From: Microbacterium lemovicicum
Lineage (GTDB): Bacteria; Actinomycetota; Actinomycetes; Actinomycetales; Microbacteriaceae
Length of the DNA: 64,000 nt
Assembly (NCBI RefSeq): GCF_003991875.1
Contig: NZ_CP031423.1
Coordinates: 3,491,648 to 3,555,647, forward strand
Reading direction: 5' to 3'
How positions within the stretch are numbered: the first letter of the stretch is position 1; the number at the start of each line of letters is the position of its first letter. A program made the translations under genes and the position numbers. Below, one piece after another: positions 1 through 64,000 of this stretch. A model generated the notes under the pieces. That model was not told the origin of the DNA, made no database searches, and saw nothing but the letters and a program-made list of their open reading frames with translations.

Positions 1-486
1 GTACGGGCCCTCTTCGACCGGCTCGTAGACGCGATCGACGGCCATGCCGCACCCCGCGCTCCCCGGTTCGCCTACGAGACGGGCGACGTGCCGGAGGAGC
101 GGATGCTGCGGCGCGACGCCGACGGCAACGTGCTCGGCGGCATCCGCACGCCCTGGATCGAGGCCGCCCTCGCGGCCTACGCCCCGCACGGCACGCCCGC
201 CGCCGAGGGGTCGGGACCCGACTGGACGCCGATGGCGAATGCCGGATTCGCGGCACGGCTGACAGGGACCATGACGCCGTTCCCCCCGGCGGAGGTGCGC
301 CAACGGTTCCCGTCGCGGGAGTCCTATCGGGAGGCGTTCACCGCGTCGACCGACGTGCTGCTGGCCGATCGGATGCTGCTCGCTGACGATGCGGGCGAGC
401 TGATCTCGGCGGCGACGAGGCGGTGGGAGGCGGCAGCGGGTGCGGGCGATGCGACGGCCGTCCCCTCGCCGGAAGCGGGCGTCTGA
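1..486 (+). CDS. Alpha/beta hydrolase-domain protein, C-terminal part (cut by window edge)
   Basis: The reading frame is open from base 1 to the stop at 486, so only the last 161 codons are visible. The segment reading DADGNVLGGIRTPWIEAAL and the following Tyr/Pro-rich stretch resemble the C-terminal end of the secreted alpha/beta hydrolase-domain family (Abhydrolase_10 type), where a G-N-x-x-G-G-I-R motif is usual. The catalytic Ser and any signal peptide would lie upstream and cannot be checked. It ends one base before the GTG of the next gene, so the two are probably co-transcribed. The family assignment rests on this short motif; the substrate is unknown. Confidence 0.6.
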   Translation, partial: VRALFDRLVDAIDGHAAPRAPRFAYETGDVPEERMLRRDADGNVLGGIRTPWIEAALAAYAPHGTPAAEGSGPDWTPMANAGFAARLTGTMTPFPPAEVRQRFPSRESYREAFTASTDVLLADRMLLADDAGELISAATRRWEAAAGAGDATAVPSPEAGV

Positions 487-487
487 C

Positions 488-1609
488 GTGACCGCGCAGC
501 CTCTCGTCATCGCCGCCGTCGGCGACCTCATCGTCGATCAGCCTGAGCCTGGCCGGTTCTTCCGCGACGTGACCGCACATCTCCGAGCGGCCGATCTCGC
601 GATCGGCCACATCGAGGTGCCGCACTCGACGACGACCGAGGTGACGAGCGTCGACGTGCCCGCCCCGCCCGCCGACCCGAGGCACCTCGCCGCGGTCGCC
701 GACGCCGGCTTCGGCGTGGTCACGCTCGCCGGCAACCACATCTACGACTCCGGTGCGACCGGCATCGCCGACACGATCGCCGCGGCCGCCCGCGTCGGCA
801 TGGTCACGGCCGGCGCCGGTGCAGACCTCCCCGCCGCGAAGCGGCCCGCGGTGCGGGAGATCGCCGGTCGCCGCGTGGGCGTGGTCAGCTACAACTGCGT
901 CGGGCCCCGCGAGTCGTGGGCGACGAGCCGCAAGGCCGGCTGCGCCGCCGTCGACGTGCTCACCCACTACGAGATGCGCAACGCGAATCCCGGCGGACCC
1001 CCGCGCGTCCGCACCTTCTGCGACCCGGCGTCGCTGCAGGCCTTCCGCGACGACATCGCCGCGGTCGCCGCCGAGACCGACGTCCTCGTCGTCGCCCTCC
1101 ACAAGGGGCTCGTCCACACGCCCGCGCGGCTGGCGGACTACGAGACCGAGATCGCCCATGCCGCGATCGACGCGGGGGCGCACGCCGTCATCGGCCACCA
1201 CGCGCACATCGGCCGCGGGGTCGAGCTCTACCGGCAGCGGCCGATCTTCCACGGCCTGGGCAACTTCGTGACGGTGACCGACGCCCTCACCCCGTCGCAC
1301 GACTCGTCCGAGGAGGCCGCGGCCTGGGCGGCCGGCCGCGCCGAGGTGTTCGGCTTCGTCCCCGACCCGGCGATGCCCGCGTACCCCTTCCATCCCGAGA
1401 GCCGGCACACGATGATCGCCCGGCTGACGATCGGAGACGAGGTCGCCGCCTCCTTCGTCCCCTGCTGGATCGAGGACGACGGCCGGCCCGTCCCGCACGG
1501 CCGCGACGCCCGCGGCGAGCAGATCCTGGAGTACGTCCGCTCCATCTCCGCCCGCGCCGGGCTGATCACGCGCTACGACTGGGACGGCGACCTCATCCGC
1601 GTCCACTGA
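488..1609 (+). CDS. CapA-family (PGA_cap) metallophosphoesterase-like protein
   Basis: The 373-residue protein has the CapA/PgsA hallmarks in order: AVGDLIVD near the N-terminus, GHIEVPHS, LAGNHIYDSG, VVALHKGLVH and a C-terminal IGHHAHIGRGVELYR followed by IFHGLGNFV. These Asp/Asn/His motifs form the calcineurin-like metal site of the family. Members take part in poly-gamma-glutamate capsule synthesis or have unknown roles; no capB/capC gene is nearby. I chose the GTG at 488, next to the upstream stop, because the residues before it are a low-complexity Arg-rich read-through. No signal peptide is visible from this start, so it is probably cytosolic. Confidence 0.8.
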   Translation: MTAQPLVIAAVGDLIVDQPEPGRFFRDVTAHLRAADLAIGHIEVPHSTTTEVTSVDVPAPPADPRHLAAVADAGFGVVTLAGNHIYDSGATGIADTIAAAARVGMVTAGAGADLPAAKRPAVREIAGRRVGVVSYNCVGPRESWATSRKAGCAAVDVLTHYEMRNANPGGPPRVRTFCDPASLQAFRDDIAAVAAETDVLVVALHKGLVHTPARLADYETEIAHAAIDAGAHAVIGHHAHIGRGVELYRQRPIFHGLGNFVTVTDALTPSHDSSEEAAAWAAGRAEVFGFVPDPAMPAYPFHPESRHTMIARLTIGDEVAASFVPCWIEDDGRPVPHGRDARGEQILEYVRSISARAGLITRYDWDGDLIRVH

Positions 1610-1646
1610 GTCCCGCGCGCCGCGGCCCCGTGCCAGCATGGCTGGC

Positions 1647-2441
1647 ATGCTGATCGATCTCACCGGCCGGACGGCCGTCGTCACCGGATCCACGGCCGGC
1701 ATCGGCTTCGCCATCGCCCGCGGGCTGGCCGGGGCCGGCGCGCGGGTCGTCGTCAACGGCCGCTCCCCGGAGACGGCGGATGCTGCGGCCCGGCGCATCC
1801 GCGAGGAGGTTCCCGCGGCATCCGTCCTCTCCGTCGCCGCCGACGTCACGACCGAGGACGGCGCGCGCAGGCTCGTCGACGAGGCCGGCGATGTGGACGT
1901 GCTGGTCAACAACCTCGGCATCTTCGGCGCGACACCCGCGCTGGAGATCGGCGACGAGGAGTGGCGGCGGTACTTCGACGTGAACGTGCTCGCCGCCGTG
2001 CGGCTGATCCGCCTGGTGCTGCCCGGGATGATGGAGCGCGGATGGGGTCGCGTGCTGAACATCGCGAGCGATTCGGCGGTCGTGATCCCGGCGGAGATGA
2101 TCCACTACGGCGTCTCCAAGACGGCGCTGCTCGGCGTCTCGCGGGGCTTCGCGAAGGCCGCCGCGGGCACGGGTGTCACGGTCAACTCGGTGATCGCCGG
2201 TCCGACGCACACCGGCGGCGTCGAGGACTTCGTCTACGAGCTGGTCGATCGCGATCTGCCGTGGGACGAGGCGCAGCGCGAGTTCATGCGAATCCATCGA
2301 CCGCAGTCTCTGCTGCAGCGTCTCATCGAGCCCGAGGAGATCGCGAACATGGTGGTCTACCTCGCCTCACCGCTGGCCTCGGCCACGACGGGCGGAGCGC
2401 TGCGGGTCGACGGCGGCTACGTCGACTCGATCCTGCCGTAG
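1647..2441 (+). CDS. Short-chain dehydrogenase/reductase (SDR)
   Basis: The 264-residue protein has the NAD(P)-binding TGSTAGIGFAIA motif at the N-terminus, the NNLG variant of NNAG, a catalytic Ser (NIASDS) and the YGVSK active-site Tyr/Lys pair. The C-terminus ends in GGALRVDGGYVDS, usual for classical SDRs. The substrate cannot be told. An in-frame ATG at 1638 is also possible; I prefer 1647 because CAGCAT lies 7 nt before it, fitting the leaderless starts seen elsewhere, and because the fold then begins at once. It is convergent with the SulP gene, with a long palindrome between them. Confidence 0.85.
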   Translation: MLIDLTGRTAVVTGSTAGIGFAIARGLAGAGARVVVNGRSPETADAAARRIREEVPAASVLSVAADVTTEDGARRLVDEAGDVDVLVNNLGIFGATPALEIGDEEWRRYFDVNVLAAVRLIRLVLPGMMERGWGRVLNIASDSAVVIPAEMIHYGVSKTALLGVSRGFAKAAAGTGVTVNSVIAGPTHTGGVEDFVYELVDRDLPWDEAQREFMRIHRPQSLLQRLIEPEEIANMVVYLASPLASATTGGALRVDGGYVDSILP

Positions 2442-2512
2442 CCGCCGCGCGGCGTCGGCGCGGCCCGGCGTCGGCGCGGCGCCTCGCAGCGCCGGGCCCA
2501 CCTGCGCGAGCA

Positions 2513-2558
2513 GTCACAACACGCCGTTCCACGTTCGGCTGGAACAGCGTGTTGCGAC
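2513..2558. repeat. Intergenic palindrome, CGTCGCAACACGCC family, copy 1
   Basis: Two 19-base arms (2513-2531 and 2540-2558) are inverted copies with two mismatches around an 8-base loop. The arms carry the core CAACACGCCGTTCC also found at four other intergenic places in the window. It lies between convergent genes and could end transcription from both sides, but it has no T-tract. Confidence 0.85.
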
Positions 2559-2580
2559 GTCTCGGCACCGCCGCCCCGAT

Positions 2581-4095
2581 TCAGTGGCCGGCGCCGAGCC
2601 CGCCGCTGAGCCGCCCGTGGAAGCGGGTCGTCGCCTCGTTCATCCCCTCGAGGGTGACGGTCTTGCCGAGCCGGTCGTATTTCGTGCGCACGGCGTCGAG
2701 GGCCGCGACCGTCGAGGCGTCCCAGATGTGCGAGCGCGACATGTCGATGACGATGCGCTCCGGATCCTGCGTGTACGAGAACTGCGTGGTGAGGTCGTTG
2801 CTCGAGGCGAAGAAGAGCTCGCCGTCGACGTCGTAGTGGGCGGTGGCCGCGGCATCCGTCCCCTCGATCCGGCGCGTGACCGTCACGAAGTGGGCGACGC
2901 GTCGTGCGAACAGGATCATCGCGGCGATGACGCCCCCGCCCACGCCGAGGGCGAGGTTGTGGGTCCAGACGGTGATGACCACGGTCACCACCATGACGAG
3001 GGTCTCGCTCTTCGGCAGGCGCCGCAGCGTCGAGGGCCGCACGCTGTGCCAGTCGAAGGTCGCCACCGAGACCACCACCATGACGGCGACCAGGGCCGCC
3101 ATCGGGATGATGGCCACGACGTCGCCGAGCACGAGCACGAGGATCAGGAGGAAGACGCCGGCGAGGAAGGTGGAGATGCGCGTACGGGCGCCCGAGGCCT
3201 TCACGTTGATCATGGTCTGCCCGATCATCGCGCAGCCGCCCATGCCGCCGAAGGCCCCGGAGAGGATGTTCGCCGCACCCTGTCCGAGCGCCTCGCGCGT
3301 CTTCGGCGAGTGCGTGTCGGTGATCTCGTCGACGAGCTTGGCCGTCATAAGCGATTCGAGCAGTCCGACGACGGCCATCGCGGCGGCGAAGGGCAGGATG
3401 ATGCCCAGCGTCTCCCACGTCACAGGCACGTCGGGCAGGAACAGCTCCGGCAGGCTCTCGGGCAGTGCGCCCTGGTCGCCCACCGTCGGAACGCTGATGC
3501 CGAAGACGACCGCCGCGCCCGTGAGGAGCGCGATCGCGAAGAGCGGCGCGGGCACGACGCGCGTGACGAGCGGCATGAGGTACATGATCAGCAGCCCGAC
3601 CACGACGAGGGGATACACCGCCCACGGCACGCCGATCAGCTGCGGCACCTGCGCGATGAAGATCAGGATCGCGAGCGCGTTGACGAAGCCGACCATCACG
3701 CTGCGCGGGATGAAACGCATCAGCTTGGCGACGCCGAGCACGGCAAGGACGATCTGGATGACGCCGCCGAGCAGCACCGTGGCGATGAAGTAGTCCATGC
3801 CGTATTCGCGGGCGACCGGAGCGATCACGAGCGCGATGGCGCCGGTGGCGGCGGTGATCATCGCCGGACGTCCGCCGAGGAACGAGATGGCGACGGCCAT
3901 GATGAACGACGAGAACAGCCCGAGGCGCGGATCCACGCCGGCGATGATCGAGAACGCGATCGCCTCGGGGATCAGGGCGATCGCGACGACGAGTCCGGCG
4001 AGCACCTCGCGCGTCAGGAGGCGCGGGCTGCGGAGGGCCTGCAGCACGGTGGGTTCGATGCGCGGCCGGGTCGGCGCGGGCGTGACGGCGGTCAT
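2581..4095 (-). CDS. SulP-family inorganic anion transporter with STAS domain
   Basis: This 504-residue integral membrane protein has the SulP layout: an N-terminal block of about ten hydrophobic segments, including GLVVAIALIPEAIAFSIIAGV and FGGMGGCAMIGQTMINVKASG, then a soluble STAS domain in the last 100 residues (GELFFASSNDL, VIDMSRSHIWDAST). SulP proteins move sulfate, bicarbonate or related anions across the inner membrane; the ion here is not known. I chose the ATG at 4095, preceded by GGAG, over an upstream one that adds a Pro-rich extension. A MerR-type gene diverges from it and an imperfect palindrome lies between them. Confidence 0.92.
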   Translation of the reverse strand: MTAVTPAPTRPRIEPTVLQALRSPRLLTREVLAGLVVAIALIPEAIAFSIIAGVDPRLGLFSSFIMAVAISFLGGRPAMITAATGAIALVIAPVAREYGMDYFIATVLLGGVIQIVLAVLGVAKLMRFIPRSVMVGFVNALAILIFIAQVPQLIGVPWAVYPLVVVGLLIMYLMPLVTRVVPAPLFAIALLTGAAVVFGISVPTVGDQGALPESLPELFLPDVPVTWETLGIILPFAAAMAVVGLLESLMTAKLVDEITDTHSPKTREALGQGAANILSGAFGGMGGCAMIGQTMINVKASGARTRISTFLAGVFLLILVLVLGDVVAIIPMAALVAVMVVVSVATFDWHSVRPSTLRRLPKSETLVMVVTVVITVWTHNLALGVGGGVIAAMILFARRVAHFVTVTRRIEGTDAAATAHYDVDGELFFASSNDLTTQFSYTQDPERIVIDMSRSHIWDASTVAALDAVRTKYDRLGKTVTLEGMNEATTRFHGRLSGGLGAGH

Positions 4096-4202
4096 GGGGC
4101 TCCAGAGGAACAGGGCGAGCGGGGGCTCGACGGCGGAGCGCGGCACTGCGCGGAGGGAAGGAGGGGAGAAGATGGGATGTCGCGGCACCGGCGACCACGA
4201 TG

Positions 4203-4225
4203 AACCCTACCGTAACGTCAGGGTT
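4203..4225. promoter_or_regulatory. Candidate MerR operator
   Basis: A 23-bp imperfect palindrome with perfect AACCCT/AGGGTT ends and a CGTAACGT centre (two mismatches per 11-base arm) lies between the divergent SulP and MerR genes. MerR regulators bind such sites inside promoters with a long spacer. Binding by this MerR is inferred from position and symmetry. Confidence 0.5.
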
Positions 4226-4244
4226 GCGCCGAGAAGAGGACGAG

Positions 4245-4616
4245 ATGCCCGGACCCGGGACGATGCACATCGGCGAACTCGCCGAGCGCACCGGGCTGTC
4301 GCTGCGGACGCTGCGCCACTACGACGAGATCGGCCTGCTCACCCCGTCGGGGCGCACGGACGGCGGCTTCCGGCTGTACACGGCCGACGATGAAGCCCGC
4401 CTGCTGCTCATCCGGCGCATGAAGCCTCTGGGGTACTCGCTCGAGGCGATGGGCGAGCTGCTCGCCGTCATCGACGGGCTCGAGGCGACGCCCGGCGACC
4501 GCGTGCTGCAGCAGCGCCTCGACGCCATCCGGGCGGAGGCCCTCGAGCGACGCGGACGTCTCGAGGCGCAGCTCGCCGCCGCCGACGAGTTCGTCGAGCG
4601 GCTCAGCGGCCGCTGA
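4245..4616 (+). CDS. MerR-family transcriptional regulator
   Basis: The 123-residue protein begins with the MerR winged helix (MHIGELAERTGLSLRTLRHY, then DEIGLLTPSGRTDGGFRLY) and continues into a helical dimerisation region ending in AAADEFVERLSGR. No Cys or effector-binding domain is visible, so it is a short MerR, not a heavy-metal or TipA-type regulator. I chose ATG 4245 because GAAGAGG precedes it; 4200 and 4263 are also in frame. It diverges from the SulP transporter gene, its likely target. Confidence 0.85.
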   Translation: MPGPGTMHIGELAERTGLSLRTLRHYDEIGLLTPSGRTDGGFRLYTADDEARLLLIRRMKPLGYSLEAMGELLAVIDGLEATPGDRVLQQRLDAIRAEALERRGRLEAQLAAADEFVERLSGR

Positions 4617-4695
4617 CGGCACCGCTCCCGCGCCCGCGCCCTCTAGCGCCCGCTCCCGCTCTCGCTCCCGCGCCCCTCTCGCTCGCGCTCTCGCC

Positions 4696-4755
4696 GCGAG
4701 AAGTCGCAACACGCCGTTCCACGGTCGGCGGGAACGGCGTGTTGCGACGTCTCGC
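4696..4755. repeat. Intergenic palindrome, CGTCGCAACACGCC family, copy 2
   Basis: Arms of 25 bases (4696-4720 and 4731-4755) pair with a single mismatch around a 10-base loop. It lies between two genes on the same strand, after a pyrimidine-rich stretch at 4620-4690. It has no T-tract. Confidence 0.9.
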
Positions 4756-4830
4756 CGGGGAGGTGGGGGAAGGGGGGAGGACGCCCCGGCACCAGGCGAC
4801 GCCGCACGCTCCACGACATGGCCGGAGTAG

Positions 4831-5862
<1,032 letters not shown>

Positions 5863-5994
5863 GCCGCCACCCTCCGGACGACCGCGTAGCGCGGCATCCT
5901 GTTTCGCGCAAGGTGCATCCGCAACGGCCGCGCCGGACGAATCTCTGAGAAAGGTGCCGTCCACTCGCACGGCTCGCACTCACGGAGGTGTCCC

Positions 5995-6804
5995 ATGACC
6001 ACGATGACCCGCACACGAGGATCGGCGACGAGCCGGCGCATCACGGCCGGCCGACTGCTGGTGCTGATCCTGGCGATCGGTCAGCCGGTGTCGTCGCTGG
6101 CGTTCGATCTGCTGTCACCGAACGAGCTGCAGGGCGGGGCGGACTTCTCGCCCATCGTGCCCCCCGGGCCGATGTTCAGCATCTGGGGACTGATCATCGT
6201 CGCGAGCATCTTCTGGTCGCTGCTGCAGGCGCGCCCGAGCGTGCAGGTCTCCCCTCTGCGCGACCGGCTGGTCGCCCCGAACTCCGCGCTCTACGTCGGG
6301 TTCTTCCTCTGGCTCTCGGCCGCCGCGATCGGTCAGCAGTCGCCGCTCACGCTGGTCGTCTTCGTGCTGATCGTCGGGGCGAACCTCGTCGCGTGGGCGC
6401 GCATCTCGCAGGGGCGCGAAGAGATCGCCGGCTGGAAGAGGGTCGACCGCGTCTCGCTGTACCTGTCGCAGGGCGTCTACGCCGGCTGGACGTCGATGGC
6501 GTTCTTCGTCAACGTGGCGACGGTCGTGCAGGGCAGCGGGGCTCCGATCGAGGGCGGCTGGGGCACGACGTGGCAGATCCTCGTGATCGCCGCGGCCGCC
6601 GGCACCGCTGTGCTGTTCCTCGTGGTCTCGCGCGGATCGATCTGGTACGCCGCCATCGCCTCCTACGCCCTCGTCGGTGCGACGATCTCGACGGCCGTGT
6701 CGGGGTTCGGCGTGCTGTCGGTCGCGCTCGTGTCGGGCCTGGTCATCATCGCGGTGACGACGATCGCGGTTCGTCGCCGGCTGGGTCCGGCCGTCCAGCG
6801 CTGA
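5995..6804 (+). CDS. TspO/MBR-like integral membrane protein
   Basis: The 269-residue protein has about six or seven hydrophobic segments and a conserved-looking loop PPGPMFSIWGLIIVASIFWSLLQA, which resembles the P-x-x-F-x-I-W-G motif of proteins labelled tryptophan-rich sensory protein (TspO/MBR-related). It is longer than classical TspO (about 160 residues), so porphyrin or steroid binding should not be assumed. The start at 5995 has GGAGG six bases upstream. It stands alone between the aldo/keto reductase gene and a repeat-rich gap. Confidence 0.6.
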   Translation: MTTMTRTRGSATSRRITAGRLLVLILAIGQPVSSLAFDLLSPNELQGGADFSPIVPPGPMFSIWGLIIVASIFWSLLQARPSVQVSPLRDRLVAPNSALYVGFFLWLSAAAIGQQSPLTLVVFVLIVGANLVAWARISQGREEIAGWKRVDRVSLYLSQGVYAGWTSMAFFVNVATVVQGSGAPIEGGWGTTWQILVIAAAAGTAVLFLVVSRGSIWYAAIASYALVGATISTAVSGFGVLSVALVSGLVIIAVTTIAVRRRLGPAVQR

Positions 6805-6840
6805 GCCGCCGGGGCGCTGACGTTCCTCGTCCCGCACCGC

Positions 6841-6875
6841 CCTGCCCTGCCCTGCCCTGCCCTGCCCTGCCCTGC
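6841..6875. repeat. CCTGC pentanucleotide microsatellite
   Basis: Seven perfect tandem copies of CCTGC lie 36 bases after the stop of the TspO-like gene. Such tracts change copy number by slippage; as the tract is outside genes, no phase-variation role is apparent. Confidence 0.9.
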
Positions 6876-6885
6876 CGAGCCCCGC

Positions 6886-6943
6886 CGAAACGTCGCAACA
6901 CGCTATCCCGCGCCGTCAGCGAAAGGCGTGTTGCGACGTTTCG
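6886..6943. repeat. Intergenic palindrome, CGTCGCAACACGCC family, copy 3
   Basis: The arms at 6886-6903 and 6926-6943 are perfect 18-base inverted copies around a 22-base loop. This copy uses the CGAAACGT outer end, as does the copy near 49.3 kb, instead of the CGAGACGT end of the copies at 4.7 and 41.7 kb. Confidence 0.9.
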
Positions 6944-7038
6944 CGGAAGGGTGACGAACGTGACCGCGTGCGCAGCGCGGCGGGGCGACGCGGCATCGCA
7001 TCGTTGTCACGTGACGCTTCCTGCTGTCATCACAGGCC

Positions 7039-7195
7039 GGTTCCCGCAGCGAGCGTCAGATGAACGGACGCAACCGAGCCGATTCCCGCGGCGAGCGCCA
7101 GATGAACAGACGCACCCGCGCCGGTTCCCGCAGCGAGCGCCAGATGAACGGGCGCAACCGCGCCGGTTCCCGCGGCGAGCGTCAGGCGGTGAGCC
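7039..7195. repeat. 42-bp tandem repeat, about four copies
   Basis: Units begin at 7039, 7081, 7123 and 7165, each opening G(G/A)TTCCCGC(A/G)GCGAGCG and differing by a few substitutions; the fourth is incomplete. There are no unique spacers, so it is a minisatellite and not CRISPR. It lies just downstream of the marR stop. Confidence 0.85.
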
Positions 7196-7217
7196 GAGCG
7201 GATGCCGCGGGCAGCCG

Positions 7218-7697
7218 TCAGCGCGGTGAGCCGAAGCGGCTCTCGGGGTCGAGCTGGGCGCCCAGCAGGGCCGTGATGCGCGCGAGGTGCGCGAGGTCCT
7301 CCTCCGACAGCGCGTCCACGACGAGCCGCCGCGCGGTCTCGATGTGGCCGGGGATCGCCCGGATCAGCGCCCGCCGCCCCGCGCCGGTCAGCGCGACGGT
7401 GGTCACGCGGCGATCCTCCGGCGACGGAGAGCGCGAGATCAGCCCGCGCCGCTCCAGCCGCGAGCACACGTGCGACAGCCGCGAGAGGCTGCCGCTCGTG
7501 GCGTCGGCGATCTCGCTCATCGACACGGAGGCATCGGGCGCCCAGCGCAGGAACGTCAGCACGGCGAACTCGTAATGCGTCATGTCGGCGTCGCGCTGCA
7601 GCTGCGAATCGAGCTCGCTCGGCAGCAGCTCGCACACGCGGATCAGCCCGAGCCACGCCTCGCCCTCGGCCGGCGACATCCGCGGGACGGGATACAT
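7218..7697 (-). CDS. MarR-family transcriptional regulator
   Basis: The 159-residue protein has the MarR winged helix in the middle: THYEFAVLTFLRWAP, then SMSEIADATSGSLSRLSHVCSRLERRGLI and a wing SPSPEDRRVTTVALT. It is the last gene of a three-gene unit on the minus strand; its ATG overlaps the ribA stop (TGATG), so translation is probably coupled. A palindrome before the first gene (9297-9318) is a plausible operator, which would make the unit autoregulated. The ligand is unknown, perhaps an aromatic compound given the dioxygenase-like first gene. Confidence 0.88.
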   Translation of the reverse strand: MYPVPRMSPAEGEAWLGLIRVCELLPSELDSQLQRDADMTHYEFAVLTFLRWAPDASVSMSEIADATSGSLSRLSHVCSRLERRGLISRSPSPEDRRVTTVALTGAGRRALIRAIPGHIETARRLVVDALSEEDLAHLARITALLGAQLDPESRFGSPR

Positions 7698-8359
7698 CAC
7701 GCCGCCGTCAGGTCCAGGAGGTGCCCGGTGTGGTCGCGCTTGGCCTGCAGGTACCGCGCGTTCGCCGGCGTCAGGTGCACGCCCGTCGGCACGACCTCCT
7801 CCACCGCGATGCCGTGGGCGGTCAGCTGCGCGGCCTTGTCGGGGTTGTTCGTGAGGAGACGCAGACGGTGGATGCCGGCGGCACGAAGCATCTGCGCGGC
7901 GGCCGCGTAGTCGCGCTCATCCTCACCGCGGCCCAGCGCGGTGTTGGCCTCGTAGGTGTCGAGACCCTGGTCCTGCAGCGCGTACGCGTCGAGCTTCGCG
8001 TACAGGCCGATCCCGCGTCCCTCCTGACGCAGGTAGAGCAGAGCGCCGCCCGCGACGGACAGGCGCTCGACGGCCTCGCGCAGCTGCGGGCCGCAGTCGC
8101 AGCGCTCGGAGCCGAACACGTCGCCGGTCAGGCATTCGCTGTGCAGCCGTACGAGCGGAGCCGGAGCGGGTCCGGAGGCGGCAGCATCCACTCCCCCGCC
8201 GAAGCTGAGCAGCAGGTGCTCGGCGCCGTCGACGAGGTGGCGGAACGTCGACACGCGCGCCTCCGCTCGGAAGCCGTCCGAGAAGCGCAGCGGCACCGTC
8301 ACCGTGGTGCGGATCTCCGCCTCGGGCAGCGACGCACGGTCTTTCCCGAATCCGCTCAC
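7697..8359 (-). CDS. ribA: GTP cyclohydrolase II (stand-alone RibA)
   Basis: The 220-residue protein catalyses the first step of riboflavin synthesis, opening GTP to the diaminopyrimidine. Zinc ligands are visible as C76, C87 and C89 (HSECLTGDVFGSERCDCG), followed by the substrate loop RQEGRGIGLY, LLTNNPDK and TGVHLTPANARYLQAK. Many actinobacteria carry RibA fused to the DHBP synthase RibB; no RibB part is present here. The GTG start overlaps the upstream VOC stop as GTGA, and its stop overlaps marR. The setting suggests a paralogue outside the main rib operon, giving extra flavin for an induced pathway. Confidence 0.88.
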   Translation of the reverse strand: MSGFGKDRASLPEAEIRTTVTVPLRFSDGFRAEARVSTFRHLVDGAEHLLLSFGGGVDAAASGPAPAPLVRLHSECLTGDVFGSERCDCGPQLREAVERLSVAGGALLYLRQEGRGIGLYAKLDAYALQDQGLDTYEANTALGRGEDERDYAAAAQMLRAAGIHRLRLLTNNPDKAAQLTAHGIAVEEVVPTGVHLTPANARYLQAKRDHTGHLLDLTAA

Positions 8360-9255
8360 GCCGCCACCCCCTCGGGCGCGACGGTCAGGAGCGTGCCCCA
8401 CGGGTCGCGCAGCCGCAGCGCGCTGCCGTCGTCCTCGGCCGAGACGCCGTGGTGGCGGGCGCGGTCGGCGAGCGAGAGGATGTCGCCGCGCTCCGGCATG
8501 CGCAGCCGCACGTCTCCGAGCCCGAGCGACACCGCCCGCGGTCCGGCGCCGGCGCTGTGCCACGTGTTCAGGCCGATGTGGTGGTGGTACCCGCCGGCCG
8601 AGATGAACAGCGCCGAGCCGAGGTCCATGATCACATCGAAGCCGAGCATGTCGACATAGAAGCGGCGTGCGGCGGCGATGTCGCCGACCTGCAGGTGCAC
8701 GTGCCCCACCGTCGCGGCGTCGGCGGCGACCCGGTTCGGGTCGAGGTGCGTGCGCAGGAACGCGTTCGGATCGATGGCGGTGTTGGTCGGCATCCATCCG
8801 TCAGGCTGGTTCTGCCAGATCTCCACAGGACGGTCCCAGTAGAGCTCGATGCCGTTGCCCTCCGGGTCGCTGAAGTAGAACGCATTGCTGAAGGTGTGGT
8901 CCGTGGCGCCCTGGTAGAGGTGACCGGCGCGCTGGGCCATCGACAGCACCGCCGCGGCGAGCGCCGCCCGATCGGGGAACGCGATGGCCGTGTGGTAGAG
9001 CCCGGCGGCGTGCCGGTCGACGGGCGGAAGGTCGGGCGTGTGTGTCAGCGTGACGATCGGGATGCCGTCGCGCCCGAGCGTCGCGCGTGCACCCGACTGG
9101 TCGAGCACGTCGAGCGTCACCGCGTCGCGGTAGAACGCGGTCTGCGCGTCGAGGTCGCCGACGAGCAGCTCGACGGTGTCCATGCGGGTGGCGTCGGCGG
9201 CCGCCCCGAGGGTGCGGATCGGCGCGGGGCGCCAGTCGAGCGGCGAGGCGATCAT
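8356..9255 (-). CDS. VOC-family (glyoxalase/extradiol dioxygenase-like) protein with two VOC modules
   Basis: The 299-residue protein has two betaalphabetabetabeta modules. The first begins MDTVELLVGDLDAQTAFYRD and ends GNGIELYWDRP; the second begins GHVHLQVGDIAAARRFYVD and ends with LRDPWGTLLTV. Candidate metal ligands are the His in LYHTAIAFP, the Glu in GNGIELYWD and the His residues in HVHLQV and YHHHIGLN. The layout resembles CatE-type catechol 2,3-dioxygenases and related ring-cleaving or resistance proteins. It opens the VOC-ribA-marR unit; AAGGA lies upstream of the ATG. The substrate is not known. Confidence 0.82.
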   Translation of the reverse strand: MIASPLDWRPAPIRTLGAAADATRMDTVELLVGDLDAQTAFYRDAVTLDVLDQSGARATLGRDGIPIVTLTHTPDLPPVDRHAAGLYHTAIAFPDRAALAAAVLSMAQRAGHLYQGATDHTFSNAFYFSDPEGNGIELYWDRPVEIWQNQPDGWMPTNTAIDPNAFLRTHLDPNRVAADAATVGHVHLQVGDIAAARRFYVDMLGFDVIMDLGSALFISAGGYHHHIGLNTWHSAGAGPRAVSLGLGDVRLRMPERGDILSLADRARHHGVSAEDDGSALRLRDPWGTLLTVAPEGVAA

Positions 9256-9571
9256 GCCGGAGTCCTTCGTTCGATGCGCGACGGTATGCCGCGACCATTA
9301 GTTGACACAACAACCAATGCTCGGGTCTATTCCCCCGACCTCCGCGGCGCCTCACGTTCGCCTGACCGGAGTTGCAGCATCCGACCCCCCATTCGGGCAG
9401 CACGCGTCGACTCGAGCCGGAGCGGGCGCTGCCGCCGCACAGACCGCCGGCCTCACCTGACGCGGCGTGCCGCATCCCGCTGCTCGATTCCGCAGGAAGC
9501 GTCAACCCGACCGGGCGAACCGGGCGAGACCGGCAGGATGAGGGCATGGAGCACACGACGGAGCGGACGCC
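9256..9571. other. Divergent regulatory region
   Basis: This 316-base gap separates the VOC-ribA-marR unit from a dehydratase-like gene on the other strand. It holds the candidate MarR site at 9297-9318. At its right end CAGGAT lies 6 nt before an ATG at 9546, which would start an 11-codon frame (9546-9581) overlapping the next gene. Nothing else was recognised. Confidence 0.6.
9297..9318. promoter_or_regulatory. Candidate MarR operator
   Basis: ATTAGTTG (9297-9304) and CAACCAAT (9311-9318) are inverted with one mismatch, and the inner GTTG-ACA-CAAC is a perfect palindrome. MarR proteins typically bind A/T-rich palindromes of this size. It lies 42 bases before the first gene of the unit that ends with marR. 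Confidence 0.5.
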
Positions 9572-10543
9572 ATGCGGATAGTCGTCGTCGGCGGGAGCGG
9601 CCACATCGGCTCCTTCCTGGTTCCGCGACTCGTGCGCGCCGGCCACGACGTCGTGAACATCACACGCGGATCGAGCAGCGCCTACGTCGACGCCCCGGAA
9701 TGGCGAGCCGTCACGCAGATCGTGGCCGACCGTGAGGCGCAGGATGCCGCGGGCGAGTTCGGGCGGACGGTGCTGGCGCAGCATCCCGAGGTCGTCGTCG
9801 ACCTCCTCTGCTTCACGCTCGCGTCCGCGAGCGCCCTCGTGGACGCGCTGCGCGGTCGCGTCGACCACCTCGTGCACTGCGGAACCCTCTGGCGCTACGG
9901 ACCCGCCCTGAAGACTCCCATCCACGAAGGCGAGGGGACGCCGCCGTTCGACGAGTACGGCATCCAGAAGGAGGCCATCGCACGGATGCTGCAGCGCGAG
10001 ACCGCCGGCGGCGGCCTCGTCACGACCTCCGTGCACCCCGGTCACATCGTCGGCCCCGGATGGTCGCCGGTCGGCCCGCTCGGCAACGGCGATCCGTCGG
10101 TGTGGCGCACCCTCTCGGAGGGCGGCACGCTCCGCATCCCCGGCATCGGGTCCGAGCTCCTGCACCACGTGCACGCCGACGACGTCGCCCAGGTGTTCGA
10201 GCTCGCCGTCGCGCACCGCGACGCCGCCGCCGGCGAGGACTTCCACGCGGTCGCCCCGTCGTCGCTGAGCGTCCGCGGCTACGCCGAGATCGCGGCCTCG
10301 TGGTTCGGCCGGACGGCGACGCTCGAGCCGATCTCGTGGGAGCAGTTCCGCGCGGAGAACACCGAGCGGCACGCGGACGCGAGCTGGGGGCACCTGTTCC
10401 GCAACCACCACCTCAGCATCGACAAGGCTCGTCGCGTGCTCGGCTTCGCGCCGCAGTACGAGCCGGAGGCGGCGATCCTCGAGTCGGTCCGGTGGCTGAT
10501 CGATCGCGACCGCCTCGACGTCGCACGTCCTCTGCAGGTGTGA
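9572..10543 (+). CDS. NAD-dependent epimerase/dehydratase-like (extended SDR) protein
   Basis: The 323-residue protein starts with a Rossmann motif (MRIVVVGGSGHIGSFLV) and has the reductase-like HCGTLWRYG, YGIQKEAI (Tyr/Lys pair) and HPGHIVGPGW segments of extended or atypical SDRs that act on sugar nucleotides or related substrates. The C-terminus contains a WGHLFRNHHLSIDKARRVLGF block typical of such enzymes. The start ATG follows GGAG by eight bases. The substrate is unknown and no sugar cluster surrounds it. Confidence 0.78.
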   Translation: MRIVVVGGSGHIGSFLVPRLVRAGHDVVNITRGSSSAYVDAPEWRAVTQIVADREAQDAAGEFGRTVLAQHPEVVVDLLCFTLASASALVDALRGRVDHLVHCGTLWRYGPALKTPIHEGEGTPPFDEYGIQKEAIARMLQRETAGGGLVTTSVHPGHIVGPGWSPVGPLGNGDPSVWRTLSEGGTLRIPGIGSELLHHVHADDVAQVFELAVAHRDAAAGEDFHAVAPSSLSVRGYAEIAASWFGRTATLEPISWEQFRAENTERHADASWGHLFRNHHLSIDKARRVLGFAPQYEPEAAILESVRWLIDRDRLDVARPLQV

Positions 10544-10579
10544 CGAGCCGGATGCCGCGGCCCCGGCTAGCCTGACGGT

Positions 10580-10987
10580 ATGACCGACTCGAGCTCACGC
10601 CGGACGACGGACGCGGTCGTCGTCCGCCGCAGGGTGACGGCGTTCGTCATCGACGCCGTGCTCATCGTCATCTTCGCCGCGATCGGCCGCGCCAGTCACA
10701 CCGAGGGCATTTTGGCCGGGCTCTGGACCACCTCGTGGCCGTTCCTGCTCGCGCTCGTCGTGGGCTGGGTGCTGTCGCTCGCGTGGCGGGCGCCGCTGGC
10801 CGTCGTGCGCACCGGCCTGCCCGTATGGGCCATCACCGTCGCCGGCGGGATGCTGCTGCGCGCCGTGACGGGACAGGGTGTGCAGATCGCATTCGTGATC
10901 GTCGCGGCATCCGTCCTGCTGCTCTTCCTGGTGGGGTGGCGCGGCCTGCTCGCCCTGCTCCGACGCCGGAGCCGCACCCGCAGCTGA
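10580..10987 (+). CDS. DUF3054 small integral membrane protein
   Basis: The 135-residue protein has four hydrophobic segments and the DUF3054 signature: DAVLIVIFAAIGRASHTEG, TTSWPFLLALVVGW and LPVWAITVAGGMLLR. The function of DUF3054 is unknown. TAGCCT at 10568-10573 lies exactly six bases before the ATG, so the mRNA probably begins at or next to the start codon (leaderless). Confidence 0.85.
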   Translation: MTDSSSRRTTDAVVVRRRVTAFVIDAVLIVIFAAIGRASHTEGILAGLWTTSWPFLLALVVGWVLSLAWRAPLAVVRTGLPVWAITVAGGMLLRAVTGQGVQIAFVIVAASVLLLFLVGWRGLLALLRRRSRTRS

Positions 10988-11019
10988 ACCTGCCCGCACA
11001 CGGGCCCGATCCGAGCGCT

Positions 11020-12444
11020 TCAGCTCTCAGACTCGACCTGCTCGGCGATCTTGTCGACCTTCTCGACGTATGCCTTCGGGTCGGTCTTGCGCTCGAGGCC
11101 CGCGGCGTTCATGTAACGCACCGTGCCGAAGACGGGGCGCTCGGTCCACCCGCGGTCGTGCTGGCCGAAGAGCCACGCGATGTTCGAGAACGAGTTCGCA
11201 TCGCGCCCGTCGAGGAAGTACCTGTTGTTGAGGTAGAGCGCGGTCCGGTAGGCCGTCTCCGGAGTCTTCGACCACTCGATGATCTTCTTGCCCCAGTACA
11301 TCCGCATGTGGTTGTGCATGTAGCCGCTCACGACCATCTCGCGCATCGCGGCGTTCCAGTACTCGTCGTGCGTCTCGCCCTTCTCGAGCTGCCCGCGGGT
11401 GTAGACGTGCTCTCTCTTGTCCGTCGCATGCTTCTGCAGCGTCTCGCGCGCCCAGTCGGGCAGCCCCTGATACGAGTCGTAGTGCGGCTCGTAGAACACG
11501 AAGTTCTGCGGCAGCTCGCGCCGGATGATGAGCTCCTCGAGGAACCCGTCGACGTTCTCGCCCCCGCCCGCCTTCTTCACCTCGAGCGCGAGGTAGACCG
11601 GCGAGATCTGCCCGAAATGCAGGTACTTGCTCATGTGCGAGACGTCGTTCGTCTGGGGCTGGTTGCGATTCTCGGCGTAGTGCGGCAGCGAGTCCTCGAT
11701 GAAGTGCCGCAGCATCGTCTTCGCCGCGGTGGTGCCGCCGGTGAAGATCGTCACCGGGGGCACGTCGCGCTCGATGGACAGCTTCTTGAGAAGCGTGGGG
11801 ATGTCGCTCAGGTCCTCCCCCGCGATCTCCCTCCCCAGGCTCGTGTTCTTCACCGTCGTCGCGCGGAGCGGCGCGAGGAAGCGCTCCAGGTGCTTCGTGA
11901 TCTTCGGGCGGAGGGTCCGCGCCGCAGTCTCCTTCTTGTCGGACGCGAGCTCGACCGGCACCACGACGTCGCTCTCGACCTGGATGACGGGGACGTCGGC
12001 GTCCTTCGCGACGCGGTCGCGCCACTGTCCCTGGATGCGGAGATAGCCGCGATCGGTGACGACGAGGGACGCGTCCTTCGAGAGCTTCGCTGCGACGTCG
12101 TCCGGCGTGCCGCGCTGGGCGACGAAGGTGATGCCTCGCTTCTCGAGCGCCTCGGCGACGTCGGCGAGCCCTTCGAGCATGAAGGAGTAGTGCCGCTCCT
12201 GAGCGTCGGGGTAGTCCTCGGTGATGCCGAAGCAGACGAGGATCGGCTGGTCGAGCTCATTCGCGCGGTGCACGGCGTATTCGAGCGCGTGATTGAACTC
12301 CGCCCGCTGCGACTGCTGCATCCAATAGAGGACGTACGCGCCGTCGCCGATCTCCTCGATGTCGTTCAGCTGCTGGACGCGCTCGGACTGGATGCCGGCG
12401 TAGACGTCGATCTCCGCGACGTCGTGGGTGTCGTCAGGGGCCAT
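11020..12444 (-). CDS. phr: Class II CPD photolyase / cryptochrome-type flavoprotein
   Basis: The 474-residue protein repairs cyclobutane pyrimidine dimers in DNA with blue light and FAD. The N-terminal alpha/beta domain (about 30-190) opens GAYVLYWMQQSQRAEFNHAL, the class II form, and the C-terminal helical FAD/DNA domain has SKYLHFGQISP, IIRRELPQNFVFYEPHYDSYQ, MREMVVSGYMHNHMRMYWGKK and DGRDANSFSNIAWLFG. These identify class II instead of the class I phr common in bacteria. CAAGAT lies six bases before the ATG, in line with a leaderless start. It is convergent with the DUF3054 gene. Confidence 0.93.
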   Translation of the reverse strand: MAPDDTHDVAEIDVYAGIQSERVQQLNDIEEIGDGAYVLYWMQQSQRAEFNHALEYAVHRANELDQPILVCFGITEDYPDAQERHYSFMLEGLADVAEALEKRGITFVAQRGTPDDVAAKLSKDASLVVTDRGYLRIQGQWRDRVAKDADVPVIQVESDVVVPVELASDKKETAARTLRPKITKHLERFLAPLRATTVKNTSLGREIAGEDLSDIPTLLKKLSIERDVPPVTIFTGGTTAAKTMLRHFIEDSLPHYAENRNQPQTNDVSHMSKYLHFGQISPVYLALEVKKAGGGENVDGFLEELIIRRELPQNFVFYEPHYDSYQGLPDWARETLQKHATDKREHVYTRGQLEKGETHDEYWNAAMREMVVSGYMHNHMRMYWGKKIIEWSKTPETAYRTALYLNNRYFLDGRDANSFSNIAWLFGQHDRGWTERPVFGTVRYMNAAGLERKTDPKAYVEKVDKIAEQVESES

Positions 12445-12616
12445 GCGCTCATCTTGACGGCCTGTCCGGGCGCGCAGGAGGGGTTGCGGACGCGGTCCTC
12501 GTCGGATTCGCAGAGGAACTCAGGCGATCGCACCTCCCGCGCCGACCGCGGCTAGACTCGAGCTTTTGCGCCGGGTCGGGTCCGGCGCCGGCCGGGCACG
12601 AAGGCGGGAGGTGACC

Positions 12617-14014
12617 ATGAACCGGCGCGAGCGGACCGTTCTGAAGGCGCTGTCGGGCTTCGTGCGGACAGGCGCATCGACCGACACCTCGACCGATACG
12701 CTCCCCGTCATCGACGACCGCCTCGCAGTGTCGATCCTCGACCTGGCGGTGCGCATCGGCGAGACGATGCTCGTGGCCGGAGCCAGCGCCAGCGCGGTGA
12801 CGACGACGATCGTCCGCGTCGCGGGCGCCTACGGCGTCGACCCGGTCGACGTCGACGTGACCTACAACTCGATCACCGCAGCGCATCACCGCACGGGCGC
12901 GGCATCCCCGGTCACGCTGCTGCGCGTCGTGCGCGGCTCCGCGCCCGACCATCTGCGACTCGAGCGCCTGCAGGCGCTGGTCGCCGAGATCGAGCAGGGT
13001 CGCGACCCCGCCGATGCGCTGGCCCGCTGCCGGGAGATCCGGCGCACGCCGTTCCGCTACCGGCCCGCCGTGGTGGTGCTCTCGCAGGCCCTGCTGGCGG
13101 TCGGCGTCGCGATCATGTTCGGCGGCAACGGACTGGTGATCGCCCTCGCCTTCGTCGCCGCTGCGGTCGCCGCCCTCACGCAGTTCGCCCTCGCGCGCGC
13201 CCGCGTCCCCTACTTCTTCAGCCAGATCGCCGGAGCCTTCGTGCTGACGATGATCGCGGCGGCCACTCCGCTGCTGCGGCAGACGGGGTGGGATGCCGCG
13301 GCCCAGGTGCGTCCGTCGGTGATCGTCGCCTCGGGCGTGGTCCTGATGCTCGCCGGGCTCACCGTGGTCGGAGCCGCCCAGGACGCGATCGACGGCTTCG
13401 CGCTGACCGCCATCGGGCGCATCCTGGAGCTCACGACGAACACGCTCGGCGTGGTGCTCGGCATCCTGGCGGGGCTGGAGACGGCCAGCGCGCTCGGGTT
13501 CGCCATGTCTCCCCCGACAGAGGCGCTGCCGCTCGGTCCGGTGCCCCTGCAGTTCTTCGGCGCAGCGCTCATCGCCGTATCGGTGGCCATCTTCAACGGC
13601 GGCGGCGGCCGCATCATCGGCGTCAGCGCGGCACTGAGCCTGGTGGCGTGGGTCGGGTACCTCGGCGCGACCCGGCTCGGCTTCGAGGTGGCTGCCGCAA
13701 GCGGCTTCGGCGCCTTCCTCGGCAGCCTCGCCGGAGTGCTCATCGCCTACCGACTGCACGTTCCGTCCGTGGCGATCACCACCGCTGCGATCCTGCCGCT
13801 CGTGCCGGGAGCCGCCGTGTTCCGGGGCCTGCTCGGCGTCGTGGAGTCGGGACAGAACGCGTCGCTGCTGCTCACCGGGTTCACCACCCTGGCCGGCGCG
13901 GCGACGATCGGCATCAGCCTCGCGGTCGGCGCATCGCTCGGCATCTACCTCGGCCAGCCCGTGCGCGCCTCGCTGCGCGGAATCGCCGGCACGCGGGCAC
14001 GCCTGCGCCGCTGA
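12617..14014 (+). CDS. ThrE-type threonine/serine exporter family membrane protein
   Basis: The 465-residue protein has a soluble N-terminal part (ILDLAVRIGETMLVAGASASAV, VDVTYNSITAAHHR) followed by about ten membrane segments, the ThrE plus ThrE_2 layout in one chain. ThrE of Corynebacterium glutamicum exports threonine and serine; export by this copy is inferred from the family. The ATG at 12617 has GGGAGGTGA upstream, and TAGACT near 12553 could be the -10 box. It is convergent with the PucR-type regulator. Confidence 0.88.
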   Translation: MNRRERTVLKALSGFVRTGASTDTSTDTLPVIDDRLAVSILDLAVRIGETMLVAGASASAVTTTIVRVAGAYGVDPVDVDVTYNSITAAHHRTGAASPVTLLRVVRGSAPDHLRLERLQALVAEIEQGRDPADALARCREIRRTPFRYRPAVVVLSQALLAVGVAIMFGGNGLVIALAFVAAAVAALTQFALARARVPYFFSQIAGAFVLTMIAAATPLLRQTGWDAAAQVRPSVIVASGVVLMLAGLTVVGAAQDAIDGFALTAIGRILELTTNTLGVVLGILAGLETASALGFAMSPPTEALPLGPVPLQFFGAALIAVSVAIFNGGGGRIIGVSAALSLVAWVGYLGATRLGFEVAAASGFGAFLGSLAGVLIAYRLHVPSVAITTAAILPLVPGAAVFRGLLGVVESGQNASLLLTGFTTLAGAATIGISLAVGASLGIYLGQPVRASLRGIAGTRARLRR

Positions 14015-14032
14015 TCGCCCGGCCGCCCCGGC

Positions 14033-14824
14033 TCAGATGCGACCGCCGGCCTCCCACAGCCGGATGAGCTTGAGGGCGAGGTGCAGGGTGCTGCGCTTCA
14101 TGCCGTCGGCGAGCGCATCGCGCACCTCGGCCGGCATCCGCTCGAGACGGTAGTAGAGCGTCGTCCGGTGGATGAACAGCACCTCGCATGCCGCCGGAAC
14201 ATTGCCGGCGACGTCGAGGTAGGTCTCGACGGTGCGCCTCTGGGTCTCGTCGCCGTGTGTGACGAGGGTGTGCGCGGCCGGCGAGACGGCCGCCAGGCTC
14301 GCCGGGTCGACCTTCGCGGTCGCGAGCAGCAGCCAGCCTCCCAGCGCGCTGACGTCGACGGCCGGGCGGAACTCCGCGAACGCCGCCGAGAGCTCCGCCG
14401 CGTGCGTGGCCTCCCCCACGGCGGCATCGAGGTCGGGAGCCGCCGGCACCGGGGAGGCGGTTCCGATCCCCAGGACCCGGATGCCTCGTGCCTCCGCTTC
14501 GCGATGGATGCGCGCGTCGAGGTCCGACTCGGTCGACGGCCCCACCACGATGACGGCTCCGCTGCGCATGCCCGCCAGGTAGGCCGGGACGGGGCGCAGT
14601 GCCGCCAGCTGACGCCCGAAGCCCGCGCGTCTCAGCGAGGTCACGGCGTTGTCGATGAGCACGACGCGGACGACGGTGCCGGCGCCCCGTTCCAGCCACC
14701 GGTTCTCCACAGCGGTCTCGAACGCCTCGCGCCTGGCGGCCGGGTCGGCCGAGGTCAGCGCGAAGAGCACACCGTGGCGGTCGGCGTGGCGCGCACCTTC
14801 CGACTCGCGTACGAGGTCGCTCAT
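14033..14824 (-). CDS. PucR-like transcriptional regulator
   Basis: The 263-residue protein ends with the PucR C-terminal helix-turn-helix: TVETYLDVAGNVPAACEVLFIHRTTLYYRLERM, given here as a block at about 205-235, then LHLALKLIRLW. The first 190 residues have no recognised sensor domain but contain GTVVRVVLIDNAV and AVIVVGPSTESD segments. PucR proteins control purine, amino-acid or polyamine use in actinobacteria. Its target is not shown; the neighbouring exporter is convergent and the HTH/NB-ARC gene divergent. Confidence 0.78.
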   Translation of the reverse strand: MSDLVRESEGARHADRHGVLFALTSADPAARREAFETAVENRWLERGAGTVVRVVLIDNAVTSLRRAGFGRQLAALRPVPAYLAGMRSGAVIVVGPSTESDLDARIHREAEARGIRVLGIGTASPVPAAPDLDAAVGEATHAAELSAAFAEFRPAVDVSALGGWLLLATAKVDPASLAAVSPAAHTLVTHGDETQRRTVETYLDVAGNVPAACEVLFIHRTTLYYRLERMPAEVRDALADGMKRSTLHLALKLIRLWEAGGRI

Positions 14825-15043
14825 GGCTCTCCCTCACGGTGGGCAGCCGCACGCGGGGTCGCGAGGCGGACGCGGCCGTGTGCGGGGGTTCTTGTGGAGT
14901 GTTGCTTCATTCGACCGCGTGGGCCGCGGGGACACCAGGAAGAAAGGGGGCAGAAATCACGTTTCCGGGATTTTGCGGCGATTGCGCGATCTGCCAGGCT
15001 CGCCGTAGGACGTCGCACGCGAGATCCCACGAGGACGCGCGTG

Positions 15044-17311
15044 ATGCGGGATGTCCTTCAGCCGGGAGACGAGCTCGTGTCGCAGCATCCATTCGGTGTC
15101 CTGCTTCGCCGCCGTCGCCAGCACGCCGATTTCACGATCGAGCACCTCGCCGAGCGGTCGGGACTGAGTCCGCGGGCCATCGGCGACATCGAGCGCGGAG
15201 TAAGCACGGGTCCGCAGCGGCGGACGGTCATCGCCCTCGCCGACGGACTCGACCTCGGCGGCGACGACCGCGCGGACTTCCTCCAGGCGGCCCGCCCCGG
15301 GCGGCGAGCCGCGTCGCTCGATGCTCCGGCCGTCTCCGTCCGGCCCTTCCGCCTGCCCGACTTCACCGCCCGCGAGGACGAGCTGGAGGTCCTCACGACG
15401 CTGCTCGCGGGGAGCGACGCCGCCGTCACCACCCCCGTGCTCGTCACCGGCATGGCCGGCGTGGGAAAGACGACCATCGCGCTCGAAGCGCTCCACCGGG
15501 TGACGACGGATGCCACCGGCATCCTGTTCGTGAATGTCCACAGCCCCGACAGCCTTCCGCTTCCTCCTCTGCAGGTCCTGCAGGCTCTGCTCCGGCAGAC
15601 CGAGGCCGGCGAAGAGGCGGACACGATGGACGATGCCGTCGCCGCGTGGCGGCGGGCGACCGCCACCGCGTCGCTCGCCGTGCTCCTGGACAACGTCGCA
15701 GGCGAGGAGCAGGTGCGAGCGGTGCTGACGGCGACCCTGCCGGTCCGGCTCGTCCTCACGTCGCGACGCCCGCTCGCCGGCCTGGAGGGGTGTCGCCGGG
15801 TGGCCCTCGGTCCCCTCCCCCGCCCTGCGAGCATCGACGTCCTCTCGAGGATCATCGCGCCCGCGCAGCTCGCCCGTGGCGATCTCGACGAACTCGCCGC
15901 ACTGTGCGCCGACCTGCCGCTGGCGCTGCGAATCGCGGGGAGCCGGATCTCGTCCCGTCCCGACTGGAGCGTCGAGGACTACGTCCTGCGGCTGCGCACG
16001 GAGACGACGCGACTGCGGCATCTGGTGGCGGGCGACCTGAGCGCGGCATCCGCGTTCGCTCTCTCGTACGACACGCTGGCACCTCGGTCCCAGCAGCTCT
16101 TCCGCAGCCTCTCCCTCATCACCGGACCGTCCTTCCGCGCCGACATGGCGGCGGCGGTCGCCGCCCTGAGCGCGGAGGCGGTCGCCGAGAGCCTCGACGA
16201 GCTCACCGACAGCGCGCTCGTGGAGCCGCTGATCGGCGAGCGCTATCGCATGCACGACCTCCTCCGCGTCTTCGCGAGGGAGAGGCTCGCGTCGGCCGAG
16301 ACGACCGAGCAGATCGACGAGCGACAGGCCGGCCTGCGGCGCTGGACGCTCGACACCGCCCGCAGGATGGCCCAGGTCACCGAGGAGCAGGATGCCGCGG
16401 CGGAGGCCGGCGGCGTCACTCTCGCGTCGGCGCACGACTGGCTGACGACGGAGGCGGACGCATGGTTCCGCGCGCTCGAGACCGCTGCGGCCGGCGCCGG
16501 CGACCCGCCGGACACCGTACTCGCGACCGCGGAAGCCCTCGCGCACTTCGCCGAACGGTGGCTGGGCTTCCCGCACTGGCGGACCGTCCTGGAGATCGCC
16601 GTCGCCGCCGCAGAGCAGCTGGGCGATCAGACCGTTCTGGTCAGGCAGCTGCACTGGCAGGCGGCCCTCGAGCTCGGTCTGGTGGACGGCGACGCCGACC
16701 GCGCGCTGACGATGTCGCACCGCGCCCGTGACATGGCCCTCGCAGCGGGCGCGACGGAATCGGCGGTCTGGGCACTCGTGACCCTCGCGTGGAGTGAGAC
16801 GCGACGCGGGGAGCTTGCGGCGGCACGCGAGACGGCCGCGCTGGCCCTCGCCGAGGCGACGGCCGCCGATCTGGTCGAGGCGCAGGTGCACAGCCGCTAC
16901 TTCCTCGCGAGCGGGTGGATGGAGGACGATCCCGAGCGGGCGCTTCAGGAGGCCGGCGAGATCCGGCGCGTGCTCGACGAGCGCGAGGCCGACCTCGCCA
17001 TCCGCGAATGGAACACCGCCAACAACTCGCAGACCGCCATCGCCGCCAAAGCGCTCCTCCAGCTGAAGCGGTACGACGAGGTGATCGTCGTGGCCGAGCG
17101 GATCATGGACGACGCCGCGCTCTTCCCCCATGAGCCGGGCTTCCTCGCGCGGGCGCACCGTCACCGCGGCTTCGCGTTCCTCGGGCTCGGCGCGACCGAG
17201 AAGGCGCGCGGCGATCTCCAGCGCGCGCTGGATCTCGTGCAGCCGCACGAGCGCCCCGACTGGTGGGCGGCGGAGATCCAGACGGCGCTCGACTCCCTGC
17301 CGCAGCCGTGA
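15044..17311 (+). CDS. HTH-NB-ARC-TPR regulator (AfsR-like STAND ATPase)
   Basis: The 755-residue protein starts with an XRE-type HTH (about 18-75: LAERSGLSPRAIGDIERG). An NB-ARC ATPase follows with Walker A GMAGVGKTT (136-144), a Walker B-like LAVLLDNV, LTSRRPLAGL and the helical LPLALRIAGSR motif, then a winged-helix YRMHDLLRVFARERL. The last 300 residues look like TPR helices. The layout is that of STAND signal switches such as AfsR/GutR-type activators, here with XRE and not SARP at the N-terminus. ATG 15044 is the first plausible start; upstream sequence is not protein-like. The signal and targets are unknown; the DyP peroxidase gene follows by 96 bases. Confidence 0.85.
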   Translation: MRDVLQPGDELVSQHPFGVLLRRRRQHADFTIEHLAERSGLSPRAIGDIERGVSTGPQRRTVIALADGLDLGGDDRADFLQAARPGRRAASLDAPAVSVRPFRLPDFTAREDELEVLTTLLAGSDAAVTTPVLVTGMAGVGKTTIALEALHRVTTDATGILFVNVHSPDSLPLPPLQVLQALLRQTEAGEEADTMDDAVAAWRRATATASLAVLLDNVAGEEQVRAVLTATLPVRLVLTSRRPLAGLEGCRRVALGPLPRPASIDVLSRIIAPAQLARGDLDELAALCADLPLALRIAGSRISSRPDWSVEDYVLRLRTETTRLRHLVAGDLSAASAFALSYDTLAPRSQQLFRSLSLITGPSFRADMAAAVAALSAEAVAESLDELTDSALVEPLIGERYRMHDLLRVFARERLASAETTEQIDERQAGLRRWTLDTARRMAQVTEEQDAAAEAGGVTLASAHDWLTTEADAWFRALETAAAGAGDPPDTVLATAEALAHFAERWLGFPHWRTVLEIAVAAAEQLGDQTVLVRQLHWQAALELGLVDGDADRALTMSHRARDMALAAGATESAVWALVTLAWSETRRGELAAARETAALALAEATAADLVEAQVHSRYFLASGWMEDDPERALQEAGEIRRVLDEREADLAIREWNTANNSQTAIAAKALLQLKRYDEVIVVAERIMDDAALFPHEPGFLARAHRHRGFAFLGLGATEKARGDLQRALDLVQPHERPDWWAAEIQTALDSLPQP

Positions 17312-17407
17312 CCACGCCGCGACGCGGATCTCGCGACAGGTGTCGGATGCGCTGAGAGGCGGAGGATGGGATGCTGGGGCCCCAGCTCGCCGCCCGAAGG
17401 ACCTCGC

Positions 17408-18367
17408 ATGAGCGCAGACACCTCGTCCCACCGCGTGCCGATCGAACCGCAGAAGGTCGATGCCCCGCTCACCCAGCACGCGATCTTCCTCGTGCTCACG
17501 GTGCGCGACTCGGATGAGGCCCGTGCCGCGGTCCGCGCCGGGCTGGGATCGATCAGCGATCTGGTGAAGAACGTGTCGTTCCGCGACCTCACCGGCGCGC
17601 TGTCGTGCACGGTGGGGATCGGCAGCGACGTGTGGGCCGCCGTCACGGGGCAGCCCGCCCCGGGGGAGCTCAAGCCCTTCCAGCCCATCGTCGGCGCCAC
17701 GCACACAGCGGTCGCCACCTCGGGCGATCTGCTCTTCCACATCCGCGCCGACCGCCGCGACCTCTGCTTCGAGCTGGAGCGCCAGCTCCTCGCCGTCCTC
17801 GGCGACGCGGTCGACGTCGTCGATGAGACGACCGGCTTCCGCTATTTCGACACCCGCGATCTGCTCGGCTTCGTCGACGGCACCGCCAACCCCGTCGGGC
17901 CCGCCGTCCTCGATTCGACCGTGCTGACGGAGGACGACGGTCCGGGCGCCGGCGGCACCTACGTGGTCGTCCAGAAGTACCTGCATCCCCTCGACACGTG
18001 GCGCGCGCTCACCACCGAGATGCAGGAGCAGATCATCGGCCGCACGAAGGCGGACAACACCGAGCTCGACGACGCCGTCGACGGCCAGAAGTCGCACAAG
18101 ACGCTCTCGACCATCGTCGACGAGAACGGCGAGCACGACATCCTCCGCGACAACATGCCGTTCGGGTCCCCGGGTTCCGGCGAGTTCGGCACCTACTTCA
18201 TCGGCTACGCGCGTCACCTGTGGGTGATCGAGCGGATGCTGCAGCGCATGTTCATCGGCGACCCGCCGGGTCTGCACGACCGGCTTCTGGACTTCTCGAC
18301 GGCGCAGACGGGGAGCGTGTTCTTCGCTCCGAGCGCGGACCTGCTCGACGGTCTCGGCGACAGCTGA
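17408..18367 (+). CDS. DyP-type haem peroxidase, class B, no signal peptide
   Basis: The 319-residue protein has the DyP signature GFVDGTANP with catalytic D157, the proximal haem His at about 230 (GQKSHK) and the distal pair R247/N249 (LRDNMPFG). These match the Asp/His/Arg/Asn set known for DypB enzymes. There is no Tat signal, so it acts in the cytoplasm or inside an encapsulin shell; no encapsulin gene follows. AAGGA precedes the ATG. The gene ends at a strong hairpin shared with the convergent small gene. Confidence 0.92.
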   Translation: MSADTSSHRVPIEPQKVDAPLTQHAIFLVLTVRDSDEARAAVRAGLGSISDLVKNVSFRDLTGALSCTVGIGSDVWAAVTGQPAPGELKPFQPIVGATHTAVATSGDLLFHIRADRRDLCFELERQLLAVLGDAVDVVDETTGFRYFDTRDLLGFVDGTANPVGPAVLDSTVLTEDDGPGAGGTYVVVQKYLHPLDTWRALTTEMQEQIIGRTKADNTELDDAVDGQKSHKTLSTIVDENGEHDILRDNMPFGSPGSGEFGTYFIGYARHLWVIERMLQRMFIGDPPGLHDRLLDFSTAQTGSVFFAPSADLLDGLGDS

Positions 18368-18393
18368 CGACCGGCGCGCGGGCGCGCCGGTCG
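18368..18393. terminator. Bidirectional hairpin after the DyP gene
   Basis: Two perfect 12-base arms (18368-18379 and 18382-18393) form an all-GC-rich hairpin directly after the DyP stop and before the stop of the convergent 63-residue gene. No clear T-tract follows. Confidence 0.6.
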
Positions 18394-18408
18394 CGGACCC
18401 GCCCGACC

Positions 18409-18600
18409 TCAGAAGTCGGTGCGCGCCTCCTGGTCGATGTCGAGGACGGTCTCGTCAGCAGCCCACGCGTCCAGCGCGCCGTCGAGCTGCCGCTTGAGCC
18501 AGTCCGCCGGGAGCGGTGCCGCCGCCTCCCGCTGGGCGAGCTGCTGTCGCCGCTCGTCCGCGCTGCCGGTGAGGTCGTCGAGTGTCGGGGAATCGGACAT
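18409..18600 (-). CDS. Small acidic protein of unknown function (63 residues)
   Basis: The frame encodes MSDSPTLDDLTGSADERRQQ followed by LAQREAAAPLPADWLKRQLDG and an acidic C-terminus. AAGGAG lies upstream of the ATG at the right spacing. It is soluble, charged and probably helical. It lies 124 bases downstream of the haloperoxidase-like gene on the same strand, so it may share that transcript. I do not recognise a family. Confidence 0.6.
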   Translation of the reverse strand: MSDSPTLDDLTGSADERRQQLAQREAAAPLPADWLKRQLDGALDAWAADETVLDIDQEARTDF

Positions 18601-18724
18601 CGGGTAACTCCTTGCGCTGGTGATCGTGAGGCGGGGGCAGACGCCGGGTGCGGCATCCGCTCGTCGGAATGCGGGAGGAGGCGAGACCCGGCATCGCCGG
18701 ACCGCGCCTCCCCCGCGCGTCGAC

Positions 18725-19561
18725 CTACTTCTGGATGAACGCGAGCAGGTCGGGGTTGATGACGTCGGCGTGAGTGGTGAGCATGCCGTGCGGGAAGCCC
18801 TCGTAGATCTTGAGCTCCGAGTTCTGCAGCAGCTCGTGCTGCTTCAGAGAAGCGTCCTTGTAGGGCACGACCTGATCGTCGTCGCCCTGCGTGACGAGCA
18901 CCGGCACCGTGATGGCCTTGAGGTCCTCGGTCTGGTCGGTCTCCGAGAACGCCTTGATGCCCTCGTAGTGGGCCAGCGCGCTGCCGGTCATGCCCTGGCG
19001 CCACCAGTTGGCGATGACCGGGGCCGACACGTCGGCACCGGTCCGGTTGAATCCGTAGAACGGTCCGGAGGCCACGGCCTGGTAGAACTCCGCGCGGTTG
19101 GCGGCGAGCGCGCTGCGGAACCCGTCGAAGACGGAGACCGGGGTGCCGTCGGGGTTCGCATCGGTCTGCACCATGAGCGGCGGCACGGACGAGACGAGCA
19201 CGGCCTTGGCGACGCGCCCCTGCGGTTCGCCGTACTTCGCGACGTAGCGGGCCACCTGGCCGCCGCCGGTGGAGTGACCGATGTGCACCGCATTGCGCAG
19301 GTCGAGGTGCTCGACGACGGCGCTGGCATCACTGGCGTAGTGGTCCATGTCGTGACCGGTGCCGATCTGCGACGAGCGGCCGTGGCCGCGGCGGTCGCTG
19401 GCGACGACGCGGTAGCCCTTGCTCAGGAAGAAGAGCATCTGCGCGTCCCAGTCGTCCGAGGACAGGGGCCAGCCGTGGTGGAACATGATGGGCTGCGCAT
19501 CGCGGGGCCCCCAGTCCTTGTAGTAGATCTCTGCGCCGTCTTCTGTGGTGATGAATGACAT
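18725..19561 (-). CDS. Alpha/beta hydrolase, non-haem chloroperoxidase/perhydrolase-like
   Basis: The 278-residue protein has the nucleophile elbow GHSTGG (S97), an acid residue in TQGDDDQVVP (about 227-229) and the catalytic His in GFPHGM (H258). The sequence HHGWPLSSDDWDAQMLFF and SDRRGHGRSSQ are characteristic of cofactor-free bacterial haloperoxidases, which are perhydrolases in vitro and have unclear natural roles. The ATG at 19561 is preceded by GGAGGTCGATC. It lies close to a DyP peroxidase gene, so both may serve oxidative chemistry, which is an inference. Confidence 0.9.
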   Translation of the reverse strand: MSFITTEDGAEIYYKDWGPRDAQPIMFHHGWPLSSDDWDAQMLFFLSKGYRVVASDRRGHGRSSQIGTGHDMDHYASDASAVVEHLDLRNAVHIGHSTGGGQVARYVAKYGEPQGRVAKAVLVSSVPPLMVQTDANPDGTPVSVFDGFRSALAANRAEFYQAVASGPFYGFNRTGADVSAPVIANWWRQGMTGSALAHYEGIKAFSETDQTEDLKAITVPVLVTQGDDDQVVPYKDASLKQHELLQNSELKIYEGFPHGMLTTHADVINPDLLAFIQK

Positions 19562-19753
19562 GATCGACCTCCGCGTGCGTGTAGGACCAAGCCGGAGCCT
19601 GGGACGGGGTGTGGTGATTTCGCCACGGGATGCCGGGCGAGTGCGTCCACGGTAACGCCGGCGATTCCCGCCCCGCGAGGGCCTCAGCGGTACTTCCGAC
19701 AAGTGTCTGAGGGCGCGGGTCGGCGCGACGCATCCGTGGATACGATCGGTCGT

Positions 19754-20146
19754 ATGAGCTCCTGGGAGACCGTCCGTCCGTACTTCGCGCGCGGCGCGCT
19801 GGCGCACATCGCGACGCTGCTGCCCGATGGCGCCCCGCACTCCGTGCCGGTGTGGATCGGCGTCGAGGGCGACCGGCTGGCGGTGTTCATGGTCGAGGAC
19901 TCGCGGAAGGACCGCAACCTGCAGCGGGATCCGCGTGTGGCGCTGTCCACGACGCGTCCCGACCAGCCGCTCGACATGGCGACCGTGCGCGGTCGCGTCG
20001 TCGAGCGCATCACCGGCGAGGCGGCGATGGAGGTCGTCGACCGTATCGCCCGGCTCTACACGGGCGCGGACTACGACGTCCGCTCCGGCATGGCGGTCTT
20101 CTTCATCGAGCCCGAGAGGGCCTGGTCGCAGGACTACTCGGGCTGA
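19754..20146 (+). CDS. PPOX-class (split-barrel FMN/F420-binding) protein
   Basis: The 130-residue protein has the split-barrel pattern of the pyridoxamine 5'-phosphate oxidase-like superfamily: LAHIATLLPDGAPHSVPVWIG, FMVEDSRKDRNLQRDPRVAL, and a C-terminal VFFIEPERAW. Actinobacterial members of this size often bind F420 or FMN and reduce diverse substrates; the cofactor cannot be told here. TACGAT lies seven bases before ATG 19754, matching the leaderless pattern, so I rejected the longer frame beginning at 19703. Confidence 0.78.
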   Translation: MSSWETVRPYFARGALAHIATLLPDGAPHSVPVWIGVEGDRLAVFMVEDSRKDRNLQRDPRVALSTTRPDQPLDMATVRGRVVERITGEAAMEVVDRIARLYTGADYDVRSGMAVFFIEPERAWSQDYSG

Positions 20147-20175
20147 CCGCGACGCAATCCCGTCCGCGCGGCGCC

Positions 20176-20901
20176 TCAGACGCTAGGCAGTGCGGCGTGG
20201 GCGACGACGACGTCGCCCGTTCCGCGCAGCTCCATGCGCACCGTGTCCTCCCGCATCACGCCGGCGTTCATCCGGCACACGATGGGCACGTCCGAGCCGA
20301 GCACTTCGCCGGCGGAGAACTCCTCACCGTTCGACCCGACGAAGACGAGCTCGTACGTCGCGCCCACGGTGAGACCCGTGGCCTCGAGGTACGCCTCCGT
20401 GCCCCAGGTGTGAGCGACGAGCTGCGCGTGCACGTCGGCTGCACCCTCGTCCTCCACGACGGAGATCTGTTCGACGGCGCCGAGCGTCCCTGGCGGACCG
20501 GATGGTGGAGACGGGGCGAACAGCCCCGCACTGTTGACACCGATGACGAGGCCCAGCACGAGGCACGCGGCCGCCGAAAGCGGGGCCAGCCACCGGCGCC
20601 GTCGACGCGCTCCCTCTGCGGTGACCGCCTGCGAGGGCGACGGCGACAGGGCTGTGAGGTCGTCCCTCTGGATGGACGCCGCGATCCGGTCGGCGAGGTC
20701 GTCGGTTCCCCGAGGAGCCACCCACGTCAGGTCGCCCTGACGCAGTCTGCCTGAGATCCCCTGGAGCGCGACGTACTCCTCCGCGCGTCGCGTATCGCTG
20801 CGGCGCAGGTCATCGAACTCCGCCGCCTCGGAAGAGGTCAGTTCTCCGGCGAGGGCGGCGGCGGCCAGCTCGGCCCATCTGTCATCGGGAGTGCGCATCA
20901 T
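20176..20901 (-). CDS. RskA-type anti-sigma factor
   Basis: The 241-residue protein has a short cytoplasmic N-terminus that would bind the sigma factor (WAELAAAALAGELTSSEAAEF), one membrane segment (LAPLSAAACLVLGLVIGVNS) and a periplasmic RskA C-terminal domain (TYELVFVGSNGEEFSAGEV). The zinc-binding HxxxCxxC of ZAS anti-sigma factors is absent. Its start (20898, 20901 or 20907) lies inside the end of the upstream sigma gene, so the two are translationally coupled. It should hold the sigma factor at the membrane until cleaved. Confidence 0.85.
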   Translation of the reverse strand: MMRTPDDRWAELAAAALAGELTSSEAAEFDDLRRSDTRRAEEYVALQGISGRLRQGDLTWVAPRGTDDLADRIAASIQRDDLTALSPSPSQAVTAEGARRRRRWLAPLSAAACLVLGLVIGVNSAGLFAPSPPSGPPGTLGAVEQISVVEDEGAADVHAQLVAHTWGTEAYLEATGLTVGATYELVFVGSNGEEFSAGEVLGSDVPIVCRMNAGVMREDTVRMELRGTGDVVVAHAALPSV

Positions 20902-21409
20902 GCTCATCCATCTCTTCGAGGTGCGTCCTGAGTGCGCGCAGCGCATGGAAGGTCCGGGTGCGCCACGTGGCGACGGGAACGCCTGTGGCCTCCGACAGTT
21001 CCCGGTAGCTGCGGCCGTGAAGATGCACGGCGACCACGGCCGTACGGTGCGACTCGCTCAGCACGGACAATGCCTCCAGCATCCGGAGACGCTCGAGCGG
21101 ATCGATGGCCTCTGTCGCGCGGCTCTCGAGCTCGGCGTCGTCGCCGATGATCGGCAACCGCGCCCGGGCGCGGACGGCGTCGACGATGACGTTGCGGGCG
21201 ATGGAGAACAGCCACGTGCGCTCCGACGCGGACCGCGGATCGTATCGTGTGCGTGCCCGCCATGCGCGCAGGAAGGTCTCCTGCACGCAGTCTTCGGCGA
21301 GCGGCCGGTCACGGAGCGCGTTGACCGCGTACCCCAGGAGAGCGCCGCCGTGATCCTGGAAGGCACGATGCACGTCGAAGATGTCGTCGCGTCGAGAAGG
21401 GGCATCCAT
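20882..21409 (-). CDS. ECF sigma factor (SigK-like)
   Basis: The 175-residue protein has sigma region 2 (NALRDRPLAEDCVQETFLRAW, SERTWLFSIARNVIVD) and region 4 (LSESHRTAVVAVHLHGRSY, PVATWRTRTFHALRAL). It would direct RNA polymerase to GAAC-type promoters. ATG 21409 is preceded by GGGGAGGTG. The neighbouring RskA-type anti-sigma gene and the divergent surface-protein gene recall the SigK-RskA module known in mycobacteria. A GAAC-N17-CGTA promoter precedes the gene, so it is probably autoregulated. Confidence 0.9.
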   Translation of the reverse strand: MDAPSRRDDIFDVHRAFQDHGGALLGYAVNALRDRPLAEDCVQETFLRAWRARTRYDPRSASERTWLFSIARNVIVDAVRARARLPIIGDDAELESRATEAIDPLERLRMLEALSVLSESHRTAVVAVHLHGRSYRELSEATGVPVATWRTRTFHALRALRTHLEEMDEHDAHSR

Positions 21410-21511
21410 ATGCACCTCCCCGCCTCCCGCGGCGGGATCCACCGTCCGTCCGGCCATCGGCCCGTCCCTTCGAGGCTAGCGGTCGCGGTACTGCCGGCCT
21501 TCGCCAGGGGA

Positions 21512-21536
21512 TACGTCCACAAAGCGCGGGACGTTC
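21512..21536 (-). promoter_or_regulatory. Candidate ECF promoter of the sigma gene
   Basis: On the minus strand TGAAC (GAAC at 21536-21533) is followed after exactly 17 bases by CGTA (21515-21512). This is the usual -35/-10 pattern of ECF promoters and has the same spacing and -10 box as the divergent promoter 27 bases away. Confidence 0.6.
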
Positions 21537-21562
21537 ATTTCGCGACGATTCCGGCAGCGGAT

Positions 21563-21587
21563 GAACATGCGGAGGGTGCGGGTCGTA
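21563..21587 (+). promoter_or_regulatory. Candidate ECF promoter of the CHRD-sortase unit
   Basis: GAAC (21563-21566) and CGTA (21584-21587) are separated by 17 bases, 48 bases before the CHRD start codon. Identity with the promoter facing the sigma gene suggests both are read by this sigma factor. Confidence 0.6.
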
Positions 21588-21634
21588 CACCCCCGACAAC
21601 CGGACCATGAGCGTCCCGATCGAGAGGCACGACG

Positions 21635-22345
21635 ATGACGAAGAAGACGTACACCCGCCCACTGACGATCGGAGCGCTCGCGGGCGTCGCCCTGCTGGCT
21701 GTGGGAGCGCCCGCCTACGCCGAGACCGAGGTCTCCGAGCCGTCGGAGTTCACGAGCGCGTTCACCGTGATGGCCACGCCCGACCAGGTCATCAACAACG
21801 ACGGCGTCGCCGCCCCCGGCGAGAGCGGCGCGACGGGCACCTTCACCTTCCGCATCAACTCCGATCTCGAGATCATCTGCTACGACATCCGCCTCGAGGG
21901 CGTGACCGGCGACTACCAGAGCCCCGCCAAGACCGCCACGCACATCCACGAGGCGGCTGTCGGCAAGCCCGGGCCGCCCCGGATCTCCTTCCCCAATCCG
22001 GCTCCCGCCGGCGACGGACCTCGTACGTCGTCCGGCTGCCTGCAGGGTCCGTTCACCACCGGGATCCTGGCGGAGGGCGTCGACACCGGCGAGGGCTTCA
22101 CCCTCGCCCAGATCGAGGCGAACCCCGCCGGGTTCACCGGCGACTCGCACACCGTCACCTCGCCCGCGGGGGTCGTTCGCGGGCAGCTGTCCGCCATCCC
22201 CGTCGGCGGTGTCGACACGGGAGCAGGCGGAGCCGCCGACGCGGGCATGAACCCGCTCGTCGTCTCGGCCGCCGTCGGCGGTGCGGGCCTGCTCGCCGCG
22301 AGTGCGGTGCTGGTGCACCGACGTCGCGCATCCGCAGGGCGATGA
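21635..22345 (+). CDS. Secreted CHRD-domain protein with C-terminal membrane anchor
   Basis: The 236-residue protein has a Sec signal (LTIGALAGVALLAVGAPAYA), a CHRD domain (about 38-190: FTVMATPDQVINNDGVAAPGE, THIHEAAVGKPGP, GDSHTVTSPAGVVRGQL) and a C-terminal hydrophobic segment ending in HRRRASAGR. Before that segment lies PVGGVDTGAGG, similar to the TG-x-GG signals seen in substrates of actinobacterial class F sortases; this is inferred. The stop overlaps the next start as ATGA. An ECF promoter lies upstream, so it is probably made when the sigma factor is released. Confidence 0.85.
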   Translation: MTKKTYTRPLTIGALAGVALLAVGAPAYAETEVSEPSEFTSAFTVMATPDQVINNDGVAAPGESGATGTFTFRINSDLEIICYDIRLEGVTGDYQSPAKTATHIHEAAVGKPGPPRISFPNPAPAGDGPRTSSGCLQGPFTTGILAEGVDTGEGFTLAQIEANPAGFTGDSHTVTSPAGVVRGQLSAIPVGGVDTGAGGAADAGMNPLVVSAAVGGAGLLAASAVLVHRRRASAGR

Positions 22346-23008
22346 CCTCGAGATCCCACACGACACAGCGGGGCGCCCGATCAAGGCGCCCCGCGCTGGT
22401 CGCGGGCCTGGTCGCCCAGGTGACGATGTCAGGGCTGGCCGGGTGCACCGCGTCCGGCAGCGCTCCCGCCGGCGCCGGTGGCCGGCGCGACCGCGTCCGC
22501 CCCTCCTGCTGAGTCGGCGACGCCGGCGGCTTCGCCGACGCCCTCCGTACGGGCGTCACCACCGCGGTCAGCCGAACCGTCGCGACTGGTCATTCCGGCA
22601 CTGGGGCTGGATGAGCCTCTCATCGAGCTGGGCATCGCCCCGGACGGCAGCATGGAGGTGCCCGTTGACTACGACGAGGTCGGCTGGTTCACCGGCGGCG
22701 GTCGCCCCGGCAGCACCGGTCCCACCGTGATCGCCGCGCACGTCGACTCACCCACCGGACCCGCGGTCTTCCGTCATCTCGCCGACGTCTCGACCGGTGA
22801 CGTGATCGAGGTCCACGATTCGCAGCAGCGTACGCACCTCTACCGCGTCACGGAGACGCAGGACTACGCGAAGGCACTCTTCCCCACCGCGCAGGTCTTC
22901 GGGGCGACGCCCCGCGATGAGCTGCGCGTCATCACCCGCGGCGGTGTGTTCGACCGCGGAACGGGGCATTACCTCGACAACCGGGTCGTCTTCGCCGAGC
23001 GCATCTGA
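22342..23008 (+). pseudogene. Class F sortase, frameshifted and with the catalytic Cys replaced by Arg
   Basis: From the ATG at 22342 a lipoprotein-like signal is read (RRPALVAGLVAQ, then SGLAGCTASGSAPAGAG), but this frame stops at 22512. The expected Pro/Ala/Ser linker and sortase barrel continue one base over, from a GTG at 22478 to 23008. The barrel has the class F pattern: RLVIPALGLDEPLIELGI, GSMEVPVDYDEVGWF, IAAHVDSPTGPAVF with the active-site His, and the C-terminal HYLDNRVVFA with the Arg. Where class F sortases have ITCGG it reads ITRGG: codon 22937-22939 is CGC, not TGC. Both lesions predict an inactive, unanchored product. A sequencing error could explain one but hardly both. Confidence 0.85.
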
Positions 23009-23051
23009 TCACCCGCACGAGCCGGATGCGAGTGCCCGGGCACGACCCGCC

Positions 23052-23642
23052 TCACTCCCCCGCCGGCCACCAGGCGGGGAGGAGCCCGCCGATGCGCGTC
23101 CCGGCTTCGCTCACCTCGGCGTCGTCCGACATCGTCCAGACCTCGATGACACCGACGAGCCCGCCCGCGATGTAGGCCGCCGCCTCGGCACGCTCGCGCG
23201 GATGCTCCGGCACGCCCTCGACCCCCTGCGTCGCGAAGACGGCGAGCGCGTCCTCGGCGCGCGCGCGCAGACGAGATTCGAGCGCCGCGCGGAAGGCTCC
23301 GCGCGAATCGGAGGTCAGCAGGGCCCGGTACACCGTCCGGTCGACGACGAGGTGCGCGAGCAGCTCCCGCAGGGAGGCGAGGTACCGGCCCGCCACGTGC
23401 GCCGGTGTCTCCTCGTCGACATGCACCTCGACCGTCGCGATCCGATCGAGCTCGGCGGTGAACTCCGCGATGGCGAACTGGCGGACGCCGGTCGCGTGGC
23501 CGTAGAAGGTGGTGCGGTGCACGCCGGACGCGCGGCACAGCATCGCCACCGAGATGTCGTCGAGGGAGTGCTCCGCCAGCAGCGACCGGAGCGACTCGCG
23601 GAGCGCCGTGCGGGTGCGTGTCGTGCGCGGGTCTTCACGCAT
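23052..23642 (-). CDS. TetR-family transcriptional regulator
   Basis: The 196-residue protein has an N-terminal TetR helix-turn-helix (TALRESLRSLLAEHSLDDIS, VAMLCRASGVHRTTFYGHAT) and a helical ligand-binding region. Its ATG lies inside the end of the upstream SDR gene (8-base overlap), so it is translated with it. The pair is probably controlled by the palindrome at 24468-24492. The ligand may be the SDR substrate, which is unknown. Confidence 0.88.
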   Translation of the reverse strand: MREDPRTTRTRTALRESLRSLLAEHSLDDISVAMLCRASGVHRTTFYGHATGVRQFAIAEFTAELDRIATVEVHVDEETPAHVAGRYLASLRELLAHLVVDRTVYRALLTSDSRGAFRAALESRLRARAEDALAVFATQGVEGVPEHPRERAEAAAYIAGGLVGVIEVWTMSDDAEVSEAGTRIGGLLPAWWPAGE

Positions 23643-24408
23643 GGCGCGGCCTTCCTGAAGACGAGTGGATGGAGTCGTAGTGCGAGAGCCCGGCCGTCTC
23701 TCCGCCGTCGGCGACGAACTCGGCGCCGGTGGAGAAGCTCGACTCGTCGGAGGCGAGGAAGAGGATCAGGTTGGACAGCTCGATCGCCTCGCCCATGCGG
23801 TGGAGTGCGACGTGGTTCTGCTCGCTCGGCAGCCCGTCGGTCATCGGCGTGCGGATCGCACCGGGGTGCACCGAGTTGACGCGGATGTTGTACTTGCCCA
23901 GGTCGAGCGCGGCGCTCTTGGACAGGCCGCGGACGCCGAACTTCGCCGCGTTGTAACCGGGGAGGGCCTCGTAGCCCTGCAGACCCGCCGTCGAGGACAC
24001 GTTGATGATGGAGCCCTTGCCGCTCTTCTTCAACGGCTCGATCGCGGCCTTCGTCCCGTAGAACACGCCGGTGAGGTTGATGGCGATGATGGTGTCCCAC
24101 GCCTCGAGGGTGTAGTCCTCGATCGAGGCGAAGTTCGCGATACCGGCGTTGTTGACGACGATGTCGAGTCCGCCGAATTCGTCGACGGCCGTCTGCACTG
24201 CGGCCTCCCACTGGGCGTAGTCGGTGACGTCGAGGTGGACGTATCGCGCGGCGTCGCCGAGTTCGGCGACCAGCGCCTCGCCTTCGGCGTCGAGCAGGTC
24301 GCCGATGACGACCTTCGCTCCTTCGTCGATGAGCAGCCGTGCGTGGGATGCTCCCATTCCGCGGGCTCCGCCGCTGATGAGGGCCACTTTGTTGCTGACG
24401 CGTGCCAT
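23635..24408 (-). CDS. SDR, 3alpha/20beta-hydroxysteroid dehydrogenase-like
   Basis: The 257-residue classical SDR has SGGARGMGASHARLL for NAD binding, VHLDVTD, NNAGIANF, catalytic Ser in NVSSTAG, and Tyr/Lys in YNAAKFGVRGL. The C-terminus has the SGLPSEQN/FVADGGETAG-type ending seen in hydroxysteroid and cyclopentanol dehydrogenases. I chose the ATG at 24408, preceded by GGAGAAAGG, over a GTG three codons upstream. It leads a two-gene unit with the TetR gene. Confidence 0.9.
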   Translation of the reverse strand: MARVSNKVALISGGARGMGASHARLLIDEGAKVVIGDLLDAEGEALVAELGDAARYVHLDVTDYAQWEAAVQTAVDEFGGLDIVVNNAGIANFASIEDYTLEAWDTIIAINLTGVFYGTKAAIEPLKKSGKGSIINVSSTAGLQGYEALPGYNAAKFGVRGLSKSAALDLGKYNIRVNSVHPGAIRTPMTDGLPSEQNHVALHRMGEAIELSNLILFLASDESSFSTGAEFVADGGETAGLSHYDSIHSSSGRPRHA

Positions 24409-24467
24409 GGTGTGCACCTTTCTCCTCGAGGAGTCCCGGATGCGATCCGGGGCCGTCGCTTCCTGGG

Positions 24468-24492
24468 CGACACCACTATTTTACAAGTGTCG
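24468..24492. promoter_or_regulatory. Candidate TetR operator
   Basis: A 25-bp imperfect palindrome with perfect CGACAC/GTGTCG ends and an A/T-rich centre (8 of 12 positions symmetric) lies 60 bases before the SDR-TetR unit. Its place and size fit a TetR site. Confidence 0.5.
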
Positions 24493-24568
24493 ATTAGCTG
24501 AGGGGCCGGTGGCCAAAGACGTCGAGCTGTTCAGACGAGACGCTGGACGGCCGCGCAGACCGCGGACG

Positions 24569-24997
24569 TCACCAGGGCATCAGCCGGTCGGGATCGCGCG
24601 TGCTGTCGTCGGGGATGTGGGGCAGCTGGTCGCCGCCGGCGCGGATGCACAGCCAGCGCAGCTCCGTCGGACTGTCGGGCGCCGCGCGCCACGTCCGCCA
24701 CACGCCCTGGCCGACGCGCACGACGGTCCCGGCCTCCACGTCCACGACCTCCTCATCGAGACCCATCTGGCCGCGTCCGTCGAGGAAGACGTACAGCTCC
24801 TCGATGTCCGCGTGCGTGTGCCAGTAGCCGGCGTCCTCACCGGGGAGGAGCGCGTTCGCCGTCATCCCGATGTACTGCATCGACAGCTCGTGGTCGACGA
24901 CCCGCCGTCCGTCGCGCGACCGCGCCGGAACGAAGCCGCCGAAGTGATCGCGCCAGGCATCCGGCGCGCCGATCCGAGTCACCTCGAAGTCCGTCAT
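24569..24997 (-). CDS. Cupin-domain protein
   Basis: The 142-residue protein has a single cupin fold: the first motif GYWHTHADIEELYVFLDGRG supplies His, His and Glu metal ligands, and the second motif is weaker. The C-terminal DSTRDPDRLMPW is a tail of unknown role. GAGGAGAAC precedes ATG 24997. TAGGTG upstream of the gene resembles the common -10 box. It could be a small isomerase or dioxygenase, or a non-enzymatic sensor. Confidence 0.8.
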   Translation of the reverse strand: MTDFEVTRIGAPDAWRDHFGGFVPARSRDGRRVVDHELSMQYIGMTANALLPGEDAGYWHTHADIEELYVFLDGRGQMGLDEEVVDVEAGTVVRVGQGVWRTWRAAPDSPTELRWLCIRAGGDQLPHIPDDSTRDPDRLMPW

Positions 24998-25019
24998 CAC
25001 GTTCTCCTCTCCTCGACAC

Positions 25020-25586
25020 CTAGCCTGCAGCGAGTCGCGGCGCATGGTGCCAGTCGCCGTCGCGCAGCTCGTACACGACCCGCGTGTGCCGGCGGTCCTC
25101 GGCTCCCTGCCAGAACTCGACCCTCACCGGCATGATCCTCCACAGAACCCACTCGCCCGGCTCGACACCCGCGCGGGCTGCGGCGGAGCGGGCAGCGAGA
25201 TCCGCGTCGCTCTCTTCGCGGGATGCCTCGCGGACCGGTCCCCGGAGGCGCACGGCGCGCATGATCGGCTGCCACCAGAAGGTCAGCGCCGCTGCCGGGT
25301 TCGCCGCGAGGTGGGATCCCTTGGCGGACGAGCGCGGACCGGCGACCGCCCAGCCCCTGCTGTCGGCATCCTTCAGGATGAGGGTTCGCGCATCGGGCAT
25401 GCCCGCAGCATCCACCGTCGACATCGTGGCGGCCAGCGGCTCCGGAACCCCTGCCCCGACGGCCTGCTCGATCCACGCCTGGAAGAGCTCGACCGGCTGG
25501 GTGGGCAGCGCCGTCGTGTCGAAGGGCGGCGGAGACCCCGTGAGCGAGGGCTGTTCTCTCAGCCACGTCGCGAAGGGTGAAGGCAC
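25020..25586 (-). CDS. Pyridoxamine 5'-phosphate oxidase family protein (PdxH-like)
   Basis: The 188-residue protein has the PNPOx split barrel: ATMSTVDAAGMPDARTLILKD, SSAKGSHLAANPAAALTFWW, RAVRLRGPVREASREESDAD and the C-terminal VEFWQGAEDRRHTRVVYELR, which matches the PdxH ending. It would oxidise pyridoxamine/pyridoxine phosphate to PLP with FMN. It is a little shorter than E. coli PdxH (218). GTG 25586 has CATGAT six bases before it and no well-placed ribosome site, so the start is probably leaderless. Confidence 0.82.
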   Translation of the reverse strand: MPSPFATWLREQPSLTGSPPPFDTTALPTQPVELFQAWIEQAVGAGVPEPLAATMSTVDAAGMPDARTLILKDADSRGWAVAGPRSSAKGSHLAANPAAALTFWWQPIMRAVRLRGPVREASREESDADLAARSAAARAGVEPGEWVLWRIMPVRVEFWQGAEDRRHTRVVYELRDGDWHHAPRLAAG

Positions 25587-25593
25587 CTCCCCA

Positions 25594-25944
25594 TCATGAC
25601 AGCGAGCGAAGCCGGCTGTCGGTCGCGGGGAACGCGACCGAGTAGGAGATCTGCGTCGCCGTCATGTCGCCCCAGTCGTCCTTCTTCACGCGAATCGTCG
25701 AGGGTGACACCTCCGCGATGCGCACGCGCAGCCAGGTCCCGTCGTCCAGCCGCAATTCGTACGGGTCGGCGAGATAGCCCAGACCGAGATCGTCGAGAGT
25801 CTCCTCAGCGAGCATCCAGTCCACGACCCCTGTCCGCCGCCGTCCCAGCAGGTCGATCACGATGAACCCGTCGTCGACGGGTTCCATCCACCCCACTCGT
25901 TCGCCATCACCAGAACGTCGGTGCTCGATCCACTCCGCTTCCAC
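25594..25944 (-). CDS. Hypothetical protein (116 residues)
   Basis: The frame encodes a soluble, acidic beta-rich-looking protein with VGWMEPVDDGFIVIDLLGRR, DPYELRLDDGTWLRVRIAEV and SYSVAFPATD. TAGCCT (25956-25951) lies exactly six bases before the GTG at 25944, a leaderless arrangement that supports this start. Its stop overlaps the likely -10 box of the pdxH-like gene. I do not recognise a family. Confidence 0.65.
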   Translation of the reverse strand: MEAEWIEHRRSGDGERVGWMEPVDDGFIVIDLLGRRRTGVVDWMLAEETLDDLGLGYLADPYELRLDDGTWLRVRIAEVSPSTIRVKKDDWGDMTATQISYSVAFPATDSRLRSLS

Positions 25945-26012
25945 GCGCCAAGGCTAACGACGATATCGAGTCGGTGTCATCGAAGACGGCGACGCTCATT
26001 CGGGTGCGACCT

Positions 26013-27389
26013 CTACGCGAAGTCCCCGACCGGCGCCATGTCGGTGAAGCGGGAGAAGTGGCCCTGGAAGGCGACGGTGATCGTGTCGGTCGGGCCGTTG
26101 CGGTGCTTGGCGACGATGAGGTCGGCCTCGCCGGCACGGGGGCTGTCCTTCTCATAGGCGGCCTCGCGATGCAGCAGCACCACCATGTCGGCGTCCTGCT
26201 CGATCGAGCCCGACTCGCGGAGGTCGGAGAGCGCGGGCTTCTTGTCGGAGCGCTGCTCGGCGCCACGGTTCAGCTGCGACAGCGCCACGACCGGCACACC
26301 CAGCTCCTTGGCGAGGAGCTTGAGCGCGCGCGAGAACTCCGAGACCTCCTGCTGGCGCGACTCGACGCGCTTGCCGCTCGTCATGAGCTGCAGGTAGTCG
26401 ATGACGACCATCTTCAGGCCGACGCGCTGCTTGAGGCGACGGCACTTCGCGCGGATCTCGACCAGCGTCATGTTCGGGCTGTCGTCGATGTAGAGAGGGG
26501 CGTCGTTGATGCGTCCGCGCACCGACGCGATCGTCGTCCAGTCGCGGGAGTCGAGCGTGCCCTTGCGCATCGCCTGCAGGGGGATCGCGCCCTCGGCGCT
26601 CATGAGGCGCATGGCGATCTCGCTGCGACCCATCTCGAGCGAGAAGAAGATGGTCGGCATGTCGTTGCCGATGGCCGCGGTGCGGGCGAAGTCGAGCGCG
26701 AGCGTCGACTTACCCATGGCCGGACGCGCGGCGATGATGATCATCTGCCCCGGGTGCAGGCCGTTCGTCAGCTGGTCGAGGCCGGCGAAGCCGGTCGGGA
26801 TGCCGGTCATCTGACCGTCGCGACCGCGGGCGGCCTCGATCTCGTCGACGGCGGCGTCGACGGCGACCGTCAGCGGGACGTAGTCCTCGACGGCGTCGGC
26901 GCCGGTGACGCCGTAGATCTCCGCCTGCGCGGTGTTGACGAGGTCGAGCGCCTCGCCCTCGCCCTGGTAGCCCATCTGCACGATGCGCGTGCCGGCCTCG
27001 ACGAGACGGCGCAGCAGCGCGCGCTCGGAGACGATCGAGGCGTAGTAGCCCGCGTTGGCCGCCGTCGGCACGATCGAGGTCAGGGTGTGCAGGTAATCGG
27101 CCCCGCCCGCGCGCTGCAGCTCGCCGGTCTTGATGAGCTCGTCGGTGACCGCGACGACGTCGGTCGGCTCACCGTGCGAGTACAGCGAGAGGATGGCCTC
27201 GTAGATGAGCTCGTGCTTCGGCACATAGAAGTCCGCGCCGCGCAGGCTCTCGATGACGTCGGCGACGGCGTCCTTCGAGAGCAGCATGCCGCCCAGCGCG
27301 CTCTGCTCCGCCAGCACGTCGTGCGGAGGCGTCCGCTCGTACTGCCGGGGTCCCCCCAGACGCTCCTCCGAGATGTCGGCGATCGACAT
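26013..27389 (-). CDS. dnaB: Replicative DNA helicase DnaB
   Basis: The 458-residue helicase unwinds DNA at replication forks as a hexamer. The N-terminal primase-interaction domain (PPHDVLAEQSALGGMLLS) is followed by the RecA-like ATPase with Walker A ARPAMGKST, IFFSLEMGRSEIAMRL, Walker B MVVIDYLQLM and LSQLNRGAEQRSDKKP. No intein is present, unlike mycobacterial DnaB. ATG 27389 is preceded by AGGAGAGGA. The region upstream contains four DnaA-box-like sequences. As in M. tuberculosis it lies downstream of the rpsF-ssb-rpsR-rplI unit, here across two inserted opposite-strand genes. Confidence 0.97.
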   Translation of the reverse strand: MSIADISEERLGGPRQYERTPPHDVLAEQSALGGMLLSKDAVADVIESLRGADFYVPKHELIYEAILSLYSHGEPTDVVAVTDELIKTGELQRAGGADYLHTLTSIVPTAANAGYYASIVSERALLRRLVEAGTRIVQMGYQGEGEALDLVNTAQAEIYGVTGADAVEDYVPLTVAVDAAVDEIEAARGRDGQMTGIPTGFAGLDQLTNGLHPGQMIIIAARPAMGKSTLALDFARTAAIGNDMPTIFFSLEMGRSEIAMRLMSAEGAIPLQAMRKGTLDSRDWTTIASVRGRINDAPLYIDDSPNMTLVEIRAKCRRLKQRVGLKMVVIDYLQLMTSGKRVESRQQEVSEFSRALKLLAKELGVPVVALSQLNRGAEQRSDKKPALSDLRESGSIEQDADMVVLLHREAAYEKDSPRAGEADLIVAKHRNGPTDTITVAFQGHFSRFTDMAPVGDFA

Positions 27390-27470
27390 GCTGCCGTCCT
27401 CTCCTGTCGTCTTCACCCTCATCGCGCGTGCCCGTGAGGTGCGCGCGCGAACAGCGCCGATCCGATCTGC

Positions 27471-27486
27471 GGATGCCGCGGCATCC
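27471..27486. repeat. GGATGCCGCGGCATCC palindrome
   Basis: A perfect 16-bp palindrome. Exact copies also lie at 32910-32925, 34937-34952, 45023-45038 and 46000-46015. This copy is intergenic, upstream of dnaB. Confidence 0.9.
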
Positions 27487-27612
27487 GCTCCCCGATCGAG
27501 CACAGCCCACCACGAACCGCCGACATCGCATCACCCCCGATGGATGACGGCGCAGTCGTCCGATGGGCCGGACCCCACGCTATGGAGGGTGATTCCGAGG
27601 CGCAAACAGCCC

Positions 27613-27678
27613 TGTGGATAACTCTGTGGAGAACATGCGCGAAACGCCGCGGACCCTGTGCACAACGGATGTGGACAA
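27613..27678 (-). promoter_or_regulatory. Cluster of four DnaA-box-like sequences upstream of dnaB
   Basis: TGTGGATAA (27613-27621) is the exact complement of the consensus DnaA box TTATCCACA. TGTGGAGAA (27625-27633), TGTGCACAA (27657-27665) and TGTGGACAA (27670-27678) differ by one or two bases and have the same orientation. They come in two pairs with 12- and 13-base periods. DnaA binding is inferred. Confidence 0.6.
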
Positions 27679-28177
27679 CCTTCTTATCGCGAGTGGGTCG
27701 AAAGAATTTAAGTGCTCCTGATCTGCCCTTCTCATCGCGGTGAGGGTGTGGAGGAAGAAAGAGGTGAACTCGGGATTGAAGGTTCGGTCTGATAGGAGCG
27801 GCTGTGTACAGATCTGGGGATGACGAGCGACGTCGTGTTCTCGATCGGTACGCGACCGACAGCCGGCCGTTCGGCGACAGCCGGCCTCCTCTGGGCGCCT
27901 CTGCGGCACGCAGAGCAGGACCCCACCCCGAACAGCTCAGCGCTCCCACGGGTGCGCACAAGGCCCTCCTGCGGTCTCCGCCCCTGCTTCGTCCTCCCCA
28001 TCGCACTGATCGAGCGATCCATACGCGACGCGACGACGGCCGAGGCCCGTCGCGACGAAAAGGGGGCCTCACCTACCCACGTCGCGATCGCAGGGCTAGC
28101 TTCAGATCACCAGGCACCCCTAGATCTGCTCCTCACGGACGGATCTCCTTTTACGTCGTCGTATTCGGGAGGTGAAC

Positions 28178-29335
28178 ATGGACGCCATTCATCCGCAGCG
28201 CGTGTCGAGGATCTCCACGCTGCTGATCGCCTCCCTCGGCGTCGCGTTCGCCTGGGTGCTCCTGTCTCTCGTTCTGGGCTTCTCCGCGCCTCAGGCGCAC
28301 GCCGACGACGACGGTCTGCTCGGCACGGTGACCTCCACGGTCGAGCGCACCACCTCCTCCGCGACCCAGGTCGTCTCCGACACCACCTCGTCCGTGACCG
28401 ACCTCGTCAGCGACACGGTCGCCGCCGTCTCGGAGCCGGCCGCGCCGCCCGCCCCGATCGCGCCGCCCGCCCCCATCGCGCCGGTCGTCGAACAGGTCGC
28501 GCCGGTCGTGGCCCCCGTGGTGGAGACGGTCGCCCCCGTGGTCGCCCCGATCACCGAGGCCGTGGCCCCCGTCGTCGCCGGTGTGACCCCCGTCGTGGAG
28601 ACGGTCGAGTCCGCGGTCGGCACCGTCACCACGGGTGCGACGGAGATCGTCGATGCCGGCGTCATCAGTCCGGTCGTGGATGCGGGCGTCGAGGTCGTGA
28701 CGTCGCTCCCTGTCGTCGGTGACGTCGTGGCCTCCACCGGCGTCGATGACGCCCTCTCGTCCGTCGGCCACACCGTCGACGGCGTGCTGCAGGGCACGAC
28801 GGAGGCGGTCGTCCGCCCCGTGACGGAGATCGTCGACACCGTGACCGACCCCGTCGAGGGTGTCGTCGACGGGGCAGTCCCCGCTGCGGTGACGCCTGTC
28901 GTGCCGGTGACCGGCAGCCTCACGCCGCTGTCGCCCGCGCTCGCCCCCGCCTCAGAGCTCCCCGCCTCCCGCACTCTTCCCCGACCCCTCGACGCGACGT
29001 CCGCAGCCGGACCGCTGGACTACTTCGCGCGTGCGGCGGTGCTGAGCGGCACCGCCCTGTGGATGGCCGTCGCGCCGTCCGCCACGGCCGTCGTGTCGTC
29101 GGCGGATGCCGCGGCCATCGGCGGCGGCGCATCGAACGACCCGTTATCGCTGCTGCGTTCGACGCTGCAGGGCGAATCGTCCTCCATGGGGCCCGCCGGT
29201 GCGGGTTCCGGTGCCTGGGCGCTGATCGCCGTCGCGTTCGTGCTCGCATACCGTGCCTGGATGCGACGCACCGGACTCGAGGACGACGCGGCTCCCGTGG
29301 CACCCACCTACCCCACCGACGTCTCTCCCGACTGA
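28178..29335 (+). CDS. Secreted low-complexity Val/Pro/Thr-rich protein with C-terminal membrane segment
   Basis: The 385-residue protein has a signal or signal-anchor (TLLIASLGVAFAWVLLSLVL, then APQAHADDD), a long Val/Thr/Pro/Ala repeat region with irregular VAPVVETVAPVV units (about 85-160), VVDAGVEV and VVETV repeats, and a hydrophobic segment near the C-terminus (GAWALIAVAFVLAYRAWMRR). It is probably extracytoplasmic. GGAGG lies five bases before ATG 28178. It is followed by the chaplin-like gene and they may work together at the surface. I recognise no family. Confidence 0.75.
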   Translation: MDAIHPQRVSRISTLLIASLGVAFAWVLLSLVLGFSAPQAHADDDGLLGTVTSTVERTTSSATQVVSDTTSSVTDLVSDTVAAVSEPAAPPAPIAPPAPIAPVVEQVAPVVAPVVETVAPVVAPITEAVAPVVAGVTPVVETVESAVGTVTTGATEIVDAGVISPVVDAGVEVVTSLPVVGDVVASTGVDDALSSVGHTVDGVLQGTTEAVVRPVTEIVDTVTDPVEGVVDGAVPAAVTPVVPVTGSLTPLSPALAPASELPASRTLPRPLDATSAAGPLDYFARAAVLSGTALWMAVAPSATAVVSSADAAAIGGGASNDPLSLLRSTLQGESSSMGPAGAGSGAWALIAVAFVLAYRAWMRRTGLEDDAAPVAPTYPTDVSPD

Positions 29336-29419
29336 TCGGACCTCGTCGCCCCCTCGGCGACCGAGTGTCATCGCGCATTCCCGCGCATCCGAACAGTCAA
29401 CACATCTCGAGGAGAGATC

Positions 29420-30955
29420 ATGAACACCTTCATCACGCGCGCCTTGATCGGCACGCTTCTCGCCGGCGGCGTCACGCTGCTCGGCGCGACGGTCGCCAAC
29501 GCGGCCGAGACCACGGGCGAGGACGGACTGCTGTCCGGCACCCAGGCCCTCATCGACGTGTCGGCCCCGGTCGACGTCGTCGGCGACGCGGTGTCGCTCA
29601 TCGGGGACAGCTCATCCACGACGGCCCCGGCACCCGCGGAGGCCGCACCGGCTCCCGCGGCCGAGGTCACGACGAGCGGCCTCGACGGCATCCTGTCGGG
29701 CGATCAGGCCATCGTGAGCGTCGACATCCCGATCACCGTCACCGACAACGCGGTATCGGTCATCGGCGACAGCACCGTCGAGGACGCGGCTCCCGCTGCG
29801 CCGGCCGAGCCTGCCGAGCCTGCTGCACCCGCCGAGGCTCCGGCCCCCGAGGCGAGCACCAGCGGCGAGGACGGCATCGCGTCGGGCAACCAGGCGGTCG
29901 TCGACCTGGACGTTCCGGTCACCGTCGGCGGCAACGCCGTCTCCGTCATCGGAGACAGCAGCGTCACCGACACCGCCCCCGCAGCGGCGCCGGTGGCCCC
30001 GGCCACCGGCGGCACCACGACGGCACCCGTCACCACCGGCGAGGACAGCATCCTCGGCGGCAACCAGGTGATCCCCGTCGTCGACATCCCCGTCACCGTC
30101 GGCGGCAACGCCGTCTCCGTCATCGGAGACAGCAGCGTCACCGACACCGCCCCCGCAGCTGCCCCGGCAGCCCCGGCCACCGGCGGCACCACGACGGCAC
30201 CCGTCACCACCGGCGAGGACAGCATCCTCGGCGGCAACCAGGTGATCCCCGTCCTGGACATCCCCGTCACCGTCGGCGGGAACGCCATCTCGGTCATCGG
30301 AGACAGCAGTGTGGTGGGCGGCACGGGCACGGGAACCGGCCTCGGCGGCGGATCGCCTCTCGCGCCGATCACCTCGGGTGAGGACGGCATCCTCGGCGGC
30401 AACCAGCTGATCCCGGTCGTCAACCTCCCGATCACCGTCGGCGGCAACGCCATCTCCGTCATCGGAGACAGCACCGTCACCACCCCCGGCACCCCGGGAA
30501 CGCCCGGCACACCCGGCACCCCCGGCACCCCCGGCACCCCGGGCACCCCCGGCACCCCGGGCACCCCGGGCACCCCCGGCACCCCGGGAACGCCCGGCAC
30601 GCCCGGCACCCCGGGAACGCCCGGCACGCCCGGCACCCCGGGAACGCCCGGCACACCCGGCACCCCCGGCACCCCCGGCACCCCCGGCACACCGGGCACT
30701 CCCGGCACCCCCGGCACCCCCGGCACACCGGGCACTCCGGGCACTCCGGGCACTCCCGGTACCCCGGCCACTGCCGGAACACCCGCGGGCGCGACCGTCT
30801 ACGCCGCCGCGTCGACCGCAGCCGCGTCGACCGCGAACGCCCCGGCCGCGCGCCTGGCGACCACCGGAGGAGAGAGCGCCCTTCCGGCACTCCTGATGGC
30901 ACTCGTGCTGTTCGGAGCCGGCGCGGCGTTCCTGCTGCGGCGCCGCACCGCCTGA
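29420..30955 (+). CDS. Cys-free chaplin-like surface protein with Gly-Thr-Pro collagen-like tract and LATTG sorting signal
   Basis: The 511-residue protein has a Sec signal (1-29, cleavage after VANAA), six 32-residue chaplin-like segments (33-64, 87-118, 149-180, 207-238, 265-296, 320-351; consensus [25 protein letters not shown]), 31 perfect Gly-Thr-Pro triplets (357-449), and a sorting signal LATTG (479-483), then a membrane segment and RRRTA. Streptomyces chaplins are amyloid-forming, cell-surface proteins usually with two Cys; these segments have none. LAxTG is the class E sortase motif, and no such sortase is in the window. GGAGAGATC precedes the ATG. Segments 3-5 sit on a 58-residue period. 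Confidence 0.9.
29864..30307 (+). repeat. 174-bp tandem repeat units within the chaplin-like gene
   Basis: Chaplin-like segments 3, 4 and 5 start 174 bases apart (58 codons). The DNA of the last two units is almost identical, including silent positions, from about 29,920 to 30,280, which points to a recent duplication. Confidence 0.8.
30488..30766 (+). repeat. 9-bp repeat tract encoding 31 Gly-Thr-Pro triplets
   Basis: The tract is 279 bases of GGN-ACN-CCN units in uninterrupted frame. Codon choice varies between units (ACC, ACG, ACA and ACT; CCC and CCG), so the peptide repeat is kept while the DNA has diverged, which suggests selection on the protein. Confidence 0.95.
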
Positions 30956-31020
30956 CGCGGACGGAGCGGGCCGGCCGTGCCTGGTCCGACCTGCTCCGCC
31001 GCCGACGCGGCCGGTGAAAG

Positions 31021-31073
31021 GACGGATGCCGCGACCCGAACCCCTGTGGAGGGGCCGGGCCGCGGCATCCGTC
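31021..31073. terminator. Bidirectional terminator hairpin between the chaplin-like gene and rplI
   Basis: Outer arms 31021-31038 and 31056-31073 pair over 18 bases with one mismatch, and an inner CCCCT/AGGGG pair (31041-31045 and 31050-31054) extends the stem. It ends both the convergent chaplin-like gene and rplI. The stem contains the GGATGCCGCG half-palindrome. Confidence 0.75.
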
Positions 31074-31086
31074 TGCCTTCTGCGCC

Positions 31087-31539
31087 TTACTTGGCGGAGA
31101 CCACCTGAAGGGTGATCACGGCGGTCAGGTCGTCGCGGAGACGCACCGTGGCCTCGTGCTCGCCGATCGACTTGATGGGCGTGGTGATGTGGATCTTGCG
31201 CTTGTCCAGGTCGCCCAGGCCGGCGGCCTTGACGGCGTCGGCGATGTGGTCGGTCTTGACCGAGCCGAACAGACGGCCTTCGCTGCCGGTCTTGACGGCG
31301 AGCTTGACCTTGTTGGACTCGAGCGTGTTCTTGAGCGCCACGGCCTCTTCGTGATCGTGGATCGCGCGGGAGTCACGGGCGGCGCGGATCGACGCCACCT
31401 GCTTCTCGCCACCGCGGGTCCACGCCACGGCGAAGCCCTGGGGGATGAGGTAGTTGCGGGCGAACCCGTCCTTGACCTCGACAACGTCTCCGGCGCCGCC
31501 GAGACCGGCGACCTCGTTCGTGAGAATCAGCTTCGACAT
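31087..31539 (-). CDS. rplI: 50S ribosomal protein L9
   Basis: The 150-residue protein starts [20 protein letters not shown] and has the L9 signature [17 protein letters not shown], then the long connecting helix and the C-terminal domain ending [10 protein letters not shown]. It binds 23S rRNA. It is the last gene of rpsF-ssb-rpsR-rplI, nine bases after rpsR. Confidence 0.98.
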
Positions 31540-31548
31540 CGGTGCCCC

Positions 31549-31803
31549 TTAACGGCCAGCGCCGGCGTAGGGCAGGAGCGCCATTTCGCGCGCGTTCTTG
31601 ATCGCGCGGGCGATCAGACGCTGCTCCTGCACCGAGACTCCGGTGATACGGCGGGCGCGGATCTTCCCGCGCTCCGAGATGAACTTGCGAAGCGTGGCGA
31701 CATCTTTGTAGTCGATGAGGCCGACGCGGGTCGGCTTCGCGGGAGCGGTGACTTTGCCGCCCTTCCGCGGCTTCCGGCGGTCGCCGGTGGACTTTCCAGC
31801 CAT
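31549..31803 (-). CDS. rpsR: 30S ribosomal protein S18
   Basis: The 84-residue protein has [40 protein letters not shown] and [13 protein letters not shown], the conserved S18 core. The N-terminus is basic. It lacks the Cys residues of zinc-type S18. It follows ssb by 74 bases in the unit. Confidence 0.98.
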
Positions 31804-31877
31804 GGTTCTTCCTTACTGAGTGTGTAGATCGGATGCTGCGACCCGGCCTGCGCCTGACGGGCGGCCGGATTCGCGGA

Positions 31878-32399
31878 TCAGAACGGGGTGTCGTCTCCGT
31901 AGGAGCCGGGAGTGCTCCACGCGTCGGCGCCGCTGTTCGAGGAGCCGCTGTTCGACCCGGGGGTCGACCACGGCTGGTCGGCGACCTGGCCGCGGGACTG
32001 CCCGCCGCCCTGTCCGCCGCCGGCACCGCCGGAGGAGGCCGCACGCGTGATCTGAGCCGTCGCGTAGCGCAGCGACGGGCCGATCTCGTCGACCTCGAGC
32101 TCCATCGACGTGCGCTTCTCGCCTTCCTTCGTCTCGTACGAGCGCTGCTTCAGGCGACCGCTCGCGATGACGCGGCTGCCCTTGGTCAGCGATCCGGCGA
32201 CGTGCTCGGCGAACTCGCGCCAGACGCTCGCGCGGAGGAACAGCGCTTCGCCGTCCTTCCACTCGTTCGCCTGACGGTCGAAGGTGCGCGGCGTCGACGC
32301 GATCGTGAAGTTCGCGACGGGGAGTCCGTTCTGCGTGTAGCGCAGCTCGGGATCAGCCGTGAGGTTTCCCACGACGGTGATGATCGTCTCGCCGGCCAT
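31878..32399 (-). CDS. ssb: Single-stranded DNA-binding protein
   Basis: The 173-residue protein has an OB fold (about 1-110: [54 protein letters not shown]), a Gly/Gln/Ser-rich disordered linker and the acidic tip DDTPF that recruits repair and replication proteins. It forms tetramers on single-stranded DNA. It follows rpsF by five bases. Confidence 0.98.
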
Positions 32400-32404
32400 G
32401 ACCC

Positions 32405-32791
32405 TTACGCGTCCTGCTTGACCGCGGGCTTGGCGGGACGGGCAGCCTTGCGGGCGGCCTTCTCGTCGGCGCGCTGCTTCTCCGACGCGATCATCGCGAT
32501 CGCCTCTTCGGCCCGGAGGACCTTGGTGCGCATGATCATCTCGCTGAGCTTGAGCTGACGGTCGAGCTCGCGCGTGGCGTCACTGGATGCCGTGAAGCTG
32601 ACGACGGCGTAGATGCCCTCGTTCTTCTTCTGGATCTCGTATGCCAGGCGGCGCTTGCCCCAGACGTCGACGTTCTCGATGGAACCGCCGTCGTTGGTGA
32701 TGACCTTCAGGAACTTGTCGAGGTTCGGAGCGACCTGGCGCTCATCGATCTCGGGGTTCAAGATGACCATGAGTTCGTACTGGTGCGTCAC
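32405..32791 (-). CDS. rpsF: 30S ribosomal protein S6
   Basis: The 128-residue protein has the S6 features [35 protein letters not shown] and an Ala/Lys-rich C-terminal extension. The start is GTG 32791 with AAGGAGG at the right distance. It opens the rpsF-ssb-rpsR-rplI unit. Confidence 0.97.
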
Positions 32792-32909
32792 TGACCCACC
32801 TCCTTCGGACTAGAACGGCTGTCGGGCATTTCCCGGCAGCAGGAGGGTGTGTGCACGTGTCCGGCCGGATTCGGGCTGGGCCGAGGCCGGACAACCTTCA
32901 CAGTGTACC

Positions 32910-32925
32910 GGATGCCGCGGCATCC
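32910..32925. repeat. GGATGCCGCGGCATCC palindrome
   Basis: Perfect 16-bp palindrome in the 203-base gap between rpsF and the divergent gene at 32995; a further half copy (GGGATGCCGCG) follows at about 32936. Confidence 0.9.
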
Positions 32926-32994
32926 GCCGGAATCGGGATGCCGCGCCCGCGCGACGACGAGGCGCGACGGCCTCCCGCAGGTAGCGTGGCCGCC

Positions 32995-33987
32995 ATGGAA
33001 TGGACGGCGGACGTGGCGGCGGGCGACTGGATCCGGGACAGGGTCGACTCGCCCTGGCGCGGGACGATCCACGACATCGTGCCGCGCGGCTTCGCGGAGT
33101 ACGTGCGCATCTTCCATCCGGCCACCCGCGACCGTCCGGTCGGCGAGCGCTGGCCCGGCCTGCCGTACGCCCGCCACCGCCGCGAGTGGGACGAGTTCCA
33201 GCGTCGCGACCCCGAGATCGACGTCGAGCGGGTGTCGTGGGCGCAGACCGCGGCCGCCATCGGCACGACGATGCACGCGCGCGCCCAGTGGGACGCCCTG
33301 GTCGCCCCCGGCCGGCTCGTCGAGAACGAGGACGGACCGCGCGATGCGGCCGGCTGGCGCTACGGCACCCCCGACCTGGGAGACCTCCCGGCCGATCTCG
33401 TCGCCGTCGTCGCCGGTCACGCGGCTGCGCACACGACGACACCGGACGACGGCTGCGTCGCGGTGTGGGAGGGCTTCGGCGGTCTGGTCGGCTTCATGGG
33501 GCCGGCACCGTCGCGCACGTTCTACCAGTTCACCTCCACCCCCTCCGAGGAGGTGAACGCGCACAACGAGATGCTCTCGCGCTCGGTGCGCGACCCGTAC
33601 GACAAAGGCTTCCGCAAGGACACCTGGCAGGACGGGATGCTCGACCGCGCCATCTCGGAGGGTCCGCGCCTGCGGCTGCTCAACCGCGCTCACGTGCTCT
33701 TCCGGGGAGGGGTGATCGAGCTCGCCCGGCCGGACTGGTTCCTCGACGTCCCCTGGCGCGACCGTGAGGCCGAGGAGCACGGGTTCCCACCCAGCGCCCA
33801 CGCTCCCACCCTCGTCTGGCCCGACGACCACGCCTGGGTCATCTCGACCGAGGTCGACTACGACTCCACGATCGTCGGGGGCAGCGCCGATCTGGTGCGC
33901 GCGCTGCGCGCCGACCCGCGGCTCGAGGCGATCCCGATCCGGGAGGACACCGCGCTCACCTGGGACGCCGACGAGGTGAACCGATGA
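32995..33987 (+). CDS. Conserved-looking protein of unknown function (330 residues)
   Basis: The soluble protein begins MEWTADVAAGDWIRDRVDSP and has IHDIVPRGFAEYVRIFHPA, SWAQTAAAIGTTMHARAQW and a C-terminal VISTEVDYDSTIVGGSADLV segment, which reads like a substrate-binding or nucleotide-hydrolase-like fold but matches nothing I can name. TAGCGT (32982-32987) lies seven bases before the ATG, fitting a leaderless start, so I rejected the longer frame beginning at 32851. It overlaps the next gene by four bases (ATGA). Confidence 0.75.
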   Translation: MEWTADVAAGDWIRDRVDSPWRGTIHDIVPRGFAEYVRIFHPATRDRPVGERWPGLPYARHRREWDEFQRRDPEIDVERVSWAQTAAAIGTTMHARAQWDALVAPGRLVENEDGPRDAAGWRYGTPDLGDLPADLVAVVAGHAAAHTTTPDDGCVAVWEGFGGLVGFMGPAPSRTFYQFTSTPSEEVNAHNEMLSRSVRDPYDKGFRKDTWQDGMLDRAISEGPRLRLLNRAHVLFRGGVIELARPDWFLDVPWRDREAEEHGFPPSAHAPTLVWPDDHAWVISTEVDYDSTIVGGSADLVRALRADPRLEAIPIREDTALTWDADEVNR

Positions 33988-35213
33988 GCGCGGGCACCTC
34001 CGCGAGCGGCGGCGGCGCGGCATCCCTCCCCTTCGACACCCGCGCCCTCACGGCGCCGGTCGACAAGGCGGAGCTGCGCGCCTACACCGCGCAGCTCAAG
34101 GCCCGAGGGGAGGCCGGGACGACATTCGCGCAGGTCCTCACCGTCGTCGTGGTGGTGTTCGCCGCACTCATCTTCCTCACCCTCTTCGGATCGATCGCGA
34201 CGGTCGCGGTGTCGATGTTCTCCCGGTCGGGTGCCCGCGGCGGCCTCGGCGTCGTGGTGTTCGTGATCATGATCGGCGTCATCGCCGCGGCCGTGGTCGC
34301 CCTGGTCCGCGGCATCGCCAGGGGCTCGGAGCGCCGGTTCCGTCTCGCGCGCTTCGCGGCGTCGAACGGCATGTCGTACCTGCCGACGCTCAGCGATCCG
34401 GCGCTCCCCGGCATGATCTTCGGTCGCGGCAGCTCCCGCAGCGCGAGCGATCTCGTCCGCGGCGAGCGCCCCCGGTTCGTCGAGTTCGCCAACTACCGGT
34501 ACACGACCGGCTCGGGCAAGAACCGCACCACTCACCGCTGGGGCTACGTCGCGATCAAGCTCGACGTGCCGCTGCCGCACATCGTGCTCGACGCGCTCAG
34601 CAACAACGGCCTCTTCGGCTCCAACCTGCCGCAGAGCTTCGACCGCGACCAGCGCCTCAGCCTCGAGGGCGACTTCGACCAGCACTTCGCGCTGTACTGC
34701 CCGAACGGCTACGAGCGCGACGCGCTCTACCTCTTCACGCCCGACATCATGGCGCGCTTCATCGACAACGCCGCGGCGCTCGACGTCGAGATCGTCGATC
34801 AGTGGCTCTTCCTCTACGCCAAGCGCGACATGTCCACGCTCGATCCCGCCACCTGGGCGTGGCTGTTCGGCGCGGTCGGGGCGCTGCTCGACAAGCTCGC
34901 CCAGTGGGGCCGCTGGCGTGACGAGCACCTGGGGGCGGATGCCGCGGCATCCGCTCCTCGCCCCGTCTCCGGTGACGCGCCGGCCTCGGGCATGCCCGCC
35001 CCCGACGGTCTTCCCGCCGGGATGGTGACGCCCGGCGCCGCCGCTCTGCCGTTCGCCGCGCCGCCCCAGATGCTGACACCGCCGCCGGGAGTGGCGCCGC
35101 AGGGCCGGCGGCTGCAGAAGCGAGTGCCCGTCGCCACCATCATCGTCATGGTGATCTTCGGCATCGTGTGGCTCGCGATGCAGTCGGGTCTGCTCACCCA
35201 GCTGATGCGCTGA
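33984..35213 (+). CDS. Membrane protein of unknown function (409 residues)
   Basis: Two adjacent membrane segments near the N-terminus (VLTVVVVVFAALIFLTLFG and GLGVVVFVIMIGVIAAAVVAL) precede a soluble domain with FVEFANYRYTTGSGKNRTTH, WGYVAIKLDVPLPHIVLDA and QRLSLEGDFDQHFALYCPNG. A Pro/Ala-rich linker leads to a final C-terminal membrane segment (VATIIVMVIFGIVWLAMQSG). Translation is coupled to the upstream gene through ATGA. I recognise no family, but the long soluble part suggests a function inside the cell at the membrane. Confidence 0.75.
   Translation: MSAGTSASGGGAASLPFDTRALTAPVDKAELRAYTAQLKARGEAGTTFAQVLTVVVVVFAALIFLTLFGSIATVAVSMFSRSGARGGLGVVVFVIMIGVIAAAVVALVRGIARGSERRFRLARFAASNGMSYLPTLSDPALPGMIFGRGSSRSASDLVRGERPRFVEFANYRYTTGSGKNRTTHRWGYVAIKLDVPLPHIVLDALSNNGLFGSNLPQSFDRDQRLSLEGDFDQHFALYCPNGYERDALYLFTPDIMARFIDNAAALDVEIVDQWLFLYAKRDMSTLDPATWAWLFGAVGALLDKLAQWGRWRDEHLGADAAASAPRPVSGDAPASGMPAPDGLPAGMVTPGAAALPFAAPPQMLTPPPGVAPQGRRLQKRVPVATIIVMVIFGIVWLAMQSGLLTQLMR
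34937..34952. repeat. GGATGCCGCGGCATCC palindrome inside a gene
   Basis: Read in frame as GAT-GCC-GCG-GCA-TCC it encodes Asp-Ala-Ala-Ala-Ser in the Pro/Ala-rich linker of the 33984 gene. Confidence 0.9.
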
Positions 35214-35228
35214 CCCGGCCGCCCGGGT

Positions 35229-35891
35229 TCAGCGCTTCGCCGCGGACGCGCGGAGCCGGCGCATGCTCAGGCTGTGGAGCGGTCCGACGAGCACCATGAG
35301 GAACAGTGCCGCGTAGCCGATGCTCGGCACCAGGACGGCGACGGCGAGACTCACCAGGAAGAGCCCGGTGGTGAGGACGTCGGCGAGGATGCCGGAACGG
35401 AGCTGATCGTCGGGGATGTCGTGCAGACGAGGGTTCGCGCGCAGGTAGAGCCGCGTGCAGACCTGGAGCATGGCGGTCAGCGCCATGCTGCCGATGTAGA
35501 GCACCCGCTGCAGGTCGTCCGTATCCATCTGGCCGATGACGGCGGTCGCCACGGGGAGCCAGACGATCGTCAGGGCCCACATCATCGTGATCCACACGAG
35601 GGCCTCGGTCACCCGCTCCACCCTCGCGAAGACCCGGTGGTGGGTCATCCAGAAGTTCGCGATGATCACGAAGCTCAGGACGAACATGATGATCGGCGAG
35701 AACTCCTCCTGGAGCCACTCCAGCGTCGTCAGGTTCTCCGACGCCGCCTCGCTGACGCTCTCCAGCAGCGGCAGGATCAGCAGCGTCATCGCGATCGCCA
35801 CCACGGCGTCGGTGAAGGCCTTCAGCCGCTCCGCCGGCGGCAGCAAGCGGCTCCCGTCGTCCTCGCGCGCCGTGCGGCCGGCTCTGTCCAT
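35229..35891 (-). CDS. TMEM175-family (DUF1211) cation channel-like protein
   Basis: The 220-residue protein has about six membrane segments and the signature RLKAFTDAVVAIAMTLLILPL, where the FTDAVVAI part forms the pore helix of bacterial TMEM175 potassium channels (FSD in the usual motif). ANFWMTHHRVF is the second conserved block. Bacterial members are weakly selective K+ channels as tetramers. TAGCAT lies six bases before the ATG (35903-35898), a leaderless start that overlaps the stop of the next unit. Confidence 0.85.
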   Translation of the reverse strand: MDRAGRTAREDDGSRLLPPAERLKAFTDAVVAIAMTLLILPLLESVSEAASENLTTLEWLQEEFSPIIMFVLSFVIIANFWMTHHRVFARVERVTEALVWITMMWALTIVWLPVATAVIGQMDTDDLQRVLYIGSMALTAMLQVCTRLYLRANPRLHDIPDDQLRSGILADVLTTGLFLVSLAVAVLVPSIGYAALFLMVLVGPLHSLSMRRLRASAAKR

Positions 35892-35900
35892 GGCCAGATG

Positions 35901-37610
35901 CTAGCGGGTGGACCGCCAGAGCTCACGGCGCGCTTCCTGCTGCACCGGGTCGGGCACGGGCAGCGACGCCAGCAGACGCCTGGTGTAGTCGTCGGAGGGC
36001 CGGCTGAGCACCTGCACGGTCGTGCCCTGCTCGCGGATGACGCCCTGTCGCAGCACGATCACGCGGTCGGCGACCTCGTCGACCACGGCGAGGTCGTGAC
36101 TGATGAACAGGCAGGCGAAGCCGAACTCGGCCTGGAGGTCGGCGAACAGCCGCAGCACGCGCGCCTGCACCGAGACGTCGAGCGCGGAGGTCGGCTCGTC
36201 GGCGATGAGCAGCTTGGGGTCGAGCGCGAGCGCACGCGCGAGCGAGGCGCGCTGGCGCTGTCCGCCGCTGAGCTCGTGCGGGTAGCGGTCGCCGAAGGCC
36301 GTCGGCAGGTTGACCGCGTCGAGCAGCTCGTCCACCTTGCGCCGTGCGCTGCGGGCGTCGCCGGCGCGACGGTGCACGATGAGCGGCTCCGCGATGCACT
36401 CCGCGATCGTCAGCAGCGGGTTGAAGCTCGTCGCCGGGTCCTGGAAGACGAACCCGATGTCGGGGCGCGTCTTGGCGAGCTGACGGTTCTTCACCCCGCG
36501 CATCTCGGTGCCGAGCACGCGCAGCGAGCCGCCGACGACCTCTGTGAGGCCGACGATGGCGCGGCCGATGGTGGTCTTGCCCGATCCCGACTCGCCGACG
36601 AGGCCGAGCACCTCGCCGGGCGCGATCCAGAAGTCCACGCCCTTCACGGCGACGACACCGGCGGCGCCGAAGCGACCGGGGTAGCCGATCTCCACCTTCT
36701 CCGCGACGACCAGGCTGCCCTCTGGCGGTGAGGTCGGGGCGGCGGTGTCGAGCGACTGCGTGGCGCTCTTGCCGCGACCGACGTGCGGCACGGCCGCGAG
36801 GAGCTCGCGCGTGTAGGCCTGCTGCGGCGCGGCGAAGAGCTCGCGCACCGGCGCCTCCTCGACGATGTCGCCCTGGTACATCACCACGACGCGGTCGGCG
36901 AGGTCGGCCACGACGCCCATGTTGTGGGTGATGAGGACGATCGTCGCGCCGAACTCGTCGCGGCAGGTGCGCAGCAGCTCGAGGATCTCGGCCTGCACCG
37001 TGACGTCGAGCGCGGTGGTCGGCTCGTCGGCGATGATGAGGCCGGCGTCGAGCACGAGCGCCATGGCGATCACGACGCGCTGCTTCTGCCCGCCGGAGAA
37101 CTGGTGCGGGTAGTCGTCGACCCGCTTCTCGGGGTCGGGGATGCCGACGCGCCGCAGGATGTCGACGGCCTTGGCCTTCGCCTCCGCGGCCGAGAGCTTC
37201 TCGTGGGCGCGCAGGCCCTCCGCGATCTGCCAGCCGACCGTGTAGACCGGGTTGAGCGCGGTGGACGGCTCCTGGAAGACCATCGCGGCATCCCGTCCGC
37301 GCATCTCGCGCAGCTGCGCGGCGGTCGCGTGCACGATGTCGGTCTCGTCTCCGTCGCGGCCGCGCACGATCACGGCACCCGAGAGGGTAGCCGTCTCGGG
37401 AAGAAGTCCGAGGAGCGTGTTGGCGGTCACGGTCTTGCCCGAGCCCGACTCGCCGACGATGGCGAGCACCTCGCCGGCGCGCGCCTCGAGCGAGATGCCG
37501 GAGACGGCGACGACCGGCGGGCCGTCGGTGGCGAAGGCGACGCGCAGGTCGTCGACGCGGGCGACCGGTGCGCCGACGGAGCGCCCGGGGCGGGCGGCGG
37601 TGGGGGTCAT
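35901..37610 (-). CDS. Dipeptide/oligopeptide ABC transporter, fused double ATP-binding protein (DppDF-like)
   Basis: The 569-residue protein contains two full ABC ATPase domains. The first has Walker A GESGSGKT, signature FSGGQKQR and Walker B LIIADEPTTALD; the second has GESGSGKTTIGRA, LSGGQRQRASLARAL and LLIADEPTSALDVS. In many bacteria these are separate DppD and DppF. It powers uptake of a peptide, or possibly nickel or another cation complex, through the two permeases. Its ATG overlaps the upstream permease stop (ATGA). Confidence 0.95.
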   Translation of the reverse strand: MTPTAARPGRSVGAPVARVDDLRVAFATDGPPVVAVSGISLEARAGEVLAIVGESGSGKTVTANTLLGLLPETATLSGAVIVRGRDGDETDIVHATAAQLREMRGRDAAMVFQEPSTALNPVYTVGWQIAEGLRAHEKLSAAEAKAKAVDILRRVGIPDPEKRVDDYPHQFSGGQKQRVVIAMALVLDAGLIIADEPTTALDVTVQAEILELLRTCRDEFGATIVLITHNMGVVADLADRVVVMYQGDIVEEAPVRELFAAPQQAYTRELLAAVPHVGRGKSATQSLDTAAPTSPPEGSLVVAEKVEIGYPGRFGAAGVVAVKGVDFWIAPGEVLGLVGESGSGKTTIGRAIVGLTEVVGGSLRVLGTEMRGVKNRQLAKTRPDIGFVFQDPATSFNPLLTIAECIAEPLIVHRRAGDARSARRKVDELLDAVNLPTAFGDRYPHELSGGQRQRASLARALALDPKLLIADEPTSALDVSVQARVLRLFADLQAEFGFACLFISHDLAVVDEVADRVIVLRQGVIREQGTTVQVLSRPSDDYTRRLLASLPVPDPVQQEARRELWRSTR

Positions 37611-38731
37611 GACGTGCTCCCGTCGGAGGCGCGAGGATCGGTGGGGCGGCCGGTCTCGGTCACCGGTGCGACGGCGTCGTCGGCGGATGCTGCGACCCCG
37701 GCGACCGGCACGGCGGCCGTGGCCCCGGCGGGAACGGGAGCGCCTCCGGCGCGACGGCGCGTGCGCAGGCGCGGGTCGCTCAGGTCGTTGAGGCTCTCGC
37801 CGACGAGCGTGATGCCGAGCACCACGAGCACGATGGCGACGCCGGGCGGGATGGCCGTCCACCAGATGCCGCTGGTCACGTCGGCGACGGAGCGGTTGAG
37901 GTCGTAGCCCCACTCGCCGGCCGCGGTGGCTTCGATGCCGAAGCCGAGGAAGCCGAGGCCCGCGAGGGTGAGGAGGGCCTCCGATGCGTTCAGCGTGATG
38001 ACGACCGGCAGCGAGCGGGTCGAGTTGCGCAGCACGTGGCGCACCAGGATGCGCCCTGTGGGCACGCCGATGACGCGGGCGGACTCGACGAACGGCTCGG
38101 CCTTGACGCGCACGACCTCGGCGCGGATGACGCGGAAGTACTGCGGCACGAAGACGACGGTGATCGAGATTGCCGTGGCGAGGATGCCGCCCCACAGCGT
38201 GGACTGACCGCGCGTGATCGCGATCGACATGACGATCGCCAGCAGCAGCGACGGGAACGCGTAGATCGCGTCGCAGACGACGACGAGGAGGCGGTCGAGC
38301 CACCCGCCGAAGTACCCGCCGACGAGTCCGAGGAAGATGCCGAGGAAGATCGAGAACACGATGGCGCAGATGATGACGAGCAGCGCCGTCTGGGCGCCCC
38401 AGACCACGCGCGACAGCACGTCGAATCCGCTGACCGTCGTGCCGAGGAGGTTGAGGGCGTTCGGCGCCTGCTGCGTGCCGAACTTCACGCCGTCGGCCGA
38501 CTGTTGGGCGAACCCGTAGGGGGCGATCACCGGAGCGAAGATCGCGGTGAGGATGAACACCGCGGAGATGACGAGGCCGATGACGAGCATCGTCCGCTGG
38601 AGCCCGACGCTGCGGCGCAGCTGCGAGACGATCGGCAGGCGGTCGCGCAGGGGCACCTTGCGGGTGGTCAGGGCATCCACGAGCGGGGTGGCGGCGGCAT
38701 CCGGACCGCTGCTTCTGCGGGTGTCGGTCAT
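37607..38731 (-). CDS. ABC transporter permease (DppC/OppC-like)
   Basis: The 374-residue protein has an N-terminal OppC_N segment (LVISAVFILTAIFAPVIAPY), about six membrane segments and the EAA loop in VKAEPFVESARVIGVPTGRI. The C-terminus is a long hydrophilic Ala/Thr-rich tail. It starts one base after the DppB-type stop. With the 38733 permease it forms the channel. Confidence 0.93.
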   Translation of the reverse strand: MTDTRRSSGPDAAATPLVDALTTRKVPLRDRLPIVSQLRRSVGLQRTMLVIGLVISAVFILTAIFAPVIAPYGFAQQSADGVKFGTQQAPNALNLLGTTVSGFDVLSRVVWGAQTALLVIICAIVFSIFLGIFLGLVGGYFGGWLDRLLVVVCDAIYAFPSLLLAIVMSIAITRGQSTLWGGILATAISITVVFVPQYFRVIRAEVVRVKAEPFVESARVIGVPTGRILVRHVLRNSTRSLPVVITLNASEALLTLAGLGFLGFGIEATAAGEWGYDLNRSVADVTSGIWWTAIPPGVAIVLVVLGITLVGESLNDLSDPRLRTRRRAGGAPVPAGATAAVPVAGVAASADDAVAPVTETGRPTDPRASDGSTS

Positions 38732-38732
38732 G

Positions 38733-39806
38733 TCAGTACCTCACTCGCGGGTCGATGAGCGCCGCGATCACGTCGACGAAGAAGTTGGTCAGCGCCACCA
38801 CGACGGCGATCATCACGACGATGCCCTGCACGGCCACGAAGTCGCGGGCCTTCAGGTACTCGCTGAGCATGAAGCCGATGCCCTTCCACTCGAAGGTGGA
38901 TTCCGTGAGGACCGCGCCGGACAGCAGGAGCGCGATCTGCAGCCCGATGACGGTGACGATCGGGATGAGCGCCGGGCGGTACGCGTGCTTGGTGACGAGA
39001 CGGAACTCGGGCACGCCGCGGGAGCGGGCCGAGGTGACGTACTGCGCGCCGAGCGTGCCGATGACGTTCGTGCGCACGAGGCGCAGGAAGATGCCGGCGG
39101 TCAGGATGCCCAGTGCGAGCCCCGGGAGGACCGCGTGGGTGAGCACGTCGCCGATCGCCGCACCGTCGCCGAGGCGGAGGGCATCGATCAGGTAGATGCC
39201 GGTCGGTGCGTCGAGAGACTGCAGCTTGAGCTCGGTGCGGGTGCCGGCGCGGCCGGCGACCGGCAGCACGCCGAGCCAGATGGAGAAGACGAGCTTGAGC
39301 AGCAGCCCGACGAAGAAGATGGGGGTCGCGTAGCCGAGGATCGCGCCGATGCGGAGCACGGCGTCCTGCCAACGGTCGCGGCGGTAGGCGGCGATGAGGC
39401 CGAACGGGATGCCGATGAGGAACGCGACGATGAGCGCGTAGAACGCCAGCTCGAGCGTGGCGGCGCCGTACTGCACGAGGATGCCGATCACCGGCCGGTT
39501 GTCGGTGAGGGTCGTGCCGAAGTCGCCGCGGAACACCCCGCCCAGGTACTCGAGGTACTGGATGAAGAGCGGCCGGTCGTAGCCGGCGGCCGCGATGCGC
39601 TCCGCGAGCTGATCGGCGGGGAGCCGGCCGCCGAGGGCGGCGGTGATCGGGTCTCCGGTGATCCGCATGAGGAAGAAGACCACCGTGACGAGGATGAACA
39701 CCGTCGGGAGGATCAGCAGGAGTCGGATGAGGATGTAGCGCCACAGACCGCCCCGGCGAGGGGTGACGGGTGTGGCGATCGCGGCTGCGTCGACGGCGGT
39801 GACCAT
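38733..39806 (-). CDS. ABC transporter permease (DppB/OppB-like)
   Basis: The 357-residue protein has the DppB start (YILIRLLLILPTVFILVTVV), FFLMRITGDPITAALGG, six membrane segments and the loop QYVTSARSRGVPEFRLVTKHA. ATG 39806 was chosen over an upstream one because the longer frame crosses the hairpin at 39835-39872. The gene follows the substrate-binding gene after that hairpin, so its expression is probably lower. Confidence 0.93.
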   Translation of the reverse strand: MVTAVDAAAIATPVTPRRGGLWRYILIRLLLILPTVFILVTVVFFLMRITGDPITAALGGRLPADQLAERIAAAGYDRPLFIQYLEYLGGVFRGDFGTTLTDNRPVIGILVQYGAATLELAFYALIVAFLIGIPFGLIAAYRRDRWQDAVLRIGAILGYATPIFFVGLLLKLVFSIWLGVLPVAGRAGTRTELKLQSLDAPTGIYLIDALRLGDGAAIGDVLTHAVLPGLALGILTAGIFLRLVRTNVIGTLGAQYVTSARSRGVPEFRLVTKHAYRPALIPIVTVIGLQIALLLSGAVLTESTFEWKGIGFMLSEYLKARDFVAVQGIVVMIAVVVALTNFFVDVIAALIDPRVRY

Positions 39807-39834
39807 GGGGGAAGACCTTACTTCAGCGAAGAAG

Positions 39835-39872
39835 AACCGGATGCCGGTGGCGTGTGCCACCGGCATCCGGTT
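39835..39872 (-). terminator. Intra-operon hairpin between the substrate-binding and permease genes
   Basis: Arms 39835-39851 and 39856-39872 are perfect 17-base inverted copies around a GTGT loop, and on the minus strand they are followed by TTCTTCTTC. It lies eight bases past the substrate-binding stop. Such partial terminators are known to keep binding-protein mRNA more abundant than permease mRNA. Confidence 0.8.
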
Positions 39873-39880
39873 CTCTTCTG

Positions 39881-41518
39881 CTACTTGCTCAGCGGTGCGT
39901 AACGGAACTTGAACGAGCCGTCGAGGGTGGCGCCGTTGACGGACGCACCCACGATCGCGACCTGCTTGCCCTGGAGCAGCGGCAGCGTCGACAGGTCGGC
40001 GGCCACCTTGTCCTGGATCTCGCCGATCGTCGCCTCACGGGCGGCCGCGTCGGTCTCGGTCGCCTGCTCGGCGATCAGGTCCTGGACCTCGGCGTTGTCG
40101 TAGTGGTTCGCCAGGAAGTTGTCCTTCGTGAAGAACGGCGCGAGGTAGTTGTCGGCGTCGGAGTAGTCCGGGAACCAGCCGAGCTGGTACAGCGGGTAGA
40201 CGTCGGACGTGCGGTCCTTGGAGTACTGCACCCACTCGGTCTGCGCGAGGTTGACGGTGAACAGGCCACCCTCCTCCAGCTGCCCCTTGACCGCGGCGTA
40301 CTCGTCACCCGACGAGGGGCCGTAGTGATCGCCGTTGTACTGCAGGTTCAGCACGACCGGCGTGGTGATGCCGGCGGCCTCGAGCGTGGCCTTCGCCTTG
40401 TCGGTGTCGGGTCCGCCCTGGCCGTCACCGTAGAGACCCTTGAGCGCCTCATTGGCACCGGTCAGGCCCTGCGGGACGTAGGAGTACAGCGGCGAGAAGG
40501 TGTCCTTGTAGACGTCCTTCGCGATGGCCTCGCGGTCGATGAGGTCGGCGGCCGCCTGACGGACGGCGAGCGACTTGGCCGCGTCGGCCTCGGGCGTGGT
40601 GGCGCCGAACGGCATCGTGTCGAAGTTGAACACGATGTAGCGGATCTCTCCACCGGGGCCGTCGACGACCTTGACCGCGTCGTCGCCGGACAGGTCGGCC
40701 ACGTCGGTCGCGCTGAGGCTGCGGAAGGCGACGTCGATCGCGCCGCTCTGGATGTCGAGCTTCAGGTTCGACGAGTCGGCGTAGTACTTCGCCGTCACGC
40801 CGCCGTTGGCCGCGGCCGGCAGGCTGCCCTTGTAGTCGGCGAACGGCGTGTAGGAGATGAGCTCGTTGACCTTGTAGGAGTCGATCTCGTACTGGCCGGC
40901 GAACGCCTTGCCCGAGACGATGTCGTCGTCGGGGGTGACCGCGTCGGCGGAGAAGACCTCTTCGTCGACGATCGGGGCGGCGGGGCTGGAGAGGATCTGC
41001 GGCCAGACCTGGTCGTTGCCGTTCTTCAGCGTGAACACGACGGTGGTGTCGTCCGGGGCGGCGACGCTGTCGAGGTTGTAGAGCAGCGAGGAGGGGCCGT
41101 TCTCGTCGGCGATGGCGACCTGGCGGTCGAAGGAGAACTTGACGTCCGAGGAGGTCAGCGCGTGCCCGTTGGCGAAGGTGAGACCCTCCTTGAGCGTGAC
41201 GGTGTACTCGGTCGGCGAGGTGAAGTCCGCCGATTCGGCGATGTCAGGCGTGACGTCGGCCGTGCCGTACTGGCTGTTCAGGAGGAACGGGTAGACCTGG
41301 TTCATCACGGCGAACGAGCCGTTGTCGTACGAGCCCGCGGGGTCCAGCGACGTGATCTTGTCGGTGGTGCCGACGATGAGGGGCTCGTCCGAGCCGCCGC
41401 CGCCGTCGCTGGCGGTTCCGCCGCCGCCGCCGGCACAGCCGGCGAGGAGAAGGGCCGAGGCGCCGAAGGCCCCGAGGGCGAGGCCGAGGCGGCCGCGACC
41501 GGTGTGGTGCAGTGACAT
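39881..41518 (-). CDS. Peptide ABC transporter substrate-binding lipoprotein (SBP_bac_5)
   Basis: The 545-residue protein has a lipoprotein signal with lipobox LLAGC (about 24-28), a Gly-rich linker and a DppA/OppA-like domain: TDKITSLDPAGSYDNGSF, TLKEGLTFANGHALTSSDVKF and a late YQLGWFPDYSDADNYLAPFF. It captures the substrate outside the membrane. It heads the unit; a palindrome and 300 bases separate it from the divergent exporter gene. Confidence 0.95.
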   Translation of the reverse strand: MSLHHTGRGRLGLALGAFGASALLLAGCAGGGGGTASDGGGGSDEPLIVGTTDKITSLDPAGSYDNGSFAVMNQVYPFLLNSQYGTADVTPDIAESADFTSPTEYTVTLKEGLTFANGHALTSSDVKFSFDRQVAIADENGPSSLLYNLDSVAAPDDTTVVFTLKNGNDQVWPQILSSPAAPIVDEEVFSADAVTPDDDIVSGKAFAGQYEIDSYKVNELISYTPFADYKGSLPAAANGGVTAKYYADSSNLKLDIQSGAIDVAFRSLSATDVADLSGDDAVKVVDGPGGEIRYIVFNFDTMPFGATTPEADAAKSLAVRQAAADLIDREAIAKDVYKDTFSPLYSYVPQGLTGANEALKGLYGDGQGGPDTDKAKATLEAAGITTPVVLNLQYNGDHYGPSSGDEYAAVKGQLEEGGLFTVNLAQTEWVQYSKDRTSDVYPLYQLGWFPDYSDADNYLAPFFTKDNFLANHYDNAEVQDLIAEQATETDAAAREATIGEIQDKVAADLSTLPLLQGKQVAIVGASVNGATLDGSFKFRYAPLSK

Positions 41519-41826
41519 GTGTTACCTCTGCTGTGAAGGAATCAGCCGCGACGGGTGCGCGCGGCCCTCCGCATATCTTGGTGCCCGACCTGGTCGGCGC
41601 CAACTCACGGCACCAATTCGTGACGAGACCGAAACCCGCCCGACCCGGGACCCCGTGCCACGCATCACCCGCGAGCTTCCCCGCGAGACGTCGCAACACG
41701 CCGCGCCCTCACGCCGTCGGACGGCGTGTTGCGACGTCTCGCGGGGGTGCGGGCATGACGGATGTCACGGGCAGGACGTGACGGAGGGGCGAGGTGCGCG
41801 CACGGCGCCGAGGCCACGCTGGAGCC
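41519..41826. other. Divergent intergenic region with palindrome
   Basis: This 308-base gap lies between two outward-facing genes. It holds a 25-bp perfect palindrome (41679-41746). The rest shows no gene; promoters for both transporter units must lie here. Confidence 0.7.
41679..41746. repeat. Intergenic palindrome, CGTCGCAACACGCC family, copy 4
   Basis: Arms 41679-41703 and 41722-41746 are perfect 25-base inverted copies around an 18-base loop. As it lies between divergent genes it is not a simple terminator. Confidence 0.92.
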
Positions 41827-42792
41827 ATGCACACCACCACTGAGAGCGCGGCCGGAGCCGCGGCATCCCTCGAGGACATTCCCGCCGTCGACGCCCGCGG
41901 TCTCGTCAAGCGCTTCGGCGCCGTGGAGGCCGTCGCCGGAGTCGACCTCGCCATCCGCCAGGGCGAGGTCGTCGCCTTCCTCGGACCGAACGGGGCCGGC
42001 AAGACGACCACCATCGACATGATGCTCGGCCTCGTCGCCCCCGACGCGGGCACCGTGGAGGTCTTCGGCCGCTCGCCGCGCACCGCCATCGCCCAGGGGT
42101 TCGTCTCCGCGGTGCTCCAGACCGGCGGACTGCTGAAGGACCTGACCGTGCGCGAGACGGTGCGCCTCACTGCGAGCCTGTTCGCCCGGACGCGTCCGAT
42201 CGACGAGGTGCTCGAGCGCGCCGGTATCCGCGACATCGGCGACCGCCTGGTCGGCGCCTGCTCCGGCGGCCAGCAGCAGCGTCTGCGGTTCGCGATGGCC
42301 CTGCTGTCCGACCCCGGCCTCCTCATCCTCGACGAGCCGACCACCGGCATGGACGTCGAGGGTCGCCGGTCGTTCTGGAACGCGATTCGGAAGGATGCCG
42401 CGCGAGGCCGCACCGTGCTCTTCGCCACCCACTACCTCGACGAGGCCGACGAGTACGCCGACCGCATCGTGCTGATGAGCCGCGGCCGCATCGTCGCGGA
42501 CGGCACGACCGCGGAGATCAAGAACCTCGTCTCCGGCCGGATCGTGCACGCCACCCTCCCCGGGGCCGACCCCGTCGCCCTCGCCGCGCTCCCCGGCGTC
42601 GAGGACGTCGAGACCACGGGCGACCGCATCGCCGTCCACACGAAGGACTCGGACGCCGTCGCCCGCCACCTGCTGACGAGCACCGCCGCGCGGGATCTCG
42701 AGATCACCGCGCAGAACCTCGAGAGCGTGTTCCTCGCCCTCACCGCAGCATCCGCCCCCGCGTCCACCCCCGTCGAAGGAGTCCGCTCATGA
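41827..42792 (+). CDS. ABC transporter ATP-binding protein (DrrA-like exporter)
   Basis: The 321-residue protein has Walker A GPNGAGKTTT, the Q-loop LQTGGLLKDLTV, signature CSGGQQQRLRFA and Walker B LLILDEPTTGMD, followed by a C-terminal accessory domain. The ATP-binding proteins of drug and antibiotic exporters have this form. It works with the permease gene that overlaps it by ATGA. The two-component genes that follow probably control it. Confidence 0.93.
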   Translation: MHTTTESAAGAAASLEDIPAVDARGLVKRFGAVEAVAGVDLAIRQGEVVAFLGPNGAGKTTTIDMMLGLVAPDAGTVEVFGRSPRTAIAQGFVSAVLQTGGLLKDLTVRETVRLTASLFARTRPIDEVLERAGIRDIGDRLVGACSGGQQQRLRFAMALLSDPGLLILDEPTTGMDVEGRRSFWNAIRKDAARGRTVLFATHYLDEADEYADRIVLMSRGRIVADGTTAEIKNLVSGRIVHATLPGADPVALAALPGVEDVETTGDRIAVHTKDSDAVARHLLTSTAARDLEITAQNLESVFLALTAASAPASTPVEGVRS

Positions 42793-43604
42793 CCACCGCA
42801 GCCCCCACCGACCGCGTCAGCCTCGACCGTCAGGTGCCGCCCCTGGGCGGCTTCACCCTCACCTACCTCGCCATCGAGCTGAGGCGCAAGCTGCGCAACC
42901 GGCGCACGCTCATCTTCACCGTGATCTTCCCGGTGGTGATGTACCTCATCATCGGCCTGCCCATGATCGACGAGCAGCTCACCGCGACGCCGATCTCGCA
43001 GGGCGGCCCCTCGGTGGCCGCGTACATCATGGTGTCGATGGCCATGTACGGCGCGATGATGTCGGCCACTCAGACCGGTGCCGCCGTGGCCGTGGAGCGG
43101 GCCCAGGGCTGGAGCCGCCAGCTGCGCCTCACGCCTCTCAACCCGGTCGTCAACGTCGTGATCAAGATGATCGCGGGCATGATCTTCGGGCTGCTGGCCA
43201 TCGTCGGGACCTACATCGCCGGCGCCGCCAGCGGCATCGACCTGAACGCCGGGCAGTGGATCTCGACGGGGCTGGCCGCCTGGCTGCTCGCGGGTGCGGT
43301 CTTCACCGCCCTCGGACTCTTCGTCGGCTACATCACGCCGGGTGAGAACGCCGCGCAGATCACCAGCCTGGCGATCGTGCTCTTCGCCTTCATCGGCGGG
43401 CTGTTCTACCCGGTCGAGGGCATGCCCGACTTCATGCAGGTCATCGCATCCTTCACCCCGGTCTACGGCATCAGTCAGATCGCCCGCGCACCGCTGACCG
43501 GCGCCGGTGTCGACCTGCTGTGGTTCGTCAACGCCATCGCGTGGCTGGCCATCTTCGTCGGCGGCACGGTCTGGGCCTTCCGCCGCGATACCAAACGGGT
43601 CTGA
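42789..43604 (+). CDS. ABC-2 type exporter permease
   Basis: The 271-residue protein has six membrane segments and the ABC-2 pattern, with an N-terminal amphipathic YLAIELRRKLRNRRTLIFTV and C-terminal FIGGLFYPVEGMPDFMQVIA. It forms the exporter channel with the DrrA-like ATPase. The substrate is unknown; lipid or drug export is likely from the family. Confidence 0.92.
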   Translation: MTTAAPTDRVSLDRQVPPLGGFTLTYLAIELRRKLRNRRTLIFTVIFPVVMYLIIGLPMIDEQLTATPISQGGPSVAAYIMVSMAMYGAMMSATQTGAAVAVERAQGWSRQLRLTPLNPVVNVVIKMIAGMIFGLLAIVGTYIAGAASGIDLNAGQWISTGLAAWLLAGAVFTALGLFVGYITPGENAAQITSLAIVLFAFIGGLFYPVEGMPDFMQVIASFTPVYGISQIARAPLTGAGVDLLWFVNAIAWLAIFVGGTVWAFRRDTKRV

Positions 43605-43689
43605 CACGCGGACACCCCGCCTCATCCGCCCGGCAGGCGGATGACACACCACCGCGGCTCCGCCGCAGGACGGATCTAGGGTGAGGCAC

Positions 43690-44895
43690 ATGGACAGGGC
43701 CTACCTCCCCTCGCGCGATGCGCGGATGGAGCGCGCATCCGAGACCCGCCGGTTCGGGCCGGGCTGGCCGGTGCGGGCGGCCGCCGACGGCCCCGACCCG
43801 ATCGCCGTCTTCCCGGCCGTCCTGTGGTCGCGCGGATCGCGCAGCTGGTACATCGGCGCGGTGTTCTCGTCGCTGTGGATGGTCTCGGTCGGGCAGGCTG
43901 TGATCGAGGCGAGTCCGTCTGCGGCGTCAGCGACCGCCGGCATCCTGTTCGTCGTCCTCTTCAACCTCGCGTTCCTCATCGCGGCGCCGATCGCCTGGAC
44001 GCTCGGCTCCCGTGGACGCCTGATCGTGTGCGCCGCGCTGCTGGCGCTGACATTCGTCCTCACCCCGTGGCTGGGATGGAGCATCACCGGGATGTGGACC
44101 TACGTCGGCGTCATCGTCGGCATGGCGGTGCTGCCGTGGCGGACGACCTGGCTGGTGATCGGCGGGCTCGCCGCCGTCGACCTGGCCGGCGAGGTCGCTG
44201 TGGCGGGCGCCTGGGACGATTCGCTCCTGTTCGGCCCGGCCATCATCCTGTCGATCTCGATGATGATGGCCGCCTTCGCCCGCACGATCGCCGCCGTGAA
44301 CCAGCTGCGTGCCACGCAGGACCGCATGGCCGTGCTGGCCGCAGAGCGCGAGCGCGGACGGGTGGCCCGCGACATCCACGACATCCTCGGCCACTCGCTC
44401 ACGGTCATCACCGTCAAGACCGAGCTCGCGGGGCGGCTCGTCGATGTCGACCCGGCCCGCGCGAAGGCCGAGATCGCGGAGGTCGAGACTCTCGCTCGCG
44501 GCGCGCTCGCCGACGTGCGGGCGACGGTCGCCGGGGTGCGGGCCGTGACGATCAGCGGCGAGCTCGCGGCGGCCGGCATCGCTCTGTCCGCCGCGGGGAT
44601 CGAGGCGGAGCTCCCCGGGTCCACCGACCTCGTTCCGCCCGACCGGCGCGAGCTCGCGGGCTGGGTGGTGCGCGAGGGGGTGACCAACGTGGTGCGGCAC
44701 AGTGCGGCATCCCGTTGCCGTGTGACGCTCGAGCCGCACGGTGTGGAGGTCGCCGATGACGGCGTCGGTCCGCTGACGTCCGCGTCGAGCTCCACCGGAC
44801 TGACCGGTCTGCGCGAGCGGGTCGAGTCCGCCGGCGGTCGCATGACCGTCGGCCGCAGCGACCTCGGCGGCTTCAGCCTGCGGGTCGCGCTGTGA
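43690..44895 (+). CDS. Sensor histidine kinase (HisKA_3/NarL-type, DesK-like)
   Basis: The 401-residue protein has about five or six membrane segments (residues 40-195), the phosphoacceptor helix RDIHDILGHSLTVITVKTEL with the His of ARDIHD, and a C-terminal HATPase domain (WVVREGVTNVVRHSAAS, VADDGVG, TGLTGLRERVESAGGR). TAGGGT (43677-43682) lies seven bases before ATG 43690, so I preferred it to the GTG at 43681. Its stop overlaps the regulator start. The signal is unknown; membrane state is common for DesK kinases. Confidence 0.92.
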   Translation: MDRAYLPSRDARMERASETRRFGPGWPVRAAADGPDPIAVFPAVLWSRGSRSWYIGAVFSSLWMVSVGQAVIEASPSAASATAGILFVVLFNLAFLIAAPIAWTLGSRGRLIVCAALLALTFVLTPWLGWSITGMWTYVGVIVGMAVLPWRTTWLVIGGLAAVDLAGEVAVAGAWDDSLLFGPAIILSISMMMAAFARTIAAVNQLRATQDRMAVLAAERERGRVARDIHDILGHSLTVITVKTELAGRLVDVDPARAKAEIAEVETLARGALADVRATVAGVRAVTISGELAAAGIALSAAGIEAELPGSTDLVPPDRRELAGWVVREGVTNVVRHSAASRCRVTLEPHGVEVADDGVGPLTSASSSTGLTGLRERVESAGGRMTVGRSDLGGFSLRVAL

Positions 44896-45509
44896 GCGGT
44901 GCGAGCATCCGGCTGCTCATCGCCGACGATCAGGCGCTCGTGCGCGGGGCCCTCTCCGCCCTCCTGGGGCTCGAGCCAGACATCGACGTCGTCGCCGAAG
45001 TGGGTCGTGGCGACGAGGTGGTGGATGCCGCGGCATCCGCCCACCCGGACGTCGCCCTCCTCGACATCGAGATGCCCGGCATGGACGGCATCGCGGCGGC
45101 TGCGGCCCTGCGCACCGCCGTGCCCGCCTGCCGGGTGCTCATCGTGACGACGTTCGGGCGCCCGGGGTACCTGAAGCGTGCGATGCAGGCCGGCGCGTCG
45201 GGGTTCGTGGTCAAGGACACCCCTGCGGCGCAGCTCGCCGACGCCGTCCGGCGCGTGGCCCAGGGGCTGCGCGTGGTCGACCCGGCACTCGCGGCCGATT
45301 CGCTCGCGCAGGGCGACTCGCCGCTGACCGAGCGTGAGACGGACGTGCTCGAGGTCGCGCGCGCGGGCGGATCGGTCGGCGACATCGCGCGCATCCTGCA
45401 CCTGTCGGAGGGGACGGTGCGCAACCACCTCTCCAGCGCCATCGGCAAGACGGGCGGGCGCAATCGCGCCGACGCCGCCCGCATCGCCGAGCAGAACGGG
45501 TGGCTGTAA
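44892..45509 (+). CDS. LuxR/NarL-type response regulator
   Basis: The 205-residue protein has a receiver domain (LLIADDQALVRGAL, phosphoacceptor Asp in VALLDIEMPGMDG, TTFGRPGYLKRAM, VVKDTP) and a C-terminal LuxR HTH (LTERETDVLEVARAG, LSEGTVRNHLSSAIGKTG). The GTG start overlaps the kinase stop as GTGA. It is likely to control the preceding ABC exporter. Confidence 0.94.
   Translation: MSGASIRLLIADDQALVRGALSALLGLEPDIDVVAEVGRGDEVVDAAASAHPDVALLDIEMPGMDGIAAAAALRTAVPACRVLIVTTFGRPGYLKRAMQAGASGFVVKDTPAAQLADAVRRVAQGLRVVDPALAADSLAQGDSPLTERETDVLEVARAGGSVGDIARILHLSEGTVRNHLSSAIGKTGGRNRADAARIAEQNGWL
45023..45038. repeat. GGATGCCGCGGCATCC palindrome inside a gene
   Basis: Inside the response-regulator gene, read as GAT-GCC-GCG-GCA-TCC it encodes Asp-Ala-Ala-Ala-Ser in the receiver domain. 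Confidence 0.9.
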
Positions 45510-45563
45510 ACGTTTCGACTCGCCCCCCCGCCAGCCCTCCCACGCCGGCCAGCCCTCCCACGC

Positions 45564-45636
45564 CCGCGAGACTGCAGCGGGCCTGCGAGACAGCGGGCGA
45601 ACCCCTGGGTCTCGCCGCGCGGGTGCAGTCTCGCGG
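45564..45636. repeat. Intergenic inverted repeat after the response regulator
   Basis: Perfect 13-base arms (45564-45576 and 45624-45636) flank a 47-base loop that itself contains a degenerate copy (CTGCGAGACAGCGGGCG). It lies between convergent genes and may end transcription, but the loop is long. Its arms, CCGCGAGACTGCA, differ from the CGTCGCAACACGCC family. Confidence 0.6.
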
Positions 45637-45651
45637 TCGGAAGGGGGGCGC

Positions 45652-46053
45652 TCAGCCCGCCGCGGGCTTGAGCCCGAAGAACTCCAGCTCGGCGTCGTTG
45701 AGCATCCGAGAGCGGATGATGAAGCGCATCCCGGTCGGACCCTCGACCGAGAACCCCGCCCCACGGCCGGGCACGGCGTCGATCGTGATGTGCGTGTACT
45801 TCCAGTACTCGAACTGCGCCTCCGAGATGAAGACCTCGATCGGGTCGAGGCCGTCCACCTCGAGCGTGCCCAGCTGCACGTCGCTCGGGCCCGTGATGAA
45901 CATCCCCACGGGGTAGCACATGGGCGCACTGCCGTCGCAGCAGCCGCCCGACTGGTGGAACATGAGCGGACCGTACGTGACGGTGAGGTCGCAGAGGAGG
46001 GATGCCGCGGCATCCGTCAGATCCACGCGCTGATACGTGCCGATCGAGACCAT
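45652..46053 (-). CDS. DUF779 protein
   Basis: The 133-residue protein has the Cys/His-rich GPLMFHQSGGCCDGSAPMC, which suggests metal binding, and VFISEAQFEYWKYTHITIDA with GAGFSVEGPTGMRF near the end. DUF779 genes are found next to acetaldehyde and related aldehyde dehydrogenases in actinobacteria; their role is not established. AAGGAG is present upstream. It follows the dehydrogenase gene after a hairpin. Confidence 0.92.
   Translation of the reverse strand: MVSIGTYQRVDLTDAAASLLCDLTVTYGPLMFHQSGGCCDGSAPMCYPVGMFITGPSDVQLGTLEVDGLDPIEVFISEAQFEYWKYTHITIDAVPGRGAGFSVEGPTGMRFIIRSRMLNDAELEFFGLKPAAG
46000..46015. repeat. GGATGCCGCGGCATCC palindrome inside a gene
   Basis: Inside the DUF779 gene the minus-strand reading GAT-GCC-GCG-GCA-TCC encodes Asp-Ala-Ala-Ala-Ser, as at the other two coding copies. 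Confidence 0.9.
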
Positions 46054-46105
46054 GTCCTCTGCTCCTTCTGACGATGAGGCCGTGCCCGTGCCTTCGACGA
46101 ACGAT

Positions 46106-46143
46106 GCGGCCGTGCCCGTGCGCGCAGTCACGGGCACGGCCGC
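46106..46143 (-). terminator. Intra-operon hairpin between aldehyde dehydrogenase and DUF779 genes
   Basis: Perfect 15-base arms (46106-46120 and 46129-46143) surround an 8-base loop, eleven bases past the dehydrogenase stop. A further copy of the left arm lies at about 46080-46092. It probably reduces but does not stop read-through into DUF779. Confidence 0.7.
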
Positions 46144-46154
46144 GCGTGGCGAGC

Positions 46155-47702
46155 TCAGAAGAAGCCCATCGGGCCCTCGGCGTACGACACCAGCAGGTTC
46201 TTCGTCTGCTGGTAGTGGTCGAGCATCTTGAGGTGGTTCTCGCGACCGATGCCGGACTGCTTGTAGCCGCCGAACGCCGCGTGCGCGGGGTACTGGTGGT
46301 ACGTGTTCGTCCAGACGCGTCCGGCCTGGATGGCGCGGCCCGCGCGATAGGCGGTGTTCATGTCGCGGCTCCACACGCCGGCGCCGAGGCCGTACAGCGT
46401 GTCGTTCGCGATCGAGATGGCGTCGTCGAAGTCGGAGAACGACGTGACCGAGAGCACCGGCCCGAAGATCTCCTCCTGGAAGATGCGCATGTCGTTCGTG
46501 CCCTCGAAGATCGTCGGCTGCACGTAGTAGCCGTCGGTGAGGTCGCCGCCGAGGTCGGCGCGCTCGCCGCCGATCAGCACCTTCGCGCCGCCCTGCCTGC
46601 CGATGTCCATGTAGGACAGGATCTTCTCGAGCTGGTCGTTCGAGGCCTGGGCGCCGATCATCGTCTCGGGGTCGAGCGGGTTGCCCTGTCTGATGGCCCG
46701 CACGCGCTCGATGCCGTCGCCCAGCAGCTGGTCGTAGACCGACTTCTGGATGAGCGCCCGCGACGGACACGTGCACACCTCGCCGTTGTTCAGCGCGAAG
46801 AAGGAGAAGCCCTCGAGCGCCTTGTCGTAGAACGAGTCGTTCGCCCGGGCGACGTCCTCGAAGAAGACGTTCGGGCTCTTGCCGCCGAGCTCGAGGGTCA
46901 CCGGGATCAGGTTCTGCGACGCGTACTGCATGATGAGGCGGCCGGTCGTGGTCTCGCCGGTGAACGCGATCTTGCGGATCTTCTTGTGCGACGCCAGCGG
47001 AGCGCCCGCCTCGATGCCGAAGCCGTTGACGATGTTCAGCACGCCCGCGGGGATGAGGTCGCCGATGATGTCCATCAGGAACAGGATCGACGCCGGCGTC
47101 TGCTCGGCGGGCTTGAGCACGATGCAGTTGCCCGCGGCGAGCGCCGGAGCGAGCTTCCACACCGCCATGAGGATGGGGAAGTTCCACGGGATGATCTGCC
47201 CGACCACACCGAGCGGCTCCTGGAAGTGGTACGCGACGGTGTCCTCGTCGAGCTGCGAGATGCCGCCCTCCTGGGCGCGGAGCACGCCGGCGAAGTAGCG
47301 GAAGTGGTCGATGGCGAGCGGGATGTCGGCCGCGAGGGTCTCGCGGACCGGCTTGCCGTTCTCCCAGGTCTCGGCGACGGCGATCTTCTCGAGGTTCGCC
47401 TCCATGCGGTCGGCGATCTTCAGCAGCATGTTGCTGCGTTCGGTCGGGCTCGTCTTGCCCCACGTCGCGAAGGCCTTCCACGCGGCATCCACCGCCCTGT
47501 CGATGTCTTCCGACGTGCCCCGTCCGACCTCGCAGAACGGCTTGCCGTTGACAGGCGAGATGTTCTCGAACCACTGGCCCTTCACGGGGTCGACGTACTC
47601 GCCGCCGATCCAGTGCCCGTAGCGGGTGCGGTACTCGGCAACGGCTCCGCGCGAGCCCGGGGCTGCGTAGACGCTCGAGACGCCCTCATCGACGATGGTC
47701 AT
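46155..47702 (-). CDS. Aldehyde dehydrogenase (acetaldehyde-type, ExaC/AldA-like)
   Basis: The 515-residue NAD-dependent enzyme has [20 protein letters not shown], the catalytic Glu in [11 protein letters not shown], a catalytic Cys in [13 protein letters not shown] (the acetaldehyde/chloroacetaldehyde branch) and [11 protein letters not shown]. It oxidises short aldehydes to acids in the cytosol. AAGGAGACAGC precedes the ATG. Its association with DUF779 and a GAF-type regulator gene upstream is characteristic of this branch. Confidence 0.95.
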
Positions 47703-47776
47703 GCTGTCTCCTTCGACGGTTCATGATTCCGCGACGCGTGCGCCGCGATCGGATGCCCCGACCGTACGTCGCGGGA

Positions 47777-47792
47777 CGTTGCATCCCGTTGC
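47777..47792. promoter_or_regulatory. Candidate operator: paired CGTTGC sites upstream of the aldehyde dehydrogenase gene
   Basis: Two CGTTGC copies (47777-47782 and 47787-47792), spaced ten bases apart, lie about 75-90 bases before the dehydrogenase start. One helical turn spacing suits a regulator dimer, possibly the GAF-domain regulator encoded next door. Inferred from position. Confidence 0.4.
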
Positions 47793-47864
47793 ACCCTTGG
47801 GTCTCGCTCGCTGAGCGGGCGCGCCCCGCCCCCTGAGCGGGCGCAGCGGGCCGGAACCCCGCCC

Positions 47865-49187
47865 TCAGCCCTCGAGCGCCTCGATCCGCGCGACGAGGCC
47901 CGCCCGCCGCGGCGAGCGCGGCGGCAGCTGCTGGAGGCACAGCCGCAGCACGTCGACGTCATCGGCACCGTCGTCGGTGTCGGCATAGGCCAGCAGCACG
48001 TCGAGCCCCGCCTCGGCGAGCAGAGCTTCGCGCACGGCCGTCCGCACGCTGTCGCGGAGCTCCTCCACACCGGGCGAGACCGAGTCGGGCAGCACCGGTC
48101 CGCGATACGCCGCAAGTGCCACCCGGTGCGCGCCGCGGTCGAGCAGCGACACGACATGCTGCGCGTCGGTCTCGAGCGGCGCGGTCAGCCGATACGGACG
48201 GGATGCCGGCACCAGCTGCGGCGCGCAGCGCTCAAGCACCCGCCGCAGCCGCACCATCTCGGGGCGGAGCGTGTCGACGCTGTCGGTCGGGCCGTAGACG
48301 AGCTCACCCAGCCGCTCCGCGGAGAGGCCCTGCCGGTGGGTGGCGAGCATGAGCAGGATCTCCGCGTGCCGCCCGCTGAGGGTGATCATGCCGCCCGCGT
48401 CACCGGAGGTCTCGAGGAGCGCTCGATCCCGCCCGAGCACACGCAGCGTCGCCCGCGCGGACACCGGACGCGCCGAGACGGGCCGCACGACCCGGCGCTG
48501 CGGCTCGGCCCGGGCCCTCAGCCGCGCGATGAGCAGTTCGCTCTCGATGGCGCGGGCCGCGGCATCCACCAGCAGCTGAGCCTGGGGCGTGACCGCCTCG
48601 ACGCCGCCGGTGACGTCGATCATCCCGACGATGCGGCGGGTCTCGGGGTCGTGCACGGGCGCGGCCGTGCACGACCAGGGCTGCACGAGCCGGTTGTAGT
48701 GCTCGGCCCCGCGGATCTGCACGGAGCGGTCGAGGGCGAGCGCTGTTCCCGGCGCGGAGGTGCCGACGGCCGCCTCCGACCAGTCGGTGCCGGCGACGAA
48801 GCCCATCTCACCGGTGAGCGAGCGGATGCCGCGGTCACCCTCCACCCACAGCAGGCGTCCGGCGGCATCGCCGACCGCGACCACGACCCCGGAGTCCTCG
48901 GGGGTGCCGGGCAGGAGGAGCCCGCGCACCATGTCCATGACGCCGGCCAGCGGGTGGGTGCGGCGGTACTCCTCGAGCTCGGCCTCGGTGAGCGAGATCG
49001 GCGGCGGCGCCTCCGCTCCGACGAGCCCGGCGTAGGCGCGGCGCCACGATTCGCGCACGAGCGGCCGGACGTCGAGCAGTCGCGGATCGGCCGCGTTGCC
49101 GGCGACGAGCTCTTCGTGCGCGCGCTCGATCAGCAGGCGCGAGGTCTCGGCGGACACGTCGCGCCGCTGCGACCACGGCGATGGCAT
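47865..49187 (-). CDS. GAF-domain transcriptional regulator of the aldehyde dehydrogenase unit
   Basis: The 440-residue protein has an AcoR-like N-terminal part (VRESWRRAY, then a GAF domain about 75-235 with LLWVEGDRGIRSLTGEMGFV, GTSAPGTALALDRSVQIRGAEHYNR and SCTAAPVHDPETRRIVGMID). There is no sigma-54 domain; instead the C-terminus has LSGRHAEILLMLATHRQGLSAERLGELVYG, a winged-helix-like DNA-binding part of BTAD/OmpR style. Such regulators usually control acetaldehyde and ethanol genes. I chose ATG 49187, preceded by GGAG, over 49232. Confidence 0.85.
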   Translation of the reverse strand: MPSPWSQRRDVSAETSRLLIERAHEELVAGNAADPRLLDVRPLVRESWRRAYAGLVGAEAPPPISLTEAELEEYRRTHPLAGVMDMVRGLLLPGTPEDSGVVVAVGDAAGRLLWVEGDRGIRSLTGEMGFVAGTDWSEAAVGTSAPGTALALDRSVQIRGAEHYNRLVQPWSCTAAPVHDPETRRIVGMIDVTGGVEAVTPQAQLLVDAAARAIESELLIARLRARAEPQRRVVRPVSARPVSARATLRVLGRDRALLETSGDAGGMITLSGRHAEILLMLATHRQGLSAERLGELVYGPTDSVDTLRPEMVRLRRVLERCAPQLVPASRPYRLTAPLETDAQHVVSLLDRGAHRVALAAYRGPVLPDSVSPGVEELRDSVRTAVREALLAEAGLDVLLAYADTDDGADDVDVLRLCLQQLPPRSPRRAGLVARIEALEG

Positions 49188-49262
49188 CGAGCTCCGTTCG
49201 TCATCGAGGAGCGATGGGTCCAGTGTAGGCACCGCCCCGACACCCGTGGCGTGCGCTCCCCG

Positions 49263-49352
49263 TCACGCGAAACGTCGCAACACTTCACGCGAAACGTCCC
49301 AACACGCCGTTCCCGCCCGGGGTGGAACGGCGTGTTGCGACGTTTCGCGTGA
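49263..49352. repeat. Intergenic palindrome, CGTCGCAACACGCC family, copy 5 with an extra half arm
   Basis: Arms 49285-49313 and 49324-49352 pair over 29 bases with one mismatch around a 10-base loop. Directly before, at 49263-49284, stands an additional copy of the left arm's first 20 bases, as if one arm had been duplicated. It lies between two genes on the minus strand. Confidence 0.9.
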
Positions 49353-49376
49353 AAAAGGGACGGGGCCTCGACGCGT

Positions 49377-50804
49377 TCAGCCGCGCGAGGCCCACCACTC
49401 GCGGAGGCGCTGCTCCGCGGCATCCGCGCCGATGACGCCCTCGTCGAGACGCAGCTCGAGGAGGAACCGGTACGCCTGTCCGACCTCGCGGCCCGGCGGG
49501 ATGCCGAGGATCTCCTGGATGCGGTTGCCGTCGAGCTCGGGGCGGATGGCGTCGAGCTCCTCCTGACCGCGGAGCTCGTCGATGCGGCGCTCGATGTCGT
49601 CGTAGGCGCTCGCCAGCCGCTGCGCCTTGCGCTTGTTGCGGGTGGTGACGTCGGCGCGCGTGAGGATGTGGAGCCGGTCGAGCTGGGCCCCGGCATCCCG
49701 CACGTACCGGCGCACCGCCGAGTCGGTCCACGCGCCCTCGGAGTAGCCGAAGAACCGCAGGTGCAGCTCGATGAGCGTCGCGACCGCCTCGATCGTGTCG
49801 GAGTCGAAGCGCAGCTCCTTCAGGCGCTTGCGCGCCATGCGGGCGCCCTTGACGTCGTGGTGATGGAACGTCACCGCTCCGCCCGGCTCGAGCCGCCGCG
49901 TCGCGGGCTTGCCGATGTCATGCAGCAGGGCCGCCAGCCGGAGCGGCACGTCGGGGGCCGCACCGGGGTTGCGGGCGATCTCGAGCTCGCGCGCCTGGCG
50001 CAGAACGGTCAGAGAGTGCTCGTAGACGTCCTTGTGGTGGTGGTGTTCGTCGATCTCGAGGCGCAGCGCGGGAATCTCGGGGAGGAACAGCTCCATCAGC
50101 CCGGTCTCGACCAGCAGGCGGATGCCGCGCACCGGGTCGTCGGTCTGCAGAAGCCGTGTCAGCTCGCCCTGGACGCGCTCGGGGCTGACGATCCGGAGGG
50201 TGCCGGCCAGACGTCCCATAGCCTCGACCGTCTCGGGGTCGACGTCGAAGGACAGCTGGGATGCGAAGCGGGCCGCGCGCAGCATCCGGAGCGGGTCGTC
50301 GCCGAAGCTGATGTCGGGGTCGACGGGGGTGCGCAGGCGCTGCGCGAGGAGGTCTTCGACGCCGCCGCTCGGGTCGACCAGGCTCCGGCCGGGCAGGCGC
50401 AGCGCCATCGCGTTGACGGTGAAGTCGCGCCGCACGAGGTCGTCGTCGAGGTTCGTGCCGAACTCCACGACGGGCTTGCGGGTGACGCCGTCGTAGCTGT
50501 CGGCGCGGTAGGTCGTGATCTCGACCTGCTCGCCGCGCACGCGCGCACCGATCGTGCCGAAGTCGCGGCCGATGTCCCAGCGCGCTGTCGAGACGGGCGT
50601 GACGATCCGCAGGATGTCGTCGGGCCGGGCATCGGTGGTGAAGTCGAGGTCGTGCGTGTCGCGGCCGAGCAGCGCGTCGCGCACCGGACCGCCCACGAGG
50701 GCGAGCTCGAACCCCGCGGCGTCGAAGGCGCGCGCCAGCGCGTCGACCACGGGAGACTGCGTCAGGGCGTCGAGGCGCGCGACACCCTCGGCCATGTTGA
50801 GCAT
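49377..50804 (-). CDS. cca: CCA-adding enzyme / tRNA nucleotidyltransferase
   Basis: The 475-residue enzyme adds CCA to tRNA 3' ends. The nucleotidyltransferase head has LVGGPVRDALLGRDTHDLDF with the catalytic Asp pair, RRDFTVNAMAL and a neck DDPLRMLRAARFASQL. An HD domain follows (ALLHDIGKPATRR, HHHDVKGARMARKRL). TAGGCT lies six bases before ATG 50804, so the start is probably leaderless. In M. tuberculosis the orthologue (pcnA, Rv3907c) is also next to Rv3909-like genes near the origin. Confidence 0.93.
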   Translation of the reverse strand: MLNMAEGVARLDALTQSPVVDALARAFDAAGFELALVGGPVRDALLGRDTHDLDFTTDARPDDILRIVTPVSTARWDIGRDFGTIGARVRGEQVEITTYRADSYDGVTRKPVVEFGTNLDDDLVRRDFTVNAMALRLPGRSLVDPSGGVEDLLAQRLRTPVDPDISFGDDPLRMLRAARFASQLSFDVDPETVEAMGRLAGTLRIVSPERVQGELTRLLQTDDPVRGIRLLVETGLMELFLPEIPALRLEIDEHHHHKDVYEHSLTVLRQARELEIARNPGAAPDVPLRLAALLHDIGKPATRRLEPGGAVTFHHHDVKGARMARKRLKELRFDSDTIEAVATLIELHLRFFGYSEGAWTDSAVRRYVRDAGAQLDRLHILTRADVTTRNKRKAQRLASAYDDIERRIDELRGQEELDAIRPELDGNRIQEILGIPPGREVGQAYRFLLELRLDEGVIGADAAEQRLREWWASRG

Positions 50805-50924
50805 CCTCCGAGCCTAACGAAGCCCGGCGGGTGGCCCCGCTGCGACCGCCGAGGTGACGGTGTCTGCGGGCACCGGCGCCGGCACCCGGCAGAAGGCGTC
50901 CGGTGAACGACGAAAGAACCCGGA

Positions 50925-52475
50925 TCAGGCGAAGACCAGGAACCCCGTGAACAGCAGCTCGCGCACGCGCGGCAGGAGGTCGGCGCGGAGCTCGACGGCA
51001 TCGACCTCCAGCAGCTGGGCGATCGCGTCGATGAGCACGCCGACCGGCAGGTCGCCGTCGCAGGCGCCGACCAGGCCCGCCAGCGCGGGATCGACCGACA
51101 GCGTGCGCGCGAACCCGCCGCCCTGCCGGAGCTCGATCACGGTCGGATCCTCCGCTCCGGGCAGCTGATGACGCGCCTCGGTCACGTCGGGGGCCGCCTT
51201 CAGGACGGATGCTGCGATCCCGGCGTCATCCAGAGCCGTCGCCCGGTCGTGCGCCGCGAGCGCCGCGGCGAGGTGGCCGCCGATCGCCTCGTCGCCGAGG
51301 CTCTGCCAGACGGCCTCGTAGCGCGAGAGGCTCACGGTCCCGTCGACGGGACGGCGGAGCAGGACGTAGCCGAATCCGACCTCCGTCACGTCACGGGTCG
51401 CGAAGTCGTCCAGCCACGCATCCATCAGCCCGGCGAACGCGGGATCGGACGGGACGGTGCCGCCGTCGCGGATCCACAGCTCCGCGTATGCGATCGGGTC
51501 GAGGTTCTCTCGGGCGATGACCCACGCGTCCAGCGGCACCGGCGAGCGCGCCACCCATCCCCGCACGCGGTCCAGACCGTCGACGTCGCCGCGCGACTCC
51601 CAGTTGCCCAGGAGCTGCGCCACCCCGCCCGGCTTCAGCCGTGCACCGACGCCCGCGATCACCGCCTCCACGAGCGCGTCGCCGACCATTCCGCCGTCGC
51701 GGTACTCGTACTCCGGAACGCCGTCGCGCCGCGGGGTGATGACGAACGGCGGGTTGGACACGATCCGATCGAACGCCTCGTCGCGCGCGGGCTCGAAGAG
51801 CGTCCCCCGGGCGGTCACGATGTCCGTGACTCCGTTCAGGAGGGCGTTGAGGCGCGTGAAGCGGAGCGCCCGCTCCGAGATGTCCGTCGCGAGCACCGTC
51901 TCGGCGTGACGGCGAGCGCGCAGCGCCTGGATGCCGCATCCCGTCCCCATGTCGAGCACCGAGACGGTCGGCGTCGGCAGCTGGATGCCCGCGAGCGTGC
52001 GCGACGCCCCGCCGACGCCGAGCACGTGCTCGACCGGCAGCGACCCGCCCAGAGCCGCCTCGTCGAGGTCGCTCGCGATCCACCACTCCACCTCGCCGCC
52101 CGCATCGGCGAACGACTGCGGGCGGATGAGGACCAGCGGACGGATGCTGCGCCCACCCCCACCGGCCGGATCGCCGGCGGCCGCGGCATCCGCCACCAGA
52201 CCCAGCTGCACCAGTCCGTCGAGTCCGGCGGTCGGCACGGCGCCGGCGACGTCCGGCGCCGGCTGCGGCACGCCGAGCACGAACAGCCGCGCCAGCACTG
52301 CCAGCGGGTCGCGTCGCTCACCGAGTGCTCGGAGGGCGGGGCGGTGGAGGCCGCGGGCGATCGCGTCGTCTGCGTCGTCGCCCCAGGCGGCGCGGACGGC
52401 CGCGGAGGCGTAGCCGGCCGCGGAGAGATCGTCGGCGAGCGCGGCGGCCGCGCGGGCATCGGGTTCGGGGAGCAC
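50925..52475 (-). CDS. Methyltransferase of the DUF7059/HemK-like type
   Basis: The 516-residue protein has an N-terminal region rich in Ala (about 1-130), a Rossmann-like methyltransferase domain with VLDMGTGCGIQALRARRHAE and the NPPF motif (VSNPPFVITPRR), which is typical of N6-adenine and glutamine methyltransferases, and a C-terminal domain of about 190 residues. The target is unknown. GTG 52475 was chosen because TTGAAT-N6 precedes it and the protein then begins like relatives. It lies between cca and the DUF6049 gene. Confidence 0.85.
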   Translation of the reverse strand: MLPEPDARAAAALADDLSAAGYASAAVRAAWGDDADDAIARGLHRPALRALGERRDPLAVLARLFVLGVPQPAPDVAGAVPTAGLDGLVQLGLVADAAAAGDPAGGGGRSIRPLVLIRPQSFADAGGEVEWWIASDLDEAALGGSLPVEHVLGVGGASRTLAGIQLPTPTVSVLDMGTGCGIQALRARRHAETVLATDISERALRFTRLNALLNGVTDIVTARGTLFEPARDEAFDRIVSNPPFVITPRRDGVPEYEYRDGGMVGDALVEAVIAGVGARLKPGGVAQLLGNWESRGDVDGLDRVRGWVARSPVPLDAWVIARENLDPIAYAELWIRDGGTVPSDPAFAGLMDAWLDDFATRDVTEVGFGYVLLRRPVDGTVSLSRYEAVWQSLGDEAIGGHLAAALAAHDRATALDDAGIAASVLKAAPDVTEARHQLPGAEDPTVIELRQGGGFARTLSVDPALAGLVGACDGDLPVGVLIDAIAQLLEVDAVELRADLLPRVRELLFTGFLVFA

Positions 52476-52638
52476 GTCTCCATTCAACCGCGCCGCGGCC
52501 ACGGCTCGGACGCGTGCGGGCCCCCTCCGCAGCGGCGAGAACCTGCCCTCCGCCCGCGCGCGCTCGGGAGGCTCCGAGGGTCGCGACCGTAGACTCGCAC
52601 CGGATCGTGCGGTCGCGTACCGCACAGGACGCCGCCCT

Positions 52639-54834
52639 ATGACTCCGCCTCCCGCCCGCCCCCGCCTGCTCCGCCGCCGCGCGCCGCGGGGCGGCGGTTC
52701 CACGCCCAGCCACGCCGGCACCGAGGGCACCGGCCGCGCCGGCACCGCGGGCGCCGGCCGCGCCGACACGACCGGCCGGCCGCGGGTGCTTGCCCGCGTC
52801 ACCGCCGTGCTCCTCGCCGCCGGCCTCGCGCTCGCGCCGCAGACGGCGACCGCCGCGACGCCCACCCCGACGCCGACGGGCCCCTCCGGGATCGTCACGG
52901 CGACCCTCGCACCCGGCTCCGACGGCCTGCTGCGCGCCGACCGTGGTCTGACCGCGACCATCGCGATCGACAACGACACCGCGTCGGATCTTCCGGCCGG
53001 CCGCGCCTCCCTCCAGCTCGGCGCCACGCCGCTCGCCGACCGCGCTGCCCTCGCCGCCTGGCTCCAGAGCGGCGCCGGAGACTTCCCCCTCGCCGAGGTG
53101 GGTGCCGCGCAGCTCGATGCCGTCGCGGCCGACTCCTCCCGCGCCGCCGCCGTCTCGGTGACCGCCGACAACCCGGCGCTGGCCGGGCGGGCACCGGGTG
53201 TCTACCCGCTGCTCACCTCCTTCTCCACCCCGTCCGGAGCCGTGACGGCGACCAGCGTGGTGACGGTGCCTGCCGCGTCGACCGACGCGGTGCCGGTCGG
53301 CGTCGTCGTGCCGGTCACGGCGGATCCCACCACACGGGGACTCCTTTCGGCCCGCGAGCTCTCCACCCTCACGGCCGAGGGCGGCTCGCTCACCGCCCAG
53401 CTCGACGCGGTGGCCGGGACCTCGGCGATCCTCGCCATCGACCCGTCGGTCGCGGCATCCATCCGCGCTCTCGGAACGTCCGCCCCGACGACGGCGGTCG
53501 CCTGGCTGGAGCGGCTCGACGACCTCCCCAATTCACGCTTCGCCCTGCAGTTCGGCGACGCCGACATCGCTAGCCAGCTGGCCGCCGGACAGCCCGCCCC
53601 CGCCCAGCCGACGTCCCTGACCGCGTACATGAAGTCCACGGACTTCAGTTCGCCGTCGGGCGACACGGCCACCGCCAGTCCTGCCCCCACAGGCACCGAA
53701 CCGGCCCTCCCCCCGCTCGACGAGCTCACCGACGTCGGCGCCACCGTGCCCGTGTACTGGCCCACGACGGGTACCGCGGGCGGCGACACCGTCTCCGCCC
53801 TCAGTGCTCTGGGGACCCCGGATGCCGCGGCCACCACGCTCGTCGCCTCCACCAGCACCACCGCCGGCCAGAACGGCGCCGCCGTCGCCGCGGCGGGACG
53901 CGCGGGCGATGCCCCGGTGCTCGTCTATGACGCCGCGGTGTCCTCCGCGCTGCGCGACGCCGCGCGCGTGTCGGACGACGCCCTCCGCGGGGCCCCGCTC
54001 GCCGCCGCCAGCGCCTATCTGTCGCTCGCCCTGGGCTCCACGGCCGGCCGGCCGCTCCTGGTGACGGTCGACCGCGGCTCGAACCGTGTCGGCGCGGGTC
54101 TCGCCGACGCCGTCGCCGCGGTCCAGCTGGCGCCCGGCACGACCTCCGCGTCCCTTCCGCAGCTGCTCGCGACCCCGGCGGCCGATGTCGAGGTGACCGC
54201 GGGCGTGGTCGATCCGGAGAGGGTGGCCGCGGCATCCGCTCTCTTCTCCGACGAGACGTCACTGCAGCCGCTCGCGAGCGTCGTGTCCGAACCGGAGCTC
54301 ATCACCGGACCGGCGAGAGCCGAGCTGCTGCAGGTGCTCGGTGGCGGCTGGCTGGACCAGACGGACGCGTGGGATGCTGCGGTCGCCGCCCACCGGAAGG
54401 CCACCGCCGACACCGTCTCGGCCGTGGAGATCCTTCAGCCGACACCGGTGAGCCTTGCCAGCTCCGGAGCGCCCCTCGGCGTGTGGATCCGCAACGACCT
54501 GCCCTATCCGATCGACGTCGACCTGATGGTGACTCCGGACGATCCCCGTCTGACGGTGCAGCGCACGACGTCGGTGACCATCCCCGCCTCGAGCAACATG
54601 CGCGCGAAGGTGCCGGTGGAATCGCGCGTGGGCAGCGGCGAGGTCACGTTGACCATGGAGCTCCGCAGCGCCTCCGGAGAGGTCGTCGGACCGGTCCGCA
54701 GCGTCGACGTGACGGTCCGCGCGGAGTGGGAGGGCGTCGGGATCGCCGCGCTGTCGGTGGTCGTCGGAGCCCTCATCGTCTTCGGCCTGGTGCGCACGAT
54801 CCTGCGCCGCCGGCGGGCCCGCTCGACGGAATAG
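52639..54834 (+). CDS. DUF6049 large secreted/membrane protein
   Basis: The 731-residue protein has an Arg-rich N-terminus with a signal segment (VLLAAGLALAPQTATAA), a long extracellular part with Thr/Ala/Ser-rich linkers and a folded C-terminal region (APLGVWIRNDLPYPIDVDLMV), and a final membrane segment (GIAALSVVVGALIVFGLVRT) with RRRRARS. Its relatives lie between cca/pcnA and murJ near actinobacterial origins (Rv3909 in M. tuberculosis); the function is unknown. TAGACT at 52590-52595 is a plausible -10 box. Confidence 0.9.
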   Translation: MTPPPARPRLLRRRAPRGGGSTPSHAGTEGTGRAGTAGAGRADTTGRPRVLARVTAVLLAAGLALAPQTATAATPTPTPTGPSGIVTATLAPGSDGLLRADRGLTATIAIDNDTASDLPAGRASLQLGATPLADRAALAAWLQSGAGDFPLAEVGAAQLDAVAADSSRAAAVSVTADNPALAGRAPGVYPLLTSFSTPSGAVTATSVVTVPAASTDAVPVGVVVPVTADPTTRGLLSARELSTLTAEGGSLTAQLDAVAGTSAILAIDPSVAASIRALGTSAPTTAVAWLERLDDLPNSRFALQFGDADIASQLAAGQPAPAQPTSLTAYMKSTDFSSPSGDTATASPAPTGTEPALPPLDELTDVGATVPVYWPTTGTAGGDTVSALSALGTPDAAATTLVASTSTTAGQNGAAVAAAGRAGDAPVLVYDAAVSSALRDAARVSDDALRGAPLAAASAYLSLALGSTAGRPLLVTVDRGSNRVGAGLADAVAAVQLAPGTTSASLPQLLATPAADVEVTAGVVDPERVAAASALFSDETSLQPLASVVSEPELITGPARAELLQVLGGGWLDQTDAWDAAVAAHRKATADTVSAVEILQPTPVSLASSGAPLGVWIRNDLPYPIDVDLMVTPDDPRLTVQRTTSVTIPASSNMRAKVPVESRVGSGEVTLTMELRSASGEVVGPVRSVDVTVRAEWEGVGIAALSVVVGALIVFGLVRTILRRRRARSTE

Positions 54835-54887
54835 CGCGCGGCTAGCATGGGTTGAAGGCTGTGGAATCAAACGAAGGGGCCACGGAC

Positions 54888-55865
54888 ATGCGTCAGGTCA
54901 TCATCATCGGGTCAGGACCTGCGGGCTACACCGCCGCGGTGTATGCGGCGCGCGCCAATCTGTCGCCGCTCGTCATCGCGAGTTCCGTCGAGGCCGGCGG
55001 TGAGCTGATGAACACCACGGAGGTCGAGAACTTCCCCGGCTTCCCCGACGGCATCCAGGGCCCGGAGCTCATGGAGAAGATGCAGGCCCAGGCCGAGAAG
55101 TTCGGCGCGGAGGTCGTCTACGACGACGTCGTGGGCCTCGACATCGACGGACCCGTCAAGACCATCACCCTGGGCAGCGGAGCGGTGCACGAGACATCCG
55201 CTCTCATCTACGCCACCGGTTCCGCGTACCGCAAGCTCGGCCTCGACGGCGAAGACCGCCTGTCGGGTCACGGCGTCTCGTGGTGCGCGACGTGCGACGG
55301 CTTCTTCTTCCGCGAGCGCACGATCGCCGTCGTCGGCGGCGGCGACTCCGCGATGGAGGAGGCCACCTTCCTGACGCGCTTCGCGTCGAAGGTGTACATC
55401 ATCCACCGCAAGGACTCGCTGCGGGCCTCGAAGATCATGCAGGAGCGGGCCTTCGCGAACGAGAAGATCGAGTTCGTCTGGAACAGCCAGGTCGTCGACG
55501 TCCTCGGCGACGGCGCGCTGACCGGCGTCGTGCTCGAGGACACCGTCGACGGCAGCCGCCGGGAGCTCGCGCTCGACGGGCTCTTCATCGCCATCGGCAA
55601 CGACCCCCGTACGCACCTCGTGCACGACAAGCTCGACCTCACCCCCGATGGCACCATCTGGGTCGACGGGCGCTCCTCGCGGACGTCGGTGCCCGGTGTG
55701 TTCGCGGCAGGCGACGTGATCGACCCCACCTACCGTCAGGCCGCCACGGCCGCCGGCAGCGGCACGGTCGCGGCTCTCGACGCGGAGCACTTCCTCGCCG
55801 CCCTCGGCGAGGCCGGGGCCCCGGAGCGCTTCGACGACCAGATCGAGCGCCTGCCCGTCGCCTGA
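54888..55865 (+). CDS. trxB: Thioredoxin reductase
   Basis: The 325-residue flavoenzyme has FAD-binding IIIGSGPAGYTAAVYAARA, the redox-active WCATCDG (C133, C136), NADPH-binding VVGGGDSAMEEA and the FAD site VFAAGDVIDPTYRQ. It passes electrons from NADPH to TrxA. AAGGGG precedes ATG 54888, with TAGCAT upstream at 54843-54848. It is followed by trxA. Confidence 0.97.
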   Translation: MRQVIIIGSGPAGYTAAVYAARANLSPLVIASSVEAGGELMNTTEVENFPGFPDGIQGPELMEKMQAQAEKFGAEVVYDDVVGLDIDGPVKTITLGSGAVHETSALIYATGSAYRKLGLDGEDRLSGHGVSWCATCDGFFFRERTIAVVGGGDSAMEEATFLTRFASKVYIIHRKDSLRASKIMQERAFANEKIEFVWNSQVVDVLGDGALTGVVLEDTVDGSRRELALDGLFIAIGNDPRTHLVHDKLDLTPDGTIWVDGRSSRTSVPGVFAAGDVIDPTYRQAATAAGSGTVAALDAEHFLAALGEAGAPERFDDQIERLPVA

Positions 55866-55957
55866 GCGCGTGCTGTGAGCAGCCGCGCGGCGGAATGAAC
55901 CCGCTGCTCGGGGCGTTCACCCTCAACAGAGACTTCCGACAACAAGGAGAGATGGAA

Positions 55958-56281
55958 ATGACCGCTAAAGCAACCACGTCGGCGACCTGGGAGCAGGACG
56001 TCATGCAGGCCGACGGTCCGGTGCTCGTCGACTTCTGGGCCGCCTGGTGCGGACCGTGTCGCATGGTCGCTCCCGTCCTCGACGAGATCCAGTCCGAGAA
56101 CCCTGAGAAGATCACGGTCCTCAAGCTGAACGTCGACGAGAACCCCGATCTGGCCGCGAAGTACCAGATCACCTCGATCCCCGCCATGAAGGTGTTCCAG
56201 GGCGGCGAGGTCAAGACGACCATCATCGGCGCCAAGCCCAAGTACGCGCTCGAGCAGGATCTCGCCGCCTTCATCGGCTGA
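55958..56281 (+). CDS. trxA: Thioredoxin
   Basis: The 107-residue protein has the active site WCGPC (C31, C34) and ITSIPAMKVFQGGEV with the cis-Pro. It reduces protein disulfides in the cytosol. ATG 55958 is seven bases after AAGGAGA; an in-frame ATG at 55952 is only one base away from it. It pairs with trxB, 92 bases upstream. Confidence 0.97.
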   Translation: MTAKATTSATWEQDVMQADGPVLVDFWAAWCGPCRMVAPVLDEIQSENPEKITVLKLNVDENPDLAAKYQITSIPAMKVFQGGEVKTTIIGAKPKYALEQDLAAFIG

Positions 56282-56312
56282 GAACGCTCGCGCGACGGCC
56301 TGCCCGTCATCA

Positions 56313-56348
56313 CGAAGCCCCCGCGACCTCACGGTCGCGGGGGCTTCG
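56313..56348. terminator. Bidirectional terminator after trxA
   Basis: Perfect 16-base arms (56313-56328 and 56333-56348) around a TCAC loop, followed by GTCGTTC. It lies between trxA and the convergent 115-residue gene. Confidence 0.85.
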
Positions 56349-56402
56349 TCGTTCGCCCGGGCTGTGGGTCCGCGCAGGCGGCCGCTGCGTCGGACCGGGT
56401 CG

Positions 56403-56750
56403 TCAGGGGACGTCGGCGCGGACGACCGCGTCCCAGCGGCGGTGGGTGTTGGCGTCGCCCAGCAGGCGCCATACGGCCGGCGTGAGCTCCGGGTAGTCGA
56501 GCGAGATCTGGCGCAGCACGCGATAGTGACGAGCGGATGTCGGGCGTCCGCCCCCGTTCGCGGCGATGTTCTCAGCTCGCAGCACGAAGACCACGAGCTC
56601 GTCGACGGACGGCAGGTCTTCCATGAAGTCCCAGGGGTCCTCGCCGTCGCGGAGGCGCTCCTCCACGAGCACCGACAGCTCGTCGGCGGCCTCGGCGCGG
56701 AGCACCTCGAGGCTCGCCCGACGCTGCGGGTGGTCGTCGCGGAAACTCAT
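56403..56750 (-). CDS. Hypothetical protein (115 residues) between trxA and parB
   Basis: The protein is soluble and rich in charged residues (SLEVLRAEAADELSVLVEER, DLPSVDELVVFVLRAEN, YRVLRQISLDYPELTPAV). TAGGCT lies six bases before ATG 56750, a leaderless start. It stands alone on the minus strand and is of a size found near parB in relatives, but I do not recognise the family. Confidence 0.7.
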   Translation of the reverse strand: MSFRDDHPQRRASLEVLRAEAADELSVLVEERLRDGEDPWDFMEDLPSVDELVVFVLRAENIAANGGGRPTSARHYRVLRQISLDYPELTPAVWRLLGDANTHRRWDAVVRADVP

Positions 56751-56863
56751 ATGACAAGCCTACGTCGGCTCTTCGGACGGTGGTCCTGACACGAGGATGC
56801 AGGTGCGACGGCGAGGCGCTGAGTCCGGCCGCCGAGCGTGCGCGGCGCCGGACGTGCTTGTGC

Positions 56864-57877
56864 TCAGCTCGCGCCGTAGCCGTCCTCGCCCAGCTCACCG
56901 AGAATGCGATTCAGATCCTGAATTGTTGCGAAATCCACGATGACCTGGCCTTTTCTAGCACCAAGCGCGATCCGCACCTTCGTGTTGAGACGGTCACCGA
57001 GTCGTTCGGCGACCTCGTCGAGATGTGCGCGACGCGCCCCCGGCTGAGGGATCGGACGACGCGAGGTGCCGGCATCCGACGTCTTCGCGGCGGCTTCGGC
57101 CGCTCGCACCGACAAGTCCTCGTTGACGATCTTGTCGGCGAGACGCTGCATCGCCTCCGGCTCCTGAAGCGAGAGGATCGCACGTGCGTGACCGGCCGAG
57201 AGGACGCCGGCGGCGACGCGCTGCTGCACGGGCACCGGGAGCTTCAGGAGACGGATCGTGTTGCTGATCTGGGGGCGCGAGCGCCCGATGCGCGCGGCGA
57301 GCTCCTCCTGCGTGATGCCGAAGTCAGCGAGGAGCTGCTCGTACGCGGAGGCCTCTTCGAGCGGGTTGAGCTCGGACCGGTGAAGGTTCTCCAGAAGCGC
57401 GTCGCGAAGCAGGTGCTCGTCGGACGTCTCGCGCACGACGGCAGGGATCGACGTCAGTCCGGCCTCGCGGGCGGCGCGGGTGCGCCGCTCGCCCATGATC
57501 AGCTCGTAGGTGCCTTCGCCCGCGGCGCGGACGACGACGGGCTGCAGCACGCCGAACTCGCGCACGCTGTGCACGAGCTCCGCCAGATCGTCGGCATCGA
57601 AGACCGTGCGCGGCTGGCGCGGGTTCGGAACGATCGAGTGAGGATCGATGTAGGCGAGGTGGGCGCCCGGGACCTCCACCAGTCCGAGGTCGGTGACATC
57701 GTCGGCGTCGGATGCTGCGGGCTCCGCCGACGCGCTCCTGTCACGCGTCGACGCCCCGGTCGTCGACGCTGTGGAGGACGCGCCGGGGAAGAAGACGTCG
57801 ACCGGACGAGCCTCGCTCGGCTCGGACGTAGGGATGAGAGCGCCGATGCCGCGGCCCAATCCGGTTCGCTTGGCCAT
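56864..57877 (-). CDS. parB: Chromosome-partitioning protein ParB
   Basis: The 337-residue CTPase clamp loads at parS. An N-terminal [11 protein letters not shown] (ParA-contact region), the CTP-binding [17 protein letters not shown] and [13 protein letters not shown], and the HTH ([22 protein letters not shown]) are in order, with a C-terminal dimerisation domain ending [16 protein letters not shown]. Its ATG overlaps the parA stop by one base (TGATG). Ten parS-like sites lie upstream of parA. Confidence 0.96.
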
Positions 57878-58833
57878 CAGGAGCCTTCCTCGGTCTCGCT
57901 CGCCCCGTCGGGGGCGTCACGCGTGATGATTTCGACGGCGGCTTCGCGGTAGGCGACGGCGCCTGCCGACTGTCCGTCGTAGGAGATGACGGTCTGCCCA
58001 AAGCTCGGGGCCTCGGATACACGCACCGACCGCGGGATGACGGTGCGGAGGACCTCCTGCGGGAAGTGCTGACGCACCTCCTCTGCGACCTGCTGCGCGA
58101 GCCGCGTGCGACCGTCGTACATGGTCAGCACGATCGTCGACAGATGCAGCGACGGGTTGAGGTGCTTCTGGATCATCTTGACGGTGCCCATCAGCTGGCT
58201 CAGGCCCTCGAGCGCGTAGTACTCGCACTGGATGGGGATCAACAGCTCGGTCGCCGCCACGAACGCGTTGATCGTGAGCAGGCCGAGCGAGGGCGGGCAG
58301 TCGATGAGGACGAAATCGAGCGGCTCGTCGAGCGACGCAAGGTACTCATCGAGCGCCGTCCTCAGGCGATGCTCACGGGCGACCTGCGAGACGAGCTCGA
58401 TCTCCGCACCGGCGAGATGGATCGTGCTAGGGGCGCACAGAAGGTTCGGAGATTCCGGGCTGACCTGGACTATTTCTGCAATCGGGAACTCATCGATGAG
58501 CACGTCGTAGATGCTGGGGATGTCCGCCGTGTGCGGCACGCTGAGGGCCGTCGACGCATTGCCCTGCGGGTCGAGGTCGATCACCAGCACACGAGCGCCG
58601 ACCGATGTGAGCGCCGCCGCCATGTTGACGGTGGTCGTGGTCTTCCCCACACCGCCCTTCTGGTTCGACACCGTGAGCACGCGGGTGCGACCAGACAGCG
58701 TCACATCGGTCGTCGCCAACGCGCGGCGTCGTGCAGAGAGATCGGCCAGTTCTCGTGCGAGCGGCGTGTCATCGCCGGCGAGGGAGAAGGGTGCCGAGAC
58801 GTTCGCGTTCTCGGGCTGTTTCACGTGAAACAC
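57877..58833 (-). CDS. parA: Chromosome-partitioning ATPase ParA
   Basis: The 318-residue ATPase has the deviant Walker [10 protein letters not shown] (about residue 60-68), [13 protein letters not shown] and [13 protein letters not shown]. It drives segregation of ParB-parS complexes. The start is uncertain: the frame is open to a GTG at 58896, and I favour GTG 58833, which begins [20 protein letters not shown] and lies inside a parS site. That makes the start codon part of parS. Confidence 0.93.
58817..58832. promoter_or_regulatory. parS site 1 (canonical), overlapping the parA start
   Basis: TGTTTCACGTGAAACA is the exact canonical parS. It is read in the parA frame as Val-Phe-His-Val-Lys-Gln, from the likely start codon on. 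Confidence 0.95.
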
Positions 58834-59070
58834 TCTCACTTTCGCATCGATCGGGAGCCCCTCCACTCTAACCCGCAGCGCCCCTACGCCCGTCACGCCA
58901 GGCGGTCAACGCCGACGTCACGGGCGCACGAGAGCGTTCCTTTTCCGGGTCCAAGCCACGTGTGCGCGCCGTTGCGCGCGCCTGTGCAGCTCCTCCTTGT
59001 CGATCAGGTCGTCAGGCCAATTCGGCCCGGTCGTCTCGCGTGCTGTCTGGGCAAGGAGTTGACCGGGCTG

Positions 59071-59086
59071 TGTTTCACGTGAAACG
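59071..59086. promoter_or_regulatory. parS site 2
   Basis: TGTTTCACGTGAAACG: one mismatch to canonical, at the last base. Confidence 0.92.
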
Positions 59087-59177
59087 CGCTGGTGCGCGTG
59101 CCGGGATGCACTGCGCGCGTGGCAAATCGCGGCGAGAGGCTTCAGCGGTGAAGCGAATGACCATCGCCATGATCGTG

Positions 59178-59193
59178 GGTTTCACGTGAAACA
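59178..59193. promoter_or_regulatory. parS site 3
   Basis: GGTTTCACGTGAAACA: one mismatch at the first base; the central 14 bases are canonical. Confidence 0.9.
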
Positions 59194-59402
59194 AGAACGC
59201 CCGCGGTCGTCGAGTCGCCGATAAGGACTTCTCTTGACCCCAGAACAGCGGGCTTTCGTCCGCACACGAACTCTCAGCCATCACACCGGCAGATTTCTCA
59301 CGGGGGAGTCGCACGTCGCCGGATCTGCGCCAGCTTTTCGATTTGGCGGGACGGTGGACTACAGGTCCTTAGCCCGATGAGGTGGCGGCGCGGCCAGGTC
59401 AA

Positions 59403-59418
59403 TGTTTCACGTGAAACA
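59403..59418. promoter_or_regulatory. parS site 4 (canonical)
   Basis: TGTTTCACGTGAAACA exact. Confidence 0.95.
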
Positions 59419-59557
59419 CAATGAGCTGGCCACGACGCTGTGCGCTCGCCACGCCCGCGAACGCCGTGTGTTCATCGATCTATCTTGATCGAACCCGACT
59501 TCATGATTTCAACGGACGGTGGTGCGGCGCTGTTATCGCGTCGCAGACACAGCCGAC

Positions 59558-59573
59558 AGTTTCACGTGAAACG
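59558..59573. promoter_or_regulatory. parS site 5
   Basis: AGTTTCACGTGAAACG: outer bases differ, the central 14 bases are canonical. Confidence 0.9.
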
Positions 59574-59656
59574 CCCGAATGCACGCCCATCGGCATGCTT
59601 GGCGCATTTGTCTTTCGTGTGGGGCGCCTGCGCGTCAGCGCCATGTTCCCCTAGCC

Positions 59657-59672
59657 CGTTTCACGTGAAACA
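59657..59672. promoter_or_regulatory. parS site 6
   Basis: CGTTTCACGTGAAACA: one mismatch, at the first base. Confidence 0.9.
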
Positions 59673-59791
59673 TCAGCACAGACGGCTGCCCGCAGCGGGC
59701 GTTCGAGGGCACAGCCTGATGAGAGGGCACGTACTGATGCGCTGGCGGCCGACGAGGTGCGTGTAGTGGTCGATGCGTCGAGCCTCACCAC

Positions 59792-59807
59792 TGGTTCACG
59801 TGAAACG
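59792..59807. promoter_or_regulatory. parS-like site 7 (degenerate)
   Basis: TGGTTCACGTGAAACG: one arm has G for T at position 3. The other sites keep TTTCACGTGAAA, so this one is probably weaker. Confidence 0.65.
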
Positions 59808-59882
59808 GTCCCCACGAGCGCCGTTCACAACGCCGACGCGCCGATTGCGCGCCGATCAGTATCCGGCTCTACCGCGTGCGGC

Positions 59883-59898
59883 TGTTTCACGTGAAACG
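59883..59898. promoter_or_regulatory. parS site 8
   Basis: TGTTTCACGTGAAACG: one mismatch at the last base. Confidence 0.92.
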
Positions 59899-60162
59899 GC
59901 CGACAGCGTTACCGAGCGACGCGCACCACTTTCGCTGATCACCCTTGAACGGCCACGAAACGACCAGTTGAGCGTTGTGATGCCGCTCTCAGAAGCGTAG
60001 TCCGGCGAATCTGCAGCTGCACCCATATCCAAGCATGCACCGACGGTGGCTTAGATACTGACGCCGAATCCGCCTTGGTTGGATGTGGCGCAGCGGTATA
60101 TCCGGGAGCGCCATGTTGACCATCCACCAACAAACGACGCAATGAGAGGCACATTGTCCGCT

Positions 60163-60178
60163 CGTTTCACGTGAAACA
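60163..60178. promoter_or_regulatory. parS site 9
   Basis: CGTTTCACGTGAAACA: one mismatch at the first base. Confidence 0.9.
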
Positions 60179-60405
60179 CGAAGAAGGGACATGTATCGGG
60201 CCCTTGGTTCGATTGGATGCGATACGCATTGCTCAGACGTATCCACCCCGAGCGCGCCCACGTCGAGGAGGCCATGAAGCAGATCAGCTGGCTCGGCCCG
60301 GATTTGCGTTTCAGGGAATGTCGGCGCGCGCCCGCCGCGGAGTCAGGGGTCCGGCTTTCCTATGGATCGGGTTGAGCGCGACGAGTGCTTTCGCGACACG
60401 AAGCA

Positions 60406-60421
60406 TGTTTCACGTGAAACC
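60406..60421. promoter_or_regulatory. parS site 10
   Basis: TGTTTCACGTGAAACC: one mismatch at the last base; it lies closest to rsmG. Confidence 0.92.
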
Positions 60422-60649
60422 CTGCGGCACACGAATCGAAGAGGAACCGGGTGCCACTTATGCCAGACACGCCGATCGCACGCCCCGCCCGCTGTCGACG
60501 ATCGCGGTGGTGGCACTAGGGACGCCCCCGCACGGCGGAGTTAGAGCTAAGGCAGCCACCGCTCTCAAAGTGCGGCAGAGGAGGACCGACTGCCACCGCG
60601 CCCGCCACCAACTAGGGCCTGGTCGCGGGTGATTCGATAAAACACCCGG

Positions 60650-61285
60650 TCAAGGGCCAAATAAGCGGACATTGGCTCGCAGCACGCGCGTCGGCTCAAC
60701 GACGAGGTCCTCGCCGGCGAACTCGACACGCACGTCCGACAGACCGAAGGCGCGGATCTGCTTCCTCGCCGCGTCGATCTCGCCGGCGACACTCGCTCCC
60801 TTGAGCAGAACGAGCTCGCCGCCGCTGCGGACCAGGGGAGCCGTCAGCGGGATCAGCGTCTTGAGCGCGCTGACGGCGCGGGCTGTGACGACATCGAGCA
60901 CGCGCCCGCGATCCCAGTCCTCCGCACGTGCGCGCACGATGTCCACGTTGTCCAGACCGAGCTCGTCCGTCTGTTCCGTCAGCCACGCCACGCGACGCTC
61001 CATCGGCTCGATGAGCACGAACTGAAGGTCGGGGCGCGCGATCGCGAGCACCATCCCCGGCAGCCCTGCGCCGGATCCGACGTCGCCCACCGTGCCCGAG
61101 AACAGCGGAGCCGCCACGGCGCTGTTCAGGATGTGGCGCGTCCACAGCCGCGGAAGCTCGAGCGGCCCGATGAGGCCGCGCTCCTCGCCATGGACGGCCA
61201 GTGCACGTGTGAACGCGCGCGCGATGTCGATGCGGTCGCCGAAGACGGGTGCCGCGGCATCCGGCTCCTGCTCGAGCTCGCTCAT
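60650..61285 (-). CDS. rsmG: 16S rRNA (guanine527-N7)-methyltransferase RsmG
   Basis: The 211-residue SAM methyltransferase has RLWTRHILNSAVAAPLF, VGDVGSGAGLPGMVLAIARP for SAM, and LEP/DIVRARAEDW with VTARAVSALKTLIPL. It methylates 16S rRNA G527. ATG 61285 was chosen because it lies 13 bases after the jag stop; the frame is open further upstream into jag. No good ribosome site precedes it, so coupling is likely. Confidence 0.95.
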   Translation of the reverse strand: MSELEQEPDAAAPVFGDRIDIARAFTRALAVHGEERGLIGPLELPRLWTRHILNSAVAAPLFSGTVGDVGSGAGLPGMVLAIARPDLQFVLIEPMERRVAWLTEQTDELGLDNVDIVRARAEDWDRGRVLDVVTARAVSALKTLIPLTAPLVRSGGELVLLKGASVAGEIDAARKQIRAFGLSDVRVEFAGEDLVVEPTRVLRANVRLFGP

Positions 61286-61298
61286 GGCACGCGCGGGA

Positions 61299-61817
61299 TC
61301 AGGATCGACGGATGACCGTGTGGCGGTCGGCGCCGTCACCGTAGGACTCCGAGACGAAGCCCTTCTCCGCGACGATGTCGTGGATGAGCTTGCGCTCGTA
61401 GCTCGACATGGCCGGAAGCGACGCCTGCGAGCCGCCCTCGTCCAGACGCGCGATGGCGCGGTCGACCAGCACCTCGAGCTCGCGCTGGCGCGTGTCGCGT
61501 GATCCGCCGACGTCGAGGATGAGCCGGGAGAACCGACCGGTCTTCGTCTGCACGGCGATGCGCGTCAGCTCCTGGAGCGCCTGCACGGTGTCGGGGTCGG
61601 CCAGCAGCCGGAGGGAGTCCGACTCGTCGGCCTCGACCGACACGTAGGCACGCCCACCACGCACGTCGAGAGCGAGGTCTCCGTCGATGTCGGAGATGTC
61701 GAGGAGTCCCTCGAGGTAGTCCGCGGCGACGTCGCCCTCTTCCTCGAGCTGCTCGACGGTCGACACGGCACGCTCCGGCGCGGTGTCGGTGGACGTGTTA
61801 CCGGACGTATCGGTCAT
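61299..61817 (-). CDS. jag: Jag/KhpB-type RNA-binding protein (KH and R3H domains)
   Basis: The 172-residue protein has an acidic Thr/Asp-rich start, a KH-like region (about 45-115) and a C-terminal R3H domain (ELEVLVDRAIARLDEGG, MSSYERKLIHDIVAE, VSESYGDGADRHTVIRRS). Related KhpB proteins bind RNA. It follows yidC by 72 bases and precedes rsmG. Confidence 0.93.
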   Translation of the reverse strand: MTDTSGNTSTDTAPERAVSTVEQLEEEGDVAADYLEGLLDISDIDGDLALDVRGGRAYVSVEADESDSLRLLADPDTVQALQELTRIAVQTKTGRFSRLILDVGGSRDTRQRELEVLVDRAIARLDEGGSQASLPAMSSYERKLIHDIVAEKGFVSESYGDGADRHTVIRRS

Positions 61818-61889
61818 TTTTCCTCGTCAGAACGGGGTCGGGGCCGACGTGGAATCGGCGAGATCAGAGGCCGCGGACGGCGCCGGAGG

Positions 61890-62987
61890 TCAGGACGTCG
61901 CGCCGGCGGCCGGGTCCGTCGGCCGCGGTGAAGCGGTCCGCGGCGCGGCCGTGCTCTTGTTGGCGTTCTGCACCGGCGCAGCCTGCGACTGCTTCTTCGC
62001 GCGCTGCTTGCCGACGGGCTGCTGACGCTTCGGGGCGACGGCCTTGGCGCGCTCGGCCTCCTCGAGGAGGCGCTGCTGCTCGGCCTGGTACTTCTCCATC
62101 GAGATGATCTTGCCGCTCGCATCGAGGGCCTTGCCCTTGCGCGCCAGGCGCTCCTCACGGGCCTTGGCCGCGTCGGAGCCGGGGGTCGGCATCTCACGGA
62201 TGACGATGAACTGCTGCACCATCGTCCACAGGTTGCTCGTGAACCAGTAGATGACGACACCCAGCGGGAAGAAGACACCGGAGAAGATGAAGCCCAGCGG
62301 AAGGATGTAGAGCATGATCTTCTGCATCTGGTACGCCTGGCCGGTCTTGGCCTCGGGCGACAGGTTCTTCGAGATGATCTGAAGCTGCGTGAAGAACTGC
62401 GACGCGATCATGAGGACGACGAGCACGATCAGGATCACGACCGTGATCTGACCGTCGGGCTGACTCCACGCCTCCACCAGGGTGGTGTGCAGGGATGCCA
62501 CGTCGAACAGCTTCGCGTCGTAGAACTCCTTCGTCAGCTCGGGGTTCAAGAGCCCCACACCGCCGACGTTGTTGACCGCGTTGGTCTTGATCGAGCTGAG
62601 CACGCTGTAGAGCGAGAAGAACACGGGCATCTGCACGAGAAGCGGCAGGCAGCTCGACACCGGTGTCGTGCCGTGCTTCTTGTACAGCGCCATGGTCTCG
62701 CGGCTCATCGCCTCGCGAGAGAGCTGATCACGCTTGCCCTTGTACTTCTCCTGCACCTTGCGCAGTTCGGGGGCGATCTCCATCATCTTGCGCTGGCTCT
62801 TGATCTGCTTGACGAAGAGCGGGATCAGAGCGGCGCGGACGACGATCACGAGACCGACGATCGCCAGCACCCAGGTGATGCCGGCGGCGGCGGGGAGGCC
62901 GACGGCGGTCAGGACGGAGTGCCACGCGACCAGCACGAGCTCCACCAGCCACTTCAGGGGCCAGAGGATGGTACCGAGCAGATCCAC
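61890..62987 (-). CDS. yidC: Membrane protein insertase YidC
   Basis: The 365-residue protein is an Oxa1/YidC insertase. After WPLKWLVELVLVAWHSVLTA at the N-terminus come the hydrophilic IKSQRKMMEIAPELRKVQEK loop and further membrane segments (LPLGFIFSGVFFPLGVVIYW, WFTSNLWTMVQQ). The C-terminal tail is basic and Lys/Ala/Pro-rich, as in actinobacteria. GTG 62987 is preceded by AAAGGA. It is in the rpmH-rnpA-yidD-yidC-jag-rsmG cluster. Confidence 0.95.
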   Translation of the reverse strand: MDLLGTILWPLKWLVELVLVAWHSVLTAVGLPAAAGITWVLAIVGLVIVVRAALIPLFVKQIKSQRKMMEIAPELRKVQEKYKGKRDQLSREAMSRETMALYKKHGTTPVSSCLPLLVQMPVFFSLYSVLSSIKTNAVNNVGGVGLLNPELTKEFYDAKLFDVASLHTTLVEAWSQPDGQITVVILIVLVVLMIASQFFTQLQIISKNLSPEAKTGQAYQMQKIMLYILPLGFIFSGVFFPLGVVIYWFTSNLWTMVQQFIVIREMPTPGSDAAKAREERLARKGKALDASGKIISMEKYQAEQQRLLEEAERAKAVAPKRQQPVGKQRAKKQSQAAPVQNANKSTAAPRTASPRPTDPAAGATS

Positions 62988-62990
62988 GGG

Positions 62991-63347
62991 TCAGTCCTTT
63001 CCGGGTGGCACGACGAATCCGTGCCGGGTCAATTCGTGGGCGAAGCGGGGATGCGGACGCACGTCGTCGATGCCGCCGACCGCCCACGGGTGGCATCGAG
63101 CCAGGCGAGCGGCAGCCAGCGCCGCTCCCTTGACCGCTCCGTGCTGCTGGACTGCGCCGACGGCGTAGGCCGAGCAGGACGGGTAGTACTTGCAGACATC
63201 TCCATATGTATGGGAAATCGTCGCACGATAACCATGGAGAAAGGCGAGAGCCGCATTACGCGGCAGGAGCGGGATCGCACCCCACACCGTGGAGGAGTGC
63301 AGATGCCCGTGGCCCACCGAGGACACCGGCAGCGTCGCCGAGCTCAT
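62991..63347 (-). CDS. yidD: Membrane protein insertion efficiency factor YidD
   Basis: The 118-residue protein has a short hydrophobic part, then the YidD core ISHTYGDVCKYYPSCSAYAV with the YxPSCS motif, GAVKGAALAAARLARCHPWA and FAHELTRHG. It is a little longer than usual (about 70-100). Its ATG overlaps the rnpA stop (ATGA). It helps YidC insert proteins. Confidence 0.94.
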   Translation of the reverse strand: MSSATLPVSSVGHGHLHSSTVWGAIPLLPRNAALAFLHGYRATISHTYGDVCKYYPSCSAYAVGAVQQHGAVKGAALAAARLARCHPWAVGGIDDVRPHPRFAHELTRHGFVVPPGKD

Positions 63348-63682
63348 GCCGCCCTCCGGGCCAGACACCGGGAGACCTCCGCACGGAGATCTCCGAACGA
63401 GGCTGCCGCGGCCGCGGGCAGGGCTCTGATCACGACGTCCGTGCCGGAGGGAAGCTCCGCCAGCGCCTCGGCGCAGACCGCCTTCAGCCGCCGGCGCACG
63501 GTGTTGCGCACCACGGCGCCGCCGACCTGCTTGCTGACGATGAAGCCGAAGCGGGTCGACGATGACGGGTCCGCCGTCTTCGACACATAGGTGATCGTGT
63601 GCGCGCCCGCGCACCGACGGCCCCTGCGGACGACGGTCTTGTAATCCGTCCCGCGGGTCAGTCGGTTCGGCCGCGCGAGCAC
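63344..63682 (-). CDS. rnpA: Ribonuclease P protein component
   Basis: The 112-residue basic protein has LARPNRLTRGTDYKTVVRRG at the start, FGFIVSKQVGGAVVRNTVRR RLKAV in the middle (the RNR motif) and a hydrophobic end. It assists the RNase P RNA in trimming tRNA 5' ends. GTG 63682 begins the canonical RnpA; the longer frame reaches back into rpmH. It follows rpmH by seven bases. Confidence 0.95.
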   Translation of the reverse strand: MLARPNRLTRGTDYKTVVRRGRRCAGAHTITYVSKTADPSSSTRFGFIVSKQVGGAVVRNTVRRRLKAVCAEALAELPSGTDVVIRALPAAAAASFGDLRAEVSRCLARRAA

Positions 63683-63689
63683 CGGTGGG

Positions 63690-63827
63690 TCAGGCCGAGA
63701 GCTCGGTGCGGCCCTTGGCGCGACGGGCCGCGAGGATGCCACGGCCGGCGCGGGTGCGCATGCGGGCACGGAAGCCGTGCTTCTTGGCGCGACGGCGGTT
63801 GTTGGGCTGGAAAGTGCGCTTGCTCAT
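63690..63827 (-). CDS. rpmH: 50S ribosomal protein L34
   Basis: The 45-residue protein is [20 protein letters not shown] followed by [19 protein letters not shown], the canonical L34. GGAAG precedes the ATG. It is the last gene on this side of the origin; transcription runs away from oriC. Its stop lies seven bases before the rnpA start. Confidence 0.99.
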
Positions 63828-63968
63828 GGGATTACTTCCGGGTCTGGTGTCACCGGGACGCTCTCGACCGGGGACGTGCGGATGTGGGACTGCCGGGAAG
63901 GCATAAGTCAACCGATCTAGACTAAGCCGACCCGCGTCATAACTCAAACCCGCGATTCGGGCCTGACA

Positions 63969-63977
63969 TTATCCACA
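63969..63977 (+). promoter_or_regulatory. DnaA box at the edge of oriC
   Basis: TTATCCACA is the exact consensus DnaA box, followed at 63982-63990 by the weaker TTGCACACA. It lies in the rpmH-dnaA intergenic region where actinobacterial oriC is found; the remainder is outside the window. Confidence 0.85.
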
Positions 63978-64000
63978 AGCCTTGCACACAGCCTGGCGAG

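Follow-up and report, generated by a model that had tools for sequence, protein, structure and literature searches.

We analyzed a 64,000-nucleotide stretch of the Microbacterium lemovicicum genome (NCBI RefSeq assembly GCF_003991875.1, contig NZ_CP031423.1, positions 3,491,648 to 3,555,647 of the forward strand), which we refer to throughout as the window. At positions 29420 to 30955 on the plus strand lies an ATG-started open reading frame for a multi-chaplin array protein of 511 amino acids, recognized by Pfam and sorting-domain matches and preceded by a Shine-Dalgarno-like AGGAGAG (29410 to 29416, plus strand). On the same strand, the protein-coding parts run from a putative signal peptide (residues 1-29; 29420 to 29506), assigned by eye and with a similar start in nine aligned orthologues, through six chaplin segments delimited with a segment profile, at residues 33-66 (29516 to 29617), 87-120 (29678 to 29779), 149-182 (29864 to 29965), 207-240 (30038 to 30139), 265-298 (30212 to 30313) and 320-353 (30377 to 30478). 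These are followed by a stalk of 31 Gly-Thr-Pro triplets, defined by repeat and codon analysis (residues 357-449; 30488 to 30766), and by an LATTG sorting motif (residues 479-483; 30854 to 30868) with a hydrophobic stretch and RRR behind it. A tandem array with a period of 174 bp and 3.6 copies spans segments 3-6. A second plus-strand open reading frame, 84 bp upstream of the array gene (28172 to 29335), encodes a Val/Pro/Thr-rich protein of 387 amino acids with a secretion-signal-like start and a TDVSPD end, and is referred to below as the partner gene. Two minus-strand genes flank the pair, at 26013 to 27503 and 31087 to 31539, which from their sequence we take to be dnaB and rplI, respectively. 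Between the convergent array gene and rplI is a strong hairpin by folding energy (31016 to 31078; -47.8 kcal/mol, z -6.88), possibly a shared terminator; it has no T-run, and a search for promoter and terminator patterns returned no matches.

The original prediction was of six chaplin-like segments in a protein free of cysteine, and both parts hold. The Pfam chaplin family, PF03777, does match the protein, in six stretches with a total E of 9.6e-18 (64.2 bits against a cut-off of 21), and there is no Cys among its 511 residues. Since the PF03777 matches reach no further than model position 45 or 46 of 57 in the three of six segments for which ends are given, the module in the window, judged from its sequence, is a shortened chaplin domain, and one without the Cys pair. 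Segments 3-6 have two GN motifs each and segments 1-2 have none; across the window and 60 Microbacterium loci, none of the 424 segments contained Cys, and only 34 had a GN following the second strand. The 61 control domains, taken from loci of several families by a regular expression that asks for one GN and not for Cys, had at least two Cys in all 61 cases and at least three GN in 53. In a class-wide search, PF03777 was found in 40 of 197 genomes, and the strongest matches came from one family with genomes of 6.1-9.9 Mb and 6-15 matches each, which we infer to be that of Streptomyces; among the matches listed, those of this family mostly span model positions 1-8 to 55-57. Cys is not lacking throughout the order: beyond these 60 loci and the window, 12 of 730 segments from the 109 other loci read contain it (in L194, L203, L245, L251, L252 and L254).

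The window segments are acidic, with a net charge of -3 to -6 each. Alternation of hydrophobic residues along strand 1 was above that of shuffled sequences for segments 1-3 (P = 0.0045-0.01), and the same beta-moment test was not significant for segments 4-6 (P = 0.13-0.15). In an alignment of 36 chosen segments, certain Gly, Gln and Pro positions are invariant. We also found that middle segments resemble each other more within a protein (0.66, and 0.72 for adjacent segments) than between proteins (0.56; 59 proteins), as expected from repeat homogenization.

The Gly-Thr-Pro tract is uninterrupted, as had been claimed, with exactly 31.0 triplets. Its 31 nine-base units show 31 differences from their consensus, and every one of them falls on a third codon position, with the first two positions unchanged, although the units are not independent since repeats copy each other. 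This pattern contradicts the idea that the tract is not translated, and rules out a chance or untranslated repeat. A further suggestion, based on glycine at each third residue, was that the tract is collagen-like, and the Pfam Collagen family (PF01391) indeed matches it (E 5.2e-16, 58.6 bits). As a functional trait of the family, this reading failed. We collected 175 array open reading frames and removed 5 with unread letters and 22 lacking a downstream [LI][AP]xTG motif (many of these cut by the locus end, some frameshifted, and one, L084, with LAQAG), leaving 148 stalks, of which 131 are unique. The stalks of these orthologues have periods of 3, 4, 5 or 6, many without glycine at each third residue; the common units are DPGT (33), DPT (27) and GTP (22), and others include PVT, PTT, DPG, GNP, NPT and GGGNP. 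The distance from the last segment to the sorting motif had a median of 78 residues (5-95%: 53-134.5). Because chemistry and period vary while the position as a spacer stays, we favor reading the stalk as a spacer that spans the wall; a wall-spanning part rich in Pro, Gly and Thr is usual in sortase substrates. We read the collagen pattern in the window as an accident of the nine-base unit.

We considered that the tract might nevertheless fold as a putative collagen triple helix, trimerizing the protein into a rigid stalk. The 31 perfect G-x-y triplets, the Pfam score and the zero non-synonymous change among units are all compatible with such a helix, as are those 31 unique stalks, among 131, that have 10 or more Gly-x-y triplets, but the other 100 have no such run, relatives carry DPGT, DPT, PVT, NPT or GGGNP in its place, and Pfam reported no further domain able to trimerize the protein. 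Since the anchor and heads stay constant while the period and glycine content of the stalk change, the family as a whole does not require a triple helix; the survey of unique stalks rejects it as a mechanism common to the family, and we regard it as very improbable for this protein. The collagen-like LPXTG adhesin SclB (NF038329) likewise has a G-x-y tract before its sorting signal, but NF038329 scored only 22.3 bits on the array protein, far under its cut-off of 325, and the G-x-y pattern is not conserved in array orthologues. We also considered O-mannosylation of the Thr-rich stalk: the genome has a PMT-family match, and the family also matches in 8 of 14 control genomes.

An anchor of the LAxTG type had been proposed, and it is present: LATTG begins at residue 479, and the LAVTG-type sorting domain NF058582 matches just above its cut-off (27.8 against 27 bits). 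Among the 131 unique stalks, which were selected by the presence of a downstream [LI][AP]xTG motif, the motif is LAxTG in 127 and LPxTG in 4. LAxTG is reported as the signal of class E sortases, and chaplins as being anchored by SrtE (PMC5148588). The genome has five sortase matches, one of class E, one of class C and three nearest to class F, of which only one passes the class F cut-off; the class E sortase that the original prediction had led us to expect is well above its own (NF033747, 240.2 bits against 160). Class E hits were found in 234 of 247 Microbacterium genomes, over the cut-off in 228. The array was present in none of the 13 genomes without any class E hit and in one of the 19 without a hit over the cut-off (G055, which is 87% complete). 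When we scored SrtE as present only above the cut-off, the 228 genomes at least 90% complete comprised 146 with both array and sortase, none with the array but no sortase, 69 with the sortase but no array, and 13 with neither (Fisher P = 8.7e-7). Thus, array presence goes with class E sortase presence in a one-sided manner, and the association is only suggestive, because the test ignores relatedness and the two sortase-less genomes on our tree, L291 and L292, are neighbors there.

Another sorting signal lies elsewhere in the window. The gene at 21635 to 23008 (plus strand) encodes a protein with a GVDTG sorting domain (NF058571, 42.5 bits against a cut-off of 29), and directly downstream of it is a class-F-like sortase (152.5 bits, under the cut-off of 166); these two possibly form a dedicated sortase-substrate pair.

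The array is not the oddity of a single Microbacteriaceae genome. With sets of one genome per species, in which the genome of the window is counted at the level of genus, family and order, PF03777 was found in 143 of 247 Microbacterium genomes, and the 36-segment profile in 152 of 247. At the family level the same profile matched 93 of 299 genomes, from 30 of the 85 genera sampled; at the order level it matched 55 of 396, from 18 of 109 genera. Named relatives, taken from the best 80 of 245, include Agromyces, Herbiconiux, Leifsonia, Plantibacter, Agreia, Frigoribacterium, Okibacterium, Mycetocola and Janibacter. We read 60 Microbacterium loci, drawn from the top of the match list of the 143 PF03777-positive genomes and so biased to strong matches, and found dnaB in 57, rplI in 55 and one or both in all 60; one locus with a missing flank (L069) reaches a contig end. 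In contrast, dnaB/rplI was found in 0 of 25 loci of other named genera, compared to 53 of the remaining 55 named loci, nearly all of which are Microbacterium. Thus, the place of the locus is conserved in Microbacterium only. The DnaB match in several loci was split by about 1 kb around query residues 265-305 (L039, L054, L076, L077, L093 and L290) or 265-405 (L057), as an intein would produce.

The 36-segment profile found nothing in 95 of the 247 Microbacterium genomes, which makes the array dispensable at the species level. We read the dnaB-rplI stretch in 20 array-negative Microbacterium genomes (19 of these 95 and G810). An empty site, with 338-649 bp between the dnaB and rplI matches, was present in 12; longer gaps were seen in L281, L285, L287 and L290, a truncated first segment remains in L286, and L289 contains a run of unread bases and is a possible false negative. 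In the other two, L276 and L280, the encoded protein retains a signal peptide of this type as well as a Pro-rich stalk and LAxTG, and carries a different head, rich in Gly and Asp; the L276 protein gave no Pfam family above the cut-off. These sequences suggest that one head was exchanged for another. On a tree of DnaB and RplI (78 taxa), presence and absence required at least 16 changes; 500 label shuffles averaged 18.0, with 14 as the lowest count. Thus, array presence is scattered and its turnover frequent, and the scatter is compatible with loss and with gain alike. The reading frame of the array or stalk appears to be frameshifted in L051, L074 and L088, and also in L191 and L195, which could be due to assembly error in GC-rich repeats or to real length variation.

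The partner gene recurs with the array. Its protein has no Pfam or NCBIfam match over the cut-off, but in 46 of the 60 Microbacterium loci the open reading frame immediately upstream of the array ends in [DN][VIL][ST][PA][DE], tblastn with the partner protein of the window hit 27 of the 60, and one or the other was found in 53. Such an open reading frame was also adjacent in 46 of the 80 named loci, a set that shares genomes with the 60. In other genera, an adjacent partner was seen at 3 of 25 loci, Herbiconiux L194 (TDVSPD), Leifsonia L215 and Okibacterium L219 (both SDVTPD), and at none of the 14 Agromyces loci among these 25; L179 and L224 had a tblastn hit only. The end pattern has some background, since L163 has a non-adjacent match that looks like chance, and matching open reading frames also occurred in 4 of the 20 array-negative loci (L276, L280, L286 and L289). 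The last five residues of the 94 matching open reading frames are D in 94, V in 93, S in 91, P in 94 and D in 94, with T before them in 85; because the search demanded such an end, only the narrowing inside the pattern is informative. A hydrophobic stretch in the last 70 residues was found in only 15 of the 94. The TDVSPD protein upstream is probably a working partner of the array.

What might such a protein do? We think it somewhat probable that this chaplin array, a single chain attached covalently to the wall, forms a coat on the cell and makes its surface sticky or hydrophobic, a reading that takes the anchoring from the motif and the enzyme and supposes an activity of the heads. In this scheme, the protein would be secreted, SrtE would cut it at LATTG and join it to peptidoglycan, the stalk would be an extended spacer through the wall, and the modules, prone to beta structure, would associate with one another or with hydrophobic surfaces, yielding a sticky or hydrophobic coat that may aid attachment and cell-cell contact. 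Because we detected no further chaplin gene in this genome, the work that Streptomyces divides between long and short chaplins would fall to one chain. We infer amyloid formation and adhesion by the array partly from the literature: Cys-less ChpE and reduced chaplins are reported to form fibrils (PMC3079736), and chaplins to mediate attachment in Streptomyces (PMC8166509; PMC4255298). The Cys residues of ChpH are reported to be required in vivo for aerial hyphae and rodlets (PMC3079736), so the Cys-free modules need not act like ChpH. In favor of the coat are the six chaplin matches with their sorting domain, the class E sortase and its co-occurrence with the array, the hydrophobic alternation in segments 1-3, and the recurrent partner gene. 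Weighing against it are the non-significant alternation in segments 4-6, the negative charge of the segments, the loss of both Cys and the third GN of classical chaplins, the relatedness that the sortase test ignores, the array-bearing G055 with no class E match over the cut-off, and the many congeners in which the array was not found. The two AlphaFold models also count against it, being weak (mean pLDDT 37.3 with 10 rows and 64.7 with 48 rows), with no significant fold match for the second in two fold comparisons.

Three other accounts of the protein have to be weighed against a wall-anchored coat. The heads might fold as monomers, for instance stacked like a beta-solenoid, and serve as an ordinary multivalent adhesin or binding protein without passing through amyloid. 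The regularity of the repeats and the invariant Gly, Gln and Pro positions of the 36 chosen segments fit this account, and AlphaFold placed four short strands in segments 1 and 2 of the modelled piece and three in the last. In addition, 14 non-significant PDB matches, many of which we take to be solenoids, include ice-binding proteins and CsgA, and sequence comparison to solved structures gave two weak hits, both to maltose O-acetyltransferase (E 0.047 and 0.056). We consider monomeric heads unlikely, although less so than the remaining accounts. The array might instead act like Streptomyces ChpA-C, sitting anchored in the wall and drawing secreted short chaplins into a fibril layer built with them. 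Here the domain family and the type of sorting signal are the same and a class E sortase is present, but we found no second chaplin locus in the genome with either the Pfam model or the genus-tuned profile: there is a single PF03777 locus, and the six genus-profile matches are all in the array gene. Thus, seeding of short chaplins in the manner of Streptomyces is disfavored, and we hold it to be extremely improbable. Finally, the gene might be a relic, decaying or neutral, that persists through the turnover of its repeats. Its frequent absence (95 of 247), the truncated remnant in L286 and the apparent frameshifts in a few genomes (L051, L074, L088) point that way, but the frame of the window gene is intact with only synonymous differences among stalk units, segment positions are invariant across species in the 36-row alignment, and place and anchor are conserved, all of which makes a relic very improbable.

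Most work on chaplins has concerned their part in aerial growth and sporulation. The domain family PF03777 is already known from Pfam, and a chaplin-like protein has been noted in a non-sporulating actinobacterium (PMC4255298). In the open-licence literature on chaplins in Microbacterium, Microbacteriaceae, Arthrobacter, Leifsonia or Agromyces, or on PF03777, no such array was evident from titles and the starts of abstracts of the papers listed (20 of 40 for Arthrobacter), and within this scope we found no description of the truncated Cys-free architecture, its prevalence, its place, the partner gene, the variability of the stalk or the turnover. We tentatively propose, as a possibility that we would not yet call probable, that a TDVSPD-ending partner and a class-E-anchored chaplin array constitute a two-gene surface-coat module of non-sporulating actinobacteria, which would have discarded the disulphides and the third GN turn, set its valency by repeat number (mostly 5-10), and kept a signal-stalk-anchor frame on which heads may be exchanged, as in L276 and L280. 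If so, the chaplin system would have a self-sufficient adhesive form in lineages that lack aerial growth. The shortened, Cys-free, single-chain array, detected in 152 of 247 sampled Microbacterium species, offers a one-gene system for studying the role of chaplin modules in cells that make no aerial hyphae, the number of modules that a coat requires, and whether adhesion is the older chaplin role, a possibility raised previously (PMC4255298). The TDVSPD that recurs at the end of partner proteins is a further, puzzling lead.

The closest known relatives of the array are the Streptomyces long chaplins ChpA-C, which share with it secretion, repeated PF03777 domains, LAxTG and a class E sortase in the genome. 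The array differs from these in having usually five to ten shortened modules rather than two full ones, no Cys, usually no third GN motif, a long simple-repeat stalk, and no short chaplins found alongside. Thus, since no second chaplin gene was found, the array is distinct from the Streptomyces system of long and short chaplins. Lack of the two conserved Cys has been reported for ChpE and for the second domain of ChpB (PMC3079736; PMC13251363); ChpE resembles the array modules in this respect but is a single free domain with no anchor. The chaplin-like protein of Arthrobacter chlorophenolicus, like the array, occurs in a bacterium without aerial growth, and is likened here by its published description only (PMC4255298). 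The CwpA and CwpB proteins of Actinoplanes are also comparable, as SrtE-anchored hydrophobic surface proteins, but are described by their authors as having no chaplin domain (PMC13251363). In one genus of another family (L318, L319, L320 and L323), each chain has six GGNQ-type modules, as in the array, but no LAxTG was seen at the end of the open reading frame, and Cys is kept (VCGN ... DAGC in the modules printed). In another genus of Microbacteriaceae, weak chaplin-segment matches lie inside an open frame of 2237 amino acids (L248; G331:C5:478571-479230).
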